Origin: an uncultured Bacteroidales bacterium
GTDB lineage: Bacteria > Bacteroidota > Bacteroidia > Bacteroidales > UBA932
DNA: 64,000 nucleotides
NCBI GenBank assembly: GCA_944323785.1
Contig: CALUTU010000007.1
Location: forward strand, 62,001 to 126,000
Reading direction: 5' to 3'
Below the pieces are notes generated by a model, which searched no databases, was not told the DNA's origin, and saw nothing but the letters and a program-made list of their open reading frames with translations. The position numbers and the translations under genes are program-made. This document shows, piece by piece, positions 1 to 64,000 of this stretch; positions within the stretch are counted from its first letter, which is position 1; each line of letters opens with the position of its first letter.

Positions 1-126
1 GTGGAGAGTGCGGAGGAAATCCCCGCCGGTATCTTCCGTCCGGATGACATCGTGGGCATCTGCGGTGCAACCTCCACCACCCGCTGGCAGCTCGAGAAAG
101 CCGCCTCTTTAGTCGCGGGCATGTAG
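1..126 (+). CDS. ispH: 4-hydroxy-3-methylbut-2-enyl diphosphate reductase, C-terminal end (partial)
   Basis: Only the last 41 codons lie in the window; the gene enters from the left edge in frame 1 and stops at TAG 124-126. The residues VGICGATST followed by a tryptophan match the conserved C-terminal block of IspH (LytB), the iron-sulfur enzyme that makes IPP and DMAPP in the last step of the non-mevalonate pathway. The catalytic cysteines lie outside the window apart from the one in this block. The stop overlaps the end of the convergent lptB by 18 bp. The identification rests on a short tail, so it is probable rather than certain. Confidence 0.72.
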
Positions 127-855
127 GACGGCCTTGCGGAGCTCGAAATTCTGGCCGAGATACTTTTTCCTTACTTCAGGATTGGACGCCAGTTCCTCGG
201 CAGTACCGCTTTCCAGGATGCTGCCCTCGTACAGGAGGTAGGCCCTGTCGGTGATGGCAAGGGTCTCGTGGACGTTGTGGTCGGTGATGATCACGCCTAT
301 GTTCTTGAGCTTGAGCTTTGCGATGATATGCTGGATATCCTCCACGGCGATGGGGTCAACTCCGGCGAACGGCTCGTCCAGCAGGATGAACTTGGGGTCG
401 ATGGCCAGTGCACGGGCTATCTCGCATCGGCGCCGTTCGCCTCCCGAGAGCTGGATGCCGTAGCTCTTGCGGACTTTCGCCAGACCGAACTCGTCTATGA
501 GGGATTCGAGTCTGTCCCTGCGCTCCTTTTTACTGAAATGCGAGAACTCCATGACAGACATGATATTGTTCTCGACTGACATTTTACGGAATACGGAAGC
601 CTCCTGAGCCAGGTATCCCAGTCCCTTTTGAGCACGGCGGTACATCGGAAGTTCCGTTATGTCCTCATCTTCAAGATAGATGCGTCCTGCATTTGGCTTG
701 ATAAGGCCCGTTATCATGTAGAAGCTGGTGGTCTTGCCGGCTCCGTTGGGCCCGAGCAGTCCGACTATCTCGCCCTGTTCTACATTGATGGATACGCCTT
801 TTACGACTGTTCTGGCTCCGTATTTCTTGACTAAGTTGTCGCTGTAAAGTCTCAT
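109..855 (-). CDS. lptB: LPS export ABC transporter ATP-binding protein LptB
   Basis: This 248-residue protein is the cytoplasmic ATPase that, with LptF and LptG, drives lipopolysaccharide from the inner membrane to the outer membrane. Visible motifs are Walker A GPNGAGKT at residues 35-42, signature LSGGERRR, Walker [14 protein letters not shown] and the switch histidine in ITDHNVHE. The phrase [10 protein letters not shown] and the full-length match are typical of LptB rather than of a general ABC ATPase. It starts 9 bp after the dnaX stop, so the two genes are probably co-transcribed. Its end overlaps the convergent ispH tail. Confidence 0.93.
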
Positions 856-864
856 ATTAATGTG

Positions 865-2664
865 CTATTTAACATCCAGGTCCAGGTCTTTTACGAGCTC
901 TCCCAGCTCAGGCTTTTTGTTTACCAGAAACTTGGCCTTGTCTGTAGGCATGTAGGGCGCAGAGGCCTTCTTGGAAGACCCGCTGTCCCCGGACTCATAG
1001 ATCTGGACATCTATTTTCACTGTTCTGTTCCTTAATGTTCTCCGCATGGTGGCTTCCATCTTGGAGAGGTTTTTCTCCCTGATGAAGTCCTGCTGTGCGG
1101 CATTGCTGACATAAAAGGTCAATGTGCCGCTGTCAATATCTATGCCCGGACTGTGCAGCGTCATGGCTGTGTACATGCTGCCCCTGCCGGCCGCCTTCCA
1201 GGATTCTGCCAGACTCTGCCAGGCGTTCATTATGCCTTCGAATGTCAGCGGCTCATCGCTGAGAATCTCCGCGCTGTCTTTCCCGGAGGTCTCGTTCTCC
1301 CTGGCCCGGCTCATCATGTCCTTCAGGCTCAGACCCGGTACTTTTATTCCGGAGGCTGTCCCGGCTGCGCGGGGCTGCTGCGGAGGTGTCTGTGCGGAAT
1401 CCTCTACAGTGGTCCTGGCGGTTACGGAAGGTCCGGCCGGTGATGACGGTGCCGGCTCTGTCTGAGTGACAGCCGGTGCAGGAGCCTGGGATCCCGTCTG
1501 TGCCAGGGTGGCTTTTTCTGCCGCTGAGTGTGCGGATACAGGCGGAGCTGGTGCTGCGTCGGGCTGTTGGGGCAGGGCCTTCTCGGCCAGCCGTATCAGA
1601 GCGAATTCTATGAGCAGCCGCTGGTTGCCGCTCTGGCGGTATGCCGCCTCGCAACCCATGGTGATGTTCAGGGACGAGAAGATAAACGGCACGGAGCAGC
1701 GCGAGGCCTGTTCCCTGTACCGGTCAATCAGGGTAGGAGGCAGTGAGAGCAGGGCCGAGCTGCCGGAACTGCGGCATACGAGCAGATCCCTCAGGTGCGA
1801 GCTCAGGCCCGAGACGAAATACAGGGCATTGAAGCCTTTGGACAGTATCTCGTCGAAAAGCAGCAGGGAGGACATGTAGTCTCCTGTCAGGGAATTGTCT
1901 ATGATCTTGAAATAATATTCGTAGTCCAGCACGTTGAGATCCCGGATCACGTCGTCGTACTTCACGTCCTTGCCGCAGAATGCCACTATCTGGTCGAATA
2001 TGGTCAGGGCGTCCCTCATGGCTCCGTCTGCCTTTACGGCTATGACGTGCAGGCTGGCGCTGTCGATGGCTATGCATTCCTTGGAGGCTATGTCCTCCAG
2101 GTTGCGCACTATGTCGGGGACGGATATGCGGTTGAAGTCAAATGTCTGGCAGCGGGACAGGATCGTGGGCAGTATCTTGTGCTTCTCGGTGGTGGCCAGA
2201 ATGAAGATGGCGTGGGCCGGCGGCTCTTCCAGGGTCTTCAGAAAGGCGTTGAACGCGGCGGAGGAGAGCATGTGGACCTCATCGATGATGTAGACGCTGT
2301 ACTTGCCGATCTGGGGCGGTATGCGGACCATCTCGGTAAGGTTGCGGATGTCGTCCACGGAGTTGTTGGAGGCGGCGTCCAGCTCATGGATACAGTAGGA
2401 GCGGCCCTCGGAGAAGGACAGGCAGGACTCACACTTGCCGCACGGCTCCATATCGGGACCAGGGTTGAGGCAGTTGATGGACTTGGCGAAGATCCTGGCA
2501 GTGGTGGTCTTGCCGACCCCGCGCGGACCGCAGAAGAGGTATGCGTGGGCCAGCTGCCCGCGCAGGATGGAGTTCTTCAAGGTCCTGGCGATGTTCTCCT
2601 GGCCTATGAGTGACTCGAAAGTGTCCGGTCTGTATTTCCTGGCTGATACTATAAACTGTTCCAT
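865..2664 (-). CDS. dnaX: DNA polymerase III subunit gamma/tau
   Basis: The clamp-loader ATPase of the replicative polymerase, 599 residues. The N-terminal AAA+ domain has Walker A GPRGVGKTT, a four-cysteine zinc site around CLNPGPDMEPCGKCESC, Walker B YIIDEVHML and the sensor LSRCQTF. A proline/alanine/glutamine-rich linker (about residues 370-440) leads to a C-terminal tau-like region. I chose the ATG at 2664 (MEQFIVSARKYRP), because this is the usual DnaX beginning; an in-frame ATG 9 codons upstream gives a tail not seen in the family. lptB follows after 9 bp. Whether a short gamma form is made cannot be told; I see no obvious frameshift signal. Confidence 0.93.
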   Translation of the reverse strand: MEQFIVSARKYRPDTFESLIGQENIARTLKNSILRGQLAHAYLFCGPRGVGKTTTARIFAKSINCLNPGPDMEPCGKCESCLSFSEGRSYCIHELDAASNNSVDDIRNLTEMVRIPPQIGKYSVYIIDEVHMLSSAAFNAFLKTLEEPPAHAIFILATTEKHKILPTILSRCQTFDFNRISVPDIVRNLEDIASKECIAIDSASLHVIAVKADGAMRDALTIFDQIVAFCGKDVKYDDVIRDLNVLDYEYYFKIIDNSLTGDYMSSLLLFDEILSKGFNALYFVSGLSSHLRDLLVCRSSGSSALLSLPPTLIDRYREQASRCSVPFIFSSLNITMGCEAAYRQSGNQRLLIEFALIRLAEKALPQQPDAAPAPPVSAHSAAEKATLAQTGSQAPAPAVTQTEPAPSSPAGPSVTARTTVEDSAQTPPQQPRAAGTASGIKVPGLSLKDMMSRARENETSGKDSAEILSDEPLTFEGIMNAWQSLAESWKAAGRGSMYTAMTLHSPGIDIDSGTLTFYVSNAAQQDFIREKNLSKMEATMRRTLRNRTVKIDVQIYESGDSGSSKKASAPYMPTDKAKFLVNKKPELGELVKDLDLDVK

Positions 2665-2741
2665 AACCGATAATCGTACAAATATAGTCACTACTTCCCG
2701 AACTCCTGCAAAATTCCTCGCAAATAGGCATTAAAATTGTA

Positions 2742-2749
2742 TATATTTG
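2742..2749 (+). promoter_or_regulatory. -7 promoter element of the NtrC-like regulator gene
   Basis: TATATTTG fits the Bacteroidota -7 consensus TAnnTTTG and lies 21 bp before the chosen ATG at 2771. No clear -33 TTTG is seen at the expected distance. Confidence 0.5.
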
Positions 2750-2770
2750 CCGATAGTTGATTTTACGGTT

Positions 2771-3928
2771 ATGAAGATTCTTATTATAGATGATGAGCGG
2801 AGTATCCGCAATACACTTAAGGAGATACTGGAGTTCGAGGGACATGTGATATCGCTGGCCGAGGACGGCGCGTCGGGGCTGGAGGCTGCGGCATCCGGCA
2901 ATTTCGATGTGATATTCTGCGACATCAAGATGCCGGGCATGGACGGAGTGGAGGTGCTGGACAAGCTGTCCGAAAGCGGCAACGAGGCCCCTGTGGTGAT
3001 GATCTCCGGGCACGGTTCCATCGATACGGCCGTGGAGTGTATAAAGAAAGGAGCTTATGATTTCATCCAGAAACCGTTGGATCTGAACAGGATACTTATC
3101 ACTCTGAAAAATGCCACGGACAAGAGTACGCTGGTCCGCGAGACCAAGGCTCTTAAGAAGAAAGTGGGCGGAGTGCAGGAGATCATAGGCGAGTCACCGG
3201 CCATCGTCCGTATCAAGAATATGATAGACCGGGTGGCCCCGACCGATGCGAGGGTGCTCATAACGGGAGCCAACGGTACCGGCAAGGAGCTCGTGGCCCG
3301 TTGGCTGCACGAGAAGAGCGACCGCTCGTCGATGCCTTTTATCGAGGTCAACTGTGCGGCCATCCCGAGCGAGCTTATCGAGAGCGAGCTCTTCGGTCAC
3401 GAGAAGGGTGCGTTCACCGGAGCCCAGAAGCAGCATAAGGGCAAGTTCGAGCAGGCTGACGGCGGCACTCTTTTCCTGGATGAGATCGGCGATATGTCCC
3501 TGGCGGCCCAGGCCAAGGTGCTCCGCGTACTGCAGGAAAACAAACTCACCAAGGTCGGCGGAGACAAGGACATAACGGTCAATGTCAGGGTGGTGGCTGC
3601 TACCAACAAGAACCTCCGGGAGGAGATAGCCAAGGGCAATTTCCGCGAGGACCTCTACCACCGTATAAGCGTCATCGTCATAAGAGTGCCTTCGCTGGCG
3701 GAGAGGCGGGAGGACATACCGCTGCTTATAGACTACTTCATCAGGCAGATCTGCCGCGAGTCCGGCAAGCCGGTCAAGGAGATAGACGCGGATGCCGTGG
3801 AGGAACTGTGCAATCATGCCTGGAGCGGCAATATCCGCGAGCTGCACAACGTGGTGGAGCGTCTGCTGATCCTATCCAACGCACGCATCACCAAGGATGA
3901 CGTGATGATGTTCGCCCTTCCCAACTAA
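2771..3928 (+). CDS. Sigma-54-type response regulator lacking the DNA-binding domain
   Basis: An NtrC-class activator of 385 residues. An N-terminal receiver domain (phosphorylatable Asp51 in FCDIKMPGMDG) is followed by a sigma-54 interaction AAA+ ATPase with a Walker A near residues 165-172, the sigma-54-contacting GAFTGA loop at 213-218, and LFLDEIGDM. The protein ends just after the AAA+ lid (motif NIRELHNVVERL), so the Fis-type helix-turn-helix present in ordinary 440-470 residue family members is absent. The ATG at 2771 (MKILIIDDE) is preferred over one 8 codons upstream because it starts at the first receiver strand. The stop overlaps by 4 bp the stop of the convergent NtrY-like kinase, its likely partner. 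HTH-less relatives are known (FlgR of Helicobacter, CtcC of Chlamydia). Confidence 0.9.
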   Translation: MKILIIDDERSIRNTLKEILEFEGHVISLAEDGASGLEAAASGNFDVIFCDIKMPGMDGVEVLDKLSESGNEAPVVMISGHGSIDTAVECIKKGAYDFIQKPLDLNRILITLKNATDKSTLVRETKALKKKVGGVQEIIGESPAIVRIKNMIDRVAPTDARVLITGANGTGKELVARWLHEKSDRSSMPFIEVNCAAIPSELIESELFGHEKGAFTGAQKQHKGKFEQADGGTLFLDEIGDMSLAAQAKVLRVLQENKLTKVGGDKDITVNVRVVAATNKNLREEIAKGNFREDLYHRISVIVIRVPSLAERREDIPLLIDYFIRQICRESGKPVKEIDADAVEELCNHAWSGNIRELHNVVERLLILSNARITKDDVMMFALPN

Positions 3929-6900
3929 GTGTTGTCGTCGTCTGCGACGGTGTGTATAGGAAGTCTGACTGAGAAATCGGCACCACCCAGGGATGCTGAC
4001 GGGTAATAGTTTATCTCTCCATGACTCTGCGTTATGATGCTTTTGCAGATGGCCAGTCCGAGTCCTGATCCTCTGGTCTTGGTGGTGAAGTTGGGATGAA
4101 ACAGCTTTTCCATATTCTCCTTTGAGACACCGTCTCCGTTATCTTCCACGTCTACCTGATAGTAGCCGGGAATCACTCTCAGTGTTATGTTTATCAGCCC
4201 TTTATCCTTATTTTCCACTGCCTGGATGGCATTGGTTATCAGGTTGACGAAAGTCCTTGTAATCTGCTCCTTCCTGGCAAGGACCACGGCTTTTCCCACC
4301 TGGCTGCGGAAGTTCATTTCTATGTTGTCCCTGTTGTTGAACAGGATTTCCTGCTCTGACAGTATCTCCACCAGGTCGATTTCAGTCTGCTCTTCCTGAT
4401 ACAGTTTGGCGAAGCTGGAGAACTCGCTGGCGGTGTTGGACAGTATGTCTATCTGCTCTATGAGCATGGATGCGAGGGCGTCGAAGCGGTCTTTCCACTC
4501 GGGATTGCCCTGTTTTTTTATAAAGACCAGATGCTGGATGCTGATCTTCATGGGAGTCAGAGGATTCTTGATCTCGTGGGCTATCTGGCGGGCCATCTCG
4601 CTCCAGGCTTTCTCCCTTTCGTTCTGGGCAAGTTCCCTGGTACTGCGGTCCAGATCATCGATCATCTTGTTGTAGGTCCGTACCAGAAGACCCAGCTCGT
4701 CGTCGGCCTTGTAGTTGATATGCTCGGCCTTGTGGGTGATGTCCATCTCAAGCATATTGCGGTTGATCTCTTTCAGCGGCTTTGTGATGGAGTTGGAAAT
4801 GGCCATGCCTATCAGAATCGCTGCTATGATGAAGAGTATGTACAGGTTGATGATGGCCGCAACAATAGGAGACGTGTCGTATTCGAAATTGGTCTCTGAT
4901 ATGAAGTACGGGATGTTGGCTATGGCTATCAGTCTTCCGTTGCTGTTGTATACAGGGGTGTACAGAGAGTAGTAACTGAGCGCGGAGATATGTTCTTCCT
5001 GCACGACTTGAGTCCTTTTGTTGATTACCAGCTCGTAGAATGCCTCGGAATTCATTCTTGTGCTGAGGAGATACTCGTTGAATACTTCCGGTTTGGTGGT
5101 ATGGATGAGCTTGCCTTTCGGGTCATATATGTTGATGTCCATCTGGGCGTTTCTGGAGATGTCGTTGATTATGCTGAGAATCTCGGCCGCACTGTGCTCG
5201 CTGTAGGAGTCCGTGTTCTTTGATATCTGAGCCAGTGTGTTCTGCACGGACAGCACTTTCTCCTCCATCATGGTGCTGTTGTTGGTGTCCATGTAGCCGA
5301 TGATGATTACAACACTGCCGATAGCCATCAGTATCAGGGCTATTACCGTGAATGCCGTTATGAATATGGTCATTTTCATACGGAATGACCGTTTGGGTCT
5401 CAGCAATGACTCTTTATGTCTTTTCTTGAGCAGGCCGGGAATCCCGATAATGACAAGGGCCAGGAGCAGGAACAGGTATGAGAGTGATATAAGTGACGGG
5501 AACAGGCCTCGGGCCGGTCTGCTTACTGCAATCAGGTTTGTCCCCGGCAGTTTGTTGATGAAGACAACGTTGTCCCTGTAGAAATAGTGCGAGAAACCGT
5601 CTTCGTATATGTTGACGTTGATGGATACCGGGAAATTGTACCGTCCCTGATGACTGGTCAGTCTGCCGTTGTGATACCGTGCGACAGAGTAGGGGTAGGA
5701 TATGGAGGACAGGGGACGCGGGTTGTTAAGCAGTACGGAGGGATATCCGATGTTGTCGGAGCTGACTTTTGACTCGATCTCTATGTACATGTCGTATCTG
5801 ACTCCTTTCCGGAAGATGCTGAATGCCCCCAGATAGCTTGTATAGTCCCGGAAATAGTCCAGATAATAGAATGCGGATACGTCTGTAAGCGGTATGCCGT
5901 AATTGTTTATAATCTCCTCAAAATGCCTGAAGCAGTTTTTGGGCGAGGAATACTCGTCCGGCTTTATGTTCTGATAGGCATTGCAGATGGTGAGGCGGAT
6001 GTCGTATTCTGGTAATATGTTGTAGAAGTATCTCTCGGCCAGTCTGTTAAGGATGATGTTCTCGTAGTCCGGATTTCCTGTCAGTCTGCGTATAAACGGG
6101 TCAGATATGATACTCTTCTCCATGGCCTGAAGCTGCATTTCCAGATTCAGGTCCCGTTCGATGGCCATACGGCCGGTGAGAACTCTGATATTCTCGCATT
6201 CTTTCTGGAATCCATAGATCCCGACAGCGCCGCTCATGTAGGTGGCGACGATAAGAATATATATCAGCACCGGTTTCTTGGAATGTCTGCGTCTTTTCCG
6301 GAGATAGTACCGGCTGGTTGTCGGTACAAGGATGTCCAGCAGAAACAGCACTGCAAGAGCCAGCAGACTGTATATGAAATACGTGATGATAGTGTAAACG
6401 GAGATGTCGTTGATACGGTACAGGTCGAAGTTGATGCTGGAGTTGAATATCAGTGAACGGAATGTGTGGTGTATATATCCTGTTAGTAGTATTGTACTGA
6501 TACCCAGTGCGGAGAGCTTGGCTCTACGGATTACGGGAGAGGATGAGAAAATATCCCTTAGGACTGCTTTGCGGGACATGAAGACCACCGCGCAGTAGAG
6601 AAATATGAAGGAATGGAACAGTATCAGGGCGCCGAACGAGTTGAAGTACCCGTCGGCATAGATCATCGGGGAGAAAAAGTCGGAGCTCAGCGGAACTCTG
6701 TTTACCATCATGGATGTGCATATCTGAAGCACCAGCAGGCCTCCAAGACCGAAAAACATGGTTCTCAGACCCTTGTTGGTATGTTGGTAGTAGATGATGG
6801 CAAGAGTGGCCAGCAGCAGGGCCAGCCATCTGAATGCGGAGGAGGTGTCGTTGCCGGAGAGTGTATCTTCTCTCACCACGGAAAAGACAGGTGTCCCGTC

Positions 6901-7524
6901 CGATGTGTGGACAATGCTTGTGCCGTCAATGTAGGGAGGTACTGCCGAAAACTTCTCGTTAAGCCCCAGTTTTCTGTTGCAGGAGTTCTTCAGTGCGGTA
7001 TTTGATGACGGATACTGCTCCATGACCTCGATTGCGGCTATTACGAGCATGTTGTCCTGACGGGCTACTTTGACTATGTACCATTTGGGGCCGAGACTCA
7101 GGTACTGGACATCATAGCGGAGGAATGCAAGCGGGATGTTGAAGATATTCGTGTTCCGCAGGTCATGGATTCTGTACCAGGAAGAGGGGATGCCGATGTC
7201 GTCATTGCTGATGGGGAAGGTGTTGACCCAGCTCTGCAGAGTGTTGCCGACATACCGGTAGAGGACCATGTCCTCCGGGAATTTATCGAATATCACCCAT
7301 TCGTCCGCCGGGACCTCAAAGGCTTTGTCCACATATGTCTGCAGGACTTTCTCTCTCTTGTGCAGTAGTTTCTCTATTTTCCAGGCTCTTCTGTCCTCAG
7401 AGGTCGGGTTGAACTGGAAAAACGAGAGGAGGAAGCAGCATATGGCCATTGTCCACAAGATGGATGTCAGTTTGCGGGAGATATGTCCGAATATGTTTTT
7501 TACGGTACCGGTCATAGTCGTCAT
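3925..7524 (-). CDS. Large multi-membrane-span NtrY-like sensor histidine kinase
   Basis: A 1199-residue inner-membrane kinase. The N-terminus has one membrane span (about 20-37) and an extracytoplasmic region, then a cluster of hydrophobic spans (roughly 230-440), a second large extracytoplasmic region and another span. A HAMP-like linker precedes the catalytic core: H-box IAHEIKNPLTPMK with His983, N-box FVNLITNAIQ, and glycine boxes DNGDG and GSGLGLA. The H-box sequence is that of NtrY-type kinases, which pair with NtrX/NtrC regulators; the convergent gene at 2771-3928 is the obvious partner. Its ATG overlaps the rlmH stop (ATGA), so translation is probably coupled to rlmH. At nearly 1200 residues it is far longer than the usual 450-750 of the family; the signal it senses is unknown. 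Confidence 0.88.
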   Translation of the reverse strand: MTTMTGTVKNIFGHISRKLTSILWTMAICCFLLSFFQFNPTSEDRRAWKIEKLLHKREKVLQTYVDKAFEVPADEWVIFDKFPEDMVLYRYVGNTLQSWVNTFPISNDDIGIPSSWYRIHDLRNTNIFNIPLAFLRYDVQYLSLGPKWYIVKVARQDNMLVIAAIEVMEQYPSSNTALKNSCNRKLGLNEKFSAVPPYIDGTSIVHTSDGTPVFSVVREDTLSGNDTSSAFRWLALLLATLAIIYYQHTNKGLRTMFFGLGGLLVLQICTSMMVNRVPLSSDFFSPMIYADGYFNSFGALILFHSFIFLYCAVVFMSRKAVLRDIFSSSPVIRRAKLSALGISTILLTGYIHHTFRSLIFNSSINFDLYRINDISVYTIITYFIYSLLALAVLFLLDILVPTTSRYYLRKRRRHSKKPVLIYILIVATYMSGAVGIYGFQKECENIRVLTGRMAIERDLNLEMQLQAMEKSIISDPFIRRLTGNPDYENIILNRLAERYFYNILPEYDIRLTICNAYQNIKPDEYSSPKNCFRHFEEIINNYGIPLTDVSAFYYLDYFRDYTSYLGAFSIFRKGVRYDMYIEIESKVSSDNIGYPSVLLNNPRPLSSISYPYSVARYHNGRLTSHQGRYNFPVSINVNIYEDGFSHYFYRDNVVFINKLPGTNLIAVSRPARGLFPSLISLSYLFLLLALVIIGIPGLLKKRHKESLLRPKRSFRMKMTIFITAFTVIALILMAIGSVVIIIGYMDTNNSTMMEEKVLSVQNTLAQISKNTDSYSEHSAAEILSIINDISRNAQMDINIYDPKGKLIHTTKPEVFNEYLLSTRMNSEAFYELVINKRTQVVQEEHISALSYYSLYTPVYNSNGRLIAIANIPYFISETNFEYDTSPIVAAIINLYILFIIAAILIGMAISNSITKPLKEINRNMLEMDITHKAEHINYKADDELGLLVRTYNKMIDDLDRSTRELAQNEREKAWSEMARQIAHEIKNPLTPMKISIQHLVFIKKQGNPEWKDRFDALASMLIEQIDILSNTASEFSSFAKLYQEEQTEIDLVEILSEQEILFNNRDNIEMNFRSQVGKAVVLARKEQITRTFVNLITNAIQAVENKDKGLINITLRVIPGYYQVDVEDNGDGVSKENMEKLFHPNFTTKTRGSGLGLAICKSIITQSHGEINYYPSASLGGADFSVRLPIHTVADDDNT

Positions 7525-7994
7525 TCATTGTGGTATGGCTCGCCTTTGATTATTGTCATGGCCCTGTACAGCTGCTCCTCGAAGAACAGACGTATGATCT
7601 GGTGGGAGAAGGTCATATCCGACAGAGACAGTGTCTCGTCGGCCCTTTCTCTCACCTTGTCGGAGAAGCCGTAGGCTCCGCCGATGATGAAGACGAGGCT
7701 TTTGGTGCCTGTGTCCATCAGATGCCCTATGTGGCCGGCCCAGCCTGTCGAGGTGAAGCGGCGGCCTTTCTCGTCCAGTATCACGACCCGGTCTTCCGGC
7801 TTCACCTTCTTCAATATGAGTTCTCCCTCCCTGCGTTTTACCTCTTCATGGGAAAGGGATGAGGTGCTCTGGAGCGCAGGTACTTCTGTCCGTGAGAAAT
7901 TGAGGTATCGGCCTATCCGTTTCTCGTATATGGACATACCTTCTCTTATATAGTCGAAGGTGGTTTTGCCTGTCGTTATCAGAGTGATTCTCAT
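7521..7994 (-). CDS. rlmH: 23S rRNA (pseudouridine(1915)-N(3))-methyltransferase RlmH
   Basis: A 157-residue SPOUT-fold methyltransferase that methylates pseudouridine 1915 in helix 69 of 23S rRNA. The length is exactly the family norm. Recognisable blocks are the SAM-binding IIGGAYGFSD and the C-terminal FSHQIIRLFFEEQLYRA followed by KGEPYHN, the knot region. The gene leads a two-gene unit, with the following sensor kinase starting inside its stop codon. A -7 element lies about 23 bp upstream on the same strand. Confidence 0.95.
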   Translation of the reverse strand: MRITLITTGKTTFDYIREGMSIYEKRIGRYLNFSRTEVPALQSTSSLSHEEVKRREGELILKKVKPEDRVVILDEKGRRFTSTGWAGHIGHLMDTGTKSLVFIIGGAYGFSDKVRERADETLSLSDMTFSHQIIRLFFEEQLYRAMTIIKGEPYHNE

Positions 7995-8016
7995 GTTGGT
8001 ACAATATATCAGCCTA

Positions 8017-8024
8017 CAAATGTA
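8017..8024 (-). promoter_or_regulatory. -7 promoter element of rlmH
   Basis: Read on the minus strand this is TACATTTG, fitting TAnnTTTG, 22 nt before the rlmH ATG. The -33 element is not recognisable. Confidence 0.45.
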
Positions 8025-8087
8025 AGAAAATTTACAGCACAGTGGCCTGAATTTTGCTAAAGTAAGAGGACAAATATGGAATAACAG

Positions 8088-8504
8088 ATGAGCAGACTGA
8101 TTGCGATAACCGGATTGTTGCTTCTTTTCCCGTTCGTGTCATCGTCCCAGAGCATAAGAGTGTGCGAGGACGACGATGACAATAATGTGTTTATTCCGAT
8201 TTCAAAGTATATGCAGAAGGGAGACGCGGAGTGTCTGGCGGTATGGTTCGCGGACAATCTTCAGGTGGATGTCATGGGAACGGTCTCCAACTGCAGCCGC
8301 AATCAGGCCCGTCAGATTATCCGTAACTTCTTTACCAACTATACCCCGCGCTGTTTCGAGATAGTCTATAAGAGCGGCACCTATCCGATGAAGTATGCTG
8401 TCGGCAATCTGGACAGCGGAGGCAATATGTTCACAGTGACTATTCTGGTCAAGACCTACGATACCGGCAACTACATTGAGCAACTGAAAATCGAAAAGCA
8501 GTAG
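8088..8504 (+). CDS. Secreted DUF4783-like protein
   Basis: A 138-residue protein with a signal peptide (about residues 1-20, ending near SSSQS) and a small alpha/beta domain. The phrase GDAECLAVWFADN followed by a region ending in FFTNYTPRCFEIVY resembles DUF4783, an NTF2-like family found almost only in Bacteroidota. The function is unknown; the protein is probably periplasmic. It stands alone on the plus strand between rlmH and a strong hairpin at 8689-8733. Family assignment is from memory of the pattern and would need a profile search. Confidence 0.7.
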   Translation: MSRLIAITGLLLLFPFVSSSQSIRVCEDDDDNNVFIPISKYMQKGDAECLAVWFADNLQVDVMGTVSNCSRNQARQIIRNFFTNYTPRCFEIVYKSGTYPMKYAVGNLDSGGNMFTVTILVKTYDTGNYIEQLKIEKQ

Positions 8505-8688
8505 CCGCGTCTTATCGCTCAACCTGTCCCGCTGCGTGTGGCTGTCTTGCTTACCGCCGTCCGACGGCATAGGTCTCCATCAGGCCGGCCGGCATGATAC
8601 CTGATATCGGTATTGCGCTTGCGAAAAATTTTGCGCTGGATCGGTCTGTGAGTGGCAATGCGTTTATTGTCAGGCTGTTGAGCTATGT
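8505..8688. other. Non-coding stretch after the DUF4783 gene
   Basis: No convincing ORF. Short dyads are present (for example GCCGT/ACGGC near 8559-8571 and an almost palindromic GATACCTGATATCGGTAT near 8596-8613), but nothing is assignable. Together with the hairpins that follow, it makes a 397-bp gene-free region. Confidence 0.4.
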
Positions 8689-8733
8689 AAAAGGTGCCCT
8701 ATTGAGGTTTGAAAGCCGGACAGGGCACCTTTT
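8689..8733. terminator. 12-bp perfect hairpin, probable bidirectional terminator
   Basis: Perfect inverted repeat AAAAGGTGCCCT / AGGGCACCTTTT with a 21-nt loop. It is flanked by A and T runs on the respective sides, so it can end transcripts from either strand. The loop is longer than usual. Confidence 0.6.
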
Positions 8734-8836
8734 TATAAGGTTAAGTTATTGAGAGCCAGAGCAATCGCGCTCTAGCAGGATTCCCGCCGTGTGCGGTCAG
8801 AATCGTTGTTAAAATCTGTAGTCGCCAGAAAGGAAA

Positions 8837-8882
8837 GGCCGCCCTCCGGATCAGACTGTCATAATATGTGTTGAGAGCGGCC
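8837..8882 (-). terminator. Terminator of the lipoprotein gene at 8902-9354
   Basis: On the minus strand GGCCGCTCTC pairs with GAGGGCGGCC (10 bp, one G-U) around a 26-nt loop, followed by a T-rich run. It lies 20 bp after the stop. Confidence 0.5.
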
Positions 8883-8901
8883 CTGCCATAAAATGTGCTA
8901 A

Positions 8902-9354
8902 TCAAAGCGAGTCGCGCCACTGAAGGTATTCTTCCTCGGTCATACCGTAGGGCAGTTGAGTCATGTGGACTCCCCAGTCGAAGAGGTCAGGGTCGTCAGG
9001 GGTGTAGTCGATAGATATCTCTCTTGTCCAGGACCCGCTGGTGTTCTCCGAGAACGAAACCTTGATGTTCCTTCCCTCTTGCCATATCCTGCACCATGAG
9101 TTTTCCCAGCAGTTGTCCTCGGCATTGAACACCACCGAACCGTATTCTACCTGCTCTCCTTTTTCTGTGCTCAGATCGCAGATACTGAACCTGACTTCAG
9201 TGATGGAATAGCCTGTGCGGCCGTCGGGAACGCACGTGACCGTCTGAGCGTCGCTGGAGACGTATCTGGGCGCGTCAAATGGAAGAATCCGATTTATCTT
9301 CATGCATCCCGTCGCGGCCATGGCGAAAGTCAGTAATAACAAACGCTGTATCAT
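8902..9354 (-). CDS. Small putative lipoprotein, function unknown
   Basis: A 150-residue protein with a short hydrophobic signal sequence ending at a lipobox-like AATGC near residues 13-17, so probably a lipoprotein. The rest looks like a small beta-rich domain: alternating polar and hydrophobic strands, with tryptophans in NSWCRIWQEG and DWGVHMTQLPYGMTEEEY. I do not recognise the family. It is the last of three minus-strand genes for secreted proteins (10394 to 8902), followed by a terminator. Confidence 0.65.
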   Translation of the reverse strand: MIQRLLLLTFAMAATGCMKINRILPFDAPRYVSSDAQTVTCVPDGRTGYSITEVRFSICDLSTEKGEQVEYGSVVFNAEDNCWENSWCRIWQEGRNIKVSFSENTSGSWTREISIDYTPDDPDLFDWGVHMTQLPYGMTEEEYLQWRDSL

Positions 9355-9469
9355 TGTATCAAAGTGAGTAAGTTATGGTTCTGTAGTTCCATGTGTATTT
9401 TGCCTTGTTTGTATTGGGATTCTCATCAGTCAGAATGCAGGTCCAAGAATCGATGGTGGACTATGTCGT

Positions 9470-10141
9470 TTAAAAACTGAGCGAGATGGAGTTCCGCAGT
9501 GTTTTCCCGTCAATATCGACTGTTACTGTGAACAGGCAGTCACCTATGCCGTCTGGTATTTCGGTGAAATACATCTGGAATGTCGGATATAAAGCCTTTA
9601 ATCCATCAGGACTGATATTGTTTCCGATAATCTCAATTGGACAAAGCCTGGGATTCTCATAATACTTCCATGGCGTGTCATAGAAATCAGAATACCCGCT
9701 TTTTATAAAAGGGTATGCAGAGAGTGCTCTAAATGCTATTATACTGCTAAGACTCTCACCTGCGGCTATACCTGAGAAATCTTTGTCGCATACGATACCC
9801 ACAGAATATACCGTTCCGGCTACGGCCCATTCATAATCAGGGGTAGTCGGTAGTGTATAGGACGTATCTCCCAATGATTCTGAAACCGTTCTGAATAAAG
9901 CGGAGTCCTTATATTGGTGCGTAAGGTCATATCCTTTAAAGTTGACAGTAATGGAACTGTCCATATCAAAGTAGTCGTTCTGTATAGCAATGCTGTCCGG
10001 TATGACATAACGGTTTATGAAATGTCCTGTGACTGTCGAGCCGGTTGGCATATAAGTTTCTTCTGCTTCATTGCAACCTCCTGCCAAAAGCAGGGCAGCT
10101 GTGGAAACAGCGACAATTAGGCTTAATGATATTGTTCTCAT
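9470..10141 (-). CDS. Putative lipoprotein, function unknown
   Basis: A 223-residue protein with a signal peptide and lipobox LAGGC (Cys about residue 23), predicted to be anchored in the outer or inner membrane as a lipoprotein. The mature part is rich in beta-strand-like segments (for example DSSITVNFKGYDL and CLFTVTVDIDGKTL) and looks like a small Ig-like or jelly-roll surface protein. Not recognised. It starts 16 bp after the small secreted protein at 10158-10394, so the two form an operon. Confidence 0.62.
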   Translation of the reverse strand: MRTISLSLIVAVSTAALLLAGGCNEAEETYMPTGSTVTGHFINRYVIPDSIAIQNDYFDMDSSITVNFKGYDLTHQYKDSALFRTVSESLGDTSYTLPTTPDYEWAVAGTVYSVGIVCDKDFSGIAAGESLSSIIAFRALSAYPFIKSGYSDFYDTPWKYYENPRLCPIEIIGNNISPDGLKALYPTFQMYFTEIPDGIGDCLFTVTVDIDGKTLRNSISLSF

Positions 10142-10157
10142 ATTAATTTATTATACG

Positions 10158-10394
10158 TTATTTTCTTATGATGTAGATGAAGGTGTCCTTCAGCTCGCAG
10201 CCCTCGACAGTGACGGTCATGGAGCAGCTGTCGTACCAGGCTTCGACTTCGGCGAAGTCAAAGCTTCGTTTCATTTTAATTGGTTTTGTCTTTTGTAGCT
10301 TGATTTCCAATGCATCATCTTCGGCAATGGCCTCAAAAGGAGTAATCAGGCTGACCGCGAAAGCGGAGAGGATAAGGATTAATAAGCGTTTCAT
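10158..10394 (-). CDS. Small secreted protein, possibly a short DUF3244 relative
   Basis: A 78-residue protein counted from the ATG at 10394 (MKRLLILILSAFAVS), preferred over an ATG 20 codons upstream because it begins a clean signal peptide and follows a perfect promoter by 30 nt. The signal peptide ends near EAIAED. The mature part has a pattern of a few beta strands (MTVTVEGCELKDTFIYI) resembling the small Bacteroidales DUF3244 proteins, but it is shorter than they normally are and ends early. The function is unknown. It leads the operon with the two lipoproteins downstream. Confidence 0.6.
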   Translation of the reverse strand: MKRLLILILSAFAVSLITPFEAIAEDDALEIKLQKTKPIKMKRSFDFAEVEAWYDSCSMTVTVEGCELKDTFIYIIRK

Positions 10395-10423
10395 ATGGTT
10401 AATAAATGAGTTTATAAGTACTG

Positions 10424-10455
10424 CAAAATTATACGAAACGGATATTACGCCCAAA
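10424..10455 (-). promoter_or_regulatory. Complete Bacteroidota promoter for the secreted-protein operon
   Basis: On the minus strand: TTTG at 10455-10452, exactly 20 nt, then TAATTTTG at 10431-10424. Both elements match the Bacteroidota sigma-ABfr consensus. Transcription would begin near 10417. Confidence 0.7.
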
Positions 10456-10538
10456 TCAGAAGTCTAACGCGCGTGTTTTTAGATGACTGATATTCAGTTT
10501 ATTGCAAATGGGTGTTTGAGAAAAGTCTGACGCTGTGA

Positions 10539-12212
10539 TTATCGGGTCTGACGCAATCTGTCAATAAGCTGCCGGAGATGGGTGTCTATGTTGACATCGT
10601 GCTCTCCAAGCCCGAGTTTTTTTCGGATACCGCTGCTTACGGAGTAATGTCTGGCGAGGCCGAGATACTGCCCTATCTCGTTTCCCCGCAGTCCTAAGAG
10701 GTACAGGTTGCAGAAGTCTCTTTCCCGTTCGGAAAGTCCGTGCTCTGTCAGATACGACTCCAGTTCGGGATATGTCATGGAGGTGTACTGCCTCAGATAG
10801 TCCAGCAGCATCTGCCTGTTGTCCACGACAGACTTTATCTCGCCTTCGGATGTGTCGGATATCTTTCCGTAGATGATGACCGAGACGAGGAGTTTGAAGA
10901 AGATCTGCATCCGCTTGGTAATCATGCTCCGCAGTTCGTGGTTGTCCGTAGTCTTGCTTTTCAGCTCGGAGAGCACGGACTCGTATTGCTTCTGAATCGT
11001 GTCGTTTGCGGACGACAGCTCTTGATAGGTCATCTCCAGTGCCTGCATCCGGGTCACGGCCTTTGTGTATCTGCTCTCCGCTTTCAGTCTGGCATTGCGG
11101 GAGCGGAGTATTATCAGATAAGCCGACAGTGCGATGATGACGATGATAAGTGCCGAGGCAACGAGGGATATGGTGAGCCTGTAGTGTTTCCTTTCAGCCT
11201 CCATCTGAGCCTTGACGTATTTCGTGTCATCGTTGACAACCATCAAGCTCTCTTCCACTTCCATGTTCATATACGTTTTCAGATTCCGATATGCTTTATC
11301 ATAGTCGCCTTTTTCTTCCCAGATATACGATAACAGCAGCCAGTAACTCTGCTCTGCTTGGAAGTACGGAGCGGGCGGGGTGAGTGCCGCGAGGGCTGAG
11401 TCGGGCTCCCCTATCCGATGCCAGGCTAAGGCTATGGCTATGCGGTCCTGGTATGCGGGGTCGGTGACTGTCGACAGGTATTCGTCCAACGTGGTTCTGA
11501 TAAGCCTCACCGAGTCTTTCGGCAAAGTGTTGAGATATTCCCCGAAGTAGTAGCCCTTCGTCTCCTCCGAGATATGTGGAAAGACCTGTCGGGCATCGTT
11601 CAGGTACTGTCGTGCCCTTATGGTGTCCTTAAGTATAAAGCTGATATTTGCAGCAGTAATCATCCTGTCTGCATACCAGTTGGTGTCCGCAGCTTCGAGA
11701 TAGGATTCCGCAGCATTGACGGAAGCCGACAGTGCGGATTCGAACTGATAAACGCTGTAGTAGATGGCTGTCATGGCTGTGTACAGTCTGCCGGCCATCC
11801 CGGCATCGTCACACTTTGGGGCATATTTTTCGGCATTGACGAAACAGCGCATCGCGCTTTCGTTGTCACCGGCATTCTGGTATATCCGTCCGAGGTAGTA
11901 CTGCGCCTTGAGTCTGTCATCCGGACTGCCGTGCCTGGCGTAGTATCTGACGGCAGGCTTTATGATGCTGTCGGTGGAGAGGTCAATCCAGTTCTTGTCG
12001 AGGGCCTGGGAGTAAAGCAGTGCGTGCCGTGCCTTGGCTCCGCGTGTGCGCAGGCGGCTGCGGTCGAGGGTATCGAGCAGGGCGAGCGCGGAGTCCGGAT
12101 GAGCTTCCATGACGGCCTCGGCCCAGTCCAGTTCGGTCACGACGGCACTGTCGTCCACGCAGGACATCACAGCACAACAGGTCAGCACTGCGGCAGTTAT
12201 CCTGATCAGCAT
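10539..12212 (-). CDS. Membrane-anchored TPR protein with C-terminal LuxR-like helix-turn-helix
   Basis: A 557-residue one-component regulator of a type common in Bacteroidales. It has a lipoprotein-like signal (lipobox VMSC, about residue 18), then a periplasmic array of tetratricopeptide repeats (about 25-320; for example YYLGRIYQNAGDNESAMRCF), one membrane span (VASALIIVIIALSAYLIIL), a cytoplasmic coiled coil, and a helix-turn-helix (SERERDFCNLYLLGLRGNEI). The start at 12212 is chosen because it gives the signal sequence; an in-frame ATG 17 codons upstream would hide it. It probably couples an outside signal to transcription. Promoters are supplied by two tandem copies of a dispersed repeat upstream. 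Confidence 0.8.
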   Translation of the reverse strand: MLIRITAAVLTCCAVMSCVDDSAVVTELDWAEAVMEAHPDSALALLDTLDRSRLRTRGAKARHALLYSQALDKNWIDLSTDSIIKPAVRYYARHGSPDDRLKAQYYLGRIYQNAGDNESAMRCFVNAEKYAPKCDDAGMAGRLYTAMTAIYYSVYQFESALSASVNAAESYLEAADTNWYADRMITAANISFILKDTIRARQYLNDARQVFPHISEETKGYYFGEYLNTLPKDSVRLIRTTLDEYLSTVTDPAYQDRIAIALAWHRIGEPDSALAALTPPAPYFQAEQSYWLLLSYIWEEKGDYDKAYRNLKTYMNMEVEESLMVVNDDTKYVKAQMEAERKHYRLTISLVASALIIVIIALSAYLIILRSRNARLKAESRYTKAVTRMQALEMTYQELSSANDTIQKQYESVLSELKSKTTDNHELRSMITKRMQIFFKLLVSVIIYGKISDTSEGEIKSVVDNRQMLLDYLRQYTSMTYPELESYLTEHGLSERERDFCNLYLLGLRGNEIGQYLGLARHYSVSSGIRKKLGLGEHDVNIDTHLRQLIDRLRQTR

Positions 12213-12237
12213 ATGTGACAGTCTTAATCTCACGTGG

Positions 12238-12321
12238 CAAATATACGCAGAAGCCGAGAGCAATGCAAATGAACTTGTTCGGTTTGCACTGCCGAGGCGT
12301 GAACAGTATAAATGACGAAGT
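12238..12321 (-). repeat. Promoter-bearing dispersed repeat, copy 1
   Basis: First of two tandem units with an 84-bp period. On the minus strand it carries TTTG (12269-12266), a 20-nt spacer and TATATTTG (12245-12238), a full Bacteroidota promoter whose start site would be about 20 nt before the ATG at 12212. An internal dyad (CAATGCAAA ... TTTGCACTG) surrounds a near-palindrome TGAACTTGTTC. The same sequence recurs at 12322-12393 and, inverted, at 46784-46870. Confidence 0.85.
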
Positions 12322-12393
12322 CAAATATACGCAGAAGCCGAGAGCAATGCAAATGAACTTGTTCAGTTTGCATTGCCGAGGCGCAACAGTATT
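12322..12393 (-). repeat. Promoter-bearing dispersed repeat, copy 2
   Basis: Second tandem unit, nearly identical to copy 1. It has a perfect inner inverted repeat CAATGCAAA/TTTGCATTG and the same minus-strand promoter: TTTG 12353-12350, 20 nt, TATATTTG 12329-12322. The far end is cut short compared with copy 1 and copy 3. Confidence 0.85.
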
Positions 12394-12530
12394 GAGGGGC
12401 GGTTGTGCTGGCAAGATGCTGACTGCTGGCTCTCGCATCGGGACGTGAAATACAGGTTTTTCTGCAGTATATTGATTGACAGCGATTTGGAAAACCATGT
12501 GCGATTTACGGTCGCTCACAACGTGGCGAA

Positions 12531-12588
12531 AAATGCAGGCCGTCTTACAAGTGTCTTGCTATTAGGGTATACAAAGCGGCCTGCATTT
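12531..12588 (-). terminator. Terminator of the engB-der operon
   Basis: Perfect 12-bp stem AAATGCAGGCCG/CGGCCTGCATTT with a 34-nt loop. On the minus strand it is followed by a T run, 24 bp after the der stop. The region between it and the repeats (12394-12530) holds no recognisable gene. Confidence 0.6.
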
Positions 12589-12611
12589 CTCAGGATGGTG
12601 CTTTGTGCACT

Positions 12612-13922
12612 CTATTTCTGGCGCATGAAGATGCGTATGGGGCAGCCGGTGAAGTCGAAGTGGCTGCGCAGCTTGTTCTCCAGGAATCTCTTGTACGGTG
12701 CCCCGATGTACTGGGGCAGATTGCAGAAGAAGGCAAATGACGGACAGGGCGTCGGCAGTTGGGTGATATACTTGATCTTGATGAACTTGCCCTTTGTGGA
12801 GGGGGGAGGATAGTTGTCTATCTCCTCAAGCATCACCTCGTTCAGAGTGGATGTGGGAATCTTCTTGGAGTAATTGTCATAGACCTTGGCCGCCGCGTCC
12901 AGCACATCGAGGATTCTTTGCTTTTTGATGACCGATGTGAAGATGACGGGGATATCGCTGAAAGGAGCGAGCCGCTTGCGTATGGCCTCGGCGTATTCCT
13001 TCATGGTGTTGCCGGTCTTGTTCTCTATCAGGTCCCATTTGTTGACCGCCACCACGCAGCCTTTGCTGTTGCGCAGGATGAGATTGAAGATGGACATATC
13101 CTGAGCCTCGACTCCGTATTGGGCATCGATCATCAGGATGCAGATGTCAGCGTGCTCTATGGCCCTGATGGCCCTCATCACGGAGTAGAACTCCAAGTCC
13201 TCGTTGACCTTGCTTTTCTTGCGCAGTCCGGCGGTGTCCACCAGGATGAACTCGTGTCCGAACTTGTTGTAGTAGGACTCCACCGCGTCCCGGGTCGTCC
13301 CGGCCACGGGGGTTACGATGTTGCGTTCCTCCCCGAGGAAAGCGTTGGTGATGGATGACTTGCCGGCATTCGGCCTGCCGACTATGGCGATACGGGGTAC
13401 TCCGGCGTGCTTATCCTCCTCCTCTTTGGAGTCGGGCAGCATGGATACGAGCCGGTCCAGCATGTCGCCGGTGCCGCTGCCGTTGGCCGAGGAGATGTCC
13501 CACGGGTCACCCAGCCCCAGGGAGTAGAACTGGTATGAGTCGAAGCGCTTGTCCGCCGAGTCCACCTTGTTGACCACCAGCAGGACGGGCTTATCACTGC
13601 GGCGCAGGATATCGGCTATCTCCTCGTCGAAATCGGTGATGCCGGTGCCCACTTCCACTAAGAACAGGATGACATCGGCCTCCTCGATGGCTATCATCAC
13701 CTGCTTGCGTATCTCCTCCTCGAACACGTCTTCGGAGTTGACCGTATAGCCTCCTGTATCCACTACCGAGAATGTCGTACCGCACCACTCGCATTTGCCG
13801 TAATGGCGGTCGCGCGTTACACCAGCCGTCTCATCGACGATGGCCTGCCGCATACCGACAAGCCTGTTGAAAAGGGTTGATTTGCCCACGTTGGGCCGTC
13901 CTACTATGGCAACTAAACTCAT
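12612..13922 (-). CDS. der: Ribosome-assembly GTPase Der (EngA)
   Basis: A 436-residue tandem-GTPase protein needed for maturation of the 50S ribosomal subunit. Two complete G domains are visible, each with its own P-loop (GRPNVGKST near residue 8 and GRPNAGKSS near residue 183), DTGG/DTAG G3 motifs and NKVD/NKWD G4 motifs, followed by the C-terminal KH-like domain. The length fits the family. It is the last gene of a tight minus-strand operon; the next upstream gene ends 3 bp before its start. Confidence 0.96.
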
Positions 13923-13925
13923 ACT

Positions 13926-14192
13926 CTATTGTTTATCAGATATATCGCATCCCGTACCGTTCAAGTTCAGGCCGCAGCTTCCGCAGGAGCCGCTGCAGCC
14001 GCCGGTGCTTCCTTTCTTCGGGCCCCACAGCCTCATCTCCTCCTCGCGGGCGCAGATGATGCCCCTCTTGCGGAGCTCCTTGTTGTGCTCTATCTCTCCG
14101 TCAGGAAAAGGCTTCTTCCTGAAGATGATGTTGAAGCACATGATGAATACCGCAAAACCGACGAATACTATGGCCGCTATCAATATTTCCAT
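13926..14192 (-). CDS. Small cysteine-rich single-span membrane protein
   Basis: An 88-residue protein: an N-terminal membrane span (about 3-22), a basic RKK stretch, a charged middle and a glycine/cysteine-rich tail with GGCSGSCGSCG and a further cysteine. Short proteins of this layout occur next to housekeeping genes in Bacteroidota; the cysteines suggest metal binding, but I cannot assign a function. It sits between nadE and der with 3-bp gaps on each side, so it is certainly part of the operon. Confidence 0.7.
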   Translation of the reverse strand: MEILIAAIVFVGFAVFIMCFNIIFRKKPFPDGEIEHNKELRKRGIICAREEEMRLWGPKKGSTGGCSGSCGSCGLNLNGTGCDISDKQ

Positions 14193-14195
14193 ATC

Positions 14196-15047
14196 TTACA
14201 TTGTTTTTGGCTCCACCCATTTGCTGCGGTCAAGCAGCGGGCAGGAGCTGACCGTTATCTCAGGGGCCAGCTGATGGACCTTGAACGCGGCTGCCTTTCT
14301 AAGCCGCAGGATCCTTTCCACCAAGGCCTTGTCCACACCTTCCTGCAAAATCTGTTCCGCGCTCCTGCCTCCTTCATTGAGGCTGTAGAGTACAGGGTCC
14401 AGCACATCGTAGGGCGGCAGGGAGTCGGTGTCCTTCTGTCCGTCACGCAACTCGGCCGAAGGGGCCTTGGTGATGGTGGACAGGGGGATCAGCTCTTTCT
14501 CCCGGTTGATATACGCCGCCAGTTCGTACACCTCGGTCTTGTAGAGGTCCGCGATGACCATCAGGGAGCCGCACAGGTCCCCGTACAGGGTGCCGTAGCC
14601 CATCGACAGCTCGCTCTTGTTGGTGGTGTTCAGCAGCAGGGCTCCATGCCTGTTGGAGTAGAGCATCAGTATGGTGCCGCGGATGCGGGCCTGAAGGTTC
14701 TCCTGGGTGGTGTCCCAGTGGAAATCCCCTTCGAACAGCGGCTCTGTCTCCTTGATGAAACGGTCGTAGACGGCTCCGATGGGGATGATGTGGTACTTGA
14801 TGCCGAGGTTGTCCGCCAGCTCCACGGCATCGTTGACCGAGTGTACGGTAGACCAGGAGGATGGCATGAGGATGCCGGTGACATGGTCCTTGCCCAGGGC
14901 CTCCGCAGCTAGGGAGGCCACTACGGCCGAGTCAATGCCGCCTGACAGGCCGAGCACGGCCCGGGACATTCCCGCCTGAGCGAAGAAGTCCCGGACAGCC
15001 CGTACTATCCTGTCGTGTATGTCTTCTACTCTAGAACCCGAAAGCAT
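14196..15047 (-). CDS. nadE: NAD+ synthase (ammonia-dependent type)
   Basis: A 283-residue enzyme that amidates nicotinic acid adenine dinucleotide to NAD+. The ATP pyrophosphatase P-loop SGGIDS is at residues 35-40; other family blocks are TNKSELSMGYGT and GDLCGSLMVIADLYKTEVY. The N-terminal glutaminase (CN hydrolase) domain of the glutamine-dependent form is missing, so free ammonia or a separate donor is used. It overlaps the end of prs by 17 bp, which couples NAD synthesis to PRPP synthesis in one operon. Confidence 0.93.
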   Translation of the reverse strand: MLSGSRVEDIHDRIVRAVRDFFAQAGMSRAVLGLSGGIDSAVVASLAAEALGKDHVTGILMPSSWSTVHSVNDAVELADNLGIKYHIIPIGAVYDRFIKETEPLFEGDFHWDTTQENLQARIRGTILMLYSNRHGALLLNTTNKSELSMGYGTLYGDLCGSLMVIADLYKTEVYELAAYINREKELIPLSTITKAPSAELRDGQKDTDSLPPYDVLDPVLYSLNEGGRSAEQILQEGVDKALVERILRLRKAAAFKVHQLAPEITVSSCPLLDRSKWVEPKTM

Positions 15048-15993
15048 CGCTTATGGACTTGTAGTTGTAGATGCGGTCAATGACCTCTGCGAACATGTCC
15101 GCCACGGACAGGACGGTGAACTTGGAGAGGTCCGTACCGGCGGGGGCTCTCAGGGGAATGGTGTCGGTAACAACCACCTCCTGAAGGGCGGACTTGTTGA
15201 TGCGCTCGTAGGCCTGGCCGGAGAATACCGGATGGGTGGCCATGGCCCTTACGCTGAGTGCGCCTTTCTCCATAAGCATGTCGGCTGCTTTTGTTATGGT
15301 GCCGGCTGTGTCTATCATGTCGTCGATGATCACGATGTTGCGTCCCTCGACGTCACCGATGGCGGTCATGGAGCCTACCACGTTGGGCCTCTCACGCGAC
15401 TTGTGGCAGATGATCATGGGGCAGCCCAGTACGCGGGAGTAGGCGTTGGCCCTCTTGGCGCCTCCCATGTCCGGGGCGGCTATGGAGAGGTTGTCCAGCT
15501 GCATGTCCCTCAGGTAAGGCAGGAAAATGGTGCTTGCGTATATGTGGTCTACCGGAAAATCGAAGAATCCCTGGATCTGGTCAGCGTGCAGGTCGGTGGT
15601 GATAACGCGGTCGCATCCTGCGGCTACAAGAAGGTTGGCCACCAGCTTGGCTCCGATGGAGACTCTGGGACGGTCCTTGCGGTCCTGACGGGCCCAGCCG
15701 AAGTAGGGGATGACGGCAATGACCTTGTAGGCCGATGCCCTGCGGGCTGCGTCAATCATGAGCAGGAGCTCAAAGAGGTTGTCCAGCGGCGGAAATGTGG
15801 ACTGGACTATGAATGTGGTGGTTCCGCGGACGGATTCGTTGAATGCCGGCTGGAACTCACCGTCGCTGAAGTCGGTTACTACTGAGTCTCCAAGCTCGAG
15901 ACCGAGGGATTTGGCGATTCTCTCAGCCAGATAGCGTGAGCCTCTGCATGAGAAGATCTTGATGCTGTGTGTGTGGTTGGCAGTGTGTTTCAT
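15031..15993 (-). CDS. prs: Ribose-phosphate pyrophosphokinase
   Basis: A 320-residue PRPP synthetase. It makes PRPP from ribose 5-phosphate and ATP for nucleotide, histidine and NAD synthesis. Conserved pieces are SDGEFQPAFNESVRG, the ATP-binding ARQDRKDRPR, the PRPP loop VIIDDMIDTAGT and the metal site TTDLHADQIQGFF. It starts 4 bp after engB and overlaps nadE by 17 bp. Confidence 0.95.
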   Translation of the reverse strand: MKHTANHTHSIKIFSCRGSRYLAERIAKSLGLELGDSVVTDFSDGEFQPAFNESVRGTTTFIVQSTFPPLDNLFELLLMIDAARRASAYKVIAVIPYFGWARQDRKDRPRVSIGAKLVANLLVAAGCDRVITTDLHADQIQGFFDFPVDHIYASTIFLPYLRDMQLDNLSIAAPDMGGAKRANAYSRVLGCPMIICHKSRERPNVVGSMTAIGDVEGRNIVIIDDMIDTAGTITKAADMLMEKGALSVRAMATHPVFSGQAYERINKSALQEVVVTDTIPLRAPAGTDLSKFTVLSVADMFAEVIDRIYNYKSISDAFGF

Positions 15994-15997
15994 TGTG

Positions 15998-16618
15998 TTA
16001 GTGTTTCGTATTATTGGTTATTGTTTTTCTGTTTTTGAGATCGGCATCAATCAGGTCCAGGACGGTGTCTTTTCCTGTCTTTTTATCGGAAGACGTGGGT
16101 ATGACCGTGATGCCCGGCCTTATGGTGTCAAGACTGGCCTGTATTGAGGCTGCGTTTCTTTCCAGTGCGGACTTGGACAGCTTGTCGCTTTTTGTCAGTA
16201 TGACGGTGAAAGGAATATCCGCTCCGGCCACGGCGGAGATGAAACTGCGGTCTATCTCCATGAGCTCGTGCCGTGAGTCCAGCAGTATGAACAGCATCGC
16301 CAGTTCCTGTGAGTGACTCACGTAGTCCTCTATCATGGCTTTCAGCGCGGCCTGAGCTTTCTTGGACGTTCTGGCGAATCCGTAGCCGGGCAGGTCTACG
16401 AGATACCAGCTTCCGTTGATGAGGAAGTGATTGACCAGGATGGTCTTGCCGGGCATGGACGAGGTCTTCGCAAGACTTTTTTGTCCGCACAGCATATTGA
16501 TGAGTGAGGACTTGCCTACGTTGGAGCGTCCGATAAACGCGTACTCGGGCGCTTTCATCGCGGGTCTCTGCTCTACCTTGGTGCTGCTTCCCTTGAATAT
16601 GGCTGTCTTGATAATCAT
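15998..16618 (-). CDS. engB: Ribosome biogenesis GTP-binding protein EngB (YihA/YsxC)
   Basis: A 206-residue GTPase of the YihA family, involved in assembly of the large ribosomal subunit. G1 is GRSNVGKSS (residues 30-38), G3 is DLPGYGFA and G4 is TKSDK, in the usual order and at the usual length. It is the first gene of the engB-prs-nadE-(Cys-rich)-der operon and diverges from xseA. Confidence 0.95.
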   Translation of the reverse strand: MIIKTAIFKGSSTKVEQRPAMKAPEYAFIGRSNVGKSSLINMLCGQKSLAKTSSMPGKTILVNHFLINGSWYLVDLPGYGFARTSKKAQAALKAMIEDYVSHSQELAMLFILLDSRHELMEIDRSFISAVAGADIPFTVILTKSDKLSKSALERNAASIQASLDTIRPGITVIPTSSDKKTGKDTVLDLIDADLKNRKTITNNTKH

Positions 16619-16633
16619 TCTGCTTTAAAACGG

Positions 16634-16641
16634 CAAAAATA
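16634..16641 (-). promoter_or_regulatory. -7 promoter element of the engB operon
   Basis: TATTTTTG on the minus strand, 16 nt before the engB ATG. The -33 position 20 nt upstream reads TTGG, close to TTTG. Confidence 0.5.
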
Positions 16642-16688
16642 GCAAAATTTTCCACTCCCTCCCAATACTTTCTTTGGCGTATTTGTGT

Positions 16689-16696
16689 TAAATTTG
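16689..16696 (+). promoter_or_regulatory. -7 promoter element of xseA
   Basis: TAAATTTG fits TAnnTTTG and lies 16 bp before the ATG at 16712. It is divergent from the engB promoter. The -33 element is unclear. Confidence 0.45.
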
Positions 16697-16711
16697 TTCG
16701 TGGAATAAAAT

Positions 16712-18061
16712 ATGATAAATGGTATGCGGGAATATATTTCATTGGCGCAGTTGTTGATGAGGGTGAAAGGCGCAGTGGCCGAGGCACTTCCAGGGCCCGT
16801 GTGGGTGAAAGCCGAGATACATGAGCTGAGGATTCACGGCAACGGGCACTGCTATATGGAACTGGTGGAGAAGGGTTCGGGCCGGGATGTGTTCAGCGCG
16901 AAGGTGTCGGCTGTCATCTGGCGGTCCAGGCGCGCGCTGGTGGAGGCGGCTTTCTATCAGGGAACCGGGCGCAGGCTGGAGACCGGTATGACAGTGCTGG
17001 TGCAGGTGCGGGTGCAGTATTCGGAACTATACGGTATGAGCCTGAGTGTCGAGGACATTGATCCTGCTTTTACACTGGGGGAGGTGGAGCTGGCCCGGCA
17101 ACGTACTTTGGAAAGGCTTTCCCGAGAGGGGCTTCTGGAGTTGAACAAATCCCTACCCATGCCCGGCCTGCCGAGAAGGTTTGCCCTGATAACTTCCGAG
17201 ACGGCCGCCGGTTACGGGGACTTCATGAATCATCTTTACGATAACGGCTACGGATTCCGTTTTTATACAAGGTTGTATCCGGCTCCGATGCAGGGAGCTG
17301 CGGCTCCGGCCGGAATTATAGACGCTCTGAACAGCGTGCTGGATGACCTGGCCGAGGGGGCTGAGTATGATGCGGTGCTGTTGCTGCGCGGAGGCGGGGC
17401 GGTGGCGGATCTGGTGTGCTTTGACGATTACGACCTGGCGGTCAGTATTGCCCGCTTTCCGCTGCCGGTGCTGGTGGCCGTGGGACATGAGCGGGACAGG
17501 CATATCTGTGACATGGTGGCGGCCAGGTCTCTCAAGACCCCGACGGCCCTTGCCGACTACATAGTGGATGCTTTCGTGGCAGAGGACGCTTCCCTGACGG
17601 CCCTGGCCGACCGTCTGCGTTCGTCGGTCACGCTCAGGATGGAGAATCTGCGCCTGCGTCAGGAGCAGACGGCCCGTCGGCTCCAGTCCGGGACGGCCAT
17701 GCGCTGCCGTCTGGAAGGCAACCGTATGGATATGCTGCTCATGCGTATCAGGAAAGGAGTGACGGTGCGTTCCGGCAATGAGCAGAACGGACTGAACATG
17801 TTGTGGATGAGAGCCAGGAGCGGTGTGACTCTGCGTCTTAAGGCGGAGTCGGGCAGACTGGACATGCTGGAGCTCCGCATCCGCAAGGGTGATCCTGTGG
17901 CCATGCTCCGGCCCGGCAGCGCCTATGTGCTGCGCGGAGGGCGTCCGGTGGAGTCTGCCGCCCTCCTCGCGCCCGGAGACAGCATAGACCTGCTTCTGAG
18001 TGACGGCACTGCCCGCTGCCTCGTTGACTCTGTCAGGAGCGACAAGTGTGGTGGAAATTAA
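16712..18061 (+). CDS. xseA: Exodeoxyribonuclease VII large subunit
   Basis: The catalytic subunit (449 residues) of the single-strand-specific exonuclease VII. The N-terminal OB fold (residues about 10-110, VWVKAEIHELRI) is followed by the nuclease core with LITSETAAGYGDF, LLLRGGGAVADL and VAVGHERDRHICDMVA, a coiled-coil region and a short C-terminal domain. The coiled coil contains three similar segments built on RLxxLxxRIRKG (about residues 310-390). The second ATG at 16724 is an alternative start. Its small subunit xseB lies 760 bp downstream, separated by a toxin-antitoxin pair. Confidence 0.93.
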   Translation: MINGMREYISLAQLLMRVKGAVAEALPGPVWVKAEIHELRIHGNGHCYMELVEKGSGRDVFSAKVSAVIWRSRRALVEAAFYQGTGRRLETGMTVLVQVRVQYSELYGMSLSVEDIDPAFTLGEVELARQRTLERLSREGLLELNKSLPMPGLPRRFALITSETAAGYGDFMNHLYDNGYGFRFYTRLYPAPMQGAAAPAGIIDALNSVLDDLAEGAEYDAVLLLRGGGAVADLVCFDDYDLAVSIARFPLPVLVAVGHERDRHICDMVAARSLKTPTALADYIVDAFVAEDASLTALADRLRSSVTLRMENLRLRQEQTARRLQSGTAMRCRLEGNRMDMLLMRIRKGVTVRSGNEQNGLNMLWMRARSGVTLRLKAESGRLDMLELRIRKGDPVAMLRPGSAYVLRGGRPVESAALLAPGDSIDLLLSDGTARCLVDSVRSDKCGGN

Positions 18062-18100
18062 AAAAATCAAGAATGTTTCCTGAAAAGGAACGGAATTTGT

Positions 18101-18108
18101 TACATTTG
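18101..18108 (+). promoter_or_regulatory. -7 promoter element of the higBA pair
   Basis: TACATTTG, 17 bp before the toxin ATG at 18126. A TTTC about 21 nt upstream is a possible weak -33. Confidence 0.45.
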
Positions 18109-18125
18109 CATTAGATTAAAGTTGT

Positions 18126-18489
18126 ATGGTAGGACGGGAAAGATTTAAAGTGTTGTATTTGAAAGAGGCGGTAGAGTTTTTAGAGTCATTGGATGGAAAG
18201 GCCAGGGAAAAAAATAGTCTTTAACATCAGTAAGGCGATGCATGTGGTGGATAAAGATTTGTTTAAGAAGATGGGAGACTCTGACATATGGGAATTCCGC
18301 ACTTTATATAGGGGGATTGCGTATCGCCTTTTAGCCTTTTGGGATACAGAGTCGGAGACACTTGTGGTTGTGGCGCACGGGTTTGTGAAAAAGACTCAGA
18401 AAACGCCTAAAAGAGAGATAGAAAGGGCGGACGGGATAAGAAAACGATATTTTGATTTTAAAAGAAAATACAATGGAGAAAATCGGTAA
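18126..18489 (+). pseudogene. higB: HigB/Gp49-family (RelE-like) toxin, frameshifted
   Basis: Two overlapping frames together spell one toxin of about 120 residues. Frame 1 (18126-18224) gives MVGRERFKVLYLKEAVEF... and stops at TAA 18222. The next frame (to 18489) continues with WEFRTLYRGIAYRLLAFW, VAHGFVKKTQKTPKREIERA, the hallmark of the phage-derived Gp49-like/HigB family (PF05973), ribosome-dependent mRNA interferases. The break lies in a run of seven A at 18208-18214; removing one A restores a continuous family-length protein. This is either an inactivating mutation, slippage-dependent expression or a base-calling error. The antitoxin gene overlaps its end. Confidence 0.75.
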
Positions 18490-18799
18490 TATGGAGCTCT
18501 TTACTCATGAAGAGGTGTTGGATCGGGTTGTTGGAGAAAAAGGTACTTCTGCACGTGCGGAGTTTGATCAGAGGATGGATGAATTTCTTATAGGGGACGC
18601 TATCAGGCATACGCGGGAAGCTAACCATCTGACACAGGAACAACTTGGAGAGCTTATGGGGGTGAAGCGGGCTCAAATTTCAAAGATTGAAAGTGGAAAA
18701 AGCATTACTTATTCCACTATTGTAAGAGCTTTTAAAGCCATGGGCGTAAAGACCGCCAGTCTGGATATGGGAGCGATGGGCAAGGTCGCGTTGTGGTGA
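18473..18799 (+). CDS. higA: HigA-family antitoxin with XRE helix-turn-helix
   Basis: A 108-residue antitoxin counted from ATG 18473. After a short N-terminal segment comes an XRE-type helix-turn-helix (LTQEQLGELMGVKRAQISKI, about residues 50-70) followed by the SGKSITYSTIVRAFKAMG helix region. Antitoxins of this class bind their toxin and repress their own promoter. It overlaps the toxin reading frame by 17 bp, the usual toxin-first higBA order. Start codons at 18452 and 18491 are less likely alternatives. The pair is inserted between xseA and xseB. Confidence 0.88.
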   Translation: MEKIGNMELFTHEEVLDRVVGEKGTSARAEFDQRMDEFLIGDAIRHTREANHLTQEQLGELMGVKRAQISKIESGKSITYSTIVRAFKAMGVKTASLDMGAMGKVALW

Positions 18800-18820
18800 T
18801 TATAGACCAAATCAAAGATA

Positions 18821-19015
18821 ATGGAAATGGAGAAAATGAAGTACGAGGAGGCGCTCGGGCGTCTGGAGAAGATAGTGGCTGAGATTGAGAATCCGCAGAC
18901 AGCTGTCGGCGACATACCGGCGAAGGTCAGGGAGGCGGCCTCGCTGCTGACGTACTGCCGCAGGATGCTAAAGGAAAGCGAGGAAAGTATCGGAAAGATA
19001 CTTGAGGAGCAGTAG
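18821..19015 (+). CDS. xseB: Exodeoxyribonuclease VII small subunit
   Basis: A 64-residue helical protein with the family pattern KYEEALGRLEKIVAEIENPQ ... LLTYCRRMLKESEESI; several copies bind each XseA chain along its coiled coil. Its length is typical. In most bacteria xseB follows xseA directly; here a higBA pair of about 700 bp lies between them, so xseB depends either on read-through from xseA or on the toxin-antitoxin promoter. Confidence 0.92.
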   Translation: MEMEKMKYEEALGRLEKIVAEIENPQTAVGDIPAKVREAASLLTYCRRMLKESEESIGKILEEQ

Positions 19016-19094
19016 CGCCGGACTGATGCGTCCCGAAAGCCGGCCGGAGCGGCGGGGGTAACGGAATATTGAAGTACGATAAACGACAGGAATT

Positions 19095-21065
19095 ATGATA
19101 TACGATTCGGATCCGTATCTGGCTCCGTACCGGGAGCGGATAGACAGACGCTACAGAAGCATAGTGTTTCAGAAGCAGGAGACGGCCGGCTATGGCCGCA
19201 GGCTCTGTGATGCCGTGAACAATCATCTGTATTACGGTGTACATCTGGAAAATGACAGCGTGGTGTTCCGCGAGTGGGCGCCGAATGCCACTGCCGTATA
19301 TCTGATAGGTGAGATGAACGGCTGGCGGAAAGAAGATGGTTACCGTCTGAGAAATGTCGGAAACGGTAATTGGGAACTGCGTCTGCCTGCGGGGCAGGTG
19401 CCGCACGGGACTCTTTTCAAGTGGTATGTGGAGTGGAGCGGCGGGGCCGGTGAGAGGCTTCCGGCCTATGCGGTCCGCTGTGTTCAGGACCCGCAGACCA
19501 GGATATTCTCGGCCCAGGTATGGCTTCCTCCGGGAAAGTACCGCTGGAAGCACGGATTTGTGCCTCATAACGGCAATCCTCTTATCTACGAGGCTCATGT
19601 CGGTATGAGCTCGGAACAGGAGAAGGTAGCGTCTTTTGACGATTTCCGAAGGAATGTGCTGCCCAGAGTGAGCGCCTTAGGATATAACACACTGCAACTG
19701 ATGGCCCTGCAGGAACATCCCTATTACGGGTCGTTCGGCTATCAGGTCTCTAATTTTTTCGCCCTCAGCTCGCGTTTCGGCACTCCGGAGGAGTTCAAGG
19801 CTCTGGTAGACGAGGCGCATGGCCTGGGCATTGCAGTGGTGATGGATATCGTGCATTCCCATGCCGTGGACAACGAGGTGGAGGGCATAGGCATGCTGGA
19901 CGGTACAGACTGCATGTACTGCCATAGCGGACCGAGAGGCCGTCATCCGGCATGGGGCTCCAGGTGTTTCGATTACGGCAAGCCGGCCACGGTGCATTTC
20001 CTGCTCTCGAACATCAAGTTCTGGATGGAGGAGTACCATATCGACGGCTTCCGTTTTGACGGAGTGACCAGCATGATATACCTGGATCACGGCCTGGGCA
20101 GGGACTTTACGGACTATTCCTGCTATTTCGACGGAGGTCAGGACGAGGATGCGCTGACTTATCTCGGGCTGGCCAATATCCTGGTCAAGGAGATCAACCC
20201 CAAGGCCATAACCATAGCCGAGGACGTGAGCGGTATGCCGGGTCTGGCGGCTCCCCTCAGGGACGGCGGTACAGGTTTCGACTTCCGGCTCAGCATGGGC
20301 ATAGCCGACCACTGGATCAAGTGGATAAAGGAGCGCCGGGATGAGGACTGGAGCATGGGGGAGATATACTATGAGCTGACCAACAAGCGTCAGGACGAGC
20401 GTACCGTCAGCTATGCGGAATGTCACGACCAGGCGCTTGTGGGGGACAAGACGATCATCTTCCGGCTGATGGACAAGGAGATGTACACGGCCATGAACAG
20501 AGGCTCGCAGAATCTGACGGTGGAGCGAGGCATGGCCCTGCACAAGATGATACGCCTGGTGACCCTGGCTACGGCCGGGGACGGATACCTCAATTTCATG
20601 GGCAACGAGTTCGGCCATCCCGAGTGGATAGACTTTCCGAGAGAGGGGAACGGCTGGTCGTATTTCTACGCCCGCCGGCAGTGGTCTCTGGCCGACAATC
20701 CCGATCTGCGGTACGGTCAGCTGCTGCAGTTCGACAAGGCCATGATACATCTTTTCTCGGAGAATGGAATACTGAGGGACAGACCTGTCCAACTTTATGT
20801 GGATGAGCGGCAAAAAGTTTTGATTTTTGGCAGAGGATATTTTATCTTTGCGCTGAATTTCCATCCTGAGCGTTCTGTCTCAGATTTCAGGTTCCGCGCT
20901 GCGGCCGGAGAGTACAGGCAGGTGCTCGATTCCGATGATCCGGTGTTCGGAGGTTTCGGTAGAAATGATGGAAGTGTGTCTCACTTCACCGTGAGAGAAG
21001 GGGACTGCGACCTGCTGTCACTCTATCTGCCCAGCAGGTCGGCCATTGTCCTGAAAAGACATTAA
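19095..21065 (+). CDS. glgB: 1,4-alpha-glucan branching enzyme (GH13, eukaryote-like)
   Basis: A 656-residue enzyme that introduces alpha-1,6 branches into glycogen. A carbohydrate-binding module 48 domain (about 50-150, EWAPNATAVYLIGEMNGW) precedes the GH13 barrel. Predicted catalytic residues are the nucleophile Asp322 in DGFRFDGV, the acid/base Glu376 in IAEDVSG and Asp445 in ECHDQALVGDKT. These motifs and the length point to the GH13 subfamily 8 type shared with eukaryotic branching enzymes, not the longer E. coli type. It is the first gene of the glycogen operon; the debranching enzyme starts 11 bp later. No clear promoter is seen between xseB and glgB. Confidence 0.93.
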   Translation: MIYDSDPYLAPYRERIDRRYRSIVFQKQETAGYGRRLCDAVNNHLYYGVHLENDSVVFREWAPNATAVYLIGEMNGWRKEDGYRLRNVGNGNWELRLPAGQVPHGTLFKWYVEWSGGAGERLPAYAVRCVQDPQTRIFSAQVWLPPGKYRWKHGFVPHNGNPLIYEAHVGMSSEQEKVASFDDFRRNVLPRVSALGYNTLQLMALQEHPYYGSFGYQVSNFFALSSRFGTPEEFKALVDEAHGLGIAVVMDIVHSHAVDNEVEGIGMLDGTDCMYCHSGPRGRHPAWGSRCFDYGKPATVHFLLSNIKFWMEEYHIDGFRFDGVTSMIYLDHGLGRDFTDYSCYFDGGQDEDALTYLGLANILVKEINPKAITIAEDVSGMPGLAAPLRDGGTGFDFRLSMGIADHWIKWIKERRDEDWSMGEIYYELTNKRQDERTVSYAECHDQALVGDKTIIFRLMDKEMYTAMNRGSQNLTVERGMALHKMIRLVTLATAGDGYLNFMGNEFGHPEWIDFPREGNGWSYFYARRQWSLADNPDLRYGQLLQFDKAMIHLFSENGILRDRPVQLYVDERQKVLIFGRGYFIFALNFHPERSVSDFRFRAAAGEYRQVLDSDDPVFGGFGRNDGSVSHFTVREGDCDLLSLYLPSRSAIVLKRH

Positions 21066-21076
21066 TTATAAAATAT

Positions 21077-23020
21077 ATGTCGTATCTTAAATTTGACAAA
21101 GCAGAGTTGGTGAACCTGGAGTATTCCCTGGTCCGGGAAGTTCTCGCCACCAACAAGACCGGAGGCTATCTCAACACCACCATCGTCGGTTGCAACACGC
21201 GTAAATACCACGGTCTGTTCGTACTCCCCGTCAAGAATTTCGACAGCAGGAGGTATGTGCTCCTGTCATCTCTGGACGAGACTCTGATTCAGCACGGCCG
21301 GGATTTCAACCTGGGTATCCGCTGTTACGGTAAGAACGTCTACGAGCCCCGAGGCCACAAGTATATCGTGGATTTCGAGTTCGACAAGTATCCGGTCATC
21401 ACCTACCGGGTAGGCGGCATAAAGTTCAGCAAGTCGATGCTGTTTCTGCACAACAAGGAGCAGCTGCTGATAAAGTACACCCTGCTGGACGCACATTCGG
21501 CCACGGTGTTGCGCCTCAGACCATTTTTGGCTTTCAGGGAGATACATACCCTGACTCATGCCAATGACGCTGCTGACCGGAACTATGCCGCCGTGGACGG
21601 TGGCGCGGCTTTCAGGCTGTATGACGGATTTCCGGCCGTCAACATCCAGATAAACCGTAAGAACGACTATTTCCATAATCCCGACTGGTATTACAATGTC
21701 GAGTATCAGGAGGAGAAACGCAGGGGCTTCCCCTACGAGGAGGACCTGTTCACTCCGGGATATTTCGAGCTTCCTATAAAAAAGGGGGAGTCTGTGATAG
21801 TCTCCGTATCCACGTCCCCGGCGGCGGTCAAGGGACTGGCGGGAGTATTTACCAGGGAGGAGGCCAGGAGGATATCCCTGCAGAGCTACGACGACTGTCT
21901 CAGACGGGCGGCCAAGCAGTTCATCATCAACAGCGGACGCGGGCTTAAAGAGATATACAGCGGCTATACCTGGCTGGGAAAGGGGTTGAGGGAGACTATG
22001 ATTGCCTTGCCGGGCCTGACTCTTTTTGCAGACGGAGATACCGGAACTTTCGAGGAGGTGCTGGAGAGTGCTTTCAGAATATACGGTCAGCAGATATTCC
22101 ACGGCTCCAGACAGGCTGACGCTGCTCTTTGGATAATATGGGCGGTGCAGCAGTATGCGTCCTTTACGGGAGACACGCAGGGAGTATGGCTCAAGTACCG
22201 TGACAGGCTCAAGGCCATAGTCAGGAGTTTCCTGGAAGGGAGCAGGATGGGAGTCCGTCTCGATGACAACGGCCTGCTCTGGGTCAGGATGAACGGCGTG
22301 GCCATGTCGTGGATGAACGCCTATGACAGCGAGGGCGTCCCTGTGACCGAGCGGGCGGGATATCAGGTGGAGACCAATGCATTCTGGTACAATGCCGTGG
22401 CTTATTTGCTGGACATGGAGTCCCGTTACGGAAGCGATACACGGCTGGTTTATATGCTTCAGTCCCTTAAGGACAGGATGGATGTGTCTTTCGGAGAGGT
22501 GTTCTGGAGAAGGGACAATCAGTCTTTGGCCGATTATGTGGACGAGCGCGGGCAGAATATGGAGACAAGGCCCAATCAGATGTTCGCCTGTGCTCTGGAG
22601 TATTCGCCGTTGACAGAGGAGGAAAAGGCCAATGTGATGGACTGCGTGAAGAAAGAGCTGCTTACAGCCCGCGGCATACGTACCTTGTCACCGAAGAGCT
22701 CCTTGTACAAAGGTGTGTACGACGGAGACCAGAACCAGAGAGACCACGCCTATCATCAAGGTTCGACAAGGGTGTGGCTGCTGACTTTCTATATAGAGGC
22801 AATGCTGAGGCTGTATGGAGGCATGTTTATCAGAAGGGCGGAAGAGCTTACTGGCGCTTTCGAGGAAGACATCGAGCGTCATGGAATAGGCAGCATCTGT
22901 GAGCTTTATGACGGGGATCCTCCTCACAATCCGCACGGGGCCATCTCCAGTGCGGTGGCCACCGCATCGCTTCTGCGCTCGGAATATCTGATGGACAAAT
23001 ATAAAAAGGAGGAGTTATGA
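21077..23020 (+). CDS. Glycogen debranching enzyme (amylo-alpha-1,6-glucosidase, GH133-like)
   Basis: A 647-residue protein with the two-part architecture of bacterial GDE. The N-terminal domain contains the typical opening NKTGGYLNTTIVGCNTRKYHGL, here residues 24-45; the C-terminal (alpha/alpha)6 domain contains SGYTWLGKGLRETMIALPGL and the Glu-bearing VETNAFWYNAVAYLL. It hydrolyses alpha-1,6 branch points. It overlaps the next gene by 4 bp (ATGA), so the two are translationally coupled. Confidence 0.88.
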   Translation: MSYLKFDKAELVNLEYSLVREVLATNKTGGYLNTTIVGCNTRKYHGLFVLPVKNFDSRRYVLLSSLDETLIQHGRDFNLGIRCYGKNVYEPRGHKYIVDFEFDKYPVITYRVGGIKFSKSMLFLHNKEQLLIKYTLLDAHSATVLRLRPFLAFREIHTLTHANDAADRNYAAVDGGAAFRLYDGFPAVNIQINRKNDYFHNPDWYYNVEYQEEKRRGFPYEEDLFTPGYFELPIKKGESVIVSVSTSPAAVKGLAGVFTREEARRISLQSYDDCLRRAAKQFIINSGRGLKEIYSGYTWLGKGLRETMIALPGLTLFADGDTGTFEEVLESAFRIYGQQIFHGSRQADAALWIIWAVQQYASFTGDTQGVWLKYRDRLKAIVRSFLEGSRMGVRLDDNGLLWVRMNGVAMSWMNAYDSEGVPVTERAGYQVETNAFWYNAVAYLLDMESRYGSDTRLVYMLQSLKDRMDVSFGEVFWRRDNQSLADYVDERGQNMETRPNQMFACALEYSPLTEEEKANVMDCVKKELLTARGIRTLSPKSSLYKGVYDGDQNQRDHAYHQGSTRVWLLTFYIEAMLRLYGGMFIRRAEELTGAFEEDIERHGIGSICELYDGDPPHNPHGAISSAVATASLLRSEYLMDKYKKEEL

Positions 23021-24297
23021 GAGTCTTGATGTTCGGATGGGAGTTCCCTCCCCATATAGCCGGAGGACTCGGCACTGCCTGTTACGGCATGGTCCGGGGA
23101 TTGGCCAACAACGGGGTAGACGTGCTCTTTGTTATGCCCTCGGCCTCAGGTGACGAGGACGGCAGAGTCGCCCGTATCATCAATGCCAGTGATGTGGAAG
23201 CGGCCGATATAACCTGTACACCGTTGGATTTTCTTGAGAGAATCAATTTCCTCAGGATCGGTACTAATATGATTCCTTATGTCGATCCCGAGGATTTCAC
23301 CGAGATGGTGGAGAAGGACCGGCATTCGCAGGCTGAGGAATTTAAAGTCAATTTCAAGCAGAAATACAAGTTCTCCGGGAAGTACGGCACCAACCTCATG
23401 GAGGAGGTCGCCCGCTATGCGCTGGTCGGCGGTACGATAGCCATGCAGAACAGGTTTGATGTCATCCATGCCCATGACTGGCTTACCTATCCGGCCGGAG
23501 TGGCGGCCAAGAGGCTTACGGGCAAGCCGCTGGTAATACATGTACATGCCACTGAGTATGACCGTAGCGGAGAGAATGTGAATACTCAGGTCTACGCGAT
23601 AGAGAAGATGGGAATGGAGGCCGCTGATCGTGTTATAACGGTCAGCAACCTTACCCGCAACATAGTGATCAACCGTTATGGAATATCTCCGGATAAAGTG
23701 TTTACCGTCCACAATGCGGTGGATTTCAGCAACCGGAACGAGATGGAGGTGCATCGTGGAGTCCCCGAGAAGGTGGTGACCTTCCTCGGCAGGATTACTT
23801 ACCAGAAGGGTCCGGACTATTTCATTGAGGCGGCCAGCAAGGTTTTGAGATACTACAAGAATGTCCGCTTCGTGATGGCCGGCAGCGGAGACCTGCTCAA
23901 CCGCTCCATCCGCCGCGTGGCCAAACTGGGCATAGCCGACAGATTTCATTTTACAGGTTTTCTTAAAGGTGCGGATGTGCAGCGGATGTTTGCCGTATCT
24001 GACGTGTATGTGATGCCGTCTGTCTCGGAGCCTTTCGGTATATCGCCCTTGGAGGCCATGAAGACAGGAGTTCCGACCATCATATCAAAGCAGTCCGGCG
24101 TGGCGGAGGTGCTCAGACATTCCATCAAGGTGGATTTCTGGGACATAGATGCCATGGCCGACGCGATTTACGGCATTCTGAGGTATCCGGCTCTCGGAGC
24201 CATGGCCTCGCGCTGCGGTCTGGATGAGGTCAATACTCTCAAGTGGAACAACGCGGCAAAGAAGATAAAGGAGATATATTTGTCAACAATCGATTAA
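23017..24297 (+). CDS. Glycosyltransferase family 4, glycogen-synthase-like
   Basis: A 426-residue GT-B glycosyltransferase. The N-terminal glycine-rich loop GWEFPPHIAGGLGTACYGM and HAHDWLTYPAG are followed by the nucleotide-sugar domain with FLGRITYQKGPDYFIEAA and the E-x7-E motif in SEPFGISPLEAMKTG. The first loop resembles that of bacterial glycogen and starch synthases. Given the neighbours, it probably elongates or primes alpha-glucan; the sugar donor cannot be read from the sequence. It is coupled to the debranching gene and followed 10 bp later by the GH57 gene. Confidence 0.85.
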   Translation: MRVLMFGWEFPPHIAGGLGTACYGMVRGLANNGVDVLFVMPSASGDEDGRVARIINASDVEAADITCTPLDFLERINFLRIGTNMIPYVDPEDFTEMVEKDRHSQAEEFKVNFKQKYKFSGKYGTNLMEEVARYALVGGTIAMQNRFDVIHAHDWLTYPAGVAAKRLTGKPLVIHVHATEYDRSGENVNTQVYAIEKMGMEAADRVITVSNLTRNIVINRYGISPDKVFTVHNAVDFSNRNEMEVHRGVPEKVVTFLGRITYQKGPDYFIEAASKVLRYYKNVRFVMAGSGDLLNRSIRRVAKLGIADRFHFTGFLKGADVQRMFAVSDVYVMPSVSEPFGISPLEAMKTGVPTIISKQSGVAEVLRHSIKVDFWDIDAMADAIYGILRYPALGAMASRCGLDEVNTLKWNNAAKKIKEIYLSTID

Positions 24298-24307
24298 AAC
24301 AAGCAAT

Positions 24308-25513
24308 ATGGAAACAAAACCCTCAATCTGCATATATTTTCAGGTACATCAGCCTGACCGGCTCAGACAGTACCGTTTTTTCGATATAGGCAACGATCAT
24401 CACTATTACGATGACTTCGCCAACAGGACCATTCTGCGCCGTGTGGCCGAAAGGTGCTACCTGCCCATGAACAGGCTTCTGCTGGACGTGATAGCCGCCT
24501 GCGGCAAGAAATTCAAGGTGGCTTTCTCCATCTCAGGCTCGGTGATAGAGCAGTTCGAGGCATACGCTCCTGAAGTCCTGGACAGTTTCAGGGAACTGGC
24601 TGCGACCGGATGTGTGGAGTTCATAGCCGAGACATATTCACATACTCTCGCTTCCCTCTTCTCCATGAGTGAGTTCGAGAAGCAGGTCAAGCTGCATTCG
24701 AATCTTGTAACCAAGTATTTCGGCAAGAAACCCAAATGTTTCCGCAATACAGAGCTCATATACTCGGACGAGATTGGAGCTGCGGTCAGCAGGATGGGCT
24801 TCTCATGTATGCTGACAGAGGGGGCCAAGCACATACTGGGTTGGAAGTCTCCGAACTATGTGTACACCAATGCGGTCAATCCCAAATTGAAACTTCTTCT
24901 CCGCAATTTCACCTTGAGTGACGATATCGCGTTCCGTTTCTCAGACCGTTCGTGGGATAAGTGGCCGGTGGACGCGGATAAATACGTCGCATGGCTGCAG
25001 GACGCGATAAAGGACGGAGAGGTGATCAATCTCTTTATGGATTACGAGACGTTTGGAGAGCATCAGAGCGCGTCCACAGGCATATTTGAATTCATGAGGG
25101 CCCTGCCCGAGGCAGTCCTTTCGCAGACAGACTTTGAGTTCTGCACCCCTTCTCAGGTCATTAAAAAGCACCAGCCGGTGGCTCCGCTCAACGTGCCGTT
25201 CCCTATATCCTGGGCCGACGAGGAGAGGGATACCACCGCATGGCTGGGCAATGAGCTGCAGAACGAGGCCTCCTCGAAGCTCTATGCCCTGACCGACAAG
25301 GTCATCGCAGCTGAGGATCCGGAGCTGAGCAAGGATTTCCTGAGACTGCAGGAGAGCGACCATTTCTACTATATGTGTACCAAGTTCTTCTCGGACGGTG
25401 CCGTACACAATTACTTCAATCCATACGATACCCCTTACGAGGCGTTCATCAACTATATGAATGTCCTGAGTGACTTCATCCTGAGGGTGGACCGCAGACT
25501 TAAGCAGGAATAG
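24308..25513 (+). CDS. Glycoside hydrolase family 57 alpha-glucan hydrolase
   Basis: A 401-residue GH57 protein. The N-terminus ICIYFQVHQPDRLR is the family opening; the predicted nucleophile is Glu149 in CFRNTELIYSDE, and NLFMDYETFGEHQ supplies the second catalytic region. Members act as alpha-amylases, 4-alpha-glucanotransferases or branching enzymes; which one applies here is undetermined. It is cytoplasmic (no signal peptide), consistent with turnover of internal glycogen. It lies within the glycogen operon, 28 bp before the synthase-phosphorylase fusion. Confidence 0.88.
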   Translation: METKPSICIYFQVHQPDRLRQYRFFDIGNDHHYYDDFANRTILRRVAERCYLPMNRLLLDVIAACGKKFKVAFSISGSVIEQFEAYAPEVLDSFRELAATGCVEFIAETYSHTLASLFSMSEFEKQVKLHSNLVTKYFGKKPKCFRNTELIYSDEIGAAVSRMGFSCMLTEGAKHILGWKSPNYVYTNAVNPKLKLLLRNFTLSDDIAFRFSDRSWDKWPVDADKYVAWLQDAIKDGEVINLFMDYETFGEHQSASTGIFEFMRALPEAVLSQTDFEFCTPSQVIKKHQPVAPLNVPFPISWADEERDTTAWLGNELQNEASSKLYALTDKVIAAEDPELSKDFLRLQESDHFYYMCTKFFSDGAVHNYFNPYDTPYEAFINYMNVLSDFILRVDRRLKQE

Positions 25514-25541
25514 CAATAGTTACCGTTATTTTTGAATATTT

Positions 25542-28500
25542 ATGAGTACTGAAAAAGTAGTGATGCCCGACTATCTGTTCGAGGCAAGCTGGGAGGTGTG
25601 CAACAAGGTGGGAGGCATCCATACCGTTTTGGCCTCCAAGTCGCTGAATCTTTCCAAGGAATTAAAAAACAACCACATCCATATAGGTCCGGATGTCTGG
25701 ATGGATACTGCCCAGAACCCGGAATTCACCGAAGACCCCATCCTTTTCCGTACATGGCGCATGGCCGCAGCGGAGGAAGGACTGAGGCTCAGGGTAGGCC
25801 GCTGGAACATCCCGGGCAAGCCCATAGCCGTGCTGGTGGATTTCTCGCAGTTCATCCCGAAGAAGAACGAGATATTCACCTCGCTGTGGGAGAAGTTCAA
25901 GCTGGACTCCATATCCGGGCAATGGGACTTTATAGAGTCGGCCCTGTTCGGCTATGCGGCCGGAAAGGTGATAGAGAGTTTCGTACGATTCAATCTCCAG
26001 CCGCATCACAAGGTCGTGGCTCATTTCCACGAGTGGATGACCGGTGCCGGTATCCTTTATCTTAAGAGCGTGAAGGCTCATGTGGCCACTATCTTCACCA
26101 CACACGCCACGGTGACGGGACGCTGCCTGGCCTGCAACAACGTGCCTCTGTATGACTCCCTGTCCAGCTGCAACGCCGATGAGAAGGCCCGCTATTACAA
26201 TGTGACCGCGAAACATTCCATGGAGAAGTGCGCGGCCTTGAACGCGGACGTGTTCACCACGGTCAGCGACATTACGGCTACGGAATGTGAGAAACTGCTG
26301 GGCAAGAAGGTGGACCTGATTACGCCCAACGGCTTTGACAACGGAATCGTGCCGCCCAAGGACAAGCTTCAGAAGGCTGCGGCGGAGGGCAGGAAAGTCC
26401 TGCTTGACCTGGCCGGTGCCATGTGCGGAGAGGACTGCTCCGATGCGTTTATCCTGGGTATAAGCGGCCGCTATGAGTACAAGAACAAGGGCATAGACGT
26501 ATTCCTGGACGTGCTGGGTAGACTGGGCAACTCCGGCTACAGCGGCCGTACAGTAGTGGCGTTCATCATGGTGCCCTCCGGTCACAACGGTCCGGACAAG
26601 GAGTTGGCGGCCAAGCTTGCCGGCAACGGTTCCGATTACCGTACCCTTACCACGCATCATCTCCAGGACCCCGATTCGGACATCATCCTCAACCGTATGA
26701 AGGCCCTGAATCTGGTAAACAGGGAGGGCAGCAAGGTCAAGGTGTTCTTTGTCCCTTCATATCTCAACGGAGACGACGGCATCATAGGCCGGAAATACTA
26801 CGAGCTGCTGATGTCCATGGACATGACCATCTTCCCTTCGTATTACGAGCCTTGGGGATATACTCCGCTGGAGTCCCTGGCCTTCGGTGTGCCGACACTG
26901 ACGACGACTCTGGCCGGCTTCGGCCTGTGGGTGCGCAGTCATTACAATGCGGCCCATCCGTCCATCACCATAGTTTCCCGCAATGACTCCAACTACGGGC
27001 AGGTGGTGGACAATGTGCTCAAGGCCGTGATGGAGATGGTCGCATTGCCTCAGGACGCCCTGCGCCAGTGCAGGGAGAATGCGGTCGAGGTATCGGAGAT
27101 AGCTCTGTGGAAGCACAATATCTACTATTACAAGCAGGCCTATTCCCTGGCGATAGAGAGACTGGTGGAGGAGATGGGCGCCTTCCCCGAGTACAAGGAG
27201 GACCAGGTGCAGAACTATCACCGCTTTGAGGTGAACAGACCGTCATGGAGCCGGATTCTGGTCACAAGGGACATGCCTGAGAGGCTCAAGGCTCTGGATG
27301 TCATATCGAAGAATCTCTGGTGGTGCTGGAACCAGGAGGCGATGGACCTGTTCCGTAGCATCAATGCGGATCTGTGGAAGGAGTGCGAGCGCAACCCCAT
27401 AGCCCTGCTGGACAGACTTACGCTGGACGATTACAACCGCTTGGAGGCGGATACGGACTTCCTGGCCCGGATGGATGCCGTATATGATATATTCAACACC
27501 TATATGGACGGCAAGAAAGACCGCAAGTCTCCCTCTATAGCTTATTTCAGCATGGAGTATGGTCTGGACACCTCCCTTAAGATATATTCCGGAGGTCTGG
27601 GTATCCTCGCCGGAGACTACCTCAAGGAGTCCAGCGACATGAAGGTCAGGATGACCGGTGTCGGCCTGCTGTACCGTTACGGCTATTTCAGCCAGAGACT
27701 TACGGCGCAGGGAGATCAGGTGGCCGACTATGAGCCTCAGGATTTCTTCAAGATACCGGCCATGCCCGTGCGCGACGAGAGCGGCAACTGGAAGACTGTG
27801 TCGATAGTCTTCCCCGGCCGTACCGTATATGCCCGGATATGGAGGGTGGATGTAGGCCGTACCGAACTGTATCTGCTCGATACCGACTTTGAGGACAATC
27901 TGCCCGAGGACCGCCAGATCACCCATCATCTTTACGGAGGTGACTGGGAGAACCGCCTGAAGCAGGAGCTTCTGCTCGGTATCGGAGGCATCCGGGCTCT
28001 GAGGACGCTGGGTATCCAGTGCGATATCTATCACTGCAACGAGGGTCATGCCGCCTTTATCGGACTGGAGCGACTGCGGGAGTACGTGGCTCAGAACCTT
28101 TCGTTCTCCGAGGCTATGGAGCTCGTCAGATGCTCGTCCCTCTTTACGACCCATACTCCGGTGCCGGCCGGACACGATGCCTTCAGTGAGGACATGCTCA
28201 GGACTTATATCAATCACTACCCTCAGAGGATGAAGATTGACTGGGAGACCCTGATGGCCCTGGGCAAGACCAATCCCGCCGACCGCAACGAGAAGTTCTC
28301 CATGAGCAATCTGGCCTGCAACCTGTCACAGGAGGTCAACGGCGTGAGCTGGATGCACGGCAAGGTCAGCCAGCAGGTTCTGGGCGGTCTGTGGCCCGGT
28401 TATCTGCCGGAGGAACTGCACATAGGCTATGTAACCAACGGAGTGCATTATCCCACATGGACCGCGCCTCAGTGGAAGGAGATTCACGCCAAGGTATTCG

Positions 28501-29777
28501 GCCCCGAGTTCGCCGCCCACAAATACGACAAGAAGTGCTTCGAGGGTATCTACAATGTAGACGACAGTGTGATCTGGAACGTGCGCAACGAGCTTCGTGC
28601 CAGGATGATAGAGGTGGTCAAGAAGCGGATATCCAATACGGACATATCCAGCCACTACTCGCCTCATCAGATAGTGACCATCCTGGACACTCTCCGCTCC
28701 GATGTGCTGACCATAGGCTTTGCCCGCAGATTCGCCACCTACAAGAGGGCGCATCTGCTGTTCCGCGACCTGGACCGCCTCAATGAGATAGTCAACAATC
28801 CGGACCGTCCGGTGCAGTTCATCTTCGCCGGTAAGGCGCATCCGGCCGACAAGGCTGGTCAGGATCTGATCAAGCGCATCGTGGACATATCCAAGATGCC
28901 TCAGTTCATAGGAAAGATAGTCTTTGTCCCCAACTATGACATGAATCTGGCCAAGGCTCTCGTACAGGGTGTGGACGTATGGATGAACACGCCTACCAGG
29001 CCTCTGGAGGCTTCCGGTACGTCCGGTGAGAAGGCCGCGATGAACGGAGTCATGCATTTCTCGGTACTCGACGGATGGTGGATAGAGGGCTATAAGAAGG
29101 ATGCCGGCTGGGCTCTTCCCATGGAGAAGACCTACGATGACCAGAACTTCCAGGATGAGCTGGATGCCGCGACCATCTACAACATCATAGAGAACGAGAT
29201 AGCTCCGGGGTATTATGACGAGCGGGACAGGAAGACCGGAATCCCGTCCAGGTGGATTCAGTACATCAAGAACACGATTGCGCTCGTAGCGTCCAACTTC
29301 ACTACCAATCGGATGCTGACGGATTATCTGGAGAAATATTACATGCCTCTTTATGAGAGGACACTCCGGCTCAATGCCGATGACTGCGCCGTGGCCAAGG
29401 AGATAGCTTTCTGGAAGAAGAATATCCGCCACAGCTGGCAGCATATCGAGATAAAGGACTATGTGCGTCCTACGGACTCCAACGACCAGCCGATGCTCGG
29501 CAAGGAGAGAGTCTTCCGGCTGGAACTCTTTATCGGAGACATCAATCCTCATGATATAGGTGTCGAACTGGTATGGGCGGAGCAGGACCGCAAGGGCGTG
29601 TTCCATGTACGCAAGTGCTTCACCTTTGACTATGAGTCGGGCGGAGACGGTACGGCCAGGTACGTCTGCCGTCTGGTGCCTACCGCCACTGGAGTCTACT
29701 ATCTTACAGTCAGGGTCTTCGCAAAGAATGATCTCCTGCCTCACCGTCAGGACTTAGAGTTGGTGAGATGGTTGTAG
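25542..29777 (+). CDS. glgP: Glycogen synthase (GT3-like) fused to alpha-glucan phosphorylase (GT35)
   Basis: A 1411-residue protein with two enzyme halves. Residues about 1-550 form a GT-B synthase with DYLFEASWEVCNKVGGIHTV and the E-x7-E element in YEPWGYTPLES, closest to the eukaryotic-type GT3 glycogen synthases. From about residue 570 on (LKALDVISKNLWWCWN) it is a glycogen phosphorylase of the short bacterial type: YFSMEYGLD, SGGLGILAGDYLKESSD, CNEGHAAF, and the pyridoxal-phosphate lysine predicted as Lys1164 in EASGTSGEKAAMNG. Thus one chain carries opposing polymerising and phosphorolytic activities. No interruption of the frame is seen. The ribF start overlaps its last 10 bp. Confidence 0.9.
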   Translation: MSTEKVVMPDYLFEASWEVCNKVGGIHTVLASKSLNLSKELKNNHIHIGPDVWMDTAQNPEFTEDPILFRTWRMAAAEEGLRLRVGRWNIPGKPIAVLVDFSQFIPKKNEIFTSLWEKFKLDSISGQWDFIESALFGYAAGKVIESFVRFNLQPHHKVVAHFHEWMTGAGILYLKSVKAHVATIFTTHATVTGRCLACNNVPLYDSLSSCNADEKARYYNVTAKHSMEKCAALNADVFTTVSDITATECEKLLGKKVDLITPNGFDNGIVPPKDKLQKAAAEGRKVLLDLAGAMCGEDCSDAFILGISGRYEYKNKGIDVFLDVLGRLGNSGYSGRTVVAFIMVPSGHNGPDKELAAKLAGNGSDYRTLTTHHLQDPDSDIILNRMKALNLVNREGSKVKVFFVPSYLNGDDGIIGRKYYELLMSMDMTIFPSYYEPWGYTPLESLAFGVPTLTTTLAGFGLWVRSHYNAAHPSITIVSRNDSNYGQVVDNVLKAVMEMVALPQDALRQCRENAVEVSEIALWKHNIYYYKQAYSLAIERLVEEMGAFPEYKEDQVQNYHRFEVNRPSWSRILVTRDMPERLKALDVISKNLWWCWNQEAMDLFRSINADLWKECERNPIALLDRLTLDDYNRLEADTDFLARMDAVYDIFNTYMDGKKDRKSPSIAYFSMEYGLDTSLKIYSGGLGILAGDYLKESSDMKVRMTGVGLLYRYGYFSQRLTAQGDQVADYEPQDFFKIPAMPVRDESGNWKTVSIVFPGRTVYARIWRVDVGRTELYLLDTDFEDNLPEDRQITHHLYGGDWENRLKQELLLGIGGIRALRTLGIQCDIYHCNEGHAAFIGLERLREYVAQNLSFSEAMELVRCSSLFTTHTPVPAGHDAFSEDMLRTYINHYPQRMKIDWETLMALGKTNPADRNEKFSMSNLACNLSQEVNGVSWMHGKVSQQVLGGLWPGYLPEELHIGYVTNGVHYPTWTAPQWKEIHAKVFGPEFAAHKYDKKCFEGIYNVDDSVIWNVRNELRARMIEVVKKRISNTDISSHYSPHQIVTILDTLRSDVLTIGFARRFATYKRAHLLFRDLDRLNEIVNNPDRPVQFIFAGKAHPADKAGQDLIKRIVDISKMPQFIGKIVFVPNYDMNLAKALVQGVDVWMNTPTRPLEASGTSGEKAAMNGVMHFSVLDGWWIEGYKKDAGWALPMEKTYDDQNFQDELDAATIYNIIENEIAPGYYDERDRKTGIPSRWIQYIKNTIALVASNFTTNRMLTDYLEKYYMPLYERTLRLNADDCAVAKEIAFWKKNIRHSWQHIEIKDYVRPTDSNDQPMLGKERVFRLELFIGDINPHDIGVELVWAEQDRKGVFHVRKCFTFDYESGGDGTARYVCRLVPTATGVYYLTVRVFAKNDLLPHRQDLELVRWL

Positions 29778-30670
29778 CCGCTACAGGATTCTTCGACGGA
29801 GTTCATGCCGGACACCGGGCCGTGCTTCAGGTGCTGAAGGACACGGCCAGGGAAGAAGGCGAGGAGAGTGCCGTGATAACATTCTGGCCTCATCCGCGCA
29901 ATGTCCTGCAGCAGGATGCCTCTACTTTCCGTCTGCTCAATACCCTGGAGGAGAAGAAGGCCCTGATACGGGATTTCGGCATCGATCGGTTTCACGTCAT
30001 ACCGTTCACCAGGGATTTCAGCCGGTTGGATACTGCCGGCTTTATGAAGGAGTATCTGGCGGACCGTTTTCATGTGGACACTCTCATCATCGGCTACGAC
30101 CACCGTCTGGGCCGTTCGTCCACGGCGTCCAGGGAAGAGCTGGCGGCCATCGCCTCCACTGTCGGGCTGCGTACCCGCATAGTGGAGGAGGTACACTGCG
30201 ATGAGCGGAAAGTCAGCTCCACTCAGATCCGCAACCTGCTCTCGGCCGGAGACGTGGTGACTGCCGCCCAGATGCTGGGCTACCGGTATTCCCTGCTGGG
30301 AGTGGTGGTCTCCGGCAACATGCTGGGCAGGACGATGGGTTTCCCTACGGCAAATATGCAGCTCTACGAGCCGTTGAAGATGGTGCCTGCCGACGGAGTC
30401 TATGCTGTAAGCGTGGATGTCCTGGGACAGCGGCACGGAGGTATCTGCAACATCGGTACCCGCCCTACAGTCTCGGAAGGCAATGCCCGCACGATCGAGA
30501 CCAATATCTTCGACTTCAACGAGAACATATACGGTCTCGACATCCGCATTGAGTTTGTGGCCCGCATCCGCGACGAGCACCGCTTCGCCTCCCTTGACGA
30601 CTTGCGGCATCAGCTGGAGAAAGATAGGGAATTAGCGGAGAAAATGTTATCTTTGTCCCGGAACGTATAA
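29768..30670 (+). CDS. ribF: Bifunctional riboflavin kinase / FAD synthetase
   Basis: A 300-residue enzyme converting riboflavin to FMN and FAD. The N-terminal nucleotidyltransferase has GFFDGVHAGHR and the SSTQIR motif; the C-terminal flavokinase has GRTMGFPTANM and the conserved RPTVSEG. The proposed start (MVVAATGFFDGVH) overlaps the end of the synthase-phosphorylase gene by 10 bp, so it is read with the glycogen operon. The family usually has a few more residues before this motif, so the N-terminus is slightly short but complete in function. Confidence 0.93.
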   Translation: MVVAATGFFDGVHAGHRAVLQVLKDTAREEGEESAVITFWPHPRNVLQQDASTFRLLNTLEEKKALIRDFGIDRFHVIPFTRDFSRLDTAGFMKEYLADRFHVDTLIIGYDHRLGRSSTASREELAAIASTVGLRTRIVEEVHCDERKVSSTQIRNLLSAGDVVTAAQMLGYRYSLLGVVVSGNMLGRTMGFPTANMQLYEPLKMVPADGVYAVSVDVLGQRHGGICNIGTRPTVSEGNARTIETNIFDFNENIYGLDIRIEFVARIRDEHRFASLDDLRHQLEKDRELAEKMLSLSRNV

Positions 30671-30680
30671 ATTGACGCAA

Positions 30681-31076
30681 ATGGAAGACTGGTTAGGTAT
30701 TGTATTGGGAATCCTGTTTATTCTGGGACCGGCTCTGCTGGAGAAAGGCAGCAGGAAGAAAAAGCGCGGACAGAGACATGAACGGCAGTTGCCGCAGCAG
30801 GATGAGGTGTATGGGCCGGAGCCGGTTCTGCGGCCTGAGACGACTGAGTCTCAGCTGTCCGAGGTAAGGCCGGTATATGTTCCGGTTCTGTCCGAAGAAC
30901 CGATGACGTTCCCTGAGGAGACGGTCTCCAGTGAACCTGTTGCCCGGGAATCTGCTGCACCGGACAAGGCTGTTCCTGTTCCGGACCGCGGGAACAATCC
31001 TCCTGCCCGCAGGAAACGCCGCTTCAATGGACGGGACATGATAATTTATTCCGAGATACTGAAGCCGAAATTTTAA
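30681..31076 (+). CDS. Small protein with one membrane span, function unknown
   Basis: A 131-residue protein counted from ATG 30681 (a TTG three codons earlier is also possible). One N-terminal membrane helix (about 4-20, LGIVLGILFILGPALLE) is followed by a basic stretch KGSRKKKRGQR and a proline/glutamate-rich, probably disordered tail that ends in a short basic segment RKRRFNGRDM. Not recognised. It lies 10 bp downstream of ribF and shares its strand. Confidence 0.65.
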   Translation: MEDWLGIVLGILFILGPALLEKGSRKKKRGQRHERQLPQQDEVYGPEPVLRPETTESQLSEVRPVYVPVLSEEPMTFPEETVSSEPVARESAAPDKAVPVPDRGNNPPARRKRRFNGRDMIIYSEILKPKF

Positions 31077-31105
31077 AATTTGTAGTTTTTATTTAAAAAT
31101 ATACC

Positions 31106-31113
31106 TATCTTTG
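31106..31113 (+). promoter_or_regulatory. -7 promoter element of greA
   Basis: TATCTTTG, a strong TAnnTTTG match; a TTTG 23 nt upstream could be the -33. Transcription would start near 31120, just before the leader hairpin. Confidence 0.55.
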
Positions 31114-31121
31114 CAAAAGAA

Positions 31122-31152
31122 AGAGTCCTGCTCAGGTGCGGGATTCTTTTTT
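31122..31152 (+). terminator. Intrinsic terminator in the greA leader (possible attenuator)
   Basis: AGAGTCCTGC pairs with GCGGGATTCT over 10 bp (two G-U pairs) around a 6-nt loop, followed by six T. It lies between the predicted greA start site and the greA ATG at 31185. It could also serve as the terminator of the upstream gene. Confidence 0.6.
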
Positions 31153-31184
31153 ATATTTTATAAACTCATAAGCAAGATTGTATC

Positions 31185-31655
31185 ATGTCCGAGATTCATT
31201 ATGTAACATCAGAAGGTCTTGATAAACTCAAGGCCGAGCTGGCTGAGGCTATAAGCCAGAGACCTGTAATATCCAGACAGATTGCCGAGGCAAGGGATAA
31301 GGGAGACCTCTCCGAGAATGCAGAGTACGACGCCGCCAAGGAGGCCCAGGGACTGTTGGAGCTCAAGATATCCAAGCTGGAGAATCTGGTGGCCAATGCC
31401 CGCGTAATCGACGAGTCCAAGATCAATACCGACCATGTGCAGATGCTTACGAAGGTGACCCTCAAGAACCTGCTCAACAACACCACGGTCCAGTACACGC
31501 TGGTGGGAGAGAGCGAGGCCAATTTCCGTGAGGGGAAGCTGGCGGCCGGTACTCCGATAGGCAAAGCCCTTATAGGCAGGCGGAAAGGTGATGTCGTGGA
31601 GGTGAAGGTGCCTTCAGGAGTCCTCAAGTTTGAAATTCTCGATATCTCACTCTAA
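31185..31655 (+). CDS. greA: Transcription elongation factor GreA
   Basis: A 156-residue factor that rescues backtracked RNA polymerase by stimulating transcript cleavage. The N-terminal coiled coil has the acidic tip ARDKGDLSENAEYDAAKE (Asp and Glu at the catalytic tip) and the C-terminal FKBP-like domain ends with IGKALIGRRKGDVVEVKVP. The length is typical. It has its own promoter and a terminator-like hairpin in the leader. Confidence 0.95.
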   Translation: MSEIHYVTSEGLDKLKAELAEAISQRPVISRQIAEARDKGDLSENAEYDAAKEAQGLLELKISKLENLVANARVIDESKINTDHVQMLTKVTLKNLLNNTTVQYTLVGESEANFREGKLAAGTPIGKALIGRRKGDVVEVKVPSGVLKFEILDISL

Positions 31656-31666
31656 AGCATATAGTC

Positions 31667-32068
31667 ATGTCATCTGTTTTTACCAGAATAGTCAACGGGG
31701 AGATTCCTTCCTACAAGGTGGCCGAGACGGAGCACTGCTACGCGTTTCTGGATATCAATCCGCTGAAGGAGGGACATACTCTGGTCATCCCCAAGAAGGA
31801 GGTCGATTATCTCTTTGATCTGGACGAGGCGCTTTATTCTGAGCTGATGCTTTTCGCCCGTAAGGTGGCTGCCGCTGTACGGGCCGCCGTGCCCTGCAAA
31901 AGGGTAGGCGTGGCTGTACTCGGTATGGAAGTACCTCATGCCCACATCCATCTTGTACCGCTGGATACAGAAGGGGATCTGGACTTCAGAAAGCAGAAAC
32001 TGGAACTTACGCCCGGGCGTTTCAAGGAGATATCCGCATCCATAGCCGCAGAATATGCAAAACTCTGA
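31667..32068 (+). CDS. HIT (histidine triad) family protein
   Basis: A 133-residue Hint-type nucleotide hydrolase or transferase. The N-terminus SVFTRIVNGEIPSYKV and the active-site triad HAHIHLVPL are clear. The middle GHTLVIPKKEVDYLFDL is also typical. The physiological substrate of bacterial Hint proteins is usually unknown. It follows greA by 11 bp and overlaps the possible upstream start of the next gene. Confidence 0.92.
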   Translation: MSSVFTRIVNGEIPSYKVAETEHCYAFLDINPLKEGHTLVIPKKEVDYLFDLDEALYSELMLFARKVAAAVRAAVPCKRVGVAVLGMEVPHAHIHLVPLDTEGDLDFRKQKLELTPGRFKEISASIAAEYAKL

Positions 32069-32072
32069 GTCT

Positions 32073-33242
32073 ATGAGATCGAAGTACTACTGGATTGGTA
32101 TGTTCACCCTGCCGTTGTTCGTGGCTCTTATGACGATGTGCGGAGACAGGGATACAGCGCGTATAAGTCTTACAGTAAAAGGTGCTCCCGACAGTACTCA
32201 GGTAGTGGTCTCACGCCTGGCATTGAATCAGATGCAGGTACTGGATACAGTCTGCACCGTCGGGGGGAAGGCGGAGTGCCGTGTGACGGTCAATCCGGGT
32301 TCTCCCGAGTTCATATATCTGACTTTTGGCAGTGACGGCGTGGTCTCCCTGCTTCTGCAGGGCAGGGACAGGGTAAGCGTTGCGGCGGACTGGTCCCGGC
32401 CGTCGGTCGTGTCGATTGATGGTTCCGAGGAGTCGGTGCTTATGCAGGAGGTGAATGACGGCATCCGGACTTTCAATCACAAGTTCGATTCCCTGTTCGC
32501 GGAGATGTCTTCGGCCGAGGCGGAGGGAGATGTAGACAGAAGTTCCGCTCTCAGGCGCGAACTCGGATTGCTGTATGTGAGGCACAAGCAGGATGCCCTG
32601 CAGTATGTGCTGCGGCATAGGGGCTCGATGACGGTAATCCCGGTGCTGTATCAGGTGGCTCCGAACGGACAGTGGATATTCTCTGAAATGACCGACGCTC
32701 TTGTCATGGAGCAGGTGTATGATACTCTGCATACGCTTTATCCTGTCTCGCCGTATCTGGCCGCTCTGGCCGACGAGGTCCAGTCAAGGCGCAATGTCAT
32801 GGATATGGGCAATATTCTTTCGGATGCGGAGGAAGTGGATTTTCCGGAGATAGCCCTGGCCGATGTGAACGGAGAAATGCGGAGTCTGACAGCCCTCAAG
32901 GGCAGGGTGGTCGTGCTGTGTTTTTGGGACCCCTCGGTGATGGAGCAGCGTATCTTCAATGTCGGGCTGAAAGAACTTTATGAGAAGTACAGTGGCCGTG
33001 GCCTGGAGATATACCAGGTGGCCGTGACCCAGGACAAGACTGCGTGGGCCATGCAGGTCAAGGAACAGGAACTGCCGTGGATCAGTGTCTGCGATCCTTC
33101 CGGAGCGTCGTCAGCGGCGGTAGTGATGTACAATGTGTCACAGTTGCCGGCCATGTACGTTATCTCCAGAGACGGAGTGATAACGGCCAGAGACCTGTTT
33201 GAGACTGATAAGCTGGGACAGGAAATCAGCCGTCTGTTATGA
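32073..33242 (+). CDS. Thioredoxin-fold (TlpA/AhpC-like) exported protein without CxxC
   Basis: About 389 residues from ATG 32073 (MRSKYYWIG, start of a signal peptide; an ATG six codons earlier overlaps the HIT gene). After a signal sequence with a cysteine near residue 23 comes a DUF4369-like beta domain, a helical middle and a C-terminal thioredoxin fold (FPEIALADVNGEMRSLTALKG, VVVLCFWDPSVMEQ). Where active TlpA proteins have WCxxC this one reads FWDPSVM, so it cannot act as a thiol oxidoreductase. The role is unknown, perhaps structural. Its end overlaps the convergent tsaB by 6 bp. Confidence 0.75.
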   Translation: MRSKYYWIGMFTLPLFVALMTMCGDRDTARISLTVKGAPDSTQVVVSRLALNQMQVLDTVCTVGGKAECRVTVNPGSPEFIYLTFGSDGVVSLLLQGRDRVSVAADWSRPSVVSIDGSEESVLMQEVNDGIRTFNHKFDSLFAEMSSAEAEGDVDRSSALRRELGLLYVRHKQDALQYVLRHRGSMTVIPVLYQVAPNGQWIFSEMTDALVMEQVYDTLHTLYPVSPYLAALADEVQSRRNVMDMGNILSDAEEVDFPEIALADVNGEMRSLTALKGRVVVLCFWDPSVMEQRIFNVGLKELYEKYSGRGLEIYQVAVTQDKTAWAMQVKEQELPWISVCDPSGASSAAVVMYNVSQLPAMYVISRDGVITARDLFETDKLGQEISRLL

Positions 33243-33965
33243 TCTGTCCGGATGCAGGACGGCATCCAGTTTCCTGGACGGACTGGCTGCGATAAATTCT
33301 TTAAGGTAGAACGGTTCGAAGTAGGCTGCATCTTCGAACCGTTTTTCTGTATATGCCCTGCGGGCCGGTTCCGCCATATATGCGGCATCGGGATGGCTTG
33401 CTGTAAATGTGCACCTGTCCAGGTACTCAGGATTGATGACCTGCCTGTATTTCCCGGCTCCGTCTCCGGTGAATATCAGGTGTCCGTATCCGGCTATCTC
33501 TCCGGCGAATGTATCCGGCTCAAGGATGACTGCTTTTGTGTCGGATATCCTGCGTCCCGATGAGTCGAACAGGGCCGTGTACACCTCCATCCTTCTGGCA
33601 TCAATCATGGGAATAATCAGGGTGTCGGCGGATATGTTCCCGGTACTCAAGGCGCCGCAGGCTATTGCTTCCAGGGTTTCTACCGCGATAAGCGGCAGGC
33701 CTGCTCCGAAGCAAATGCCTTTTGCGGTCGATACGCCTACCCGGAGTCCAGTGTAGGAACCCGGTCCGGAGCTGACGGCTACGGCCGACAGATCTTTGGC
33801 GGAAAGACCGGCCTTTTTCAGGACTTCGTCAATCATCGGAGCGAGTCCTGATGCCTGACTCTTGGGCTCGGATGTGTATCTGGCGGAAATAATCCCTTTC
33901 CCGTCTGTTATGGCTGCGGAACATACGTCCGTGGCCGTCTCTATAAGCAGTATCTTATCGTTCAT
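33237..33965 (-). CDS. tsaB: tRNA threonylcarbamoyladenosine synthesis protein TsaB
   Basis: A 242-residue ASKHA-fold partner of TsaD in making t6A37 on ANN-decoding tRNAs. The opening ILLIETATDVCSAAI and the block SSGPGSYTGLRVGVSTAKG identify TsaB. The ATG at 33965 is used; one immediately before it is equivalent. It overlaps the end of the adaptor gene by 11 bp, an unusual place for a tRNA-modification gene, so it probably depends on the TolC-adaptor transcript. Confidence 0.9.
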   Translation of the reverse strand: MNDKILLIETATDVCSAAITDGKGIISARYTSEPKSQASGLAPMIDEVLKKAGLSAKDLSAVAVSSGPGSYTGLRVGVSTAKGICFGAGLPLIAVETLEAIACGALSTGNISADTLIIPMIDARRMEVYTALFDSSGRRISDTKAVILEPDTFAGEIAGYGHLIFTGDGAGKYRQVINPEYLDRCTFTASHPDAAYMAEPARRAYTEKRFEDAAYFEPFYLKEFIAASPSRKLDAVLHPDRS

Positions 33966-35178
33966 CATCGTTGTGTTTTTCTATATCGGCATTGACTTTC
34001 ATCCCGTCCTCCAGTACTCTGTTCACGGTGCTGTACGGTCCGGTGACGATCCAGGTGGAGTCCGCGTCTTCCAGGCCCCCTGTTATCTGGATGTTCTCTA
34101 TGCTCTGGATGCCCGTGCTCACCTTGACGGAGTTGACGGTGGCCGTGGACGGGTCGTATGTGAATATGCACTCTTCGGAAGTGACGGCCTGCAGGGGTAC
34201 GGTCAGGGCATTGTCCTGTCTGTCAGTCTCTATCTCTACCGATGCGGACATGCCCGGCCTGAACGGGATGGGGTCTTTTTCCAGCAGGTCTGCGTAGGAT
34301 GCCGGCAGCAGCCGGATCCTGACCTCGAAGTTGGTTACGTCCGTAAGGGCGGAGGTGGCTGCCGTAAGGTTTTTCGCCGAATTGGCGATCTGAGTGACCA
34401 CTCCCTTGAACCGTCTGCCCGGGTATGCGTCCACATCGATATCGGCCGTGTCGCCTTTTGTTATGCGTATGATGTCATTCTCGTTGACATCCACGAGCAC
34501 TTCCATCATGTTGAAGTCGGCTATCCGCAGCATCTCGGTTCCGGCCATCTGGGAGGTGCCCACGACCCTTTCTCCTTTCTCTACGCTAAGGCTGGATATG
34601 ATGCCGTCGATAGGGGAGTATATGACGGTCTTGGTCAGGTTCTCCTCGGCCTCGCTCAATGAGGCGGTGGCGCTTTCAATGTTGTACTCGGCGGCCTTCA
34701 GCTGTTCCGCGGCCATTCCGTACTCAGCAGTGCTGGCCTCGAACTCCTGCAGGGAGATGGCCCGTTTCTCATAGAGGTCCCGGTTGCGGTTGTAATTCTG
34801 CTCGGCCTGATCAAAAGCGGCTTTCTGCTGACGGTACTGGGCTTTCGTGGAGTTGAGGGATGCCTCCGCCCTGTCTCTCAAGGATATGTAGACATCCTGC
34901 CGGATCTTGATGATCAGGTCTCCTTTCCGGACTCTGTCGCCCTCGTCCACGTTGAGCTCGATAATCTCTCCTGAGACATCGGGACTTATCTTTACTTCCG
35001 TCACCGGACGTATCTTTCCGTTTGCAGGTATCTTCTCTATGATGGTCTCTCTCGTCGGACGGTTGATGACGACAGGCTCGCCCTTGTCCGTCCTTAGCAG
35101 AGCAAACAGGACGGCGGCCGTCACAGCTGCGGCCATGACGATGAGAGTGTATCTTATGCCTTTTCTTTTCTTTCCCAT
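33955..35178 (-). CDS. Periplasmic adaptor (HlyD/MacA-type membrane fusion protein)
   Basis: A 407-residue adaptor joining an inner-membrane pump to TolC. One N-terminal membrane anchor (about 8-27) is followed by a biotinyl/lipoyl half (KISPDVSGEIIELNVDEGD), a long alpha-helical hairpin (about 90-170), the second lipoyl half (YSPIDGIISSLSVEKGERV) and beta-barrel domains. It begins 2 bp after the TolC gene. No MacB-type permease lies nearby; the closest pump is the C39 ABC transporter at 37017, which would complete a tripartite exporter. Confidence 0.87.
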   Translation of the reverse strand: MGKKRKGIRYTLIVMAAAVTAAVLFALLRTDKGEPVVINRPTRETIIEKIPANGKIRPVTEVKISPDVSGEIIELNVDEGDRVRKGDLIIKIRQDVYISLRDRAEASLNSTKAQYRQQKAAFDQAEQNYNRNRDLYEKRAISLQEFEASTAEYGMAAEQLKAAEYNIESATASLSEAEENLTKTVIYSPIDGIISSLSVEKGERVVGTSQMAGTEMLRIADFNMMEVLVDVNENDIIRITKGDTADIDVDAYPGRRFKGVVTQIANSAKNLTAATSALTDVTNFEVRIRLLPASYADLLEKDPIPFRPGMSASVEIETDRQDNALTVPLQAVTSEECIFTYDPSTATVNSVKVSTGIQSIENIQITGGLEDADSTWIVTGPYSTVNRVLEDGMKVNADIEKHNDDER

Positions 35179-35180
35179 AA

Positions 35181-36515
35181 TTATAGTGACATAGGTATCC
35201 CTTTATAAAAGTCTATGATTTTCAATTGGAATACGAATTGGTACCTGGCCTGCAGGTATTCTGATCTGGCTTTGAACAGGTTGGCCCTGGCTACGGTATA
35301 GTCGGTACCGTTCAGGACACCGGAATTGAACTTCTCCTCCACGTATCTGAAAGACTCCTGCATGGATGCGACATTGGCCTCGGCTGCTTCCATCTGACGG
35401 TAATAGGTCTCGGCTTCAGTGACGGCGGTCTGTATCTCCTTGTAGAGAGTCTGCTCCTTGGTCCTGAGCTCCAGTTCCAGACTCTCTCTGGCCAGCCTGG
35501 CGTTTCTGACGTTGGTCTTGACGCTCCAGTTGTTGAAGATCGGGATGCTCAGGCCGACGGTTATGGACGGATTGATGTTGTCCCGGAACTGCTCGAAGAA
35601 CGGATATACGCTTCCGTCCGGGGCGAAGGTGGAGGAACTGTAGAAGGTCCCGTAGCTGGCGGACAGGGATATCTTCGGATAGAACTGGCCTTTGGCTGAC
35701 TTCAGATCCAGCTCTCCTTTGTCCAGGGCCAGTCTGGCACTCTGTATCACGGGCATGGACAGAGCTCCGGCATAGATCTCTTCGATATTGTCGGCAGTGT
35801 ATCCTTGTATGATGTAATCGATATCCGGCACAGCTATGCGGAAGTCCGGACTGTACTGCAGATCCAGCAGCTGCTGAAGAGCCAGGGTGTTGGTCCTGAC
35901 CTGGCTCTCGGCCGTGACAACCTGCACTCTCTCGGAGGCCAGCTGGGACTCTATGTCCAGCAGGGAAGTGTAGGGCTGACTGCCGGCCTCTACCAGCAGC
36001 CGGGTCCTGTCTCTCTGCTCCTGGAGCGAATGGAAACTCTCTTCCGCAGCGGCAAGTATTTCCCGGGCCAGAAGTATCTGCAGGTAACTCTTGGCGATGG
36101 AGACGGATATCTCGTCCTTGAGCCTCTCGACTTCCTGTATGGATATCTCCAGACTCTTCTGACTGCTTTTAAGACCGTATAGCTTTGACAGACCGTCCAG
36201 CAGGTATATTGAGGCATTTGCCGACGCGCTGGTGCTCTGGGACAGTTTGTTGTGTATGATTTCCAGGTTCTGGAGGTCTACCGAGCGGCCCCAGTTGAGG
36301 TTGTGCCCGAAAGATACATTGAGACTGGGGGCAAAGTCCAGCTTGTCCTGAAGCAGCTGGGCCTCGCTTCGGGAGACCTCGATGCTCTGCTGCTTGATGG
36401 ACAGGTTGTTGCTCCAGGCATATTCAATACACCTTTCCAGAGTCCATGTCTCCTGGGCAAGAGCGGTCTGGCTCAGAACCAGAGCTGAAAGTATTAAGCA
36501 TATCCTGTAGTTCAT
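35181..36515 (-). CDS. TolC-family outer-membrane efflux protein
   Basis: A 444-residue outer-membrane channel from ATG 36515 (MNYRICLILSALVLSQTALA, a signal peptide; ten codons shorter than the longest frame). The mature part shows the duplicated OEP pattern: LERCIEYAWSNNLSIKQQ at the start and two long helical halves, with SYGTFYSSSTF and LSIPIFNNWSVKTNVRNA in the second. It would form the outer-membrane exit duct for the adaptor gene that follows by 2 bp and, by inference, for the peptide exporter upstream. Confidence 0.88.
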   Translation of the reverse strand: MNYRICLILSALVLSQTALAQETWTLERCIEYAWSNNLSIKQQSIEVSRSEAQLLQDKLDFAPSLNVSFGHNLNWGRSVDLQNLEIIHNKLSQSTSASANASIYLLDGLSKLYGLKSSQKSLEISIQEVERLKDEISVSIAKSYLQILLAREILAAAEESFHSLQEQRDRTRLLVEAGSQPYTSLLDIESQLASERVQVVTAESQVRTNTLALQQLLDLQYSPDFRIAVPDIDYIIQGYTADNIEEIYAGALSMPVIQSARLALDKGELDLKSAKGQFYPKISLSASYGTFYSSSTFAPDGSVYPFFEQFRDNINPSITVGLSIPIFNNWSVKTNVRNARLARESLELELRTKEQTLYKEIQTAVTEAETYYRQMEAAEANVASMQESFRYVEEKFNSGVLNGTDYTVARANLFKARSEYLQARYQFVFQLKIIDFYKGIPMSL

Positions 36516-36541
36516 GCCTTTCCTGTCTATCCTATCGTCGT

Positions 36542-36550
36542 GCAAAAATA
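36542..36550 (-). promoter_or_regulatory. -7 promoter element of the tolC-adaptor operon
   Basis: TATTTTTGC on the minus strand, 27 nt before the tolC ATG, placed right after the terminator of the peptide genes. The -33 element is not clear because it overlaps the terminator stem. Confidence 0.45.
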
Positions 36551-36561
36551 ATAAAAATAAA

Positions 36562-36598
36562 GAGGCTGTGGCCGAAATTCGCGCCCGGTCACAGCCTC
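36562..36598 (-). terminator. Terminator after the precursor-peptide genes
   Basis: 13-bp stem GAGGCTGTGGCCG / CGGTCACAGCCTC (one G-U) with an 11-nt loop and a T-rich run on the minus strand, 5 bp after the stop of the second peptide. It separates the exporter-peptide unit from the tolC unit. Confidence 0.75.
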
Positions 36599-36603
36599 AA
36601 TTA

Positions 36604-36774
36604 TCAGAATGCCGAAGCGGTCTGAGGTTTCTTACCGTTTCTGAGCAAGTCATAAAGAGCCCTGAGAGCCGCGCCTACAAGCCGGCCGAGCATACGTGCC
36701 ACATTACCCTCTGAGCTGCCTCCTCCTATTATCGAGCAGGATTCACTTCTTCTAAGTACGATGAACTGTTCCAT
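36604..36774 (-). CDS. Double-glycine-leader precursor peptide 1 (bacteriocin-like)
   Basis: A 56-residue ORF, short enough to be missed by ordinary gene finding. The leader (residues 1-18) fits the C39 peptidase pattern: Leu7, Glu11 and Ile15 at -12, -8 and -4 before Gly17-Gly18. The predicted product of about 38 residues is cationic (six Arg/Lys against two Asp/Glu) and looks like an amphipathic helix (ARMLGRLVGAALRALYDLL) containing the GxxxG motif GRLVG. It starts 8 bp after the stop of precursor 2 and ends just before a strong terminator. The identification as a secreted peptide is well supported by context; antibacterial activity is inferred. Confidence 0.78.
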   Translation of the reverse strand: MEQFIVLRRSESCSIIGGGSSEGNVARMLGRLVGAALRALYDLLRNGKKPQTASAF

Positions 36775-36782
36775 AGCAGCGA

Positions 36783-36971
36783 TCAGTTACCGGTTGAACA
36801 TGCTGCCTCCTTTCCGGTCCACCCCTCGATGAATCCCAACAGGAACTGATCGATGTTGTCGACGAAGAATTTTACGATTTTGCCCCATAGGCCGGCACCC
36901 CCGCGGACGGTGGCGCAAAGGTCAGAATTAACACATTCAAACCCTTCATACCTTTGAATAATTCTTTCCAT
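36783..36971 (-). CDS. Double-glycine-leader precursor peptide 2 (bacteriocin-like)
   Basis: A 62-residue peptide. A 25-residue leader ends in TVRGG (Val at -4, Val at -12). The predicted 37-residue product is hydrophobic with three tryptophan/phenylalanine-rich stretches (GLWGKIVKFFVD, QFLLGFIEGWTG) and carries a GxxxG motif GFIEG. Its net charge is about -1. Together with the cationic peptide 1 it has the look of a two-peptide (class IIb) bacteriocin, where GxxxG motifs let the helices pack in the target membrane. It follows the C39 exporter gene by 45 bp. Confidence 0.8.
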   Translation of the reverse strand: MERIIQRYEGFECVNSDLCATVRGGAGLWGKIVKFFVDNIDQFLLGFIEGWTGKEAACSTGN

Positions 36972-36992
36972 GATGCTAGATTTTAATGTTGT

Positions 36993-37016
36993 GCCGCAGA
37001 TAAAAGGCGCTGCGGC
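36993..37016 (-). promoter_or_regulatory. Intercistronic hairpin between exporter and peptide genes
   Basis: GCCGCAG/CTGCGGC, a perfect 7-bp stem with a 10-nt loop immediately after the exporter stop codon. No T run follows on the minus strand, so it looks like an mRNA-processing or stability element rather than a terminator. Confidence 0.4.
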
Positions 37017-39113
37017 TTACGCCTGTGAACGCGCGTTCTTATGTGATAGATCTATTATGTTGTCGGCAATGTCCAGTGCCTGCTCCTCGTGGGATATGAG
37101 CACTGTCGTGATATTGTGCTCTTTAAGAAGACAGATAGTGTCAGTCAGCCTCTTGCGGCTCTCCTGGTCCAGAAATGTGGCCGCCTCGTCCAGAATCAGC
37201 ACTTTGGGCTGGCGGTACAGGGCTCTGGCCAGGGCAATCTTCTGCCTTTCTCCCCCGGACAGTCTGCATCCGTGCTCTCCGGTATGCGCCATTATACCGC
37301 CCGGCAGGCTCTCTATCGTGCGGGCCAGACCGGCCATGGCGCATACTGCAGTGACGGAACGCATGTCGTAGTCCCTGTCTCCCATTACTATGTTCTCCAG
37401 TATGCTTCCGTCGGATATTTCCGGCTTCTGCGGGACTATCGAGATATATTTCCGCCAGGTGTCCAGCGGGATGGTCTGTATGTCCACTCCGCCGGCGGTG
37501 ATGCTTCCGCTCTGGGGCGCATAGCCCCGCATCAGCAGTGCCGCGACGGTGCTCTTGCCGCTGCCGTTGGCTCCGAGTATGAGGTTGGTCTTTCCGGGCA
37601 GGATCCTGAACGAGAGTCCGTCCAGCAGCTGCTCTCTTCCGGGGAATGAGAAGCAGATGTCTCTGGCCTCGATGATGTCGTCCTGTGCCGGCTGGAACCG
37701 TACTGTTCCTGTGGGTTCTTCCCCTTCCAGGTCCAGGATGTCGAATATCCTCTCCGCTGATATCCTGGCTTCGGCAATCTCACGGCTGCTCTCGATGAGC
37801 AGGACTACGGGAGAGCTGAAGACGGTGGTCATGGATATGAAGGATACCAGTTCTCCTACGGTCAGCTCGGAGTTCAGTACGAAAAACGCTCCCGCGAGCA
37901 GGGTTGTAAGATATACTGCCCGGCTGACAGTGTCGGAGACGGAGGCGACGGCCGATGCCAGCACTCCTCCACCGTACAGCGCGGATGCCGTCCTGAAGTA
38001 CTGTGTCTCTATCTTTCTTACGGCCTCTTTCTCGGAGTTGAAATATTTTACGTCCCTGACTGCGGAGAGCTGCTCTATGCTGGTCTGCTCGAACCTGGCG
38101 TTCTCCTCTATGATCCGCCGGTTGACCTTTCTGTTGAGCCTGTCCGAGACTATGTACAGCAGGATGAACAGCGGTATGAAGCTCAGGACGATCAGTGTGA
38201 GTTTCCAGTAGAAGGTCATGAGCACGGCGGTGGCTATGGTCAGGGTGATGACGCTTATCGTCATCAGCAGCAGTCTCTCGGTGATGAACGACCGTATGCG
38301 GTAGGCGTCTGATACTCTGGAGTTGAGCTCTCCGCTGCTCATGGAGTTGAAGAACGACAGCGGCAGCGAGAACACCTTGCGGAAATATTCCGTGATGAGG
38401 CGGCAGTCTATCTTGATGCTTGTACGTACCAGCAGGACAGACCTTACGTAGGATATGTACCAGCACAGCAGGGCAAGGCATATCATGACGGCTCCTGCGG
38501 TCAGCAGTCCGTTGCGGTTACCTGCCGGTATGACCGAGTCGATGATCCTCTGCAGGAATACGGATATGCTCAGGGTGGCGGCTATGTAGGCGGCCGAGCC
38601 GGCCAGTACCAGTGCCAGCTCCTTCCTGTAGAATGAGAGAATGTCCTTGAACCGGCCCAGGATGTCGGTCCTCATGTCCCCCTTTTTGAACATCGGCGAA
38701 GGGGTGACGGCGATGATGTAGCCGCTCCATTCTTCTTCCAGTTCTTTCAGACTGGTCCTGTGCATCCTTCCGTCCTCTGGGTCCATGATCCGGGCATGGT
38801 CCTTGTCCATCCCGTAGAGGACCACGAAGTGCAGCCATCCGCTTTTCTTCTCCAGATGCAGTATGACTGGCCTCTCCACATTACGGAGACTGTCCATGTC
38901 CTTGTCCTTCGCCTTCAGTCCGGCCGCTTCAAGTCCCAGCTTGCCGCAGGCATCGATGACGCCCTGCATGGTGGTGCCGTCCGCGTTTGTCCCGCAGGCC
39001 TCCCGTATCCTTATAAGGGGCAGTCTGAGTCCGTAATGGGCGCATACTGACGCGACACATGCGGCGGCGCAGTCATTCCGGTCCTGTTGTCTGATTCTGA
39101 TCTCCTTCTCCAT
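37017..39113 (-). CDS. Peptidase-containing ABC transporter (C39 peptidase, PCAT)
   Basis: A 698-residue bifunctional exporter that cuts double-glycine leaders and pumps the peptide out. The N-terminal C39 protease has predicted oxyanion Gln9, nucleophile Cys15 (RNDCAAAC), His95 (WLHFVVLYG) and Asp111 (MDPEDG), so all catalytic residues are present. Residues about 155-430 form the six-span membrane domain. The C-terminal ATPase has Walker A GANGSGKST, signature LSGGERQKIALARAL, Walker B LILDEAATFLD and the switch His in ISHEEQ. It is followed by two small double-glycine peptides and, after a terminator, by TolC and adaptor genes. Confidence 0.93.
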   Translation of the reverse strand: MEKEIRIRQQDRNDCAAACVASVCAHYGLRLPLIRIREACGTNADGTTMQGVIDACGKLGLEAAGLKAKDKDMDSLRNVERPVILHLEKKSGWLHFVVLYGMDKDHARIMDPEDGRMHRTSLKELEEEWSGYIIAVTPSPMFKKGDMRTDILGRFKDILSFYRKELALVLAGSAAYIAATLSISVFLQRIIDSVIPAGNRNGLLTAGAVMICLALLCWYISYVRSVLLVRTSIKIDCRLITEYFRKVFSLPLSFFNSMSSGELNSRVSDAYRIRSFITERLLLMTISVITLTIATAVLMTFYWKLTLIVLSFIPLFILLYIVSDRLNRKVNRRIIEENARFEQTSIEQLSAVRDVKYFNSEKEAVRKIETQYFRTASALYGGGVLASAVASVSDTVSRAVYLTTLLAGAFFVLNSELTVGELVSFISMTTVFSSPVVLLIESSREIAEARISAERIFDILDLEGEEPTGTVRFQPAQDDIIEARDICFSFPGREQLLDGLSFRILPGKTNLILGANGSGKSTVAALLMRGYAPQSGSITAGGVDIQTIPLDTWRKYISIVPQKPEISDGSILENIVMGDRDYDMRSVTAVCAMAGLARTIESLPGGIMAHTGEHGCRLSGGERQKIALARALYRQPKVLILDEAATFLDQESRKRLTDTICLLKEHNITTVLISHEEQALDIADNIIDLSHKNARSQA

Positions 39114-39140
39114 ATCCCGCTCCTCCAGAATGTGTCGTGA

Positions 39141-39290
39141 TTATATAAAAGGAGTGAACGGCAGTGCGGACAGCAGAAACGCCGCAGCCGCAGCAATCTT
39201 GTACCTGATGATTTTCCTGGATGCCATCGGCGGCAGTACGGATTCTGCCAGCCGGCCTGTAATCTCCCTCAAACTCTTCTCTTCTTCCAT
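39141..39290 (-). CDS. 49-residue membrane peptide at the head of the exporter unit
   Basis: A small protein counted from ATG 39290 (MEEEKSLREITGRL); the frame extends 14 codons further but this start gives an ordinary soluble N-terminus. A polar, charged first half is followed by a basic RKIIRYK stretch and one hydrophobic span (IAAAAAFLLSALPF). It ends 27 bp before the exporter gene. Size, topology and position fit an immunity protein or an accessory factor of a bacteriocin operon, but there is no sequence signature; the function is inferred from context only. Confidence 0.5.
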   Translation of the reverse strand: MEEEKSLREITGRLAESVLPPMASRKIIRYKIAAAAAFLLSALPFTPFI

Positions 39291-39390
39291 ATCATTGAAT
39301 TTTCTGATGCAAAGTATGGAAAAATATTTCACATTCCGTTACCACTTTTGACAAAATCGAAAAAGTTTTTACGGAAGTGGTTGAAAAGGG

Positions 39391-39885
39391 CTAGATTTTG
39401 AACAGTTCCTTGATATAGGGGAATACGGAGTCGGTGATGGAGGTTATGATCTGTACGCCTTTGGAGCCCTCCAGGGCCTCTTTGGGAACGAGAGTGAACC
39501 AGGTGTCATTGACGTATTCTATCAATGACAGCAGGACTCCGATGAGGAGCACGGTAGTGGCTATGGACAGCACCATGCCCAGAATCCTGTTGACCCATCC
39601 CAGTGTGGCGAGCTGAATGATCTTCTCGAGCAGTTTGCCCAGCAGGTGCATGCACAGGCATGTGGCGATGATGATGAGGACGAAAGCAATGATCTTGACG
39701 ATGTTCTCGGAGGCATTGATCCACTGGCCGAGCCAGCCGGCGAGCAGGGCCGAGAACCTGCCTGCCAGAATGATTCCGATAAAAAGTCCCGCGATTCCGC
39801 CTGCCTGACGGATCAGTCCGTCCTTAAGGCCCTTTATGACTGCCAGTAAAAGCAGTACCAGAATGATGATGTCTATAACTGTCAT
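39391..39885 (-). CDS. cvpA: CvpA family membrane protein
   Basis: A 164-residue protein with about four membrane spans, beginning MTVIDIIILVLLLLAVIKG and containing GLKDGLIRQAGGIAGLFIG, the hallmark of the CvpA/colicin V production family. Despite the name, most members have a general envelope role. The ATG at 39885 is chosen; one three codons upstream overlaps a TAACTTTG promoter element (39899-39892), which would make the transcript almost leaderless. It lies just upstream of the exporter unit on the same strand but 100 bp away. Confidence 0.88.
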   Translation of the reverse strand: MTVIDIIILVLLLLAVIKGLKDGLIRQAGGIAGLFIGIILAGRFSALLAGWLGQWINASENIVKIIAFVLIIIATCLCMHLLGKLLEKIIQLATLGWVNRILGMVLSIATTVLLIGVLLSLIEYVNDTWFTLVPKEALEGSKGVQIITSITDSVFPYIKELFKI

Positions 39886-39972
39886 AATGGACAAAGTTAG
39901 TAATATTTTCTTTTGTCATGGGCATAATGATGATAAGATTGAGATTTTTCTTGCAGATTTATGGTTTTTACC

Positions 39973-39980
39973 TAATTTTG
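39973..39980 (+). promoter_or_regulatory. -7 promoter element of the Ig-like lipoprotein gene
   Basis: TAATTTTG, fitting TAnnTTTG, 28 nt before the ATG at 40009. A CTTG 19 nt upstream may be a weak -33. Confidence 0.5.
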
Positions 39981-40008
39981 CGCAAGGTTAAATTTAAAGT
40001 TTTTGAAG

Positions 40009-40338
40009 ATGAGAAAAGGTATAATCTGTATTCTCGCCGCAGTGATGGGCATACTGCCGTTTCTGACAAGCTGCGAGGAGGAAAGTAAAGTTGAGCATCC
40101 CGGACTCTGGCTTTCTGCGGACAAGACCACTATATCCGCTGACGGAGAGGATATGGTCACATTCACAGTTACACTTGATGATGTGGACGTGACATCACAA
40201 TGTTCGTTCTGCTCCCAGGAAAGTTGCTATGTCAGCAATACATTCAGTACGACAACAGCCGGCGAGTATGTGTTCCATGCCACTTATCTGGAGACAAATG
40301 AGAACAGCGCCAATGAGGTGACGATAACTGCCCAGTAA
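40009..40338 (+). CDS. Small lipoprotein consisting of one Ig-like domain
   Basis: A 109-residue protein: lipoprotein signal with lipobox FLTSC (Cys about 22), then one domain with the pattern LSADKTTISADGEDMVTFTV ... DVTSQCSF ... AGEYVFHATY. This pattern is usually seen as an N-terminal Ig-like domain in front of larger Bacteroidales surface proteins such as Omp28-like proteins; here it stands alone. Two cysteines (CSFCSQESC) are unusual within it. The function is unknown. It is a monocistronic gene with its own promoter and terminator. Confidence 0.72.
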   Translation: MRKGIICILAAVMGILPFLTSCEEESKVEHPGLWLSADKTTISADGEDMVTFTVTLDDVDVTSQCSFCSQESCYVSNTFSTTTAGEYVFHATYLETNENSANEVTITAQ

Positions 40339-40360
40339 CGCCAGTTGCTGAAATAGGGTT

Positions 40361-40393
40361 AAGCCGGGTCAAGTCAAATTGGCCCGGCTTTTT
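40361..40393 (+). terminator. Terminator of the Ig-like lipoprotein gene
   Basis: AAGCCGGG/CCCGGCTT, 8 bp with a 14-nt loop, followed by five T. The T run continues into the TTTG of the ileS promoter. Confidence 0.75.
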
Positions 40394-40424
40394 GTCTGAA
40401 TAATACGAAATCTTTATATCTTTG
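40391..40424 (+). promoter_or_regulatory. ileS promoter
   Basis: -33 TTTG at 40391-40394 and -7 TATCTTTG at 40417-40424, spacer 22 nt. It lies 18 nt before the ileS ATG and overlaps the upstream terminator T run. Confidence 0.55.
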
Positions 40425-40442
40425 CCCGTTAAAATTCAGAAT

Positions 40443-43400
40443 ATGTTTAAAGAATATAAAGGATTGGACCTGACGGGCCTGTCGGCCGAGGTTCTGGACA
40501 GCTGGAAGAAGCAGGATATATTTCACAAGACCCTTCGGATGAGGGAGGGCGCGCCAGAGTTCGTGTTCTTTGAGGGACCTCCGTCCGCGAACGGTATGCC
40601 GGGTATCCACCATGTGATGGCCCGCTCGATAAAGGACGTGATATGCCGCTTCAAGACCCAGTCCGGATATCATGTCAGCCGCAAGGCCGGATGGGACACA
40701 CACGGTCTGCCCGTGGAGCTGGGAGTGGAGAAGATGCTCGGCATCACCAAGGATGACATAGGCAAGAAGATATCCGTAGCCGAATACAACTCCATCTGCC
40801 GCCGCGAGGTCATGAAATACACCAAGGAATGGGTCAACCTGACCGAGCGCGTGGGCTACTGGGTGGATACCGACAATCCTTATATTACATACGACAACCG
40901 TTACATAGAGACACTGTGGTATCTGCTCAAGGAAATATACAAGAAAGGTTATCTGTATAAGGGATACTCCATACAGCCTTATTCTCCGGCAGCGGGTACG
41001 GGCCTGAGTACCCACGAGCTCAACCAGCCCGGCTGCTACCGGGACGTGAAGGACACGACTGCGGTCGTACAGTTCAAGGTAATCCGTGACGAGGTTTCCG
41101 AGCCGTTTTTTCAGAAAGCCGGAGAAGATCCCCTTTACATCATCGCCTGGACCACTACCCCCTGGACCCTGCCTTCCAATACCGCCCTGTGTGTAGGCCC
41201 CGGCATAGAGTACGTCCTGGTGCGCTCCTCGAATCCCTACACCGGTCTTCCCGGTGTCTATGTCGTCGCAAAGGCGCTGGTTCACGACCATTTCAACGGA
41301 AAAGTGCCTTTCGAGGTGCTTGAAGGCTCATATAAGGGCACCGACCTTGTAGGTATGCGCTACGAGCAGCTGATCCCCTGGGTGCGTCCGGACGAGGGTG
41401 CTTTCCGAGTGATTCCCGGAGACTACGTGACCACGGACGAGGGCACCACAGGTATTGTCCACATTGCCCCTACATTCGGTGCCGACGACGCCAAGGTGGC
41501 CCGCCAGAGCGGAGTGCCCGCCCTGATGGTGCGTGACGCAGCCGGAGTGATGCAGGCCCAGGTGGACCGTCACGGCAAGATGTACCGCATAGAGGACCTT
41601 GATCCGGAATTTGTCCGCGAGAGGGTGGACGTGGATCTGTACAGGGAGTTCGCCGGACGTTATGTCAAGAATGCCTACGATCCGGAGGCTACGCCCGAGA
41701 CTCCTACTATCGACGTGGATATCTGCGTGATGCTCAAGGGCCAGAACAAGGCCTTCAAGATAGAGAAGCACGTACACTCCTATCCTCACTGCTGGAGGAC
41801 CGACAAGCCCGTGCTGTATTATCCTTTGGATTCGTGGTTTATCCGCACTACCGCAGTGCAGGACCGTCTGATAGAACTCAACAGGACCATAGAGTGGAAG
41901 CCGGCCTCCACCGGCAGCGGCCGTTTCGGCAAGTGGCTGGAGAACCTGCAGGACTGGAATCTTTCCCGCAGCCGTTATTGGGGAACCCCCCTGCCTGTAT
42001 GGAGGACAGAAGACGGAGCCGAGGAGAAGTGCATAGGCTCCGTAGCGGAACTCTACGCCGAGATAGACAAGGCGGTGGCCGCCGGCATCATGCAGGAGAA
42101 TCCGCTGGCCGCAGCCGGATTTGTTCCCGGAGATTATTCCAAGGAGAATTACGACCGCATCGATCTGCACAGGCCGTATGTGGATGAGATATATCTGGTG
42201 TCCGACAAGGGACGGAAGATGGTGCGTGAGACCGACCTGATAGACGTGTGGTTCGACTCAGGCTCCATGCCCTATGCCCAGGAGGGGCTGCAGGCTCTCG
42301 GCACTCCCAAGTTCGGCCAGACCGCTGACTTCATAGCCGAGGGAGTGGACCAGACCCGCGGATGGTTCTTCACTTTGCACGCCATCCATACGATGATAAG
42401 CGACAGCGTGGCTTTCAGAAGAGTCATCTCCAACGGACTGGTGCTGGACAAGGACGGCAACAAGATGAGCAAGCGTCTGGGCAATGCCGTAGACCCGTTC
42501 AAGGCTCTGGACAATTACGGTCCGGATGCACTGCGCTGGTACATGCTCACCAACTCCCAGCCCTGGGACAACCTCAAGTTCGACGAGGCCGGTGTGGACG
42601 AGGTGCGCCGCAAGTTCTTCGGAACTCTCTATAATACATATTCGTTCTTTGCCCTTTATGCCAATGTGGATGGATTTGACGGCAAGAACATGTCTCCGGT
42701 ACCGGTGGCGGAGAGGCCGGAGATAGACCGATGGCTGATGTCCCTGCTCAACACCCTGGTCAAGAACGTCAGGGCCTGCTACGAGGATTACGACATCACC
42801 GGAGCCGGCAGGCTGATTCAGGACTTCGTATGCGACAACCTCAGCAACTGGTACGTGCGCCTGAACCGCAAGCGTTTCTGGGGCGGAAAGATGGATGCGG
42901 ACAAGATGGCCGCTTATCAGACCCTTTATTGCGCTCTGGAGACTGTGGCCGTACTGGCCGCGCCTATCGCGCCTTTCTACATGGACCGCCTGTTCTGTGA
43001 CCTCAATGCCGGAACTTCCCGTCATAGCGTGGAGTCCGTGCATATGATGCCCATGCCCGAGTGCGACACCTCGTGCATCGACTCCGATCTAGAGGCCCGC
43101 ATGGCTCTGGCACAGAAATCCTCTTCGATGGTGCTGGCCCTGCGCCGCAAGGTCAACATCAAGGTCCGTCAGCCTTTGTCGCGCATGATAATCCCCGTAC
43201 TGGACCCCAAGGTGGAGGAACAGTTTGAGAAGGTCCGTAATCTCGTGCTCGGCGAGGTCAATGTCAAGGAAGTGGAATATATAAAGGACACCACGGGGCT
43301 CATCACCAAGAAGATAAAACCCAATTTCAAGACTCTCGGCAAGCGTTACGGCAAGCAGATGAAGGAGATAGCAGCGTCATTCGGTACGCTGTCCCAGCAG

Positions 43401-43838
43401 GATATCGCTGCGGTGGAACAGGCCGGTCTGGAGGGCAGTACGTATACGCTGCATCTGCCGTCGGGTGATGTGGTTCTGGAGCCGTCCGATTACGAGGTGT
43501 CTTCTGAGGATATGCCCGGAAGGCTGGTGGCTACAGAAGGCAGGCTGACCATAGCCCTCGATATCACCGTTACTCCGGAGCTCCGCAATGAGGGAGTGGC
43601 CCGCGAGCTTGTAAACAGGATTCAGAACCTGCGTAAGGACAGCGGCTTCGAGGTGACGGACAAGATAACCGCGTATATCCAGAGACTGCCTGAGGTTGAG
43701 GACGCCCTGGCAGGCTTCAAGGATTATATCGCCTCACAGACCCTTGCCAAGGATATCGTGCTGCAGGATTCGGTGGACGGAGGAACTGATATCGAATGGC
43801 TGGAAGACAGTACTATAAAGATGAGGCTTGAAAGATAA
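40443..43838 (+). CDS. ileS: Isoleucyl-tRNA synthetase (type 2, eukaryote-like)
   Basis: A 1131-residue class I synthetase charging tRNA-Ile. ATG 40443 (MFKEYKGLDL) is chosen because it follows the promoter directly. The HIGH-type motif lies in PPSANGMPGIHHVMAR (about residues 46-61) and the KMSKS loop is KMSKR at 674-678. The length and these signatures are those of the IleS2 group, which lacks the C-terminal zinc finger of the E. coli type; members are generally less sensitive to mupirocin. The editing CP1 domain is present. The stop codon overlaps the next start by 1 bp. Confidence 0.95.
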   Translation: MFKEYKGLDLTGLSAEVLDSWKKQDIFHKTLRMREGAPEFVFFEGPPSANGMPGIHHVMARSIKDVICRFKTQSGYHVSRKAGWDTHGLPVELGVEKMLGITKDDIGKKISVAEYNSICRREVMKYTKEWVNLTERVGYWVDTDNPYITYDNRYIETLWYLLKEIYKKGYLYKGYSIQPYSPAAGTGLSTHELNQPGCYRDVKDTTAVVQFKVIRDEVSEPFFQKAGEDPLYIIAWTTTPWTLPSNTALCVGPGIEYVLVRSSNPYTGLPGVYVVAKALVHDHFNGKVPFEVLEGSYKGTDLVGMRYEQLIPWVRPDEGAFRVIPGDYVTTDEGTTGIVHIAPTFGADDAKVARQSGVPALMVRDAAGVMQAQVDRHGKMYRIEDLDPEFVRERVDVDLYREFAGRYVKNAYDPEATPETPTIDVDICVMLKGQNKAFKIEKHVHSYPHCWRTDKPVLYYPLDSWFIRTTAVQDRLIELNRTIEWKPASTGSGRFGKWLENLQDWNLSRSRYWGTPLPVWRTEDGAEEKCIGSVAELYAEIDKAVAAGIMQENPLAAAGFVPGDYSKENYDRIDLHRPYVDEIYLVSDKGRKMVRETDLIDVWFDSGSMPYAQEGLQALGTPKFGQTADFIAEGVDQTRGWFFTLHAIHTMISDSVAFRRVISNGLVLDKDGNKMSKRLGNAVDPFKALDNYGPDALRWYMLTNSQPWDNLKFDEAGVDEVRRKFFGTLYNTYSFFALYANVDGFDGKNMSPVPVAERPEIDRWLMSLLNTLVKNVRACYEDYDITGAGRLIQDFVCDNLSNWYVRLNRKRFWGGKMDADKMAAYQTLYCALETVAVLAAPIAPFYMDRLFCDLNAGTSRHSVESVHMMPMPECDTSCIDSDLEARMALAQKSSSMVLALRRKVNIKVRQPLSRMIIPVLDPKVEEQFEKVRNLVLGEVNVKEVEYIKDTTGLITKKIKPNFKTLGKRYGKQMKEIAASFGTLSQQDIAAVEQAGLEGSTYTLHLPSGDVVLEPSDYEVSSEDMPGRLVATEGRLTIALDITVTPELRNEGVARELVNRIQNLRKDSGFEVTDKITAYIQRLPEVEDALAGFKDYIASQTLAKDIVLQDSVDGGTDIEWLEDSTIKMRLER

Positions 43839-44308
43839 TGACGGTAAATGACCATATGCGCAGGGCCATATCCCTGGCTGAGGACAATGCCTCCTCCGGC
43901 AACGGCGGCCCTTTCGGTGCGGTGATTGTCAAGGACGGGAAAGTCGTGGCCGAGGGCTCCAATACCGTGACTGTGGATAATGACCCCACTGCTCACGCTG
44001 AGGTCAACGCCATACGCCGGGCATGTGCCGTACTGGGGACGTTTGACCTTTCCGGGTGCGAACTTTATACCAGCTGTGAGCCCTGCCCGATGTGTCTGGC
44101 CGCATGTTATTGGGCGCATGTCTCAAAAGTATTTTATGCTGCCGGAAGGGAGGATGCCGCTGATGCCGGCTTCGACGACGACATGATATATGTGGAAGTA
44201 GCCAAGCCGCTTGATGAGAGGAAACTGCCTTTCATTCAGCTGCTCCCGGAGGAAGGGCTGCGGCCGTTCATGCTATGGAAGTCCAACCCTGACAAGATCA
44301 GGTATTGA
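43838..44308 (+). CDS. Nucleoside/guanine deaminase (CDA superfamily)
   Basis: A 156-residue zinc-dependent deaminase. The zinc site is seen as HAEVNAI (His and catalytic Glu) and PCPMCLAA (two Cys). The spacing and the C-terminal FMLWKSNPDKIRY resemble guanine deaminase GuaD-type proteins rather than tRNA-specific TadA, but this cannot be settled by eye. It shares one base with the ileS stop codon (TAATG). Confidence 0.85.
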   Translation: MTVNDHMRRAISLAEDNASSGNGGPFGAVIVKDGKVVAEGSNTVTVDNDPTAHAEVNAIRRACAVLGTFDLSGCELYTSCEPCPMCLAACYWAHVSKVFYAAGREDAADAGFDDDMIYVEVAKPLDERKLPFIQLLPEEGLRPFMLWKSNPDKIRY

Positions 44309-44360
44309 TTATTCACAAAAAATGATTAATTTTACAAAGTAATATTAAAACTTTTCAGCT

Positions 44361-44771
44361 ATGGACAACACTGACGAAAACAAGAATGAAGTACTCGAGA
44401 AGGTACGTTACAGCGATGAAGAGCTGCAGGAATTCAAAGAGATCATTCTGAAGAAGCTCGAAAAGGCAAGGGATGACTACGAACAGCTCAGGTCTGCGAT
44501 CACTCACAGTACCAGCAATGATACTGAGGATACCTCTCCCACATTCAAGGTTCTGGAAGAAGGTGCCTCTGCTCTGTCGAAAGAAGAGTCGGGACAGCTG
44601 GCTCAGAGACAGCTCAAGTTCATCAACTCGCTGGAGGCGGCTCTTGTAAGGATTGAGAACAAGACATACGGTATCTGCCGTGCGACCGGAAAGCTGATTC
44701 CCAAGGAGAGGCTCAAGCTGGTTCCTCATGCCACATTGAGTGTCGAGGCCAAACTTAACTCCAAGAAGTAA
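44361..44771 (+). CDS. DksA/TraR-family regulator without a complete zinc finger
   Basis: A 136-residue coiled-coil protein that would insert into the RNA polymerase secondary channel. The C-terminal block YGICRATGKLIPKERLKLVPHATL keeps only one of the four zinc-binding cysteines of E. coli DksA, as is common in Bacteroidota. The N-terminal coiled coil contains DSD-like acidic residues (SNDTEDTSPTF). It overlaps lspA by 1 bp, forming the usual Bacteroidota dksA-lspA pair behind ileS. Confidence 0.87.
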   Translation: MDNTDENKNEVLEKVRYSDEELQEFKEIILKKLEKARDDYEQLRSAITHSTSNDTEDTSPTFKVLEEGASALSKEESGQLAQRQLKFINSLEAALVRIENKTYGICRATGKLIPKERLKLVPHATLSVEAKLNSKK

Positions 44772-45406
44772 TGACGCTTTCCAAGGGTAAGAAGGCCGGT
44801 CTCATAATAGCGCTCGCGGTGGTTCTTCTGGTGATTGACCAGGTGACTAAGATCCTGGTCAAGACCAATATGCAGCTCGGTGAGTCAATACCTGTCCTCG
44901 GCAACTGGTTTCAGATACTGTTCATCGAGAACGAGGGCATGGCATTCGGAATGTCTTTCGGAGGAGATATCGGGAAATATATACTGACATCCTTCCGCCT
45001 GATACTCTCCGTCCTTCTGTTCGTATATGTAAGGCATCTGTTGAAGAAGGACGCTCCTGTCGGGGTCCTGCTCGGTCTGACGGCCATCATGACCGGTGCG
45101 GTGGGCAACCTGATAGACTGTATGTTCTACGGTCTGATATTCGAGCCGTCCAGTTATACCCATGTCGCCTCGGCCGTGCCGTTCGGGGACGGGTACGGCA
45201 AGTTCTTCCTGGGCAAGGTCGTGGACATGCTGTATTTCCCCATTATAAACACTCACTGGCCGGACTGGGTGCCGTTCAAAGGCGGGGAGTCGCTGATATT
45301 TTTCCGTCCGATATTCAACATCGCCGATTCCTGTGTCACCGTAGGTGCCCTGTATCTGCTGATCTTCAAGTGGAAGTATTTCCAGACGCATGAGTTCTCC
45401 AAATAG
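44771..45406 (+). CDS. lspA: Lipoprotein signal peptidase (signal peptidase II)
   Basis: A 211-residue membrane aspartic protease that removes signal peptides from prolipoproteins. Family blocks are VIDQVTKILV, FIENEGMAFGM, the first catalytic Asp in GNLIDCMFYG and the second in FNIADSCVTVG. It is longer than the E. coli enzyme because of an insertion between the two Asp regions, as in other Bacteroidota. It is probably essential here given the many lipoproteins in the window. Confidence 0.94.
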   Translation: MTLSKGKKAGLIIALAVVLLVIDQVTKILVKTNMQLGESIPVLGNWFQILFIENEGMAFGMSFGGDIGKYILTSFRLILSVLLFVYVRHLLKKDAPVGVLLGLTAIMTGAVGNLIDCMFYGLIFEPSSYTHVASAVPFGDGYGKFFLGKVVDMLYFPIINTHWPDWVPFKGGESLIFFRPIFNIADSCVTVGALYLLIFKWKYFQTHEFSK

Positions 45407-45451
45407 GCGCGATTGGAAGATGTCCTTTTAAATTAAATTAAAGGCATGAGA

Positions 45452-45483
45452 TTTGGTGGGTTGGGAAATTATACTTATCTTTG
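45452..45483 (+). promoter_or_regulatory. Complete promoter of tRNA-Ser
   Basis: -33 TTTG (45452-45455), exactly 20 nt, then -7 TATCTTTG (45476-45483). Both elements match the consensus; the tRNA begins 37 nt further on. Confidence 0.75.
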
Positions 45484-45520
45484 CGCTCCTTTTGAAAGAG
45501 TAGGTATAACATATTGGATT

Positions 45521-45605
45521 GGAGAGGTGGTAGAGTGGTCGATTACGGCAGTCTTGAAAACTGTTGACGTGAAAGCGTCCGGGGGTTCGAATCCCTCCCT
45601 CTCCG
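45521..45605 (+). tRNA. tRNA-Ser(UGA)
   Basis: An 85-nt cloverleaf: acceptor GGAGAGG/CCTCTCC, anticodon loop CTTGAAA with anticodon TGA, a long class II variable arm (TTGACGTGAAAGCGTCC region) and T-loop GGTTCGAATCC. The long variable arm confirms serine. The 3' CCA is not encoded. Confidence 0.95.
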
Positions 45606-45618
45606 CAGTAACGGTAGA

Positions 45619-45646
45619 ACCGGCGGCTGTGCCCGTCGGTTTTTTT
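45619..45646 (+). terminator. Terminator of tRNA-Ser
   Basis: ACCGGCGG/CCGTCGGT, 8 bp with one G-U and a 6-nt loop, followed by seven T, 14 nt after the tRNA. Confidence 0.8.
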
Positions 45647-45741
45647 GTACTCTTTTGCAAAGACATCGCCGGCGGTGAGGAATATTGTTGCGGCTTTTCG
45701 GAATTTTCCCTAACTTGCAGTGTTTTACAAAATTTAGAGCT

Positions 45742-46770
45742 ATGAAGAATCTTGTATTTGTGGCGGTTCTTGGTATGGCCGCTCTTCTTTTTTCCTGTAA
45801 TTCAGGAGGCAAGTATGTGATAGAGGGTACGGATGAGTCTTTGGAGAACGGGCAGTGGATGTTTCTGATGGAAGGCGCCGGTGAATACGGAGTCCTCGAC
45901 TCGGCCAGAATAGAGAATTCCGCATTCAGGATAGAGACTGATGACTGCGGCTGCGGGTTGGGACTGTTGTATATGGGCACTTCATCTACAGCCAATGATC
46001 TTTGGCAGATGAGTGACGTGATCTTTATTGAACCTGGGAAAGTGACTGCGGTATATGATGCGGATTATGAGATGTTTATAGCTCATGGCACTCCGCTCAA
46101 CGATCTTTTCGTACGGCTGGCTTCCGGTGATATGGGTGAGTATGAGGACAAGGCAGATATCGTACGCGGTAATCTCAATCTTCTGGGGCTTACAGTTATG
46201 GAGACGATGATGGTTGATTCCTCCAAACCGGAGATGGAGGCTTTGATGGCTTTATTCCCGGAGTCTCTTAAGGAACATCCATTATATCTGGAGATTAAGG
46301 AGACTCTGGATGCTGCCAAGGCTGATGTGGGAATGCCGTACTGGGATATAGAGGGGGTAGATGCTCAGGGCAATGCAATCAGGCTTAGTGATGTGGTTGA
46401 GCGGGATGGCGTACGGTACGTACTTTTGGATATGTGGGCTTCTTGGTGCCTTCCGTGCCGTGAGGAGATTCCACATCTTGTCAGTCAGTACGCACGTTTC
46501 AAGGAGAGAGGATTTGAGATTTATGGTATGTCGTTCGACGCTAACCGTGAGAGTTGGCGTAATGCTGTAGAGAATTTCGGTATGAGCTGGACTAATGTTG
46601 TCACCGAATGTCCGGACGGTCCCAGATCCAGTACGGTATGGGCCGAGTACGGTATGATAGGTGTGCCATGGAATTATCTCATCGATGCCTCAACCGGGGA
46701 TATCGTTGCGAAGAATCTGCATGGTGATGAGCTTGTGGCAAAGCTCGAAAGTCTCTTCGGAATGGATTGA
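45742..46770 (+). CDS. TlpA-like thiol-disulfide lipoprotein with DUF4369-like domain
   Basis: A 342-residue lipoprotein from ATG 45742 (MKNLVFVAVLGMAALLFSC; lipobox Cys about 19). The N-terminal half is a DUF4369-like beta domain; the C-terminal half is a thioredoxin fold with an intact active site WCLPC in LDMWASWCLPCREEIPHL, followed by FEIYGMSFD and the cis-proline region GVPWNYLID. It is probably a periplasmic reductase anchored to a membrane. It contrasts with the CxxC-less relative at 32073. A dispersed promoter repeat follows. Confidence 0.85.
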   Translation: MKNLVFVAVLGMAALLFSCNSGGKYVIEGTDESLENGQWMFLMEGAGEYGVLDSARIENSAFRIETDDCGCGLGLLYMGTSSTANDLWQMSDVIFIEPGKVTAVYDADYEMFIAHGTPLNDLFVRLASGDMGEYEDKADIVRGNLNLLGLTVMETMMVDSSKPEMEALMALFPESLKEHPLYLEIKETLDAAKADVGMPYWDIEGVDAQGNAIRLSDVVERDGVRYVLLDMWASWCLPCREEIPHLVSQYARFKERGFEIYGMSFDANRESWRNAVENFGMSWTNVVTECPDGPRSSTVWAEYGMIGVPWNYLIDASTGDIVAKNLHGDELVAKLESLFGMD

Positions 46771-46783
46771 CAAGCGAGCGGCG

Positions 46784-46870
46784 TTTGACTTCGTCATTAA
46801 TACTGTTCACGCCTCGGCAGTGCAAATAAACAAGTTCATTTGCATTGCTCTCGGCTTCTGCGTATTTTTG
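46784..46870 (+). repeat. Promoter-bearing dispersed repeat, copy 3
   Basis: The inverse of the units at 12238-12393, with only a few substitutions. In the plus orientation it presents TTTG (46839-46842), 20 nt, then TATTTTTG (46863-46870), a complete promoter whose start site would lie about 12 nt before the cutC ATG. The inner dyad and the distal segment TTTGACTTCGTCATTAATACTGTTC are kept in full (the last quoted stretch at 46784-46808). Confidence 0.85.
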
Positions 46871-46888
46871 CGCATAAAACAATAGGTG

Positions 46889-47638
46889 ATGCTGGATTAT
46901 ACGATAGAGATATGCGCGCCGTCTTATGAGAGCGCGTTGGCGGCCCAGAGAGGAGGCGCCGCGAGAATAGAACTTTGTTCCGAGCTGGATGCAGGAGGGG
47001 TGACTCCGTCTTACGGTCTGATTCAAGGGGTACGGGCCGCGCTGACGATTGCCGTAAACGTGCTGGTCAGGCCTCGGTCCGGTGACTTTCTGTACTCGTC
47101 CTATGAGGTGGAGACAGTTGTGAGGGATATTGCGTTGTGTGCCCAGGCTGGAGTGCAGGGGGTCGTGGTCGGAGCATTGACTGCAGATGCGAAAGTGGAC
47201 CGGACAGTAGCTGCGGAATGGCTGAAGGAGGCAAGCAGGCATGGCCTTTCAACTACGTTCCACCGTGCGATAGACTGTGCGGACAATATTTTCGATGCGC
47301 TTGAGGAAGTGGCCTCGCTCGGTTATGACCGCGTGCTTACTTCCGGTGGCTGTCCGACCGCATGGGAAGGCCGTGAGACTATCGCGAGCATGAATGCCAT
47401 GATGCAGAATCACACTGGCAGTGCCCGTAAGCCGTTGATAATCATGCCTGGTTCTGGCATCAATCCGGACAATATCCGGGAACTTGCTATGCAGACCGGA
47501 GTCAGTGAACTGCATCTGTCGGCCACAAAACGTCACAAGTCAGGTATGAGAGTTCTCGGCGGCATAGCAAAAGAGGAGACTGTCGTCCACAGCGACGAGG
47601 ACACCATCCGCCGTGCTGTAACAGCCCTGCACAAGTAG
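46889..47638 (+). CDS. cutC: CutC family protein
   Basis: A 249-residue TIM-barrel protein. Matches are the opening EICAPSYESALAAQRGGAAR, the LCSELDAGGVTPSYGLI strand and VLVRPRSGDFLYS. CutC was named for copper tolerance in E. coli, but its activity is not established. The ATG at 46889 is used; a GTG directly before it is possible. Its promoter comes from the dispersed repeat just upstream. It ends before a bidirectional terminator. Confidence 0.9.
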   Translation: MLDYTIEICAPSYESALAAQRGGAARIELCSELDAGGVTPSYGLIQGVRAALTIAVNVLVRPRSGDFLYSSYEVETVVRDIALCAQAGVQGVVVGALTADAKVDRTVAAEWLKEASRHGLSTTFHRAIDCADNIFDALEEVASLGYDRVLTSGGCPTAWEGRETIASMNAMMQNHTGSARKPLIIMPGSGINPDNIRELAMQTGVSELHLSATKRHKSGMRVLGGIAKEETVVHSDEDTIRRAVTALHK

Positions 47639-47716
47639 GCTCTGTCTGGAAAGACCGGGATCCGCGGATTTCCCATACAGGGCTGATGCAAACTGCTGCG
47701 AAAACACCTATAAAGA

Positions 47717-47751
47717 AAGGGCAGGCCCATTCAGAGACAGGGTCTGCCCTT
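47717..47751. terminator. Bidirectional terminator between cutC and the lipoprotein gene
   Basis: AAGGGCAGGCCC / GGGTCTGCCCTT, 12 bp (one G-U), 11-nt loop, with T runs or A runs on either side. It serves the convergent genes ending at 47638 and 47789. Confidence 0.75.
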
Positions 47752-47788
47752 TTGTTCACACAGTCTAAGTAAGCTGCCGGAATGTGTG

Positions 47789-48874
47789 TCAGTACGTGAT
47801 GGAGACGTAGGTGATGTCCGGGTCCATGGGCTCGCGGCCAGTCTCTACCGGTTCCTCGTACTCGTATCTGACTGCTTCGTAACGATAGTACTTTTTACCG
47901 TCATTGACGACATAACCATCGGGGTCTACGACTGTGATAGTATAGTCCTGAGTGTAGTACACCATATAATTGGGAACTGTCATGGTGATGTCGGTGAGCC
48001 TCTCTTTATCATCGAACAGGTATTCGGCGGAGGACTCGTCATCGGCCACCAGATGACTGCTGTACTCCCGGGTCTGAGTTATGCCGATAAGGTCCTCGCT
48101 GATCCACTCCTCAATCGGCTGATTCTCGACTGCGAGATCGTCATCGAAGTAAGTGGGAAAGACATAGTCGGCGCTTCCAGCGCCAAGTACGCCGAGGAAT
48201 CCCACGGCACTTCCTACCATGGAACCGTAACCGGTGGTCAGTATCCAGTTGATGTCGATATTGGAGCTGGCGGCGTGTTCCGAATACAGGAATGGCACAT
48301 CGTAATAATTGATGTATGAATTGACCATGTTGCCGTTTTCCCAAGTGTATTCCACGGTAAAGTAGTTGTAATCGTACTCATCCGTGCCTTCCTCGCGGAT
48401 AAGACGGTCTTCGGCGTCGTAGAAGAAAGATATGGCCGTCTCGGACTCATAGGGATAGCCGTATTCGTCGTAATATTCATGGTATATGCCGCTTACGGCT
48501 TTGCCGGATGCATCCAGGGTCAGGTCTATGCTGAGAGTGTCGTTGTAGAACTTGACGTGGCTGTCGGAGTATTCGATGTTGTAGTGATACAGGAATGTGT
48601 CTCCGTAGTCAGTTCCGTTCAGATCCACGGCCACAGGCCTGTCCTGGGAGTCATAGGTGAATCCCCAGTAGTGTTCGTCTCCCTCATCGTTGCGGAAAGT
48701 TATAATACTGATGCGGTCGGTATTGTCTTCTGTGCCAGGAGTGTCCGGTTCTTCTGTGCCGGGCTCTTCTGTAGTCCCGTCGTCGGGTTTACCGGTATCA
48801 GGATCTTCGGTGCAGCTTGCCGCTGTAAACAGTGCGGCTGCGGCCATGATGCTTAGAAATGCTGTTTTTCTCAT
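47789..48874 (-). CDS. Secreted acidic lipoprotein (DUF4595-like)
   Basis: About 361 residues from ATG 48874 (MRKTAFLSIMAAAALF), with lipobox AASC followed by a proline/glutamate/threonine-rich linker of about 35 residues. The mature part consists of repeated strand pairs of the type YDSQDRPVAVDL, LDASGKAVSG, YDAEDRLIREE, DDKERLTDIT, an RHS/YD-like pattern typical of the DUF4595 lipoproteins of Bacteroidales. The function is unknown; probably surface-exposed. It is monocistronic. Confidence 0.72.
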   Translation of the reverse strand: MRKTAFLSIMAAAALFTAASCTEDPDTGKPDDGTTEEPGTEEPDTPGTEDNTDRISIITFRNDEGDEHYWGFTYDSQDRPVAVDLNGTDYGDTFLYHYNIEYSDSHVKFYNDTLSIDLTLDASGKAVSGIYHEYYDEYGYPYESETAISFFYDAEDRLIREEGTDEYDYNYFTVEYTWENGNMVNSYINYYDVPFLYSEHAASSNIDINWILTTGYGSMVGSAVGFLGVLGAGSADYVFPTYFDDDLAVENQPIEEWISEDLIGITQTREYSSHLVADDESSAEYLFDDKERLTDITMTVPNYMVYYTQDYTITVVDPDGYVVNDGKKYYRYEAVRYEYEEPVETGREPMDPDITYVSITY

Positions 48875-48958
48875 ACTTTGTCGGATTTGTATTTTCTGCA
48901 AAGTACGGCATAATAGTCTGCGGTGTCAATTACGGAAAACCGTGATTTTAGCACTCTC

Positions 48959-49582
48959 TCAAAGCATCTTCTTGAGATGGGCCGGCGGGATGAGCCCGAG
49001 GGAGACGGCTTTCATCACCATATCGGCCGCATTGGAGGCCCGGAGTTTCCGCATAAGATGGCTTCGGTGTGATTCCACTGTGTTTATGGAGATGAACAGC
49101 CGCGTCGCAATGCTTTGTGAGTCCAGACCGTCGGCGATAAGCCGGAGCACCTCCAGTTCCTTGGATGATACGCCTGGCCCGGTGCCGGCCTGACATGAGG
49201 ACGGCAGCCCTTCAAGTACATTCCTGACGGTCTGTACAAGTGCGGATGAGTCCACGGATTTGAATACGATGCCGTCCACGGCGCACTGTCTGAGCCGATT
49301 CATTGCCCATATCTCCTCGTGGACGGTATTGACGATTATTTTTATCCCGGGGGAGATTCCGCGCAGCCGTTCTATCAGGTCAAATCCGGATATGTCGGGC
49401 AGTTCCAGATCCAGTATGGCCAGGTCTATGTCGTAGTTGACAGCAGCCTCTACAGCCTGCCGTCCGTCTGCGGCAGTCAGGAGTTCCGCTTCTCTGAAAT
49501 GTTCCCTGAGGACGGCAGTCATGCCCTTCAGTACCAGGTCGTGGTCATCGACCAGTAGAATAGTCATAGTCCTGTTGCTCAT
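48959..49582 (-). CDS. NarL/LuxR-family response regulator
   Basis: A 207-residue regulator. The receiver domain has the acidic pocket VDDHD and the phosphorylatable Asp58 (AILDLELPD); the C-terminal GerE-type helix-turn-helix has SSKELEVLRLIADGLDSQSI and SINTVESHRSHLMRK. The ATG at 49582 or 49567 (MTILLVDDHD) may be used. It follows its kinase by 6 bp. Confidence 0.92.
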   Translation of the reverse strand: MSNRTMTILLVDDHDLVLKGMTAVLREHFREAELLTAADGRQAVEAAVNYDIDLAILDLELPDISGFDLIERLRGISPGIKIIVNTVHEEIWAMNRLRQCAVDGIVFKSVDSSALVQTVRNVLEGLPSSCQAGTGPGVSSKELEVLRLIADGLDSQSIATRLFISINTVESHRSHLMRKLRASNAADMVMKAVSLGLIPPAHLKKML

Positions 49583-49588
49583 AACGGT

Positions 49589-51373
49589 TTATAAAATATT
49601 CAAAGATACGTCAAGTTTGAGGATATTTGTTCCGCCGGAGGAGGAATACGACATGACGGCTCCTATGGACTTAGCTCTTTCTGTCATTATGTTCAGGCCT
49701 ATTCCGCCTTTGGCCTGCATCGGCATGTCAGGTTCAAAAGGCTTTCCGTCGTCGGATACAGTCAGGGACAGCGAAGTCCCGTTTAACCGGAGTTCCGCAC
49801 CGATACGTCCTGCTCCTGAATGCTTGATGATATTGCCCATGTGTTCCTGGAAGATCCTGTAGACTTCGTGTGATATATGGTCAGGCACCTGCCGCCATGT
49901 GAGAGGACCTTCACATGCGGCGTCGAACTGAATCAGGGCGTTGGTCTGGGAGCGGAAGCGTTCAGCGTACATCTTCATCACTTCCTCAATGTCGGAGAAG
50001 CTGAACTGGGGCGGCATCATGTCATGCGAGATGGTGCGGACCTCGCTGCGCAGACCCTCCAGCAGTGACAGCACCTTGTCCTGTTCGGGGCCGCCTGGTC
50101 TCATGGCCGAGATCTGCATACCTATGCCGAGCAGGTCGTTGCATACTCCGTCGTGCAGCTCCCGGGCCACCCGCGCTCTTTCTTTCTCCAGTCCGTCTAT
50201 GTATTTCCTGGCAAGCCGCAGTTCCTCCACCTTTTTCAGATGTCTGCGTCTGAATGCCGCTGTCAGGACAACCCCTGCCAGAACCGCGACCAGCGCCATG
50301 GCGATGATGACCCATGTCTGCATGGCCGCCCGGTTTTTCAGGGATTCCTGTTCCAGTCTGGAGATTTCCAGTTCCTTTTCGGCCGCTCCGTATTTGGCAG
50401 ACCATTCCGAGACCTGGGCTGTGATGTCCGCATTGTAGATACTGTCGATGACGCTGTAGGCTTTCTCGTAGCATTGTCCGGCGTTTTCCCATTGTCCCAG
50501 TGCCATGTAGTTGCGGGCCATGGCCATGTATCCGGCATCCTCTACTACGGAGGAGTTGCTTCCGGATGACGATAAGAGCCTTTTATAGATGGCGTTGCTT
50601 TCTGCGTAACGTCCCAGGCTGCTGAGTACCGCCGCCTGGGTCTCGCGGAATCCCAGAACCTCCACTGAGTTCTCGGGAAGCCCTTCCGATGCTTTCTCCG
50701 CAAGTTGCAGATAGTGCTCTACTGAGTCAGTCTCTCCGGCGAGATTGAACATCGAGGTCATGATGGTCAGGGCTGAGAGCTGTTTGTCGGGCAGGCCGCT
50801 CTCTTCAGCTTTGGATACTGCGGTGCGCAGGGCAGAGGTACTTTTGGCAAAATCCCCGTTGCGGGCATAGATGCCTCCGGCATTGGTCGCGGCGTACATG
50901 ACCATCTCCATGTCGGCATCGTCCCGGGCCATGGCCATCGCACGGTCGGCATACTGCATTGACTCCTCGTCCCGGCCCATGAAAGTCAGCAGGATGGCCA
51001 TGCTGGTGAGCAGGCGGGTCTTTTCGGAGACAGCGGCTGGTGAGGTCTTGTCGTGGAGGATGTCCCAGGCCAGATTGTAGTAGTGCAGGGTGGAGTCCAT
51101 CATCGAAGTGCGGCGGTAGCAGACTCCGATGGACTGGAGAAATCCGCTGTAGATCAGTGAGTCCTCCTCGGTCTTGGCGCAGCGGTCTGCAATCTCGGCC
51201 GCTTCGAGCCAGAGGCTGATACAGCGTCTCATATCGCCTTCTGCGAAGGCAGTCTCCGCAAGGCTGTCAATCTGCAGGGTGTAGGAAAAATCCCGCCTTG
51301 ACTCAGCCTTCAGGGAAAGGCATGTGGCGGAAACAGCAAGAAGCGTGAGCCCTGTCAGGAATCTGTGGCGCAT
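49589..51373 (-). CDS. TPR-domain sensor histidine kinase (NarX/HisKA_3 type)
   Basis: A 594-residue kinase. A signal sequence is followed by a periplasmic TPR array (about 30-325), one membrane span (WVIIAMALVAVLAGVVLTAAF), a cytoplasmic coiled coil, the HisKA_3 motif ARELHDGVCNDLLGIGMQI with His407, and an ATPase domain (HMGNIIKHSGA, SDDGKPF, KGGIGLNIMTERA). This is the usual Bacteroidota pairing with a NarL-type regulator, whose gene follows directly. The signal is unknown. Confidence 0.9.
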   Translation of the reverse strand: MRHRFLTGLTLLAVSATCLSLKAESRRDFSYTLQIDSLAETAFAEGDMRRCISLWLEAAEIADRCAKTEEDSLIYSGFLQSIGVCYRRTSMMDSTLHYYNLAWDILHDKTSPAAVSEKTRLLTSMAILLTFMGRDEESMQYADRAMAMARDDADMEMVMYAATNAGGIYARNGDFAKSTSALRTAVSKAEESGLPDKQLSALTIMTSMFNLAGETDSVEHYLQLAEKASEGLPENSVEVLGFRETQAAVLSSLGRYAESNAIYKRLLSSSGSNSSVVEDAGYMAMARNYMALGQWENAGQCYEKAYSVIDSIYNADITAQVSEWSAKYGAAEKELEISRLEQESLKNRAAMQTWVIIAMALVAVLAGVVLTAAFRRRHLKKVEELRLARKYIDGLEKERARVARELHDGVCNDLLGIGMQISAMRPGGPEQDKVLSLLEGLRSEVRTISHDMMPPQFSFSDIEEVMKMYAERFRSQTNALIQFDAACEGPLTWRQVPDHISHEVYRIFQEHMGNIIKHSGAGRIGAELRLNGTSLSLTVSDDGKPFEPDMPMQAKGGIGLNIMTERAKSIGAVMSYSSSGGTNILKLDVSLNIL

Positions 51374-51402
51374 AGTAGGGTCAGTCAGTTGTGTTATGAC
51401 TG

Positions 51403-51410
51403 CAAAGATA
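51403..51410 (-). promoter_or_regulatory. -7 promoter element of the NarL-type two-component genes
   Basis: TATCTTTG on the minus strand, 29 nt before the kinase ATG at 51373. The -33 is not recognisable. Confidence 0.45.
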
Positions 51411-51449
51411 GCAAAATCCTATGTCGGAGGATATGGCGGAAAACCGTGA

Positions 51450-51900
51450 TTATTGTGTTCGGAACTGTATGCAGAGCCGGTATCCGATGCCTCTTATGCT
51501 GGTGATGGAGACGGAGGGGTCTGCAGCCAGGCGTTTGCGCAGGCGGGTGATATGGACATTGAGACTGCGGGTCGTGAAATAATCATCGCCGTTCCAGATG
51601 TTTTTGAGAATGATCGGATTGGGAACGGTCTTGCCTATATGTGAGGACAGCAGGAACAGCAGCGCCGCTCTCCCGCAATTTCCTGACAAAGGTATATCCG
51701 TCCATAACCGGCATCATGATATCGGTCACCACGATCTCCGGACGGAAATCCGTCACTGCCCTGAGACCGTCGGCTCCGTTCCCGGCGCATCTTACCTCGA
51801 ATCCCTTTTCCGAGAGTGTGTCGGAGATGATGCCGGCCAGGTCGGTCTCGTCTTCTACGAGCAGCAGCCGTATTTTACCTTTGTTATCTATGGTCTCATG
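51450..51900 (-). pseudogene. OmpR-family response regulator remnant (RprY-like)
   Basis: The minus strand encodes the start of a receiver domain (KIRLLLVEDETDLAGIISD, TDIMMPVMDGYTFVRKL) in one frame, but the ATG overlapping the kinase stop is out of frame with it by one base. Near 51650-51665 the reading shifts again, into the frame LFLLSSHIG-KTVPNPIILK-NIWNGDDYF, which joins the receiver core directly to the second half of an OmpR winged helix (SLNVHITRLRKRLAADP, IRGIGYRL). About 80-90 residues normally between these parts (end of the receiver, linker, start of the winged helix) are gone. At least three lesions make it non-functional. Confidence 0.82.
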
Positions 51901-53173
51901 CGTTTTTCGTGGAATTGTCCGGCAGACTTATGCTGAATACGGAGCCGTGTCCGTCCGCGGCTTCAGAGACACGGATGATGCCTCCGTGTCTTTCTATTAC
52001 GAGGCGGCTGTAGTAAAGTCCTATGCCGAAGCCTCTGACATTGTGTATGTCTCCGGAAGGAATCCGGTAGTATTTCTCAAATATGCGGCTGCGCTGTGAG
52101 GCCGGGATGCCGATGTCGCAGTCGGGATATTCTTCTGTGACAGTGGCTTCGGTTTTGGCGGACATTACGGTCAGATCCAAGCAGAGACGGTGCAGTAACT
52201 CTTTTATGTTGCATACTTCCGTCTTCAGTACGAGATCGTCCTGTTCCTGCAGGGAAATGTCCAATAGCCGTCCGACCATTCCCGACAGCGTGCTGAGCTG
52301 GTCGTGGATGATGTTGATGTATCTGCGCCTGCGTTCCGGATTCTCGTCCGCCGAGTATTCGAGCAGGGCCTCACTGGCAGCCGATGCGGCTGCTATCGGG
52401 GTCTTGAGTTCGTGCGTGATGTTGTGGGTCAGGTCACGGCGTATCTCGCCGAGTGTCTTCTGGCGGAATACGGTACGCAGCAGATAGATGTACGAGAAGC
52501 ACAGTATCACGGCTATCAGGCAGATACTTGCGATGATGCCGCTCATTCGGCGCAGGAAGCCGGTACCGGGGTTTTCCACCCGAACCGTGCAGACGACATA
52601 GGGTTTGGTGAAGCTGGTGACAGAGAACTCAAGGGGATGTTCTATCGGAATGTCATCGGAGTATATGATCCGTCCTGTCCGGGTGTCCGTGTCGGTTGCT
52701 TTGACGGCTATGGTGATGGAACTGTTTGGGAATGAACCTAAATTGTTAATCCTGTCGTAGAAAGCGGCTAGAAAAGACACTGTCTCGAATCCGGTGGCAG
52801 AGTCCGTGGGCTCGGTTATAGCAGCGAGTCTCTCACCTGTCTCCGGGCTTATGCCGCTAAGTTTGTAGACAGTAATCGATGCCATGTGCTTCGCATTGTG
52901 TGAAAGTATGTCCTTTGGGACCATAAGCGGCTCTTTTGTGGAGTCCGTACCTATAACAGTCACTGTGATGCCGTTATGTCCCGATGCGGAAAAGTGGTCA
53001 TCCATCTCCTTCTGACGGGCCTTGTTCAGGGCGGACTCAACTGTTGCTGCGAACTCTTCCTGCCTGTCCTTATAGGTGCTGACCACCCATACTATGGCAA
53101 GCGTAATGGCTGCGGCCAGCGCGGCAGTGGCAATGACCGTGACAGCCAGAAATGACCTTTTGCTGCTGTTCAT
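51896..53173 (-). pseudogene. Sensor histidine kinase with deleted ATP-binding core (RprX-like)
   Basis: An open frame of 425 residues: N-terminal membrane span (about 8-30), an extracytoplasmic domain, a second span (about 214-235) and a HisKA domain with His254 (ITHELKTPIAAA). After TVTEEYPD the sequence jumps to CDIGIPASQRSRIFEKYYR: the N-box with its Asn and the first half of the ATPase domain (about 60-75 residues) are missing, while the later FGIGLYYSRLVIERHGG is kept. It cannot bind ATP normally. The downstream partner gene is also broken. The frame stays open, so a truncated sensor might still be made. Confidence 0.75.
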
Positions 53174-53198
53174 AATGTCTGTGCTTTTGATTACACAG

Positions 53199-53206
53199 CA
53201 AAAATA
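53199..53206 (-). promoter_or_regulatory. -7 promoter element of the decayed two-component genes
   Basis: TATTTTTG on the minus strand, 25 nt before the ATG at 53173. 20 nt upstream (53230-53227) the -33 position reads ATTG. Confidence 0.5.
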
Positions 53207-53233
53207 CCTTTCCTTCCGCAGCCTTCCAATTAT

Positions 53234-53249
53234 TTAACACTCGTTAACA
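53234..53249. promoter_or_regulatory. Direct-repeat candidate operator for an OmpR-type regulator
   Basis: TTAACA-ctcg-TTAACA: two identical hexamers with a 10-bp period, the spacing used by OmpR/PhoB-family dimers. It sits immediately upstream of the -33 position of the kinase gene promoter, a typical activator position. Binding is inferred. The rest of the 265-bp gap 53174-53438 shows no gene. Confidence 0.4.
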
Positions 53250-53392
53250 TTGCGGCTTCGGTGGCTCGGTTTTCTCCGGTGACGGAACTGTCCTGTCTGT
53301 ATTCATTCCGGTTGTGCTTGCCGTTGGAGGCTGTCGGTAATGGGAATGCGTGAAAAACATGCTGTCCGGGATACATAAATAATTTTTTTAGT

Positions 53393-53400
53393 TATATTTG
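53393..53400 (+). promoter_or_regulatory. -7 promoter element of the M23/S41 fusion gene
   Basis: TATATTTG, 38 nt before the ATG at 53439. Confidence 0.5.
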
Positions 53401-53438
53401 TAGCGGCAATATGTAACAACCAATAAAAATTTACTGTT

Positions 53439-55613
53439 ATGGGACGTTTTGAATCATTAAGAACATTTGGAATGGCGGCGGTGTCGCTGGTGACGGCGGC
53501 TGTGGCCTCGATGCCGCTTCCGGCGGCTGCTCAGGGTACTTCAGGAGATAAGGAAGAGCCGGAGTTCATCTGGCCGGTGGCCGGACAGGAAGCCGGGGAC
53601 AGCATCCTGTTCAAGCCGCAGCAATATCTGGACGGCAGGCTCAATTTTGCGGACCTGTATATCGCGGCTCCTTACGGGACTCCGGTGCTGGCTCCGGCAG
53701 ACGGGGTGTTTTACCGTCCCTGTGTCAGTGTCAGGTGGCAGGAGCAAGGCATGATGTCTTTCGGGACAGACGAGGACAAGACATGGAACGAGCAGATAGC
53801 CAGTGTGGTCGAGGGCGGAAACTATGACGTGCCGGACAATTATGTGTCGATGACAGTGGGAATAAAACTGGCGGACGGCAGAAAAGTGTATATAAGCGGA
53901 CTCAATGGAGACATAGTCATAAGGGACGGAGAGAAGATCAGCAAGGGGGATACGCTGGGCTATGTGGCTTATTGGGAACCGGCCATTGACAGACCGCACA
54001 TCGAGGTGTCTGTGAGCAACAAGGATACGACTCCTGGAGACTCGATGACACCTTTCGGTCTGGAGACTACTTTCGTGCCTGCCGGAGCCGTCGTCATTCC
54101 GGACAGTCTGACGGTGGAGCAGGCCAGGGAGGATTTCAGGGCTCTTATGGATGTGCTGGAGGCTGAGTATCCTCCGCTTTACGATGTGATATCCCCGCAG
54201 GAGCTGGCCGAATACGACTCGCTTACGGTCTGTCGGGATCTGGCCTCGCCGTTGTCGTATAAGGATTTCTATCTGCTGGTCCAGCGCACCACTTCGGTGA
54301 TACACGACAGCCATCTGCATGTGATGACACCTTACGATTTCAACTCGGATAATCTCAGGGTGCCTAATCTGTTGCCCGGAAAGATAGGTGACAGCCTGAT
54401 AGTCACCAGAGTGCAGGCCGGCAAGGGACTGGAGAAATATGTGGGCCGCAGGATTGTGTCCATCGACGGCCGTCCGGCTCAGGATATTATCGATTATGTG
54501 CGCAGATATATGGTGGGAAGATATGACGGTCTCAATGAGAGTTATCCCGACCTGCGGATGAGCGAGGTGTGGAATTATTTCTACGGTTATGAGGCATACT
54601 ACGAGGGCAAGCGGGAGAGCGTGCTGGAGTTTTCTGACGGAGAGGTCTACCGGGACGAATGGGTGCCCCCGCGCAGGGCGGCCAGTGTGTATCCCATGCC
54701 CAATATCGACATGGCAAGGTACAGCCATCTGTTCCGCTACAGGGATCTGCCTTACAGTTTCGAGATGCTCAATGACTCGACTCTCTATTTCGGCCTGTCA
54801 TCGTTCCAGCTTACCAAGGTCCAGAGAGATGCCTTGCGGGATTCCATAGCGGGGTATGTGGACGTGCCGTACATGATTATGGATCTCAGGGACAATCCGG
54901 GAGGTGATGCTTATTTTCTCTCGGAGATGCTTACTTGGTTCATCAACAGTCCCACCGTGCCACTCGGAGGATATTCGCATGTCAAGACAAGGGGACCGCT
55001 GATGCATTCGTGGAATTATGCTCCGGACCAGATTGTTTTCCCGGAGTACGTGGAGGTGGAGGGAAAGCCGGGATATTATCTCATACCTGATGACGCCGGT
55101 GTCCTGTATCCTGACTCGACGCTCAATTACCGGGGCCGTCTCTATATCCTGACCGACGAGACATCCTGCTCGGCCGCCACGATATTCCCTTCCGTGCTGG
55201 TGCGCAACCGCAGGGCAGTGACTGTCGGGCGCGAGACCATGAGCGGCTACCATTATCTGACCGCCATGAAGTACAACGAGGTGCGTCTGCCCAACTCGAA
55301 GATAATCCTGCACGTTCCGCTGGTCATGGAGGTCTTCGACGAGGCTGTGACTCCGAGGACTCCGGCCGGGCGCGGGCTTATGCCTGATTATCCGGTGCCG
55401 GCCACATACGAGGAATATTTCACTGCCACGGAGGATTTTATCCTGAACCGTGCTCTGGAGCTGATCGCGCAGGGACAGTACCTCGGGCAGGACTGGTTTG
55501 CGGAGCTGGATGCCGGGTCCGACACTCGCGGAGGCATGAGGATTCTCTATGCCGCTGCGGCTGTCATCCTGCTTGCCGGTGCGGTGCTCGCTCTGTTCCG
55601 CAGACGCAGGTGA
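53439..55613 (+). CDS. Exported protein with degenerate M23 domain fused to an S41 peptidase domain
   Basis: A 724-residue protein. Signal peptide (about 1-31); an M23/LytM-like beta domain (about 45-205) with YIAAPYGTPVLAPADGVFY and ISKGDTLGYVAYWEP...PHIEVSV; then a C-terminal-processing-peptidase (S41) domain (about 225-650) with MIMDLRDNPGGDAYFL and the serine-bearing TDETSCSAATIF. In the M23 part the metal-binding His/Asp of the first and second motifs are absent, so it is probably a non-catalytic binding module. A C-terminal membrane helix (ILYAAAAVILLAGAVLALF) with four arginines anchors the protein. The substrate is unknown. Confidence 0.82.
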   Translation: MGRFESLRTFGMAAVSLVTAAVASMPLPAAAQGTSGDKEEPEFIWPVAGQEAGDSILFKPQQYLDGRLNFADLYIAAPYGTPVLAPADGVFYRPCVSVRWQEQGMMSFGTDEDKTWNEQIASVVEGGNYDVPDNYVSMTVGIKLADGRKVYISGLNGDIVIRDGEKISKGDTLGYVAYWEPAIDRPHIEVSVSNKDTTPGDSMTPFGLETTFVPAGAVVIPDSLTVEQAREDFRALMDVLEAEYPPLYDVISPQELAEYDSLTVCRDLASPLSYKDFYLLVQRTTSVIHDSHLHVMTPYDFNSDNLRVPNLLPGKIGDSLIVTRVQAGKGLEKYVGRRIVSIDGRPAQDIIDYVRRYMVGRYDGLNESYPDLRMSEVWNYFYGYEAYYEGKRESVLEFSDGEVYRDEWVPPRRAASVYPMPNIDMARYSHLFRYRDLPYSFEMLNDSTLYFGLSSFQLTKVQRDALRDSIAGYVDVPYMIMDLRDNPGGDAYFLSEMLTWFINSPTVPLGGYSHVKTRGPLMHSWNYAPDQIVFPEYVEVEGKPGYYLIPDDAGVLYPDSTLNYRGRLYILTDETSCSAATIFPSVLVRNRRAVTVGRETMSGYHYLTAMKYNEVRLPNSKIILHVPLVMEVFDEAVTPRTPAGRGLMPDYPVPATYEEYFTATEDFILNRALELIAQGQYLGQDWFAELDAGSDTRGGMRILYAAAAVILLAGAVLALFRRRR

Positions 55614-55634
55614 GCAATATTTCCGGGAATTTCC

Positions 55635-55642
55635 TATCTTTG
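55635..55642 (+). promoter_or_regulatory. -7 promoter element of the blaI-blaR1-like genes
   Basis: TATCTTTG, 35 nt before the ATG at 55678. No palindromic operator of the classical BlaI type was recognised around it. Confidence 0.5.
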
Positions 55643-55677
55643 TCCCAAACAAGTCAAACAATCTAAATCGGGATATT

Positions 55678-56049
55678 ATGAGAAGCGAGATAACAAAGAG
55701 AGAAGAGGAAGTAATGGATCTGCTGTGGGAGTACGGCCCTCTGACCGTGGCCGAGATGCTGCAGCACTACGATGAACCCAGGCCGCATTTCAATACCGTC
55801 TCGACAATGGTCCGCTCACTTGAGAAGAAGGGTTTCACGACCCACAGGGCGGAAGGACTGTCTTACCGGTATGCTCCGACCATGGACCGGGAACAGTACG
55901 GTCAGAGATATCTGGGCGGAGTTATCAGGGATTATCTGGACAATTCCTACAGGAAAGCCGTATCTCAGTTCGTGGAGGACGAGCGCATCAGCCTGGAGGA
56001 GCTCAAGGATCTGGTCAGAATGATTGAAAAGGACCGCAGGCGTAAATGA
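55678..56049 (+). CDS. BlaI/MecI-family repressor
   Basis: A 123-residue winged-helix repressor from ATG 55678 (MRSEITKREEEVMDLLWEYG). The recognition region NTVSTMVRSLEKKGF is diagnostic. The C-terminal half is a dimerisation helix pair containing the site where BlaR1-type proteases may cut. Its end overlaps the M56 peptidase gene by 4 bp (ATGA), the usual repressor-sensor pairing. In Bacteroidota such pairs often regulate genes other than beta-lactamases; none is nearby. Confidence 0.92.
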   Translation: MRSEITKREEEVMDLLWEYGPLTVAEMLQHYDEPRPHFNTVSTMVRSLEKKGFTTHRAEGLSYRYAPTMDREQYGQRYLGGVIRDYLDNSYRKAVSQFVEDERISLEELKDLVRMIEKDRRRK

Positions 56050-57311
56050 ATGCCCTGCTGACATATCTGGCTGGCTCCGCCTTGATGCTGGTCCTGTTGT
56101 GGACCGGCTTCAGGCTGCTGTTCTATGCTCAGAAAACTCTCAGGGTCAACAGGGTTCTTCTGACGGTGATCCTGGCGTTTTCAGTGACCGCTCCGCTGCT
56201 TCTGTCTCCGGTGCGCCTTCCGGTGCCTGAGCGGCTTCCCGACCTGGCCGGCCTGATGTCGGTCCGGGATGCGGTTTCCGAGGCATCCGTGCCGGCCGGA
56301 CAAGGCGGGCAGGAAGGAGTCCGGCTGGAGTCCGTGCTGACCTGGGCGTATGCCGCCGGAGCTGTGGCGGTGCTGTTTGTCAGAGTGCTGCTGCCTCTGC
56401 TGTCGGTCGCGCTGCTGCTGCGAAGGGGCAGGGTGTCTGTGTACGTCGCCGGCGGACGCAGGATAAGGGTGGCCAGAGTGCCGGGTGCCGCGCCAATGAG
56501 CTGGATGGGTATTGTCATACTGCCTTCCGGCAAGGAGTTCGGGGATGACAGCTGCGTGCTGCGGCATGAGCTTGCGCATGTCATGCTGGGACATTCCCCG
56601 GTGATTCTCTTCTCCAACTTGCTTCTGTGTCTGCAGTGGTTCAATCCGGCGGCATGGATGCTGCTCCGGGATCTGGAGCAGAACTGCGAGTTCGAGGCTG
56701 ATGACGCGGTGCTCCGTTCCGGGGTGGACAGGTGCGTCTATCAGATGGAGCTTGTGGGCAGGGCTTCGGACGGCCGGTCACTTCCGCTGGCCAGTATGTT
56801 CCGCCACAGCGGTCTGTTCCGCAGGATATGGATGATACAGAAAGAAATGCCGGCTTCGCGGGTGTATCTGCGCCTGATGTATGTGCTGCCGGTGACGGCA
56901 GCCGCAGTGCTGCTTTTCTCCACCCCTTCCGGAGAGATACGGGCACATGGCGCGGTGCGGGAGACGGGACCTCAGGCCGTAATAGGGAGGGTGCAGCCGT
57001 CTCTGTCTATGGAGCGGGATGTCACGAGCCCTTTTGAGCGGTGGCTTATGGACAGCATAGAGTATTCGGACAGCGGACAGACCGCGTCGGAAGTCAGTCT
57101 GAAGTGTACGTTCCGGACTGGTCCGGACGGGCAGGTGCGGAATGCCATGATCATGCTGAGAGGTGCGGATAATGAAGGTTCTGCGCGCTCGATGCTCATG
57201 GATGCCGTGGTGAATATGCCGCCGGTATGGTCTCCGGGCAGGATAGGAGAAGAGCCGGTGAGCTTGAGTCAGGAATTGCCGTTAATGTTGCAGATGAGTA
57301 CAAGAAGCTGA
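56046..57311 (+). CDS. M56-family (BlaR1-like) membrane peptidase with TonB-like C-terminus
   Basis: A 421-residue membrane metalloprotease. Spans lie near 5-25, 35-58 and 95-120, followed by the zinc motif HELAH (His174-His178) and the downstream ligand region EFEADDAVL; another span is at about 275-293. The periplasmic C-terminus (VSLKCTFRTGPDGQVRNAMI ... MPPVWSPG) resembles a TonB C-terminal domain instead of the penicillin-binding domain of true BlaR1. It would cleave the co-encoded repressor on sensing an envelope signal. Its stop overlaps the rlmN start. Confidence 0.88.
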   Translation: MNALLTYLAGSALMLVLLWTGFRLLFYAQKTLRVNRVLLTVILAFSVTAPLLLSPVRLPVPERLPDLAGLMSVRDAVSEASVPAGQGGQEGVRLESVLTWAYAAGAVAVLFVRVLLPLLSVALLLRRGRVSVYVAGGRRIRVARVPGAAPMSWMGIVILPSGKEFGDDSCVLRHELAHVMLGHSPVILFSNLLLCLQWFNPAAWMLLRDLEQNCEFEADDAVLRSGVDRCVYQMELVGRASDGRSLPLASMFRHSGLFRRIWMIQKEMPASRVYLRLMYVLPVTAAAVLLFSTPSGEIRAHGAVRETGPQAVIGRVQPSLSMERDVTSPFERWLMDSIEYSDSGQTASEVSLKCTFRTGPDGQVRNAMIMLRGADNEGSARSMLMDAVVNMPPVWSPGRIGEEPVSLSQELPLMLQMSTRS

Positions 57312-58342
57312 TGGAAGCACTTTTAGGTAAAAATATAGATGAACTCAAGGCCGTATGTGCAGGATACGGCCTTAAGTCTTTTGTGGCCGTACAGATGGCT
57401 GACTGGCTTTACAGCAAGAGAGTCAGGACGATAGATGAGATGACCAATGTCTCCAAGGCGGCCAGGGCGGCTCTTTCTCAGGACTATGAGGTGGGGCGGA
57501 TAGGTTATTGCGACCTGATATCCTCGGCTGACGGGACCAGGAAATATCTCTTTCCGTTCGGGCCGGGCGTGGAGGCTGTGATGATTCCGGACGGTGACAG
57601 GCACACGGTATGCGTATCTTCGCAGATGGGCTGCCGGATGGGCTGCCGCTTCTGCATGACCGGCCGGCAGGGCTGGCACGGCAACCTGACTCCGGCGGAG
57701 ATACTGTCGCAGTTCATGGAGATAGACGAGGCGGCTTCGCTGACCAACGCTGTCTTCATGGGCATGGGCGAGCCGCTGGACAACTGGGACAATGTCCGCC
57801 GGGCGATAGAGGTGCTGACCTCTCCGTGGGGCTTCGGCTGGAGTCCCAAGCGCATCACCCTTTCGACCATAGGCGTGACGTCTGATCCGCGCACGGGGGA
57901 ATCGCCTCTGCGGCGTTTCATGGACGAATGTTCCTGCCATCTGGCCGTGAGCCTGCACAATCCTTTCCCTGAGGAGAGGGCGGAGCTGATGCCGATGGAG
58001 AAACCTTTCCCTCTGGCGAAGACTCTGTCGCTGATACGGGAGTACGATTTCACCGGGCAGAGGCGCGTCAGCTTCGAGTACATTATGTTTGCCGGAGTCA
58101 ATGACGACAAGCGTCATGCCGATGCTCTGGCCGGGATGCTGCGCGGTCTGGAGTGCCGGGTCAACCTCATCCGCTTTCACCGGATACCTGACTCGCCTCT
58201 GGCTCCGTCCCCGATGCCGGTCATAGAGCAGTTCAAGACCCGGCTCAATAATGCCGGTGTACTTACGACTCTCAGGGCCTCCCGCGGGGAGGACATCCTG
58301 GCCGCCTGCGGTATGCTCAGCGGCAAAGGCCGGGGACAATAA
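57311..58342 (+). CDS. rlmN: Dual-specificity 23S rRNA/tRNA methyltransferase RlmN
   Basis: A 343-residue radical-SAM enzyme that methylates C2 of adenosine 2503 in 23S rRNA and A37 of some tRNAs. The iron-sulfur cluster motif CxxxCxxC is Cys108, Cys112, Cys115 (MGCRMGCRFCM); also clear are MGMGEPLDNW, LAVSLHNP and the C-terminal catalytic Cys in DILAACGML. ATG 57311 (MEALLGKNIDELKAV) shares one base with the blaR1-like stop. Confidence 0.94.
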   Translation: MEALLGKNIDELKAVCAGYGLKSFVAVQMADWLYSKRVRTIDEMTNVSKAARAALSQDYEVGRIGYCDLISSADGTRKYLFPFGPGVEAVMIPDGDRHTVCVSSQMGCRMGCRFCMTGRQGWHGNLTPAEILSQFMEIDEAASLTNAVFMGMGEPLDNWDNVRRAIEVLTSPWGFGWSPKRITLSTIGVTSDPRTGESPLRRFMDECSCHLAVSLHNPFPEERAELMPMEKPFPLAKTLSLIREYDFTGQRRVSFEYIMFAGVNDDKRHADALAGMLRGLECRVNLIRFHRIPDSPLAPSPMPVIEQFKTRLNNAGVLTTLRASRGEDILAACGMLSGKGRGQ

Positions 58343-58355
58343 TGTGAGCGGACCT

Positions 58356-60719
58356 ATGAAACAACTCGTCACAATATTTCTTTTATGCGCGGCAATGTCT
58401 TCCGTTTGCCTTAATGCGGCGGTGCCGTCCGACAGCCTGCGCCGTGAAAGGCCTAAGGTGGGCGTGGTGCTCAGCGGCGGAGGTGCCAAGGGGTCGGCCC
58501 ATATCGGTGCGTTGAAAGTGCTGGAGGAGGTCGGTATCCCGGTGGATTTCGTGGCCGGCACCAGCATGGGCTCGGTTATAGGCGGCATGTACTGTCTGGG
58601 ATATACTCCTGAGGAACTGGATTCGCTTATCCGCTCGATAGACTGGTCCGTATATATGAGCAACAGCGTCACAAGGGAACAGCTTTCGTTTCAGGATAAG
58701 GAACGCAGGGGCAAATATCTTCTTACCATACCTTTTGCTACTGCGGCTTCGCTGGAGAGTACCATGGAGACCGGCAGGAACAGGCGGGATGAGATGATGG
58801 CCAGGGAACAGCCCTCATCCAGCGTCTTTGTCAGCTCATTGCCGGCGGGATTCATCAACGGCAACAATATTGAGAGTCTTATCAATTCCCTGTGCTTCGG
58901 CTATCAGGACTCCATAGATTTCAATGAGATGCCCATACCGTATGCCTGTGTGGCCACCGATATGGTCAGCGGCAACGAGGTGGTCTTCCACAACGGTCTG
59001 CTTTCCAAGGCTATCCGTGCAAGTATGGCTATCCCGGGAGTGTTCTCTCCGGTTCGGATGGGTAATATGGTGCTGGTGGACGGCGGTATGCTCAACAATT
59101 TCCCGGTGGATGTATGCAAGGCCATGGGTGCTGACATCATAATAGGAGTCAGGGTGTCCAGCAAGGTGGGCGGTGATCCGGACGGACTCAATTCCCTGCC
59201 TCAGCTGATTGACCAGCTTATGGGTGTGGTGACAAAGGGCAAGGCGGATGACAACATCGCCATGTGCGACATCTTCATCGAGCCGGATGTCACCGGTTAC
59301 GGGCCGATGAATTTTGACCAGTACAGTATTGACACGCTTATACAAAGGGGATATGATGCTGCGGACAGGCAGCGGGAAGCTCTGGTGGCGTTAAAGCGGA
59401 AACTGGAGGAATACGGCCCGCTGGAGCAGGTCTGGCAGGCTCCCAGGGCTGTGAATATAGACAGAGACACGCTTACAATCAGCGCGGTGAATATATCGGG
59501 AGTCAGTGAAAAAGACAGTGAGTGGCTGCTGAGAAAGTCCAGAATATTAAAGAAGAAAAGGATGACGGGCAGGCAGATAGAGAAGGCCGTATCGTTTTTC
59601 CATGGGACAAATGCTTTCTCCAAGGTCAGTTATAGGATACTTCCCGACGAGGGGGATTCCACATACCACATCGACATAGATCTGGTCAGGGATGTTCCGC
59701 ACAGTTTCGGATTCGGATTCAGGTTTGACTCGCAGGAAGCCGCGGCCATCCTGCTGGGACTGGGAATCAACGAACAGAAACTGACTGGAGTCAAGTTCAA
59801 TTTCTCCACCCGTCTCAGTTACAATCCATGGGCCACGGTCAGGATCTCTTTCGCTCCAAGGGCATTGCCCAGGTTCAGTCTCTCATATACGTTCCGTAAA
59901 AGCGAGACTAATCTCAGGTATCACGGCAGGGCATTCGCCAATACCATGCTCCTCAATCAGACTGTCAAGGCGTATGTGTCCGAATACCATTCCAGGTTTC
60001 TCAGTACGGAGATAGGCCTCAATTTCGAGAATTATATCTACAATCATGTCTATACCGGGAATGATGGATCTTACATCCCGGATATGAGCCTGCTCAGAAG
60101 TGCTTACATGGGGGTGTATGGTCTGCTGAGGTTTGACAGTAAGGACCGCTCGTCGTTCGCCACGAAGGGTGTGGACTTCACTCTGAGCGGAGGATGGAAA
60201 TTCCATGATTTTTACAGGGCAGTGCCGTTCAGAAGCTTTGGAGAGGCTCAGCTGTCATTTCTCTCCTATGTGCCGTTTGCGGACAGAAGGCTGGTGCTCA
60301 TGCCGCAGGTCTATGCCAGGTTCGTTATGGGAGACAGTTATCTCTTCTCATACGACAACCTGCTGGGAGGAGTCATGCCGGGACGTTATGTGGCTCATCA
60401 GATTCCGTTTATTGGAGCCAACCGGCCGGAGATGATGTACAATAGCGTAGCTGTCCTTCGCGCGGACCTGCGTTGGAATGTGTACCGTAAGCACTATATT
60501 GCCGTTATGGGCAATTATGTCCGCGAGGCCAACGGTATCCGGAACTTCTTCGTGCCGAAGACTCCGTATGAGGACGGCTCCATGACCGCATACGACTGGT
60601 GGGGTGTGGGCCTCAGGTACTCGTATGACCTTCCGATCGGCCCTGTGGATGTGGATTTCAGCTGGTCCAATATAACCAGAACATTAGGCGTGTATGTCAA
60701 CCTCGGATACTATTTCTAA
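58356..60719 (+). CDS. Patatin-like phospholipase with POTRA and outer-membrane barrel
   Basis: A 787-residue exported protein from ATG 58356 with a signal peptide (about 1-22). The patatin domain has the oxyanion loop SGGGAKGSAH, nucleophile Ser70 in GTSMGSV and Asp242 in VDGGML. It continues with a POTRA-like segment (about 375-450, VNISGVSEKDSEWLLRKSRI) and a BamA-like 16-strand barrel ending in NLGYYF with C-terminal Phe, an outer-membrane sorting signal. This is the type V-like secreted phospholipase architecture seen with PlpD. The recX gene overlaps its 3' end by 26 bp. Confidence 0.92.
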   Translation: MKQLVTIFLLCAAMSSVCLNAAVPSDSLRRERPKVGVVLSGGGAKGSAHIGALKVLEEVGIPVDFVAGTSMGSVIGGMYCLGYTPEELDSLIRSIDWSVYMSNSVTREQLSFQDKERRGKYLLTIPFATAASLESTMETGRNRRDEMMAREQPSSSVFVSSLPAGFINGNNIESLINSLCFGYQDSIDFNEMPIPYACVATDMVSGNEVVFHNGLLSKAIRASMAIPGVFSPVRMGNMVLVDGGMLNNFPVDVCKAMGADIIIGVRVSSKVGGDPDGLNSLPQLIDQLMGVVTKGKADDNIAMCDIFIEPDVTGYGPMNFDQYSIDTLIQRGYDAADRQREALVALKRKLEEYGPLEQVWQAPRAVNIDRDTLTISAVNISGVSEKDSEWLLRKSRILKKKRMTGRQIEKAVSFFHGTNAFSKVSYRILPDEGDSTYHIDIDLVRDVPHSFGFGFRFDSQEAAAILLGLGINEQKLTGVKFNFSTRLSYNPWATVRISFAPRALPRFSLSYTFRKSETNLRYHGRAFANTMLLNQTVKAYVSEYHSRFLSTEIGLNFENYIYNHVYTGNDGSYIPDMSLLRSAYMGVYGLLRFDSKDRSSFATKGVDFTLSGGWKFHDFYRAVPFRSFGEAQLSFLSYVPFADRRLVLMPQVYARFVMGDSYLFSYDNLLGGVMPGRYVAHQIPFIGANRPEMMYNSVAVLRADLRWNVYRKHYIAVMGNYVREANGIRNFFVPKTPYEDGSMTAYDWWGVGLRYSYDLPIGPVDVDFSWSNITRTLGVYVNLGYYF

Positions 60720-61179
60720 CCTCGATGCGGTATTCGGCCGTATGGCCTGGCTGTGTTCCCGGAGGGAATACTGCTCTGCCGCCGTGCTGGAAAAGCTCAG
60801 GCAGAAGGGCCTGGACGATAAGGATGCAGCCGCCGTGCTGGAGCGTCTGGTCAGGGAGCGGTATGTGGACGATGCCCGCTATGCCCGTGCGTTTGTCCGG
60901 GACAAGGCCCTGCTTTCCGGCTGGGGCCCGCGCAAGATATCGTTTGCCCTGGCTGCCAAAGGCATATCCAGGGAGGTCGTGGAAGAGGCGTTGGAGGAGG
61001 TCAGTCCGGAGGACGGCGAGGCCCGTATGTGTCAGGTGCTTTCCGCGAAATGGAAATCGGTCTCGGGAAAGACATTGTACGAGCGCCGCACCAAGCTTCT
61101 GCGTTTCGCCCTTTCCCGAGGCTACTCCTATGAGGCAGTACTTCGTTTTCTGGATGGATACGGTAAAAAAGATTGCTAA
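60694..61179 (+). CDS. recX: Regulatory protein RecX
   Basis: A 161-residue modulator of RecA filaments made of three-helix repeats. Characteristic pieces are CSRREYCSAAVLEKLRQKG, YVDDARYARAFVRDKA and WGPRKISFALAAKGIS. recA is not adjacent. The start overlaps the patatin gene by 26 bp. Confidence 0.9.
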   Translation: MSTSDTISNLDAVFGRMAWLCSRREYCSAAVLEKLRQKGLDDKDAAAVLERLVRERYVDDARYARAFVRDKALLSGWGPRKISFALAAKGISREVVEEALEEVSPEDGEARMCQVLSAKWKSVSGKTLYERRTKLLRFALSRGYSYEAVLRFLDGYGKKDC

Positions 61180-61273
61180 AAGTCAATATTTGCATTATGC
61201 GGAGCCTGTAGGTGTAGGTATTGTACCGCTTATTTCCTATATTGCACTCTGAAATCACTTAAACCAGTTATTT

Positions 61274-63841
61274 ATGAGAAAATATCAACTCTTTATGGCA
61301 CTGGCCGTGACGGTATTTGCGGTCAACTGCTCGCGCGACAACGAAGAACCTACACCTCCAACTCCTCCGGAACCGACTGTGTACGGCACAGACCTGAGTG
61401 CATCAGGCACGGCAAATTGCTATATCGTGCATCAGGCTGGAGACTATTCTTTTGATGCCACGGTGATGGGTAACGGAGTATCCTCCGACAGGTATACAGC
61501 GGGGAGACTCGCGCCTGCATCAGCTGTGCTTCTGTGGCAGGATGCAGCATCAGTAGTCTCTGGAGTCCGCCTGGAGGATGAACGCGTGTGCTTCAATGCC
61601 GGCGGCAATCCTGGCAATGCTGTAATTGCAGTATTGGATGGAGAGGGAACTGTTCTTTGGAGCTGGCATATATGGTCTACTGATTATGATCCGTCATCTG
61701 CCGCCCAAAAACTTAACGGTCTGAACTGGATGGACCGCAATCTTGGTGCGCTGACCGATGATTATGACGATGCCGGTCTGGCTAAAGGACTGGCTTATCA
61801 ATGGGGGCGTAAAGATCCTTTCCCAAGCGGTGAGGGCTGGATGGATATGGGCGGAATCACTGTTTATGACTCTACAGGGGCAGTTGCTGATGGCGTTTTT
61901 GCCAATGAGCAGGTATCGGTGGCTGACAATATGCAGAATGCCATAGAGAATCCGACTACGTTTTATTACGGTCTGCGGATAGGTGATGATTATTACGACT
62001 GGTTGTCACATGACGGCTCTGCGTCACATGACTGGCTTTGGGAGACTCCGTCAGATGCAGGAAAGACTATGTACGATCCTTGTCCTCCCGGCTGGCGGGT
62101 TCCGCGCAATGGAAGCTGGAAAGGTGTGAATGAGGCTAATTTCATTTACGATGAGGCTGCTCTGGGCCGCCGGCACGCACTGCTGGGTTACTACCCCATG
62201 GTAGGAAACAGAGGCGCTGCGTCAGGTGAATGGAGTTTCGTAGGCGGTCAGGCCAATTACTGGACATCGACTGCTTCTGATGAATACTACGTGTATGCGC
62301 TTAACTTCCTGCCGGCTTACCTTAATACAGAAAGCAACAGTAACCGTTCGGCTGGTGCTCCTGTGCGTTGCGTCAGCGAGACCCAGGGCGCAGTTGAGCC
62401 GGATGATCCCGTAACCGGTGAGGATGTGGTGCTCGACCGTGTTACTGAAGCCAGCTATAAGGCTTTTGAGGGAAGTGACGGTTCTGCCAACTATTATGTC
62501 GGACTGAGCAATACGGATTTTGAGGTTAGTGAAAGCGGAGAGCAGATGCCGGTATCCCCAGGAATGATACTGTATCTGGACCTTTATGGGACTGTGAGTA
62601 TGAATGCTGATGATGCGACTATTCCTGAAGGGAAATACACCCTGGAGGGGGGAATGACGGACGGTACGGCCAATCCGGATTATACCTGGGTGCGTGAGAT
62701 GAGTGAAGACGGTGAGATTGTCTACCGTAAGCCGGTGGAAGGGGAAATAGATGTCACGCATACGACTTCCGGCTATTTGATAGAGTGCTCATTTATAATG
62801 GCTAATCCCGAGGAGAATTTTTCTGTGAAGTATGAGGGCGATATCACGTTTGTCGACCGCACAGACCTTTCCGGAGACACGCCTGTCATTACTGAGCCTG
62901 TGGATGTCGTCTTTACGTCGGCATCAGCTACGTGGGAGTATACGAGTAGCACCAGTGAGCGTTATACCATACACTTGCTGGAGGGCACTGTCGAGGGAGG
63001 ATATCTTGTCAAGGGGCATCAGATGACGATTGACCTGCTGACAGAGCCGCTCTCAACAAAGGAGAAAATGGTTATTAAGCCGGGAATTTATAATCCCAGT
63101 GATGACTATGTGTCGCAGATGACATTTACAGTCGGCTCACAGTTCAATCTGTTTGGTCAGCAGTTCTACTACGGTACCTATATCCAGCAGGTGGAGTCTT
63201 TGGATGTGACACCGTTGGTTGGATTTGCTGTCGATGGAACTATTGAGGTGCTCAATAATGGAGACAGTTACGAGTTTGTAGTAGATGTCACTACGCCGGA
63301 GGGAGTCTCCGTCAAGGGCAGATACCCGATGGGCGAGGTTACATTCGTCGATAACTCGCCTATCCTTCCTTCAGGAGATTGGTTGAGTGTGCTTCGGGAG
63401 GACAAGACGGTCATTTTTACTCCAGAAGACGATACTGAATGTACATATCGTGTCTATACAAGTTATTTCGAGAATGCCGTGGAGTATGAGATAATGATTT
63501 ACAATTATACGACCAGCGAGACTATCCAGCTGGATCTGCTGGCACCAGAAGGCTCTACTTCAATAGCGGGCACATATACAACACCGGCAGATCCTGACGC
63601 GCCGGTGGCAGGAGAATTCATTCCTGGTTATAAGGAGTTTTCGGTAATAAGGGGAACATGGCCTTATCTGTTGTATGATCCTGACAATATGTATTACGTG
63701 GGAGCTCCGGGCATGGAGGGTACAATCGAAATCACTGAGACAGAGAGCGGTGAGTTTGAGATTCAGCTTGAGATGAAGGATGATGCCGAGCCCGCGAATA
63801 CGGTAACGGCTCATTGGAGCGGGCCTGTAAGGCAGCTCTGA
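61274..63841 (+). CDS. Large FISUMP-like surface lipoprotein
   Basis: An 855-residue lipoprotein with lipobox FAVNC (Cys about 19) and a proline/threonine linker. The first part (about 35-375) has the pattern TANCYIVHQAGDYSFDATVMG and LNWMDRNLGA ... YQWGRKDPFP ... CPPGWRVP, the FISUMP/fibrobacter-type motif set found in Bacteroidales surface proteins and fimbrillin neighbours. The rest (about 385-855) contains three repeated beta-rich units, each beginning with a block such as VVLDRVTEASYKAF, VVFTSASATWEY and VIFTPEDDTECTYRVY. Probably a cell-surface adhesin or binding protein; the ligand is unknown. It starts 94 bp after recX. Confidence 0.8.
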   Translation: MRKYQLFMALAVTVFAVNCSRDNEEPTPPTPPEPTVYGTDLSASGTANCYIVHQAGDYSFDATVMGNGVSSDRYTAGRLAPASAVLLWQDAASVVSGVRLEDERVCFNAGGNPGNAVIAVLDGEGTVLWSWHIWSTDYDPSSAAQKLNGLNWMDRNLGALTDDYDDAGLAKGLAYQWGRKDPFPSGEGWMDMGGITVYDSTGAVADGVFANEQVSVADNMQNAIENPTTFYYGLRIGDDYYDWLSHDGSASHDWLWETPSDAGKTMYDPCPPGWRVPRNGSWKGVNEANFIYDEAALGRRHALLGYYPMVGNRGAASGEWSFVGGQANYWTSTASDEYYVYALNFLPAYLNTESNSNRSAGAPVRCVSETQGAVEPDDPVTGEDVVLDRVTEASYKAFEGSDGSANYYVGLSNTDFEVSESGEQMPVSPGMILYLDLYGTVSMNADDATIPEGKYTLEGGMTDGTANPDYTWVREMSEDGEIVYRKPVEGEIDVTHTTSGYLIECSFIMANPEENFSVKYEGDITFVDRTDLSGDTPVITEPVDVVFTSASATWEYTSSTSERYTIHLLEGTVEGGYLVKGHQMTIDLLTEPLSTKEKMVIKPGIYNPSDDYVSQMTFTVGSQFNLFGQQFYYGTYIQQVESLDVTPLVGFAVDGTIEVLNNGDSYEFVVDVTTPEGVSVKGRYPMGEVTFVDNSPILPSGDWLSVLREDKTVIFTPEDDTECTYRVYTSYFENAVEYEIMIYNYTTSETIQLDLLAPEGSTSIAGTYTTPADPDAPVAGEFIPGYKEFSVIRGTWPYLLYDPDNMYYVGAPGMEGTIEITETESGEFEIQLEMKDDAEPANTVTAHWSGPVRQL

Positions 63842-63864
63842 TGTGATATTCCTAAGTAGATATG

Positions 63865-63893
63865 CACCCCTGTTGCAGATTGCGGCAGGGGTG
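63865..63893 (+). terminator. Terminator of the FISUMP-like lipoprotein gene
   Basis: CACCCCTG/CAGGGGTG, a perfect 8-bp stem with a 13-nt loop, 24 bp after the stop; the T tract is weak. Confidence 0.5.
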
Positions 63894-63906
63894 TTATACT
63901 GTTGTA

Positions 63907-63957
63907 CCTCGGCAGAGTAAATTTATTTCCTTTGCTCTCGCTTTCTTAGTATATTTG
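63907..63957 (+). repeat. Possible diverged, shortened copy of the promoter-bearing repeat
   Basis: CCTCGGCAG ... TTTGCTCTCG.CTT.CT...GTATATTTGC follows the order of landmarks in copies 1-3. The inner stem is GAGTAAA/TTTGCTC (one G-U) instead of GCAATGCAAA. The -7 TATATTTG (63950-63957) is intact, but the TTTG-to-TA spacer is 15 nt rather than 20. It would drive a gene starting beyond the window. Confidence 0.4.
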
Positions 63958-64000
63958 CCCTCCTAACGGAATGTATTTAATAACAGATTAACTACGGAAG

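What the first reader, a model, noticed from the sequence alone, without database searches (positions are those of the whole stretch)
36604..39290. Candidate two-peptide bacteriocin locus with its own C39 exporter
Seen: a C39 peptidase ABC transporter with all catalytic residues, followed on the same strand by two tiny ORFs with double-glycine leaders. Their predicted products (37-38 residues) each carry one GxxxG motif; one is cationic and amphipathic, the other hydrophobic and slightly acidic. Established: class IIb two-peptide bacteriocins of Gram-positive bacteria have exactly this pairing, with GxxxG motifs mediating helix packing, and are exported by C39 transporters. Inference: this is a Bacteroidales counterpart. 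I do not know of a described system with this pair.
Basis: partly seen in the sequence, partly recalled or inferred. Interest (0 to 1): 0.9.

Follow-up and report, generated by a model that had tools for sequence, protein, structure and literature searches.

The report
Two-peptide bacteriocin-like operon in Bacteroidales
A gut-type bacterium of the order Bacteroidales carries a conserved operon that most likely makes, cuts and exports two small partner peptides that act together on membranes, like the two-peptide antibiotics of lactic acid bacteria; its killing activity has not been tested.

Summary
On the minus strand lie a C39 peptidase/ABC exporter (37017-39113) and two tiny genes, pepA and pepB, each with a double-glycine leader. 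In 148 relatives searched by profile, the same 47 genomes match PepA and PepB strongly, side by side, and none has one alone; 40 of 40 further species have both. Across 43 diverse sequences of each peptide, the only invariant or >=90% positions besides the start Met are the double glycine and one GxxxG motif. The module sits between cvpA and tsaB with a TolC-like channel and an adaptor. In one genus, 13 of 13 loci add a CPBP/Abi membrane protein, the family of plantaricin immunity proteins; six other genera, the window's included, mostly carry a ~50-aa one-helix protein upstream instead. In one close relative, half of pepA and all of pepB are replaced by a diverged block while the flanks stay nearly identical. 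Strong hits were confined to one family. Best explanation (0.72): a type-I-secreted, two-peptide membrane-permeabilising bacteriocin. Activity is inferred. New variant of a known kind.

The parts
39141..39290 (-). X: 49-aa protein with one predicted C-terminal membrane helix; candidate immunity protein
   Evidence: In 47 of 85 loci at this place (one of them, L068, probably spurious): g1 18/18, g15 10/10, g11 3/3, g18 2/2, g4 12/15, g2 2/3; 0/34 in g5, g10, g12, g14, g21. dN/dS 0.16-0.38 in five comparisons, no non-synonymous change in three close ones. No family match.
37017..39113 (-). C39 peptidase / ABC exporter, 698 aa
   Evidence: Pfam, alignment to PCAT1/ComA; Walker A and signature motifs visible in the translation
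36783..36971 (-). pepA: precursor of 62 aa; leader 36897-36971, mature part 36786-36896
   Evidence: dN/dS at or below 0.5 where it varies
36822..36836 (-). GxxxG of PepA (GFIEG, residues 46-50)
   Evidence: Both glycines invariant in 43 sequences; GxxxA in 4 of 39 of the second set
36604..36774 (-). pepB: precursor of 56 aa; leader 36721-36774, mature part 36607-36720
   Evidence: dN/dS 0.04-0.21 where it could be computed
36673..36687 (-). GxxxG of PepB (GRLVG, residues 30-34)
   Evidence: Second glycine invariant, first at >=90% in 43 sequences
36562..36598 (-). Terminator-like hairpin with T-rich tail after pepB
   Evidence: Fold z -3.95; terminator-like sites at this place in 26 of 45 loci against 8, 6 and 10 in three shuffles; missed by the simple scan
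35181..36515 (-). TolC-like outer-membrane channel (listed ORF starts at a TTG at 36545; ATG at 36515 is the likelier start)
   Evidence: PF02321 8e-53
33955..35178 (-). Periplasmic adaptor of the RND_mfp/MacA type
   Evidence: TIGR01730 175.6 bits, cut-off 94.9
33237..33968 (-). tsaB (t6A tRNA modification), overlaps the adaptor gene; flank of the module
   Evidence: TIGR03725 172.7 bits, cut-off 69.3
39391..39894 (-). cvpA-like gene; upstream flank of the module
   Evidence: PF02674 2e-29

Best explanation
The locus is a chromosomal, type-I-secreted two-peptide bacteriocin module, a Bacteroidales analogue of class IIb bacteriocins. PepA and PepB are made as precursors. The C39 domain cuts each after its double glycine and the ABC transporter exports it; the neighbouring adaptor and TolC-like channel carry it across the outer membrane. 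Outside, the two amphipathic helices pair through their GxxxG faces and permeabilise the inner membrane of related bacteria. The producer is protected by a small membrane protein: X here and in five other genera, a CPBP/Abi protein in another. Shown: gene order, conservation, leader pattern of PepB, GxxxG constraint, pairing of the two genes, restriction to one family, one block exchange. Inferred from established families: cleavage, export, helix pairing. Inferred without direct evidence: killing, pore formation, target, immunity roles.
For: PepA and PepB profiles match strongly in the same 47 of 148 genomes, adjacent, never one alone (46 of these supplied the profiles, so the independent parts are G001 and the lack of lone peptides in the other 101). 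40 of 40 further species have both. Only double glycine and GxxxG are (nearly) invariant besides Met. PepB leaders are hydrophobic at -4, -12 and -15 in 98-99% of 86 loci. CPBP/Abi protein (PF02517 at 1e-14 to 1e-15 in three tested) between pepB and tolC in 13 of 13 g21 loci and in no other of the sources scanned; PlnI, PlnL and SkkI are of that family and CbnZ is a 42-aa, one-helix immunity protein (passages of PMC8538875). Block exchange at the peptides between close species. Both mature peptides amphipathic; AlphaFold2 helices.
Against: No activity, transcript or peptide data. 26 of 85 loci show neither X nor CPBP, though bacteroidetocin producers also seem to lack immunity proteins (passages of PMC6671954). 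Near-core vertical presence is unusual for a bacteriocin. PepA leaders fit the hydrophobic pattern less well (-4 88%, -12 50%, -15 53%). One locus (L084) lacks TolC and adaptor beside the pair. No sequence match of either peptide to a known bacteriocin family or solved structure. Models are of moderate to low confidence (mean pLDDT 74.9 and 62.9).
Confidence: 0.72

Rival explanations
1. The pair is a secreted signal (pheromone or kin-recognition cue), not a killer. C39 exporters also process pheromones, and an old, mostly vertically inherited single-copy system fits signalling.
For: C39 domain aligns to ComA, a pheromone exporter. Present in 162 of 398 family genomes and 11 of 25 genera; pair-less rows nested among carriers in the IleS tree.
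Against: Two peptides each under GxxxG constraint and a CPBP protein in the operon of one genus fit membrane-active toxins better; no sensor kinase or regulator gene was seen in the ORF lists of the window module or of the 11 loci listed.
Confidence: 0.12
2. The peptides are membrane-active but not weapons against bacteria: surfactant, biofilm or host-directed peptides, comparable to phenol-soluble modulins.
For: Amphipathic helices; a sub-threshold PSMalpha match of PepA (E 0.088, 13.3 bits, cut-off 23).
Against: PSMs are leaderless (recalled), whereas these have GG leaders and a C39 exporter; the obligate pair with GxxxG is not a PSM trait (recalled).
Confidence: 0.12
3. The small ORFs are spurious and the motifs a coincidence.
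For: Short ORFs with GG are common in single sequences (many).
Against: Co-occurrence in 47 of 47 strongly matching genomes, 40 of 40 further loci, purifying selection, invariant motifs.
Confidence: 0.01

Closest known systems
Class IIb (two-peptide) bacteriocins of Gram-positive bacteria (lactococcin G, plantaricin EF/JK, carnobacteriocin XY)
   Same: Two adjacent short precursors with double-glycine leaders, mature parts of 37-38 residues here, GxxxG in both, C39 ABC exporter; candidate immunity proteins of the CbnZ kind (X) or the PlnI/PlnL family (CPBP in g21)
   Different: Gram-negative host, TolC-like channel and adaptor beside the pair, old and mostly vertical chromosomal locus, no detectable sequence relation; activity untested
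Cdz system of Caulobacter crescentus (CdzC/CdzD; PMC5380434, passages seen)
   Same: Gram-negative two-protein system with type I secretion genes, GxxxG motifs, small membrane immunity protein
   Different: CdzC/D have 86 and 84 residues, extended GxxxGxxxG zippers and RTX-like N-terminal signals and act by contact; PepA and PepB of the window are shorter, have GG leaders and no GxxxGxxxG
Bacteroidetocins (PMC6671954, passages seen)
   Same: Bacteroidetes peptides with GG leaders and a peptidase-containing ABC exporter; no evident immunity protein, as in 26 of 85 loci here
   Different: Single peptide of 42 residues with four cysteines, related to class IIa, with a TM protein and a thiol oxidoreductase; PepA here has one mature cysteine and PepB none
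Colicin V/microcin V export (passage in PMC10352776)
   Same: Peptidase-containing ABC exporter with adaptor and TolC for a peptide bacteriocin
   Different: One peptide instead of an obligate pair; the adaptor here is above the cut-off of the RND_mfp model, not of the HlyD or bacteriocin-accessory models

Membership tests
Class IIb two-peptide bacteriocin | Two different short peptides encoded side by side | tested here: met
   46 of 46 and 40 of 40 loci
Class IIb two-peptide bacteriocin | Double-glycine leaders beside a C39 exporter | tested here: met
   actual cleavage not testable here
Class IIb two-peptide bacteriocin | GxxxG (or AxxxA/SxxxS-like) motif in both peptides | tested here: met
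   A 44/44 and 35/39, B 40/44 and 36/39, the rest GxxxA or AxxxG
Class IIb two-peptide bacteriocin | High activity only when both peptides are combined | not testable with these tools
   Needs peptide assays
Class IIb two-peptide bacteriocin | Dedicated membrane-associated immunity protein | tested here: inconclusive
   CPBP in 13 of 13 g21 loci; X in 47 of 85; neither in 26 of 85; function untested
Cdz system | Proteins of ~85 aa with extended GxxxGxxxG zippers and RTX-like signals | tested here: not met
   62 and 56 aa with GG leaders; no GxxxGxxxG in the window peptides
Bacteroidetocin | Single 42-residue peptide with four cysteines (two or more in the wider family) | tested here: not met
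   Mature PepA has one cysteine, mature PepB none
Phenol-soluble modulin (PF17063) | Match above the family cut-off | tested here: not met
   13.3 bits against 23

The most novel reading that the evidence does not exclude
A two-peptide, GxxxG-paired membrane-active system was already present in an ancestor of a Bacteroidales family and has been kept in many descendants at one site beside the tRNA-modification gene tsaB, with peptide alleles exchanged by recombination and immunity genes swapped between genera (X for CPBP). It would then be a near-core weapon or kin-discrimination system of a gut lineage rather than a mobile bacteriocin.
Probability: 0.35. Interest if true: 0.85.

Novelty: new variant of a known kind. 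Interest (0 to 1): 0.72.

Why it matters
If active, it would extend two-peptide bacteriocins to Bacteroidota, raise the question how such a pair crosses a Gram-negative outer membrane to its target, and supply a large natural series of matched peptide pairs and candidate immunity proteins (162 of 398 genomes of the family match the PepB profile). Since GxxxG is almost all that is invariant in the mature parts, the helix-pairing model of two-peptide bacteriocins becomes directly testable. Narrow peptides of this kind could serve as selective tools on gut Bacteroidales.

Tried and rejected
Family libraries for the peptides: only PSMalpha at E 0.088 for PepA, below its cut-off, rejected; nothing in NCBIfam; PADLOC gave only hits in the ATPase part of the exporter. 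Solved structures with the two profiles: best hits a polyprenyl synthetase (PepB, E 0.018) and a pectate lyase (PepA, E 0.043), rejected as chance.

Weak profile hits outside the core set: PepA in G070 (8e-8), G146 (8e-6), G034 (1e-4); PepB in G092, G090, G058 and G909 (9e-6 to 7e-4, in ORFs of about 340-360 aa), the latter rejected. G034 and G070 belong to genus g17: there a C39 gene lies about 1.4 kb behind cvpA, with a further ORF of 97-142 aa behind it, and L044 holds two GG peptides that may be a divergent pair. I left them out of the counts.

Of the 63 exporter matches, 16 were set aside as other C39 systems before counting (L042, L043, L044, L046, L047, L050, L051, L055, L056, L058, L059, L063, L065, L066, L067, L069); L070 ends before the peptides. 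This sorting was by hand and not blind.

The iterated HMMs mixed A and B; A and B were then assigned by gene order. The X search was contaminated by cvpA; X was recounted by place, length and hydrophobicity. Known slips: L054 PepB was left out of alignment A2; the mature PepA of L082 was trimmed at the wrong GG; the L068 ORF is probably not X. The shuffles keep composition, not kinship. No complex of the peptides could be predicted and no fold search was made. The paper that links Abi proteins to immunity was not held, so that link rests on passages of a review.
Full report
1. The observation. The window lies in a draft genome of 1.97 Mb, 36 contigs. Exporter genes 98-99% identical lie in three records titled uncultured Bacteroidales, and a 67% relative in Candidatus Coprenecus pullistercoris, a genus that NCBI places in Rikenellaceae; that contig has the length of a contig of G006, listed as the same genus as the window. 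On the minus strand the order is cvpA - X - C39/ABC - pepA - pepB - tolC - adaptor - tsaB. The exporter has peptidase, membrane and ATPase domains and aligns to PCAT1 and ComA. Both precursors end their leaders in Gly-Gly.

2. Is it more than chance? The exporter matched at E <= 1e-100 in 61 of 148 genomes, at 63 places, and all 63 were fetched. By neighbours I assigned 47 to the cvpA/tsaB module. One ends before the peptides; the other 46 hold the pair. This sorting was by hand with the peptides in view. Profiles of PepA (A1) and PepB (A2) then matched strongly in the same 47 of 148 genomes (PepA E <= 1.1e-8, PepB E <= 5.5e-11), adjacent each time; 46 of the 47 had supplied the profiles, so the new facts are the pair in G001 and that no other genome has one peptide alone at that strength. 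Forty more loci, chosen from the PepB hits and G001, have PepA next to PepB in 40 of 40.

3. What is conserved. In 43 PepA sequences (19-81% identical to the window's) the invariant columns are the second leader glycine and both glycines of GxxxG, with Met and the first leader glycine at 90% or more. In 43 PepB sequences (15-82%) they are Met, the second leader glycine and the second glycine of GxxxG, with the first leader glycine and the first glycine of GxxxG at 90% or more. Strict GxxxG: A 44/44, B 40/44 against shuffle means of 13.7 and 11.9; second set A 35/39, B 36/39 against 12.7 and 9.6. The second set was found with the PepB profile, so its B count is not independent. The exceptions are GxxxA or AxxxG. 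Shuffles ignore kinship, so the invariant columns are the better evidence. PepB leaders are hydrophobic at -4, -12 and -15 in 98-99% of 86 loci; PepA leaders fit less well, 88, 50 and 53%. Charges vary: A median 0, B median +2.

4. Candidate immunity genes. In genus g21 a membrane protein of 236-256 codons lies between pepB and tolC: 4 of 4 loci of the first set and 9 of 9 more. Three were tested and match PF02517 at 1e-14 to 1e-15. An HMM of the four found no further copy in 87 sources that include them and the window, nor in the 31 other loci. Passages of a review (PMC8538875) say that the immunity proteins PlnI, PlnL and SkkI belong to the Abi family and that CbnZ, 42 residues and one helix, is an immunity protein of a two-peptide bacteriocin. 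X resembles CbnZ in size and topology. It was counted in 47 of 85 loci (one doubtful), is largely consistent within genera, and is absent in 12 of 12 g21 loci with that stretch held. So X and CPBP look like alternatives; 26 of 85 loci show neither (22 in g5, g10, g12 and g14, four in g2 and g4). Bacteroidetocin producers also seem to lack immunity proteins (passages of PMC6671954).

5. Distribution. The PepB profile matched 162 of 398 genomes of the family, 11 of 25 genera; 1 of 395 genomes of the phylum, the window's own; and 5 of 393 of the order, four of this family and one weak hit in a 343-aa ORF. PepB had no match in the plasmid collection and PepA none in the phage collection. Exporter distances follow IleS distances (Spearman 0.62), as do CvpA's (0.73); TsaB (0.30), peptides (0.25), TolC (0.12) and adaptor (0.11) do so less. 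That even tsaB is low limits what the peptide figure says. In an IleS tree of 40 rows, the four rows without the pair (g9 twice, g22, g25) need three changes among the carriers, as losses would; the root is unknown and only these pair-less loci held IleS. In 18 tsaB regions of genomes without the canonical pair, cvpA and tsaB are adjacent in g8, g16, g22 and g24 loci, while g7, g13, g17 and g23 loci show TolC-adaptor-tsaB without the exporter on the stretch held.

6. Selection and exchange. In eight comparisons with the window, pepA, pepB and X show dN/dS of 0.5 or less wherever it could be computed. Against G018, neighbouring genes have dS 0.05-0.13, yet from about 36,860 to 36,425 (second part of mature pepA, pepB, terminator, start of tolC) 18-56% of bases per 50-nt step differ, while the pepA leader has no difference. 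Against G015 that stretch has a single mismatch. I read this as replacement of one peptide allele by another. It is one case.

7. Expression signals. A hairpin with a T-rich tail follows pepB (z -3.95); similar sites occur in 26 of 45 loci against 8, 6 and 10 in shuffles. The simple scan missed it. It would end the transcript after the peptides with partial read-through into tolC (inference).

8. Mechanism. Inferred from family knowledge: cut after GG by C39, export through ABC, adaptor and TolC, GxxxG-mediated pairing, permeabilisation of the target membrane. AlphaFold2 gives a helix at residues 21-45 of PepB (mean pLDDT 74.9) and helices at 28-38 and 40-51 of PepA (62.9).

9. Known systems. 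Class IIb bacteriocins fit best in anatomy; their defining synergy is untested here. The Cdz system (passages of PMC5380434) shows that a Gram-negative two-protein bacteriocin exists. Bacteroidetocins are single peptides. Passages seen of a Bacteroidales mining study (PMC10352776) and of a rumen culture survey (PMC13289728) name no such pair. Searches of the open-licence library (also 22 and 27) listed no paper that I recognised as describing it; only listings and passages were seen, and most subscription papers are not held.

10. Verdict. Real and conserved; most probably a two-peptide bacteriocin; activity unproven.

Noticed in passing
L042, L043, L044, L047: Other C39 exporters of the same family are followed by an ORF of 97-142 aa that looks like a winged-helix/HTH regulator (by eye) and then by GG-leader peptides; L044 may hold a divergent pair with GFVDG and GASLG motifs.
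   Followed up: partly
L050 442-615 and L051 449-700 downstream of the exporter: Further C39 exporters in the same genome (G061) with single GG-leader peptides of another kind.
   Followed up: no
window 37005-37024: A short hairpin lies at the exporter's stop codon, just before pepA; the scan lists it as terminator-like, with 3 found against 2.4 expected in the region.
   Followed up: no
L084: The pair is kept but TolC and adaptor are missing between pepB and tsaB, so export there would need a channel from elsewhere.
   Followed up: no
L038-L095 (TolC and adaptor): TolC and adaptor beside the pair fall into clearly more and less similar types between genera (about 24-79% identity to the window's TolC), and their distances hardly follow IleS, as if exchanged.
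   Followed up: partly
L048, L068, L085: cvpA and ileS lie beyond tsaB in the opposite orientation while the module keeps its order, so a flank was inverted or the module moved.
   Followed up: no
window 40015-40338 (+): A 107-aa ORF with a lipoprotein-like N-terminus and a sub-threshold Big_1 match (E 0.0017) lies between cvpA and ileS.
   Followed up: no
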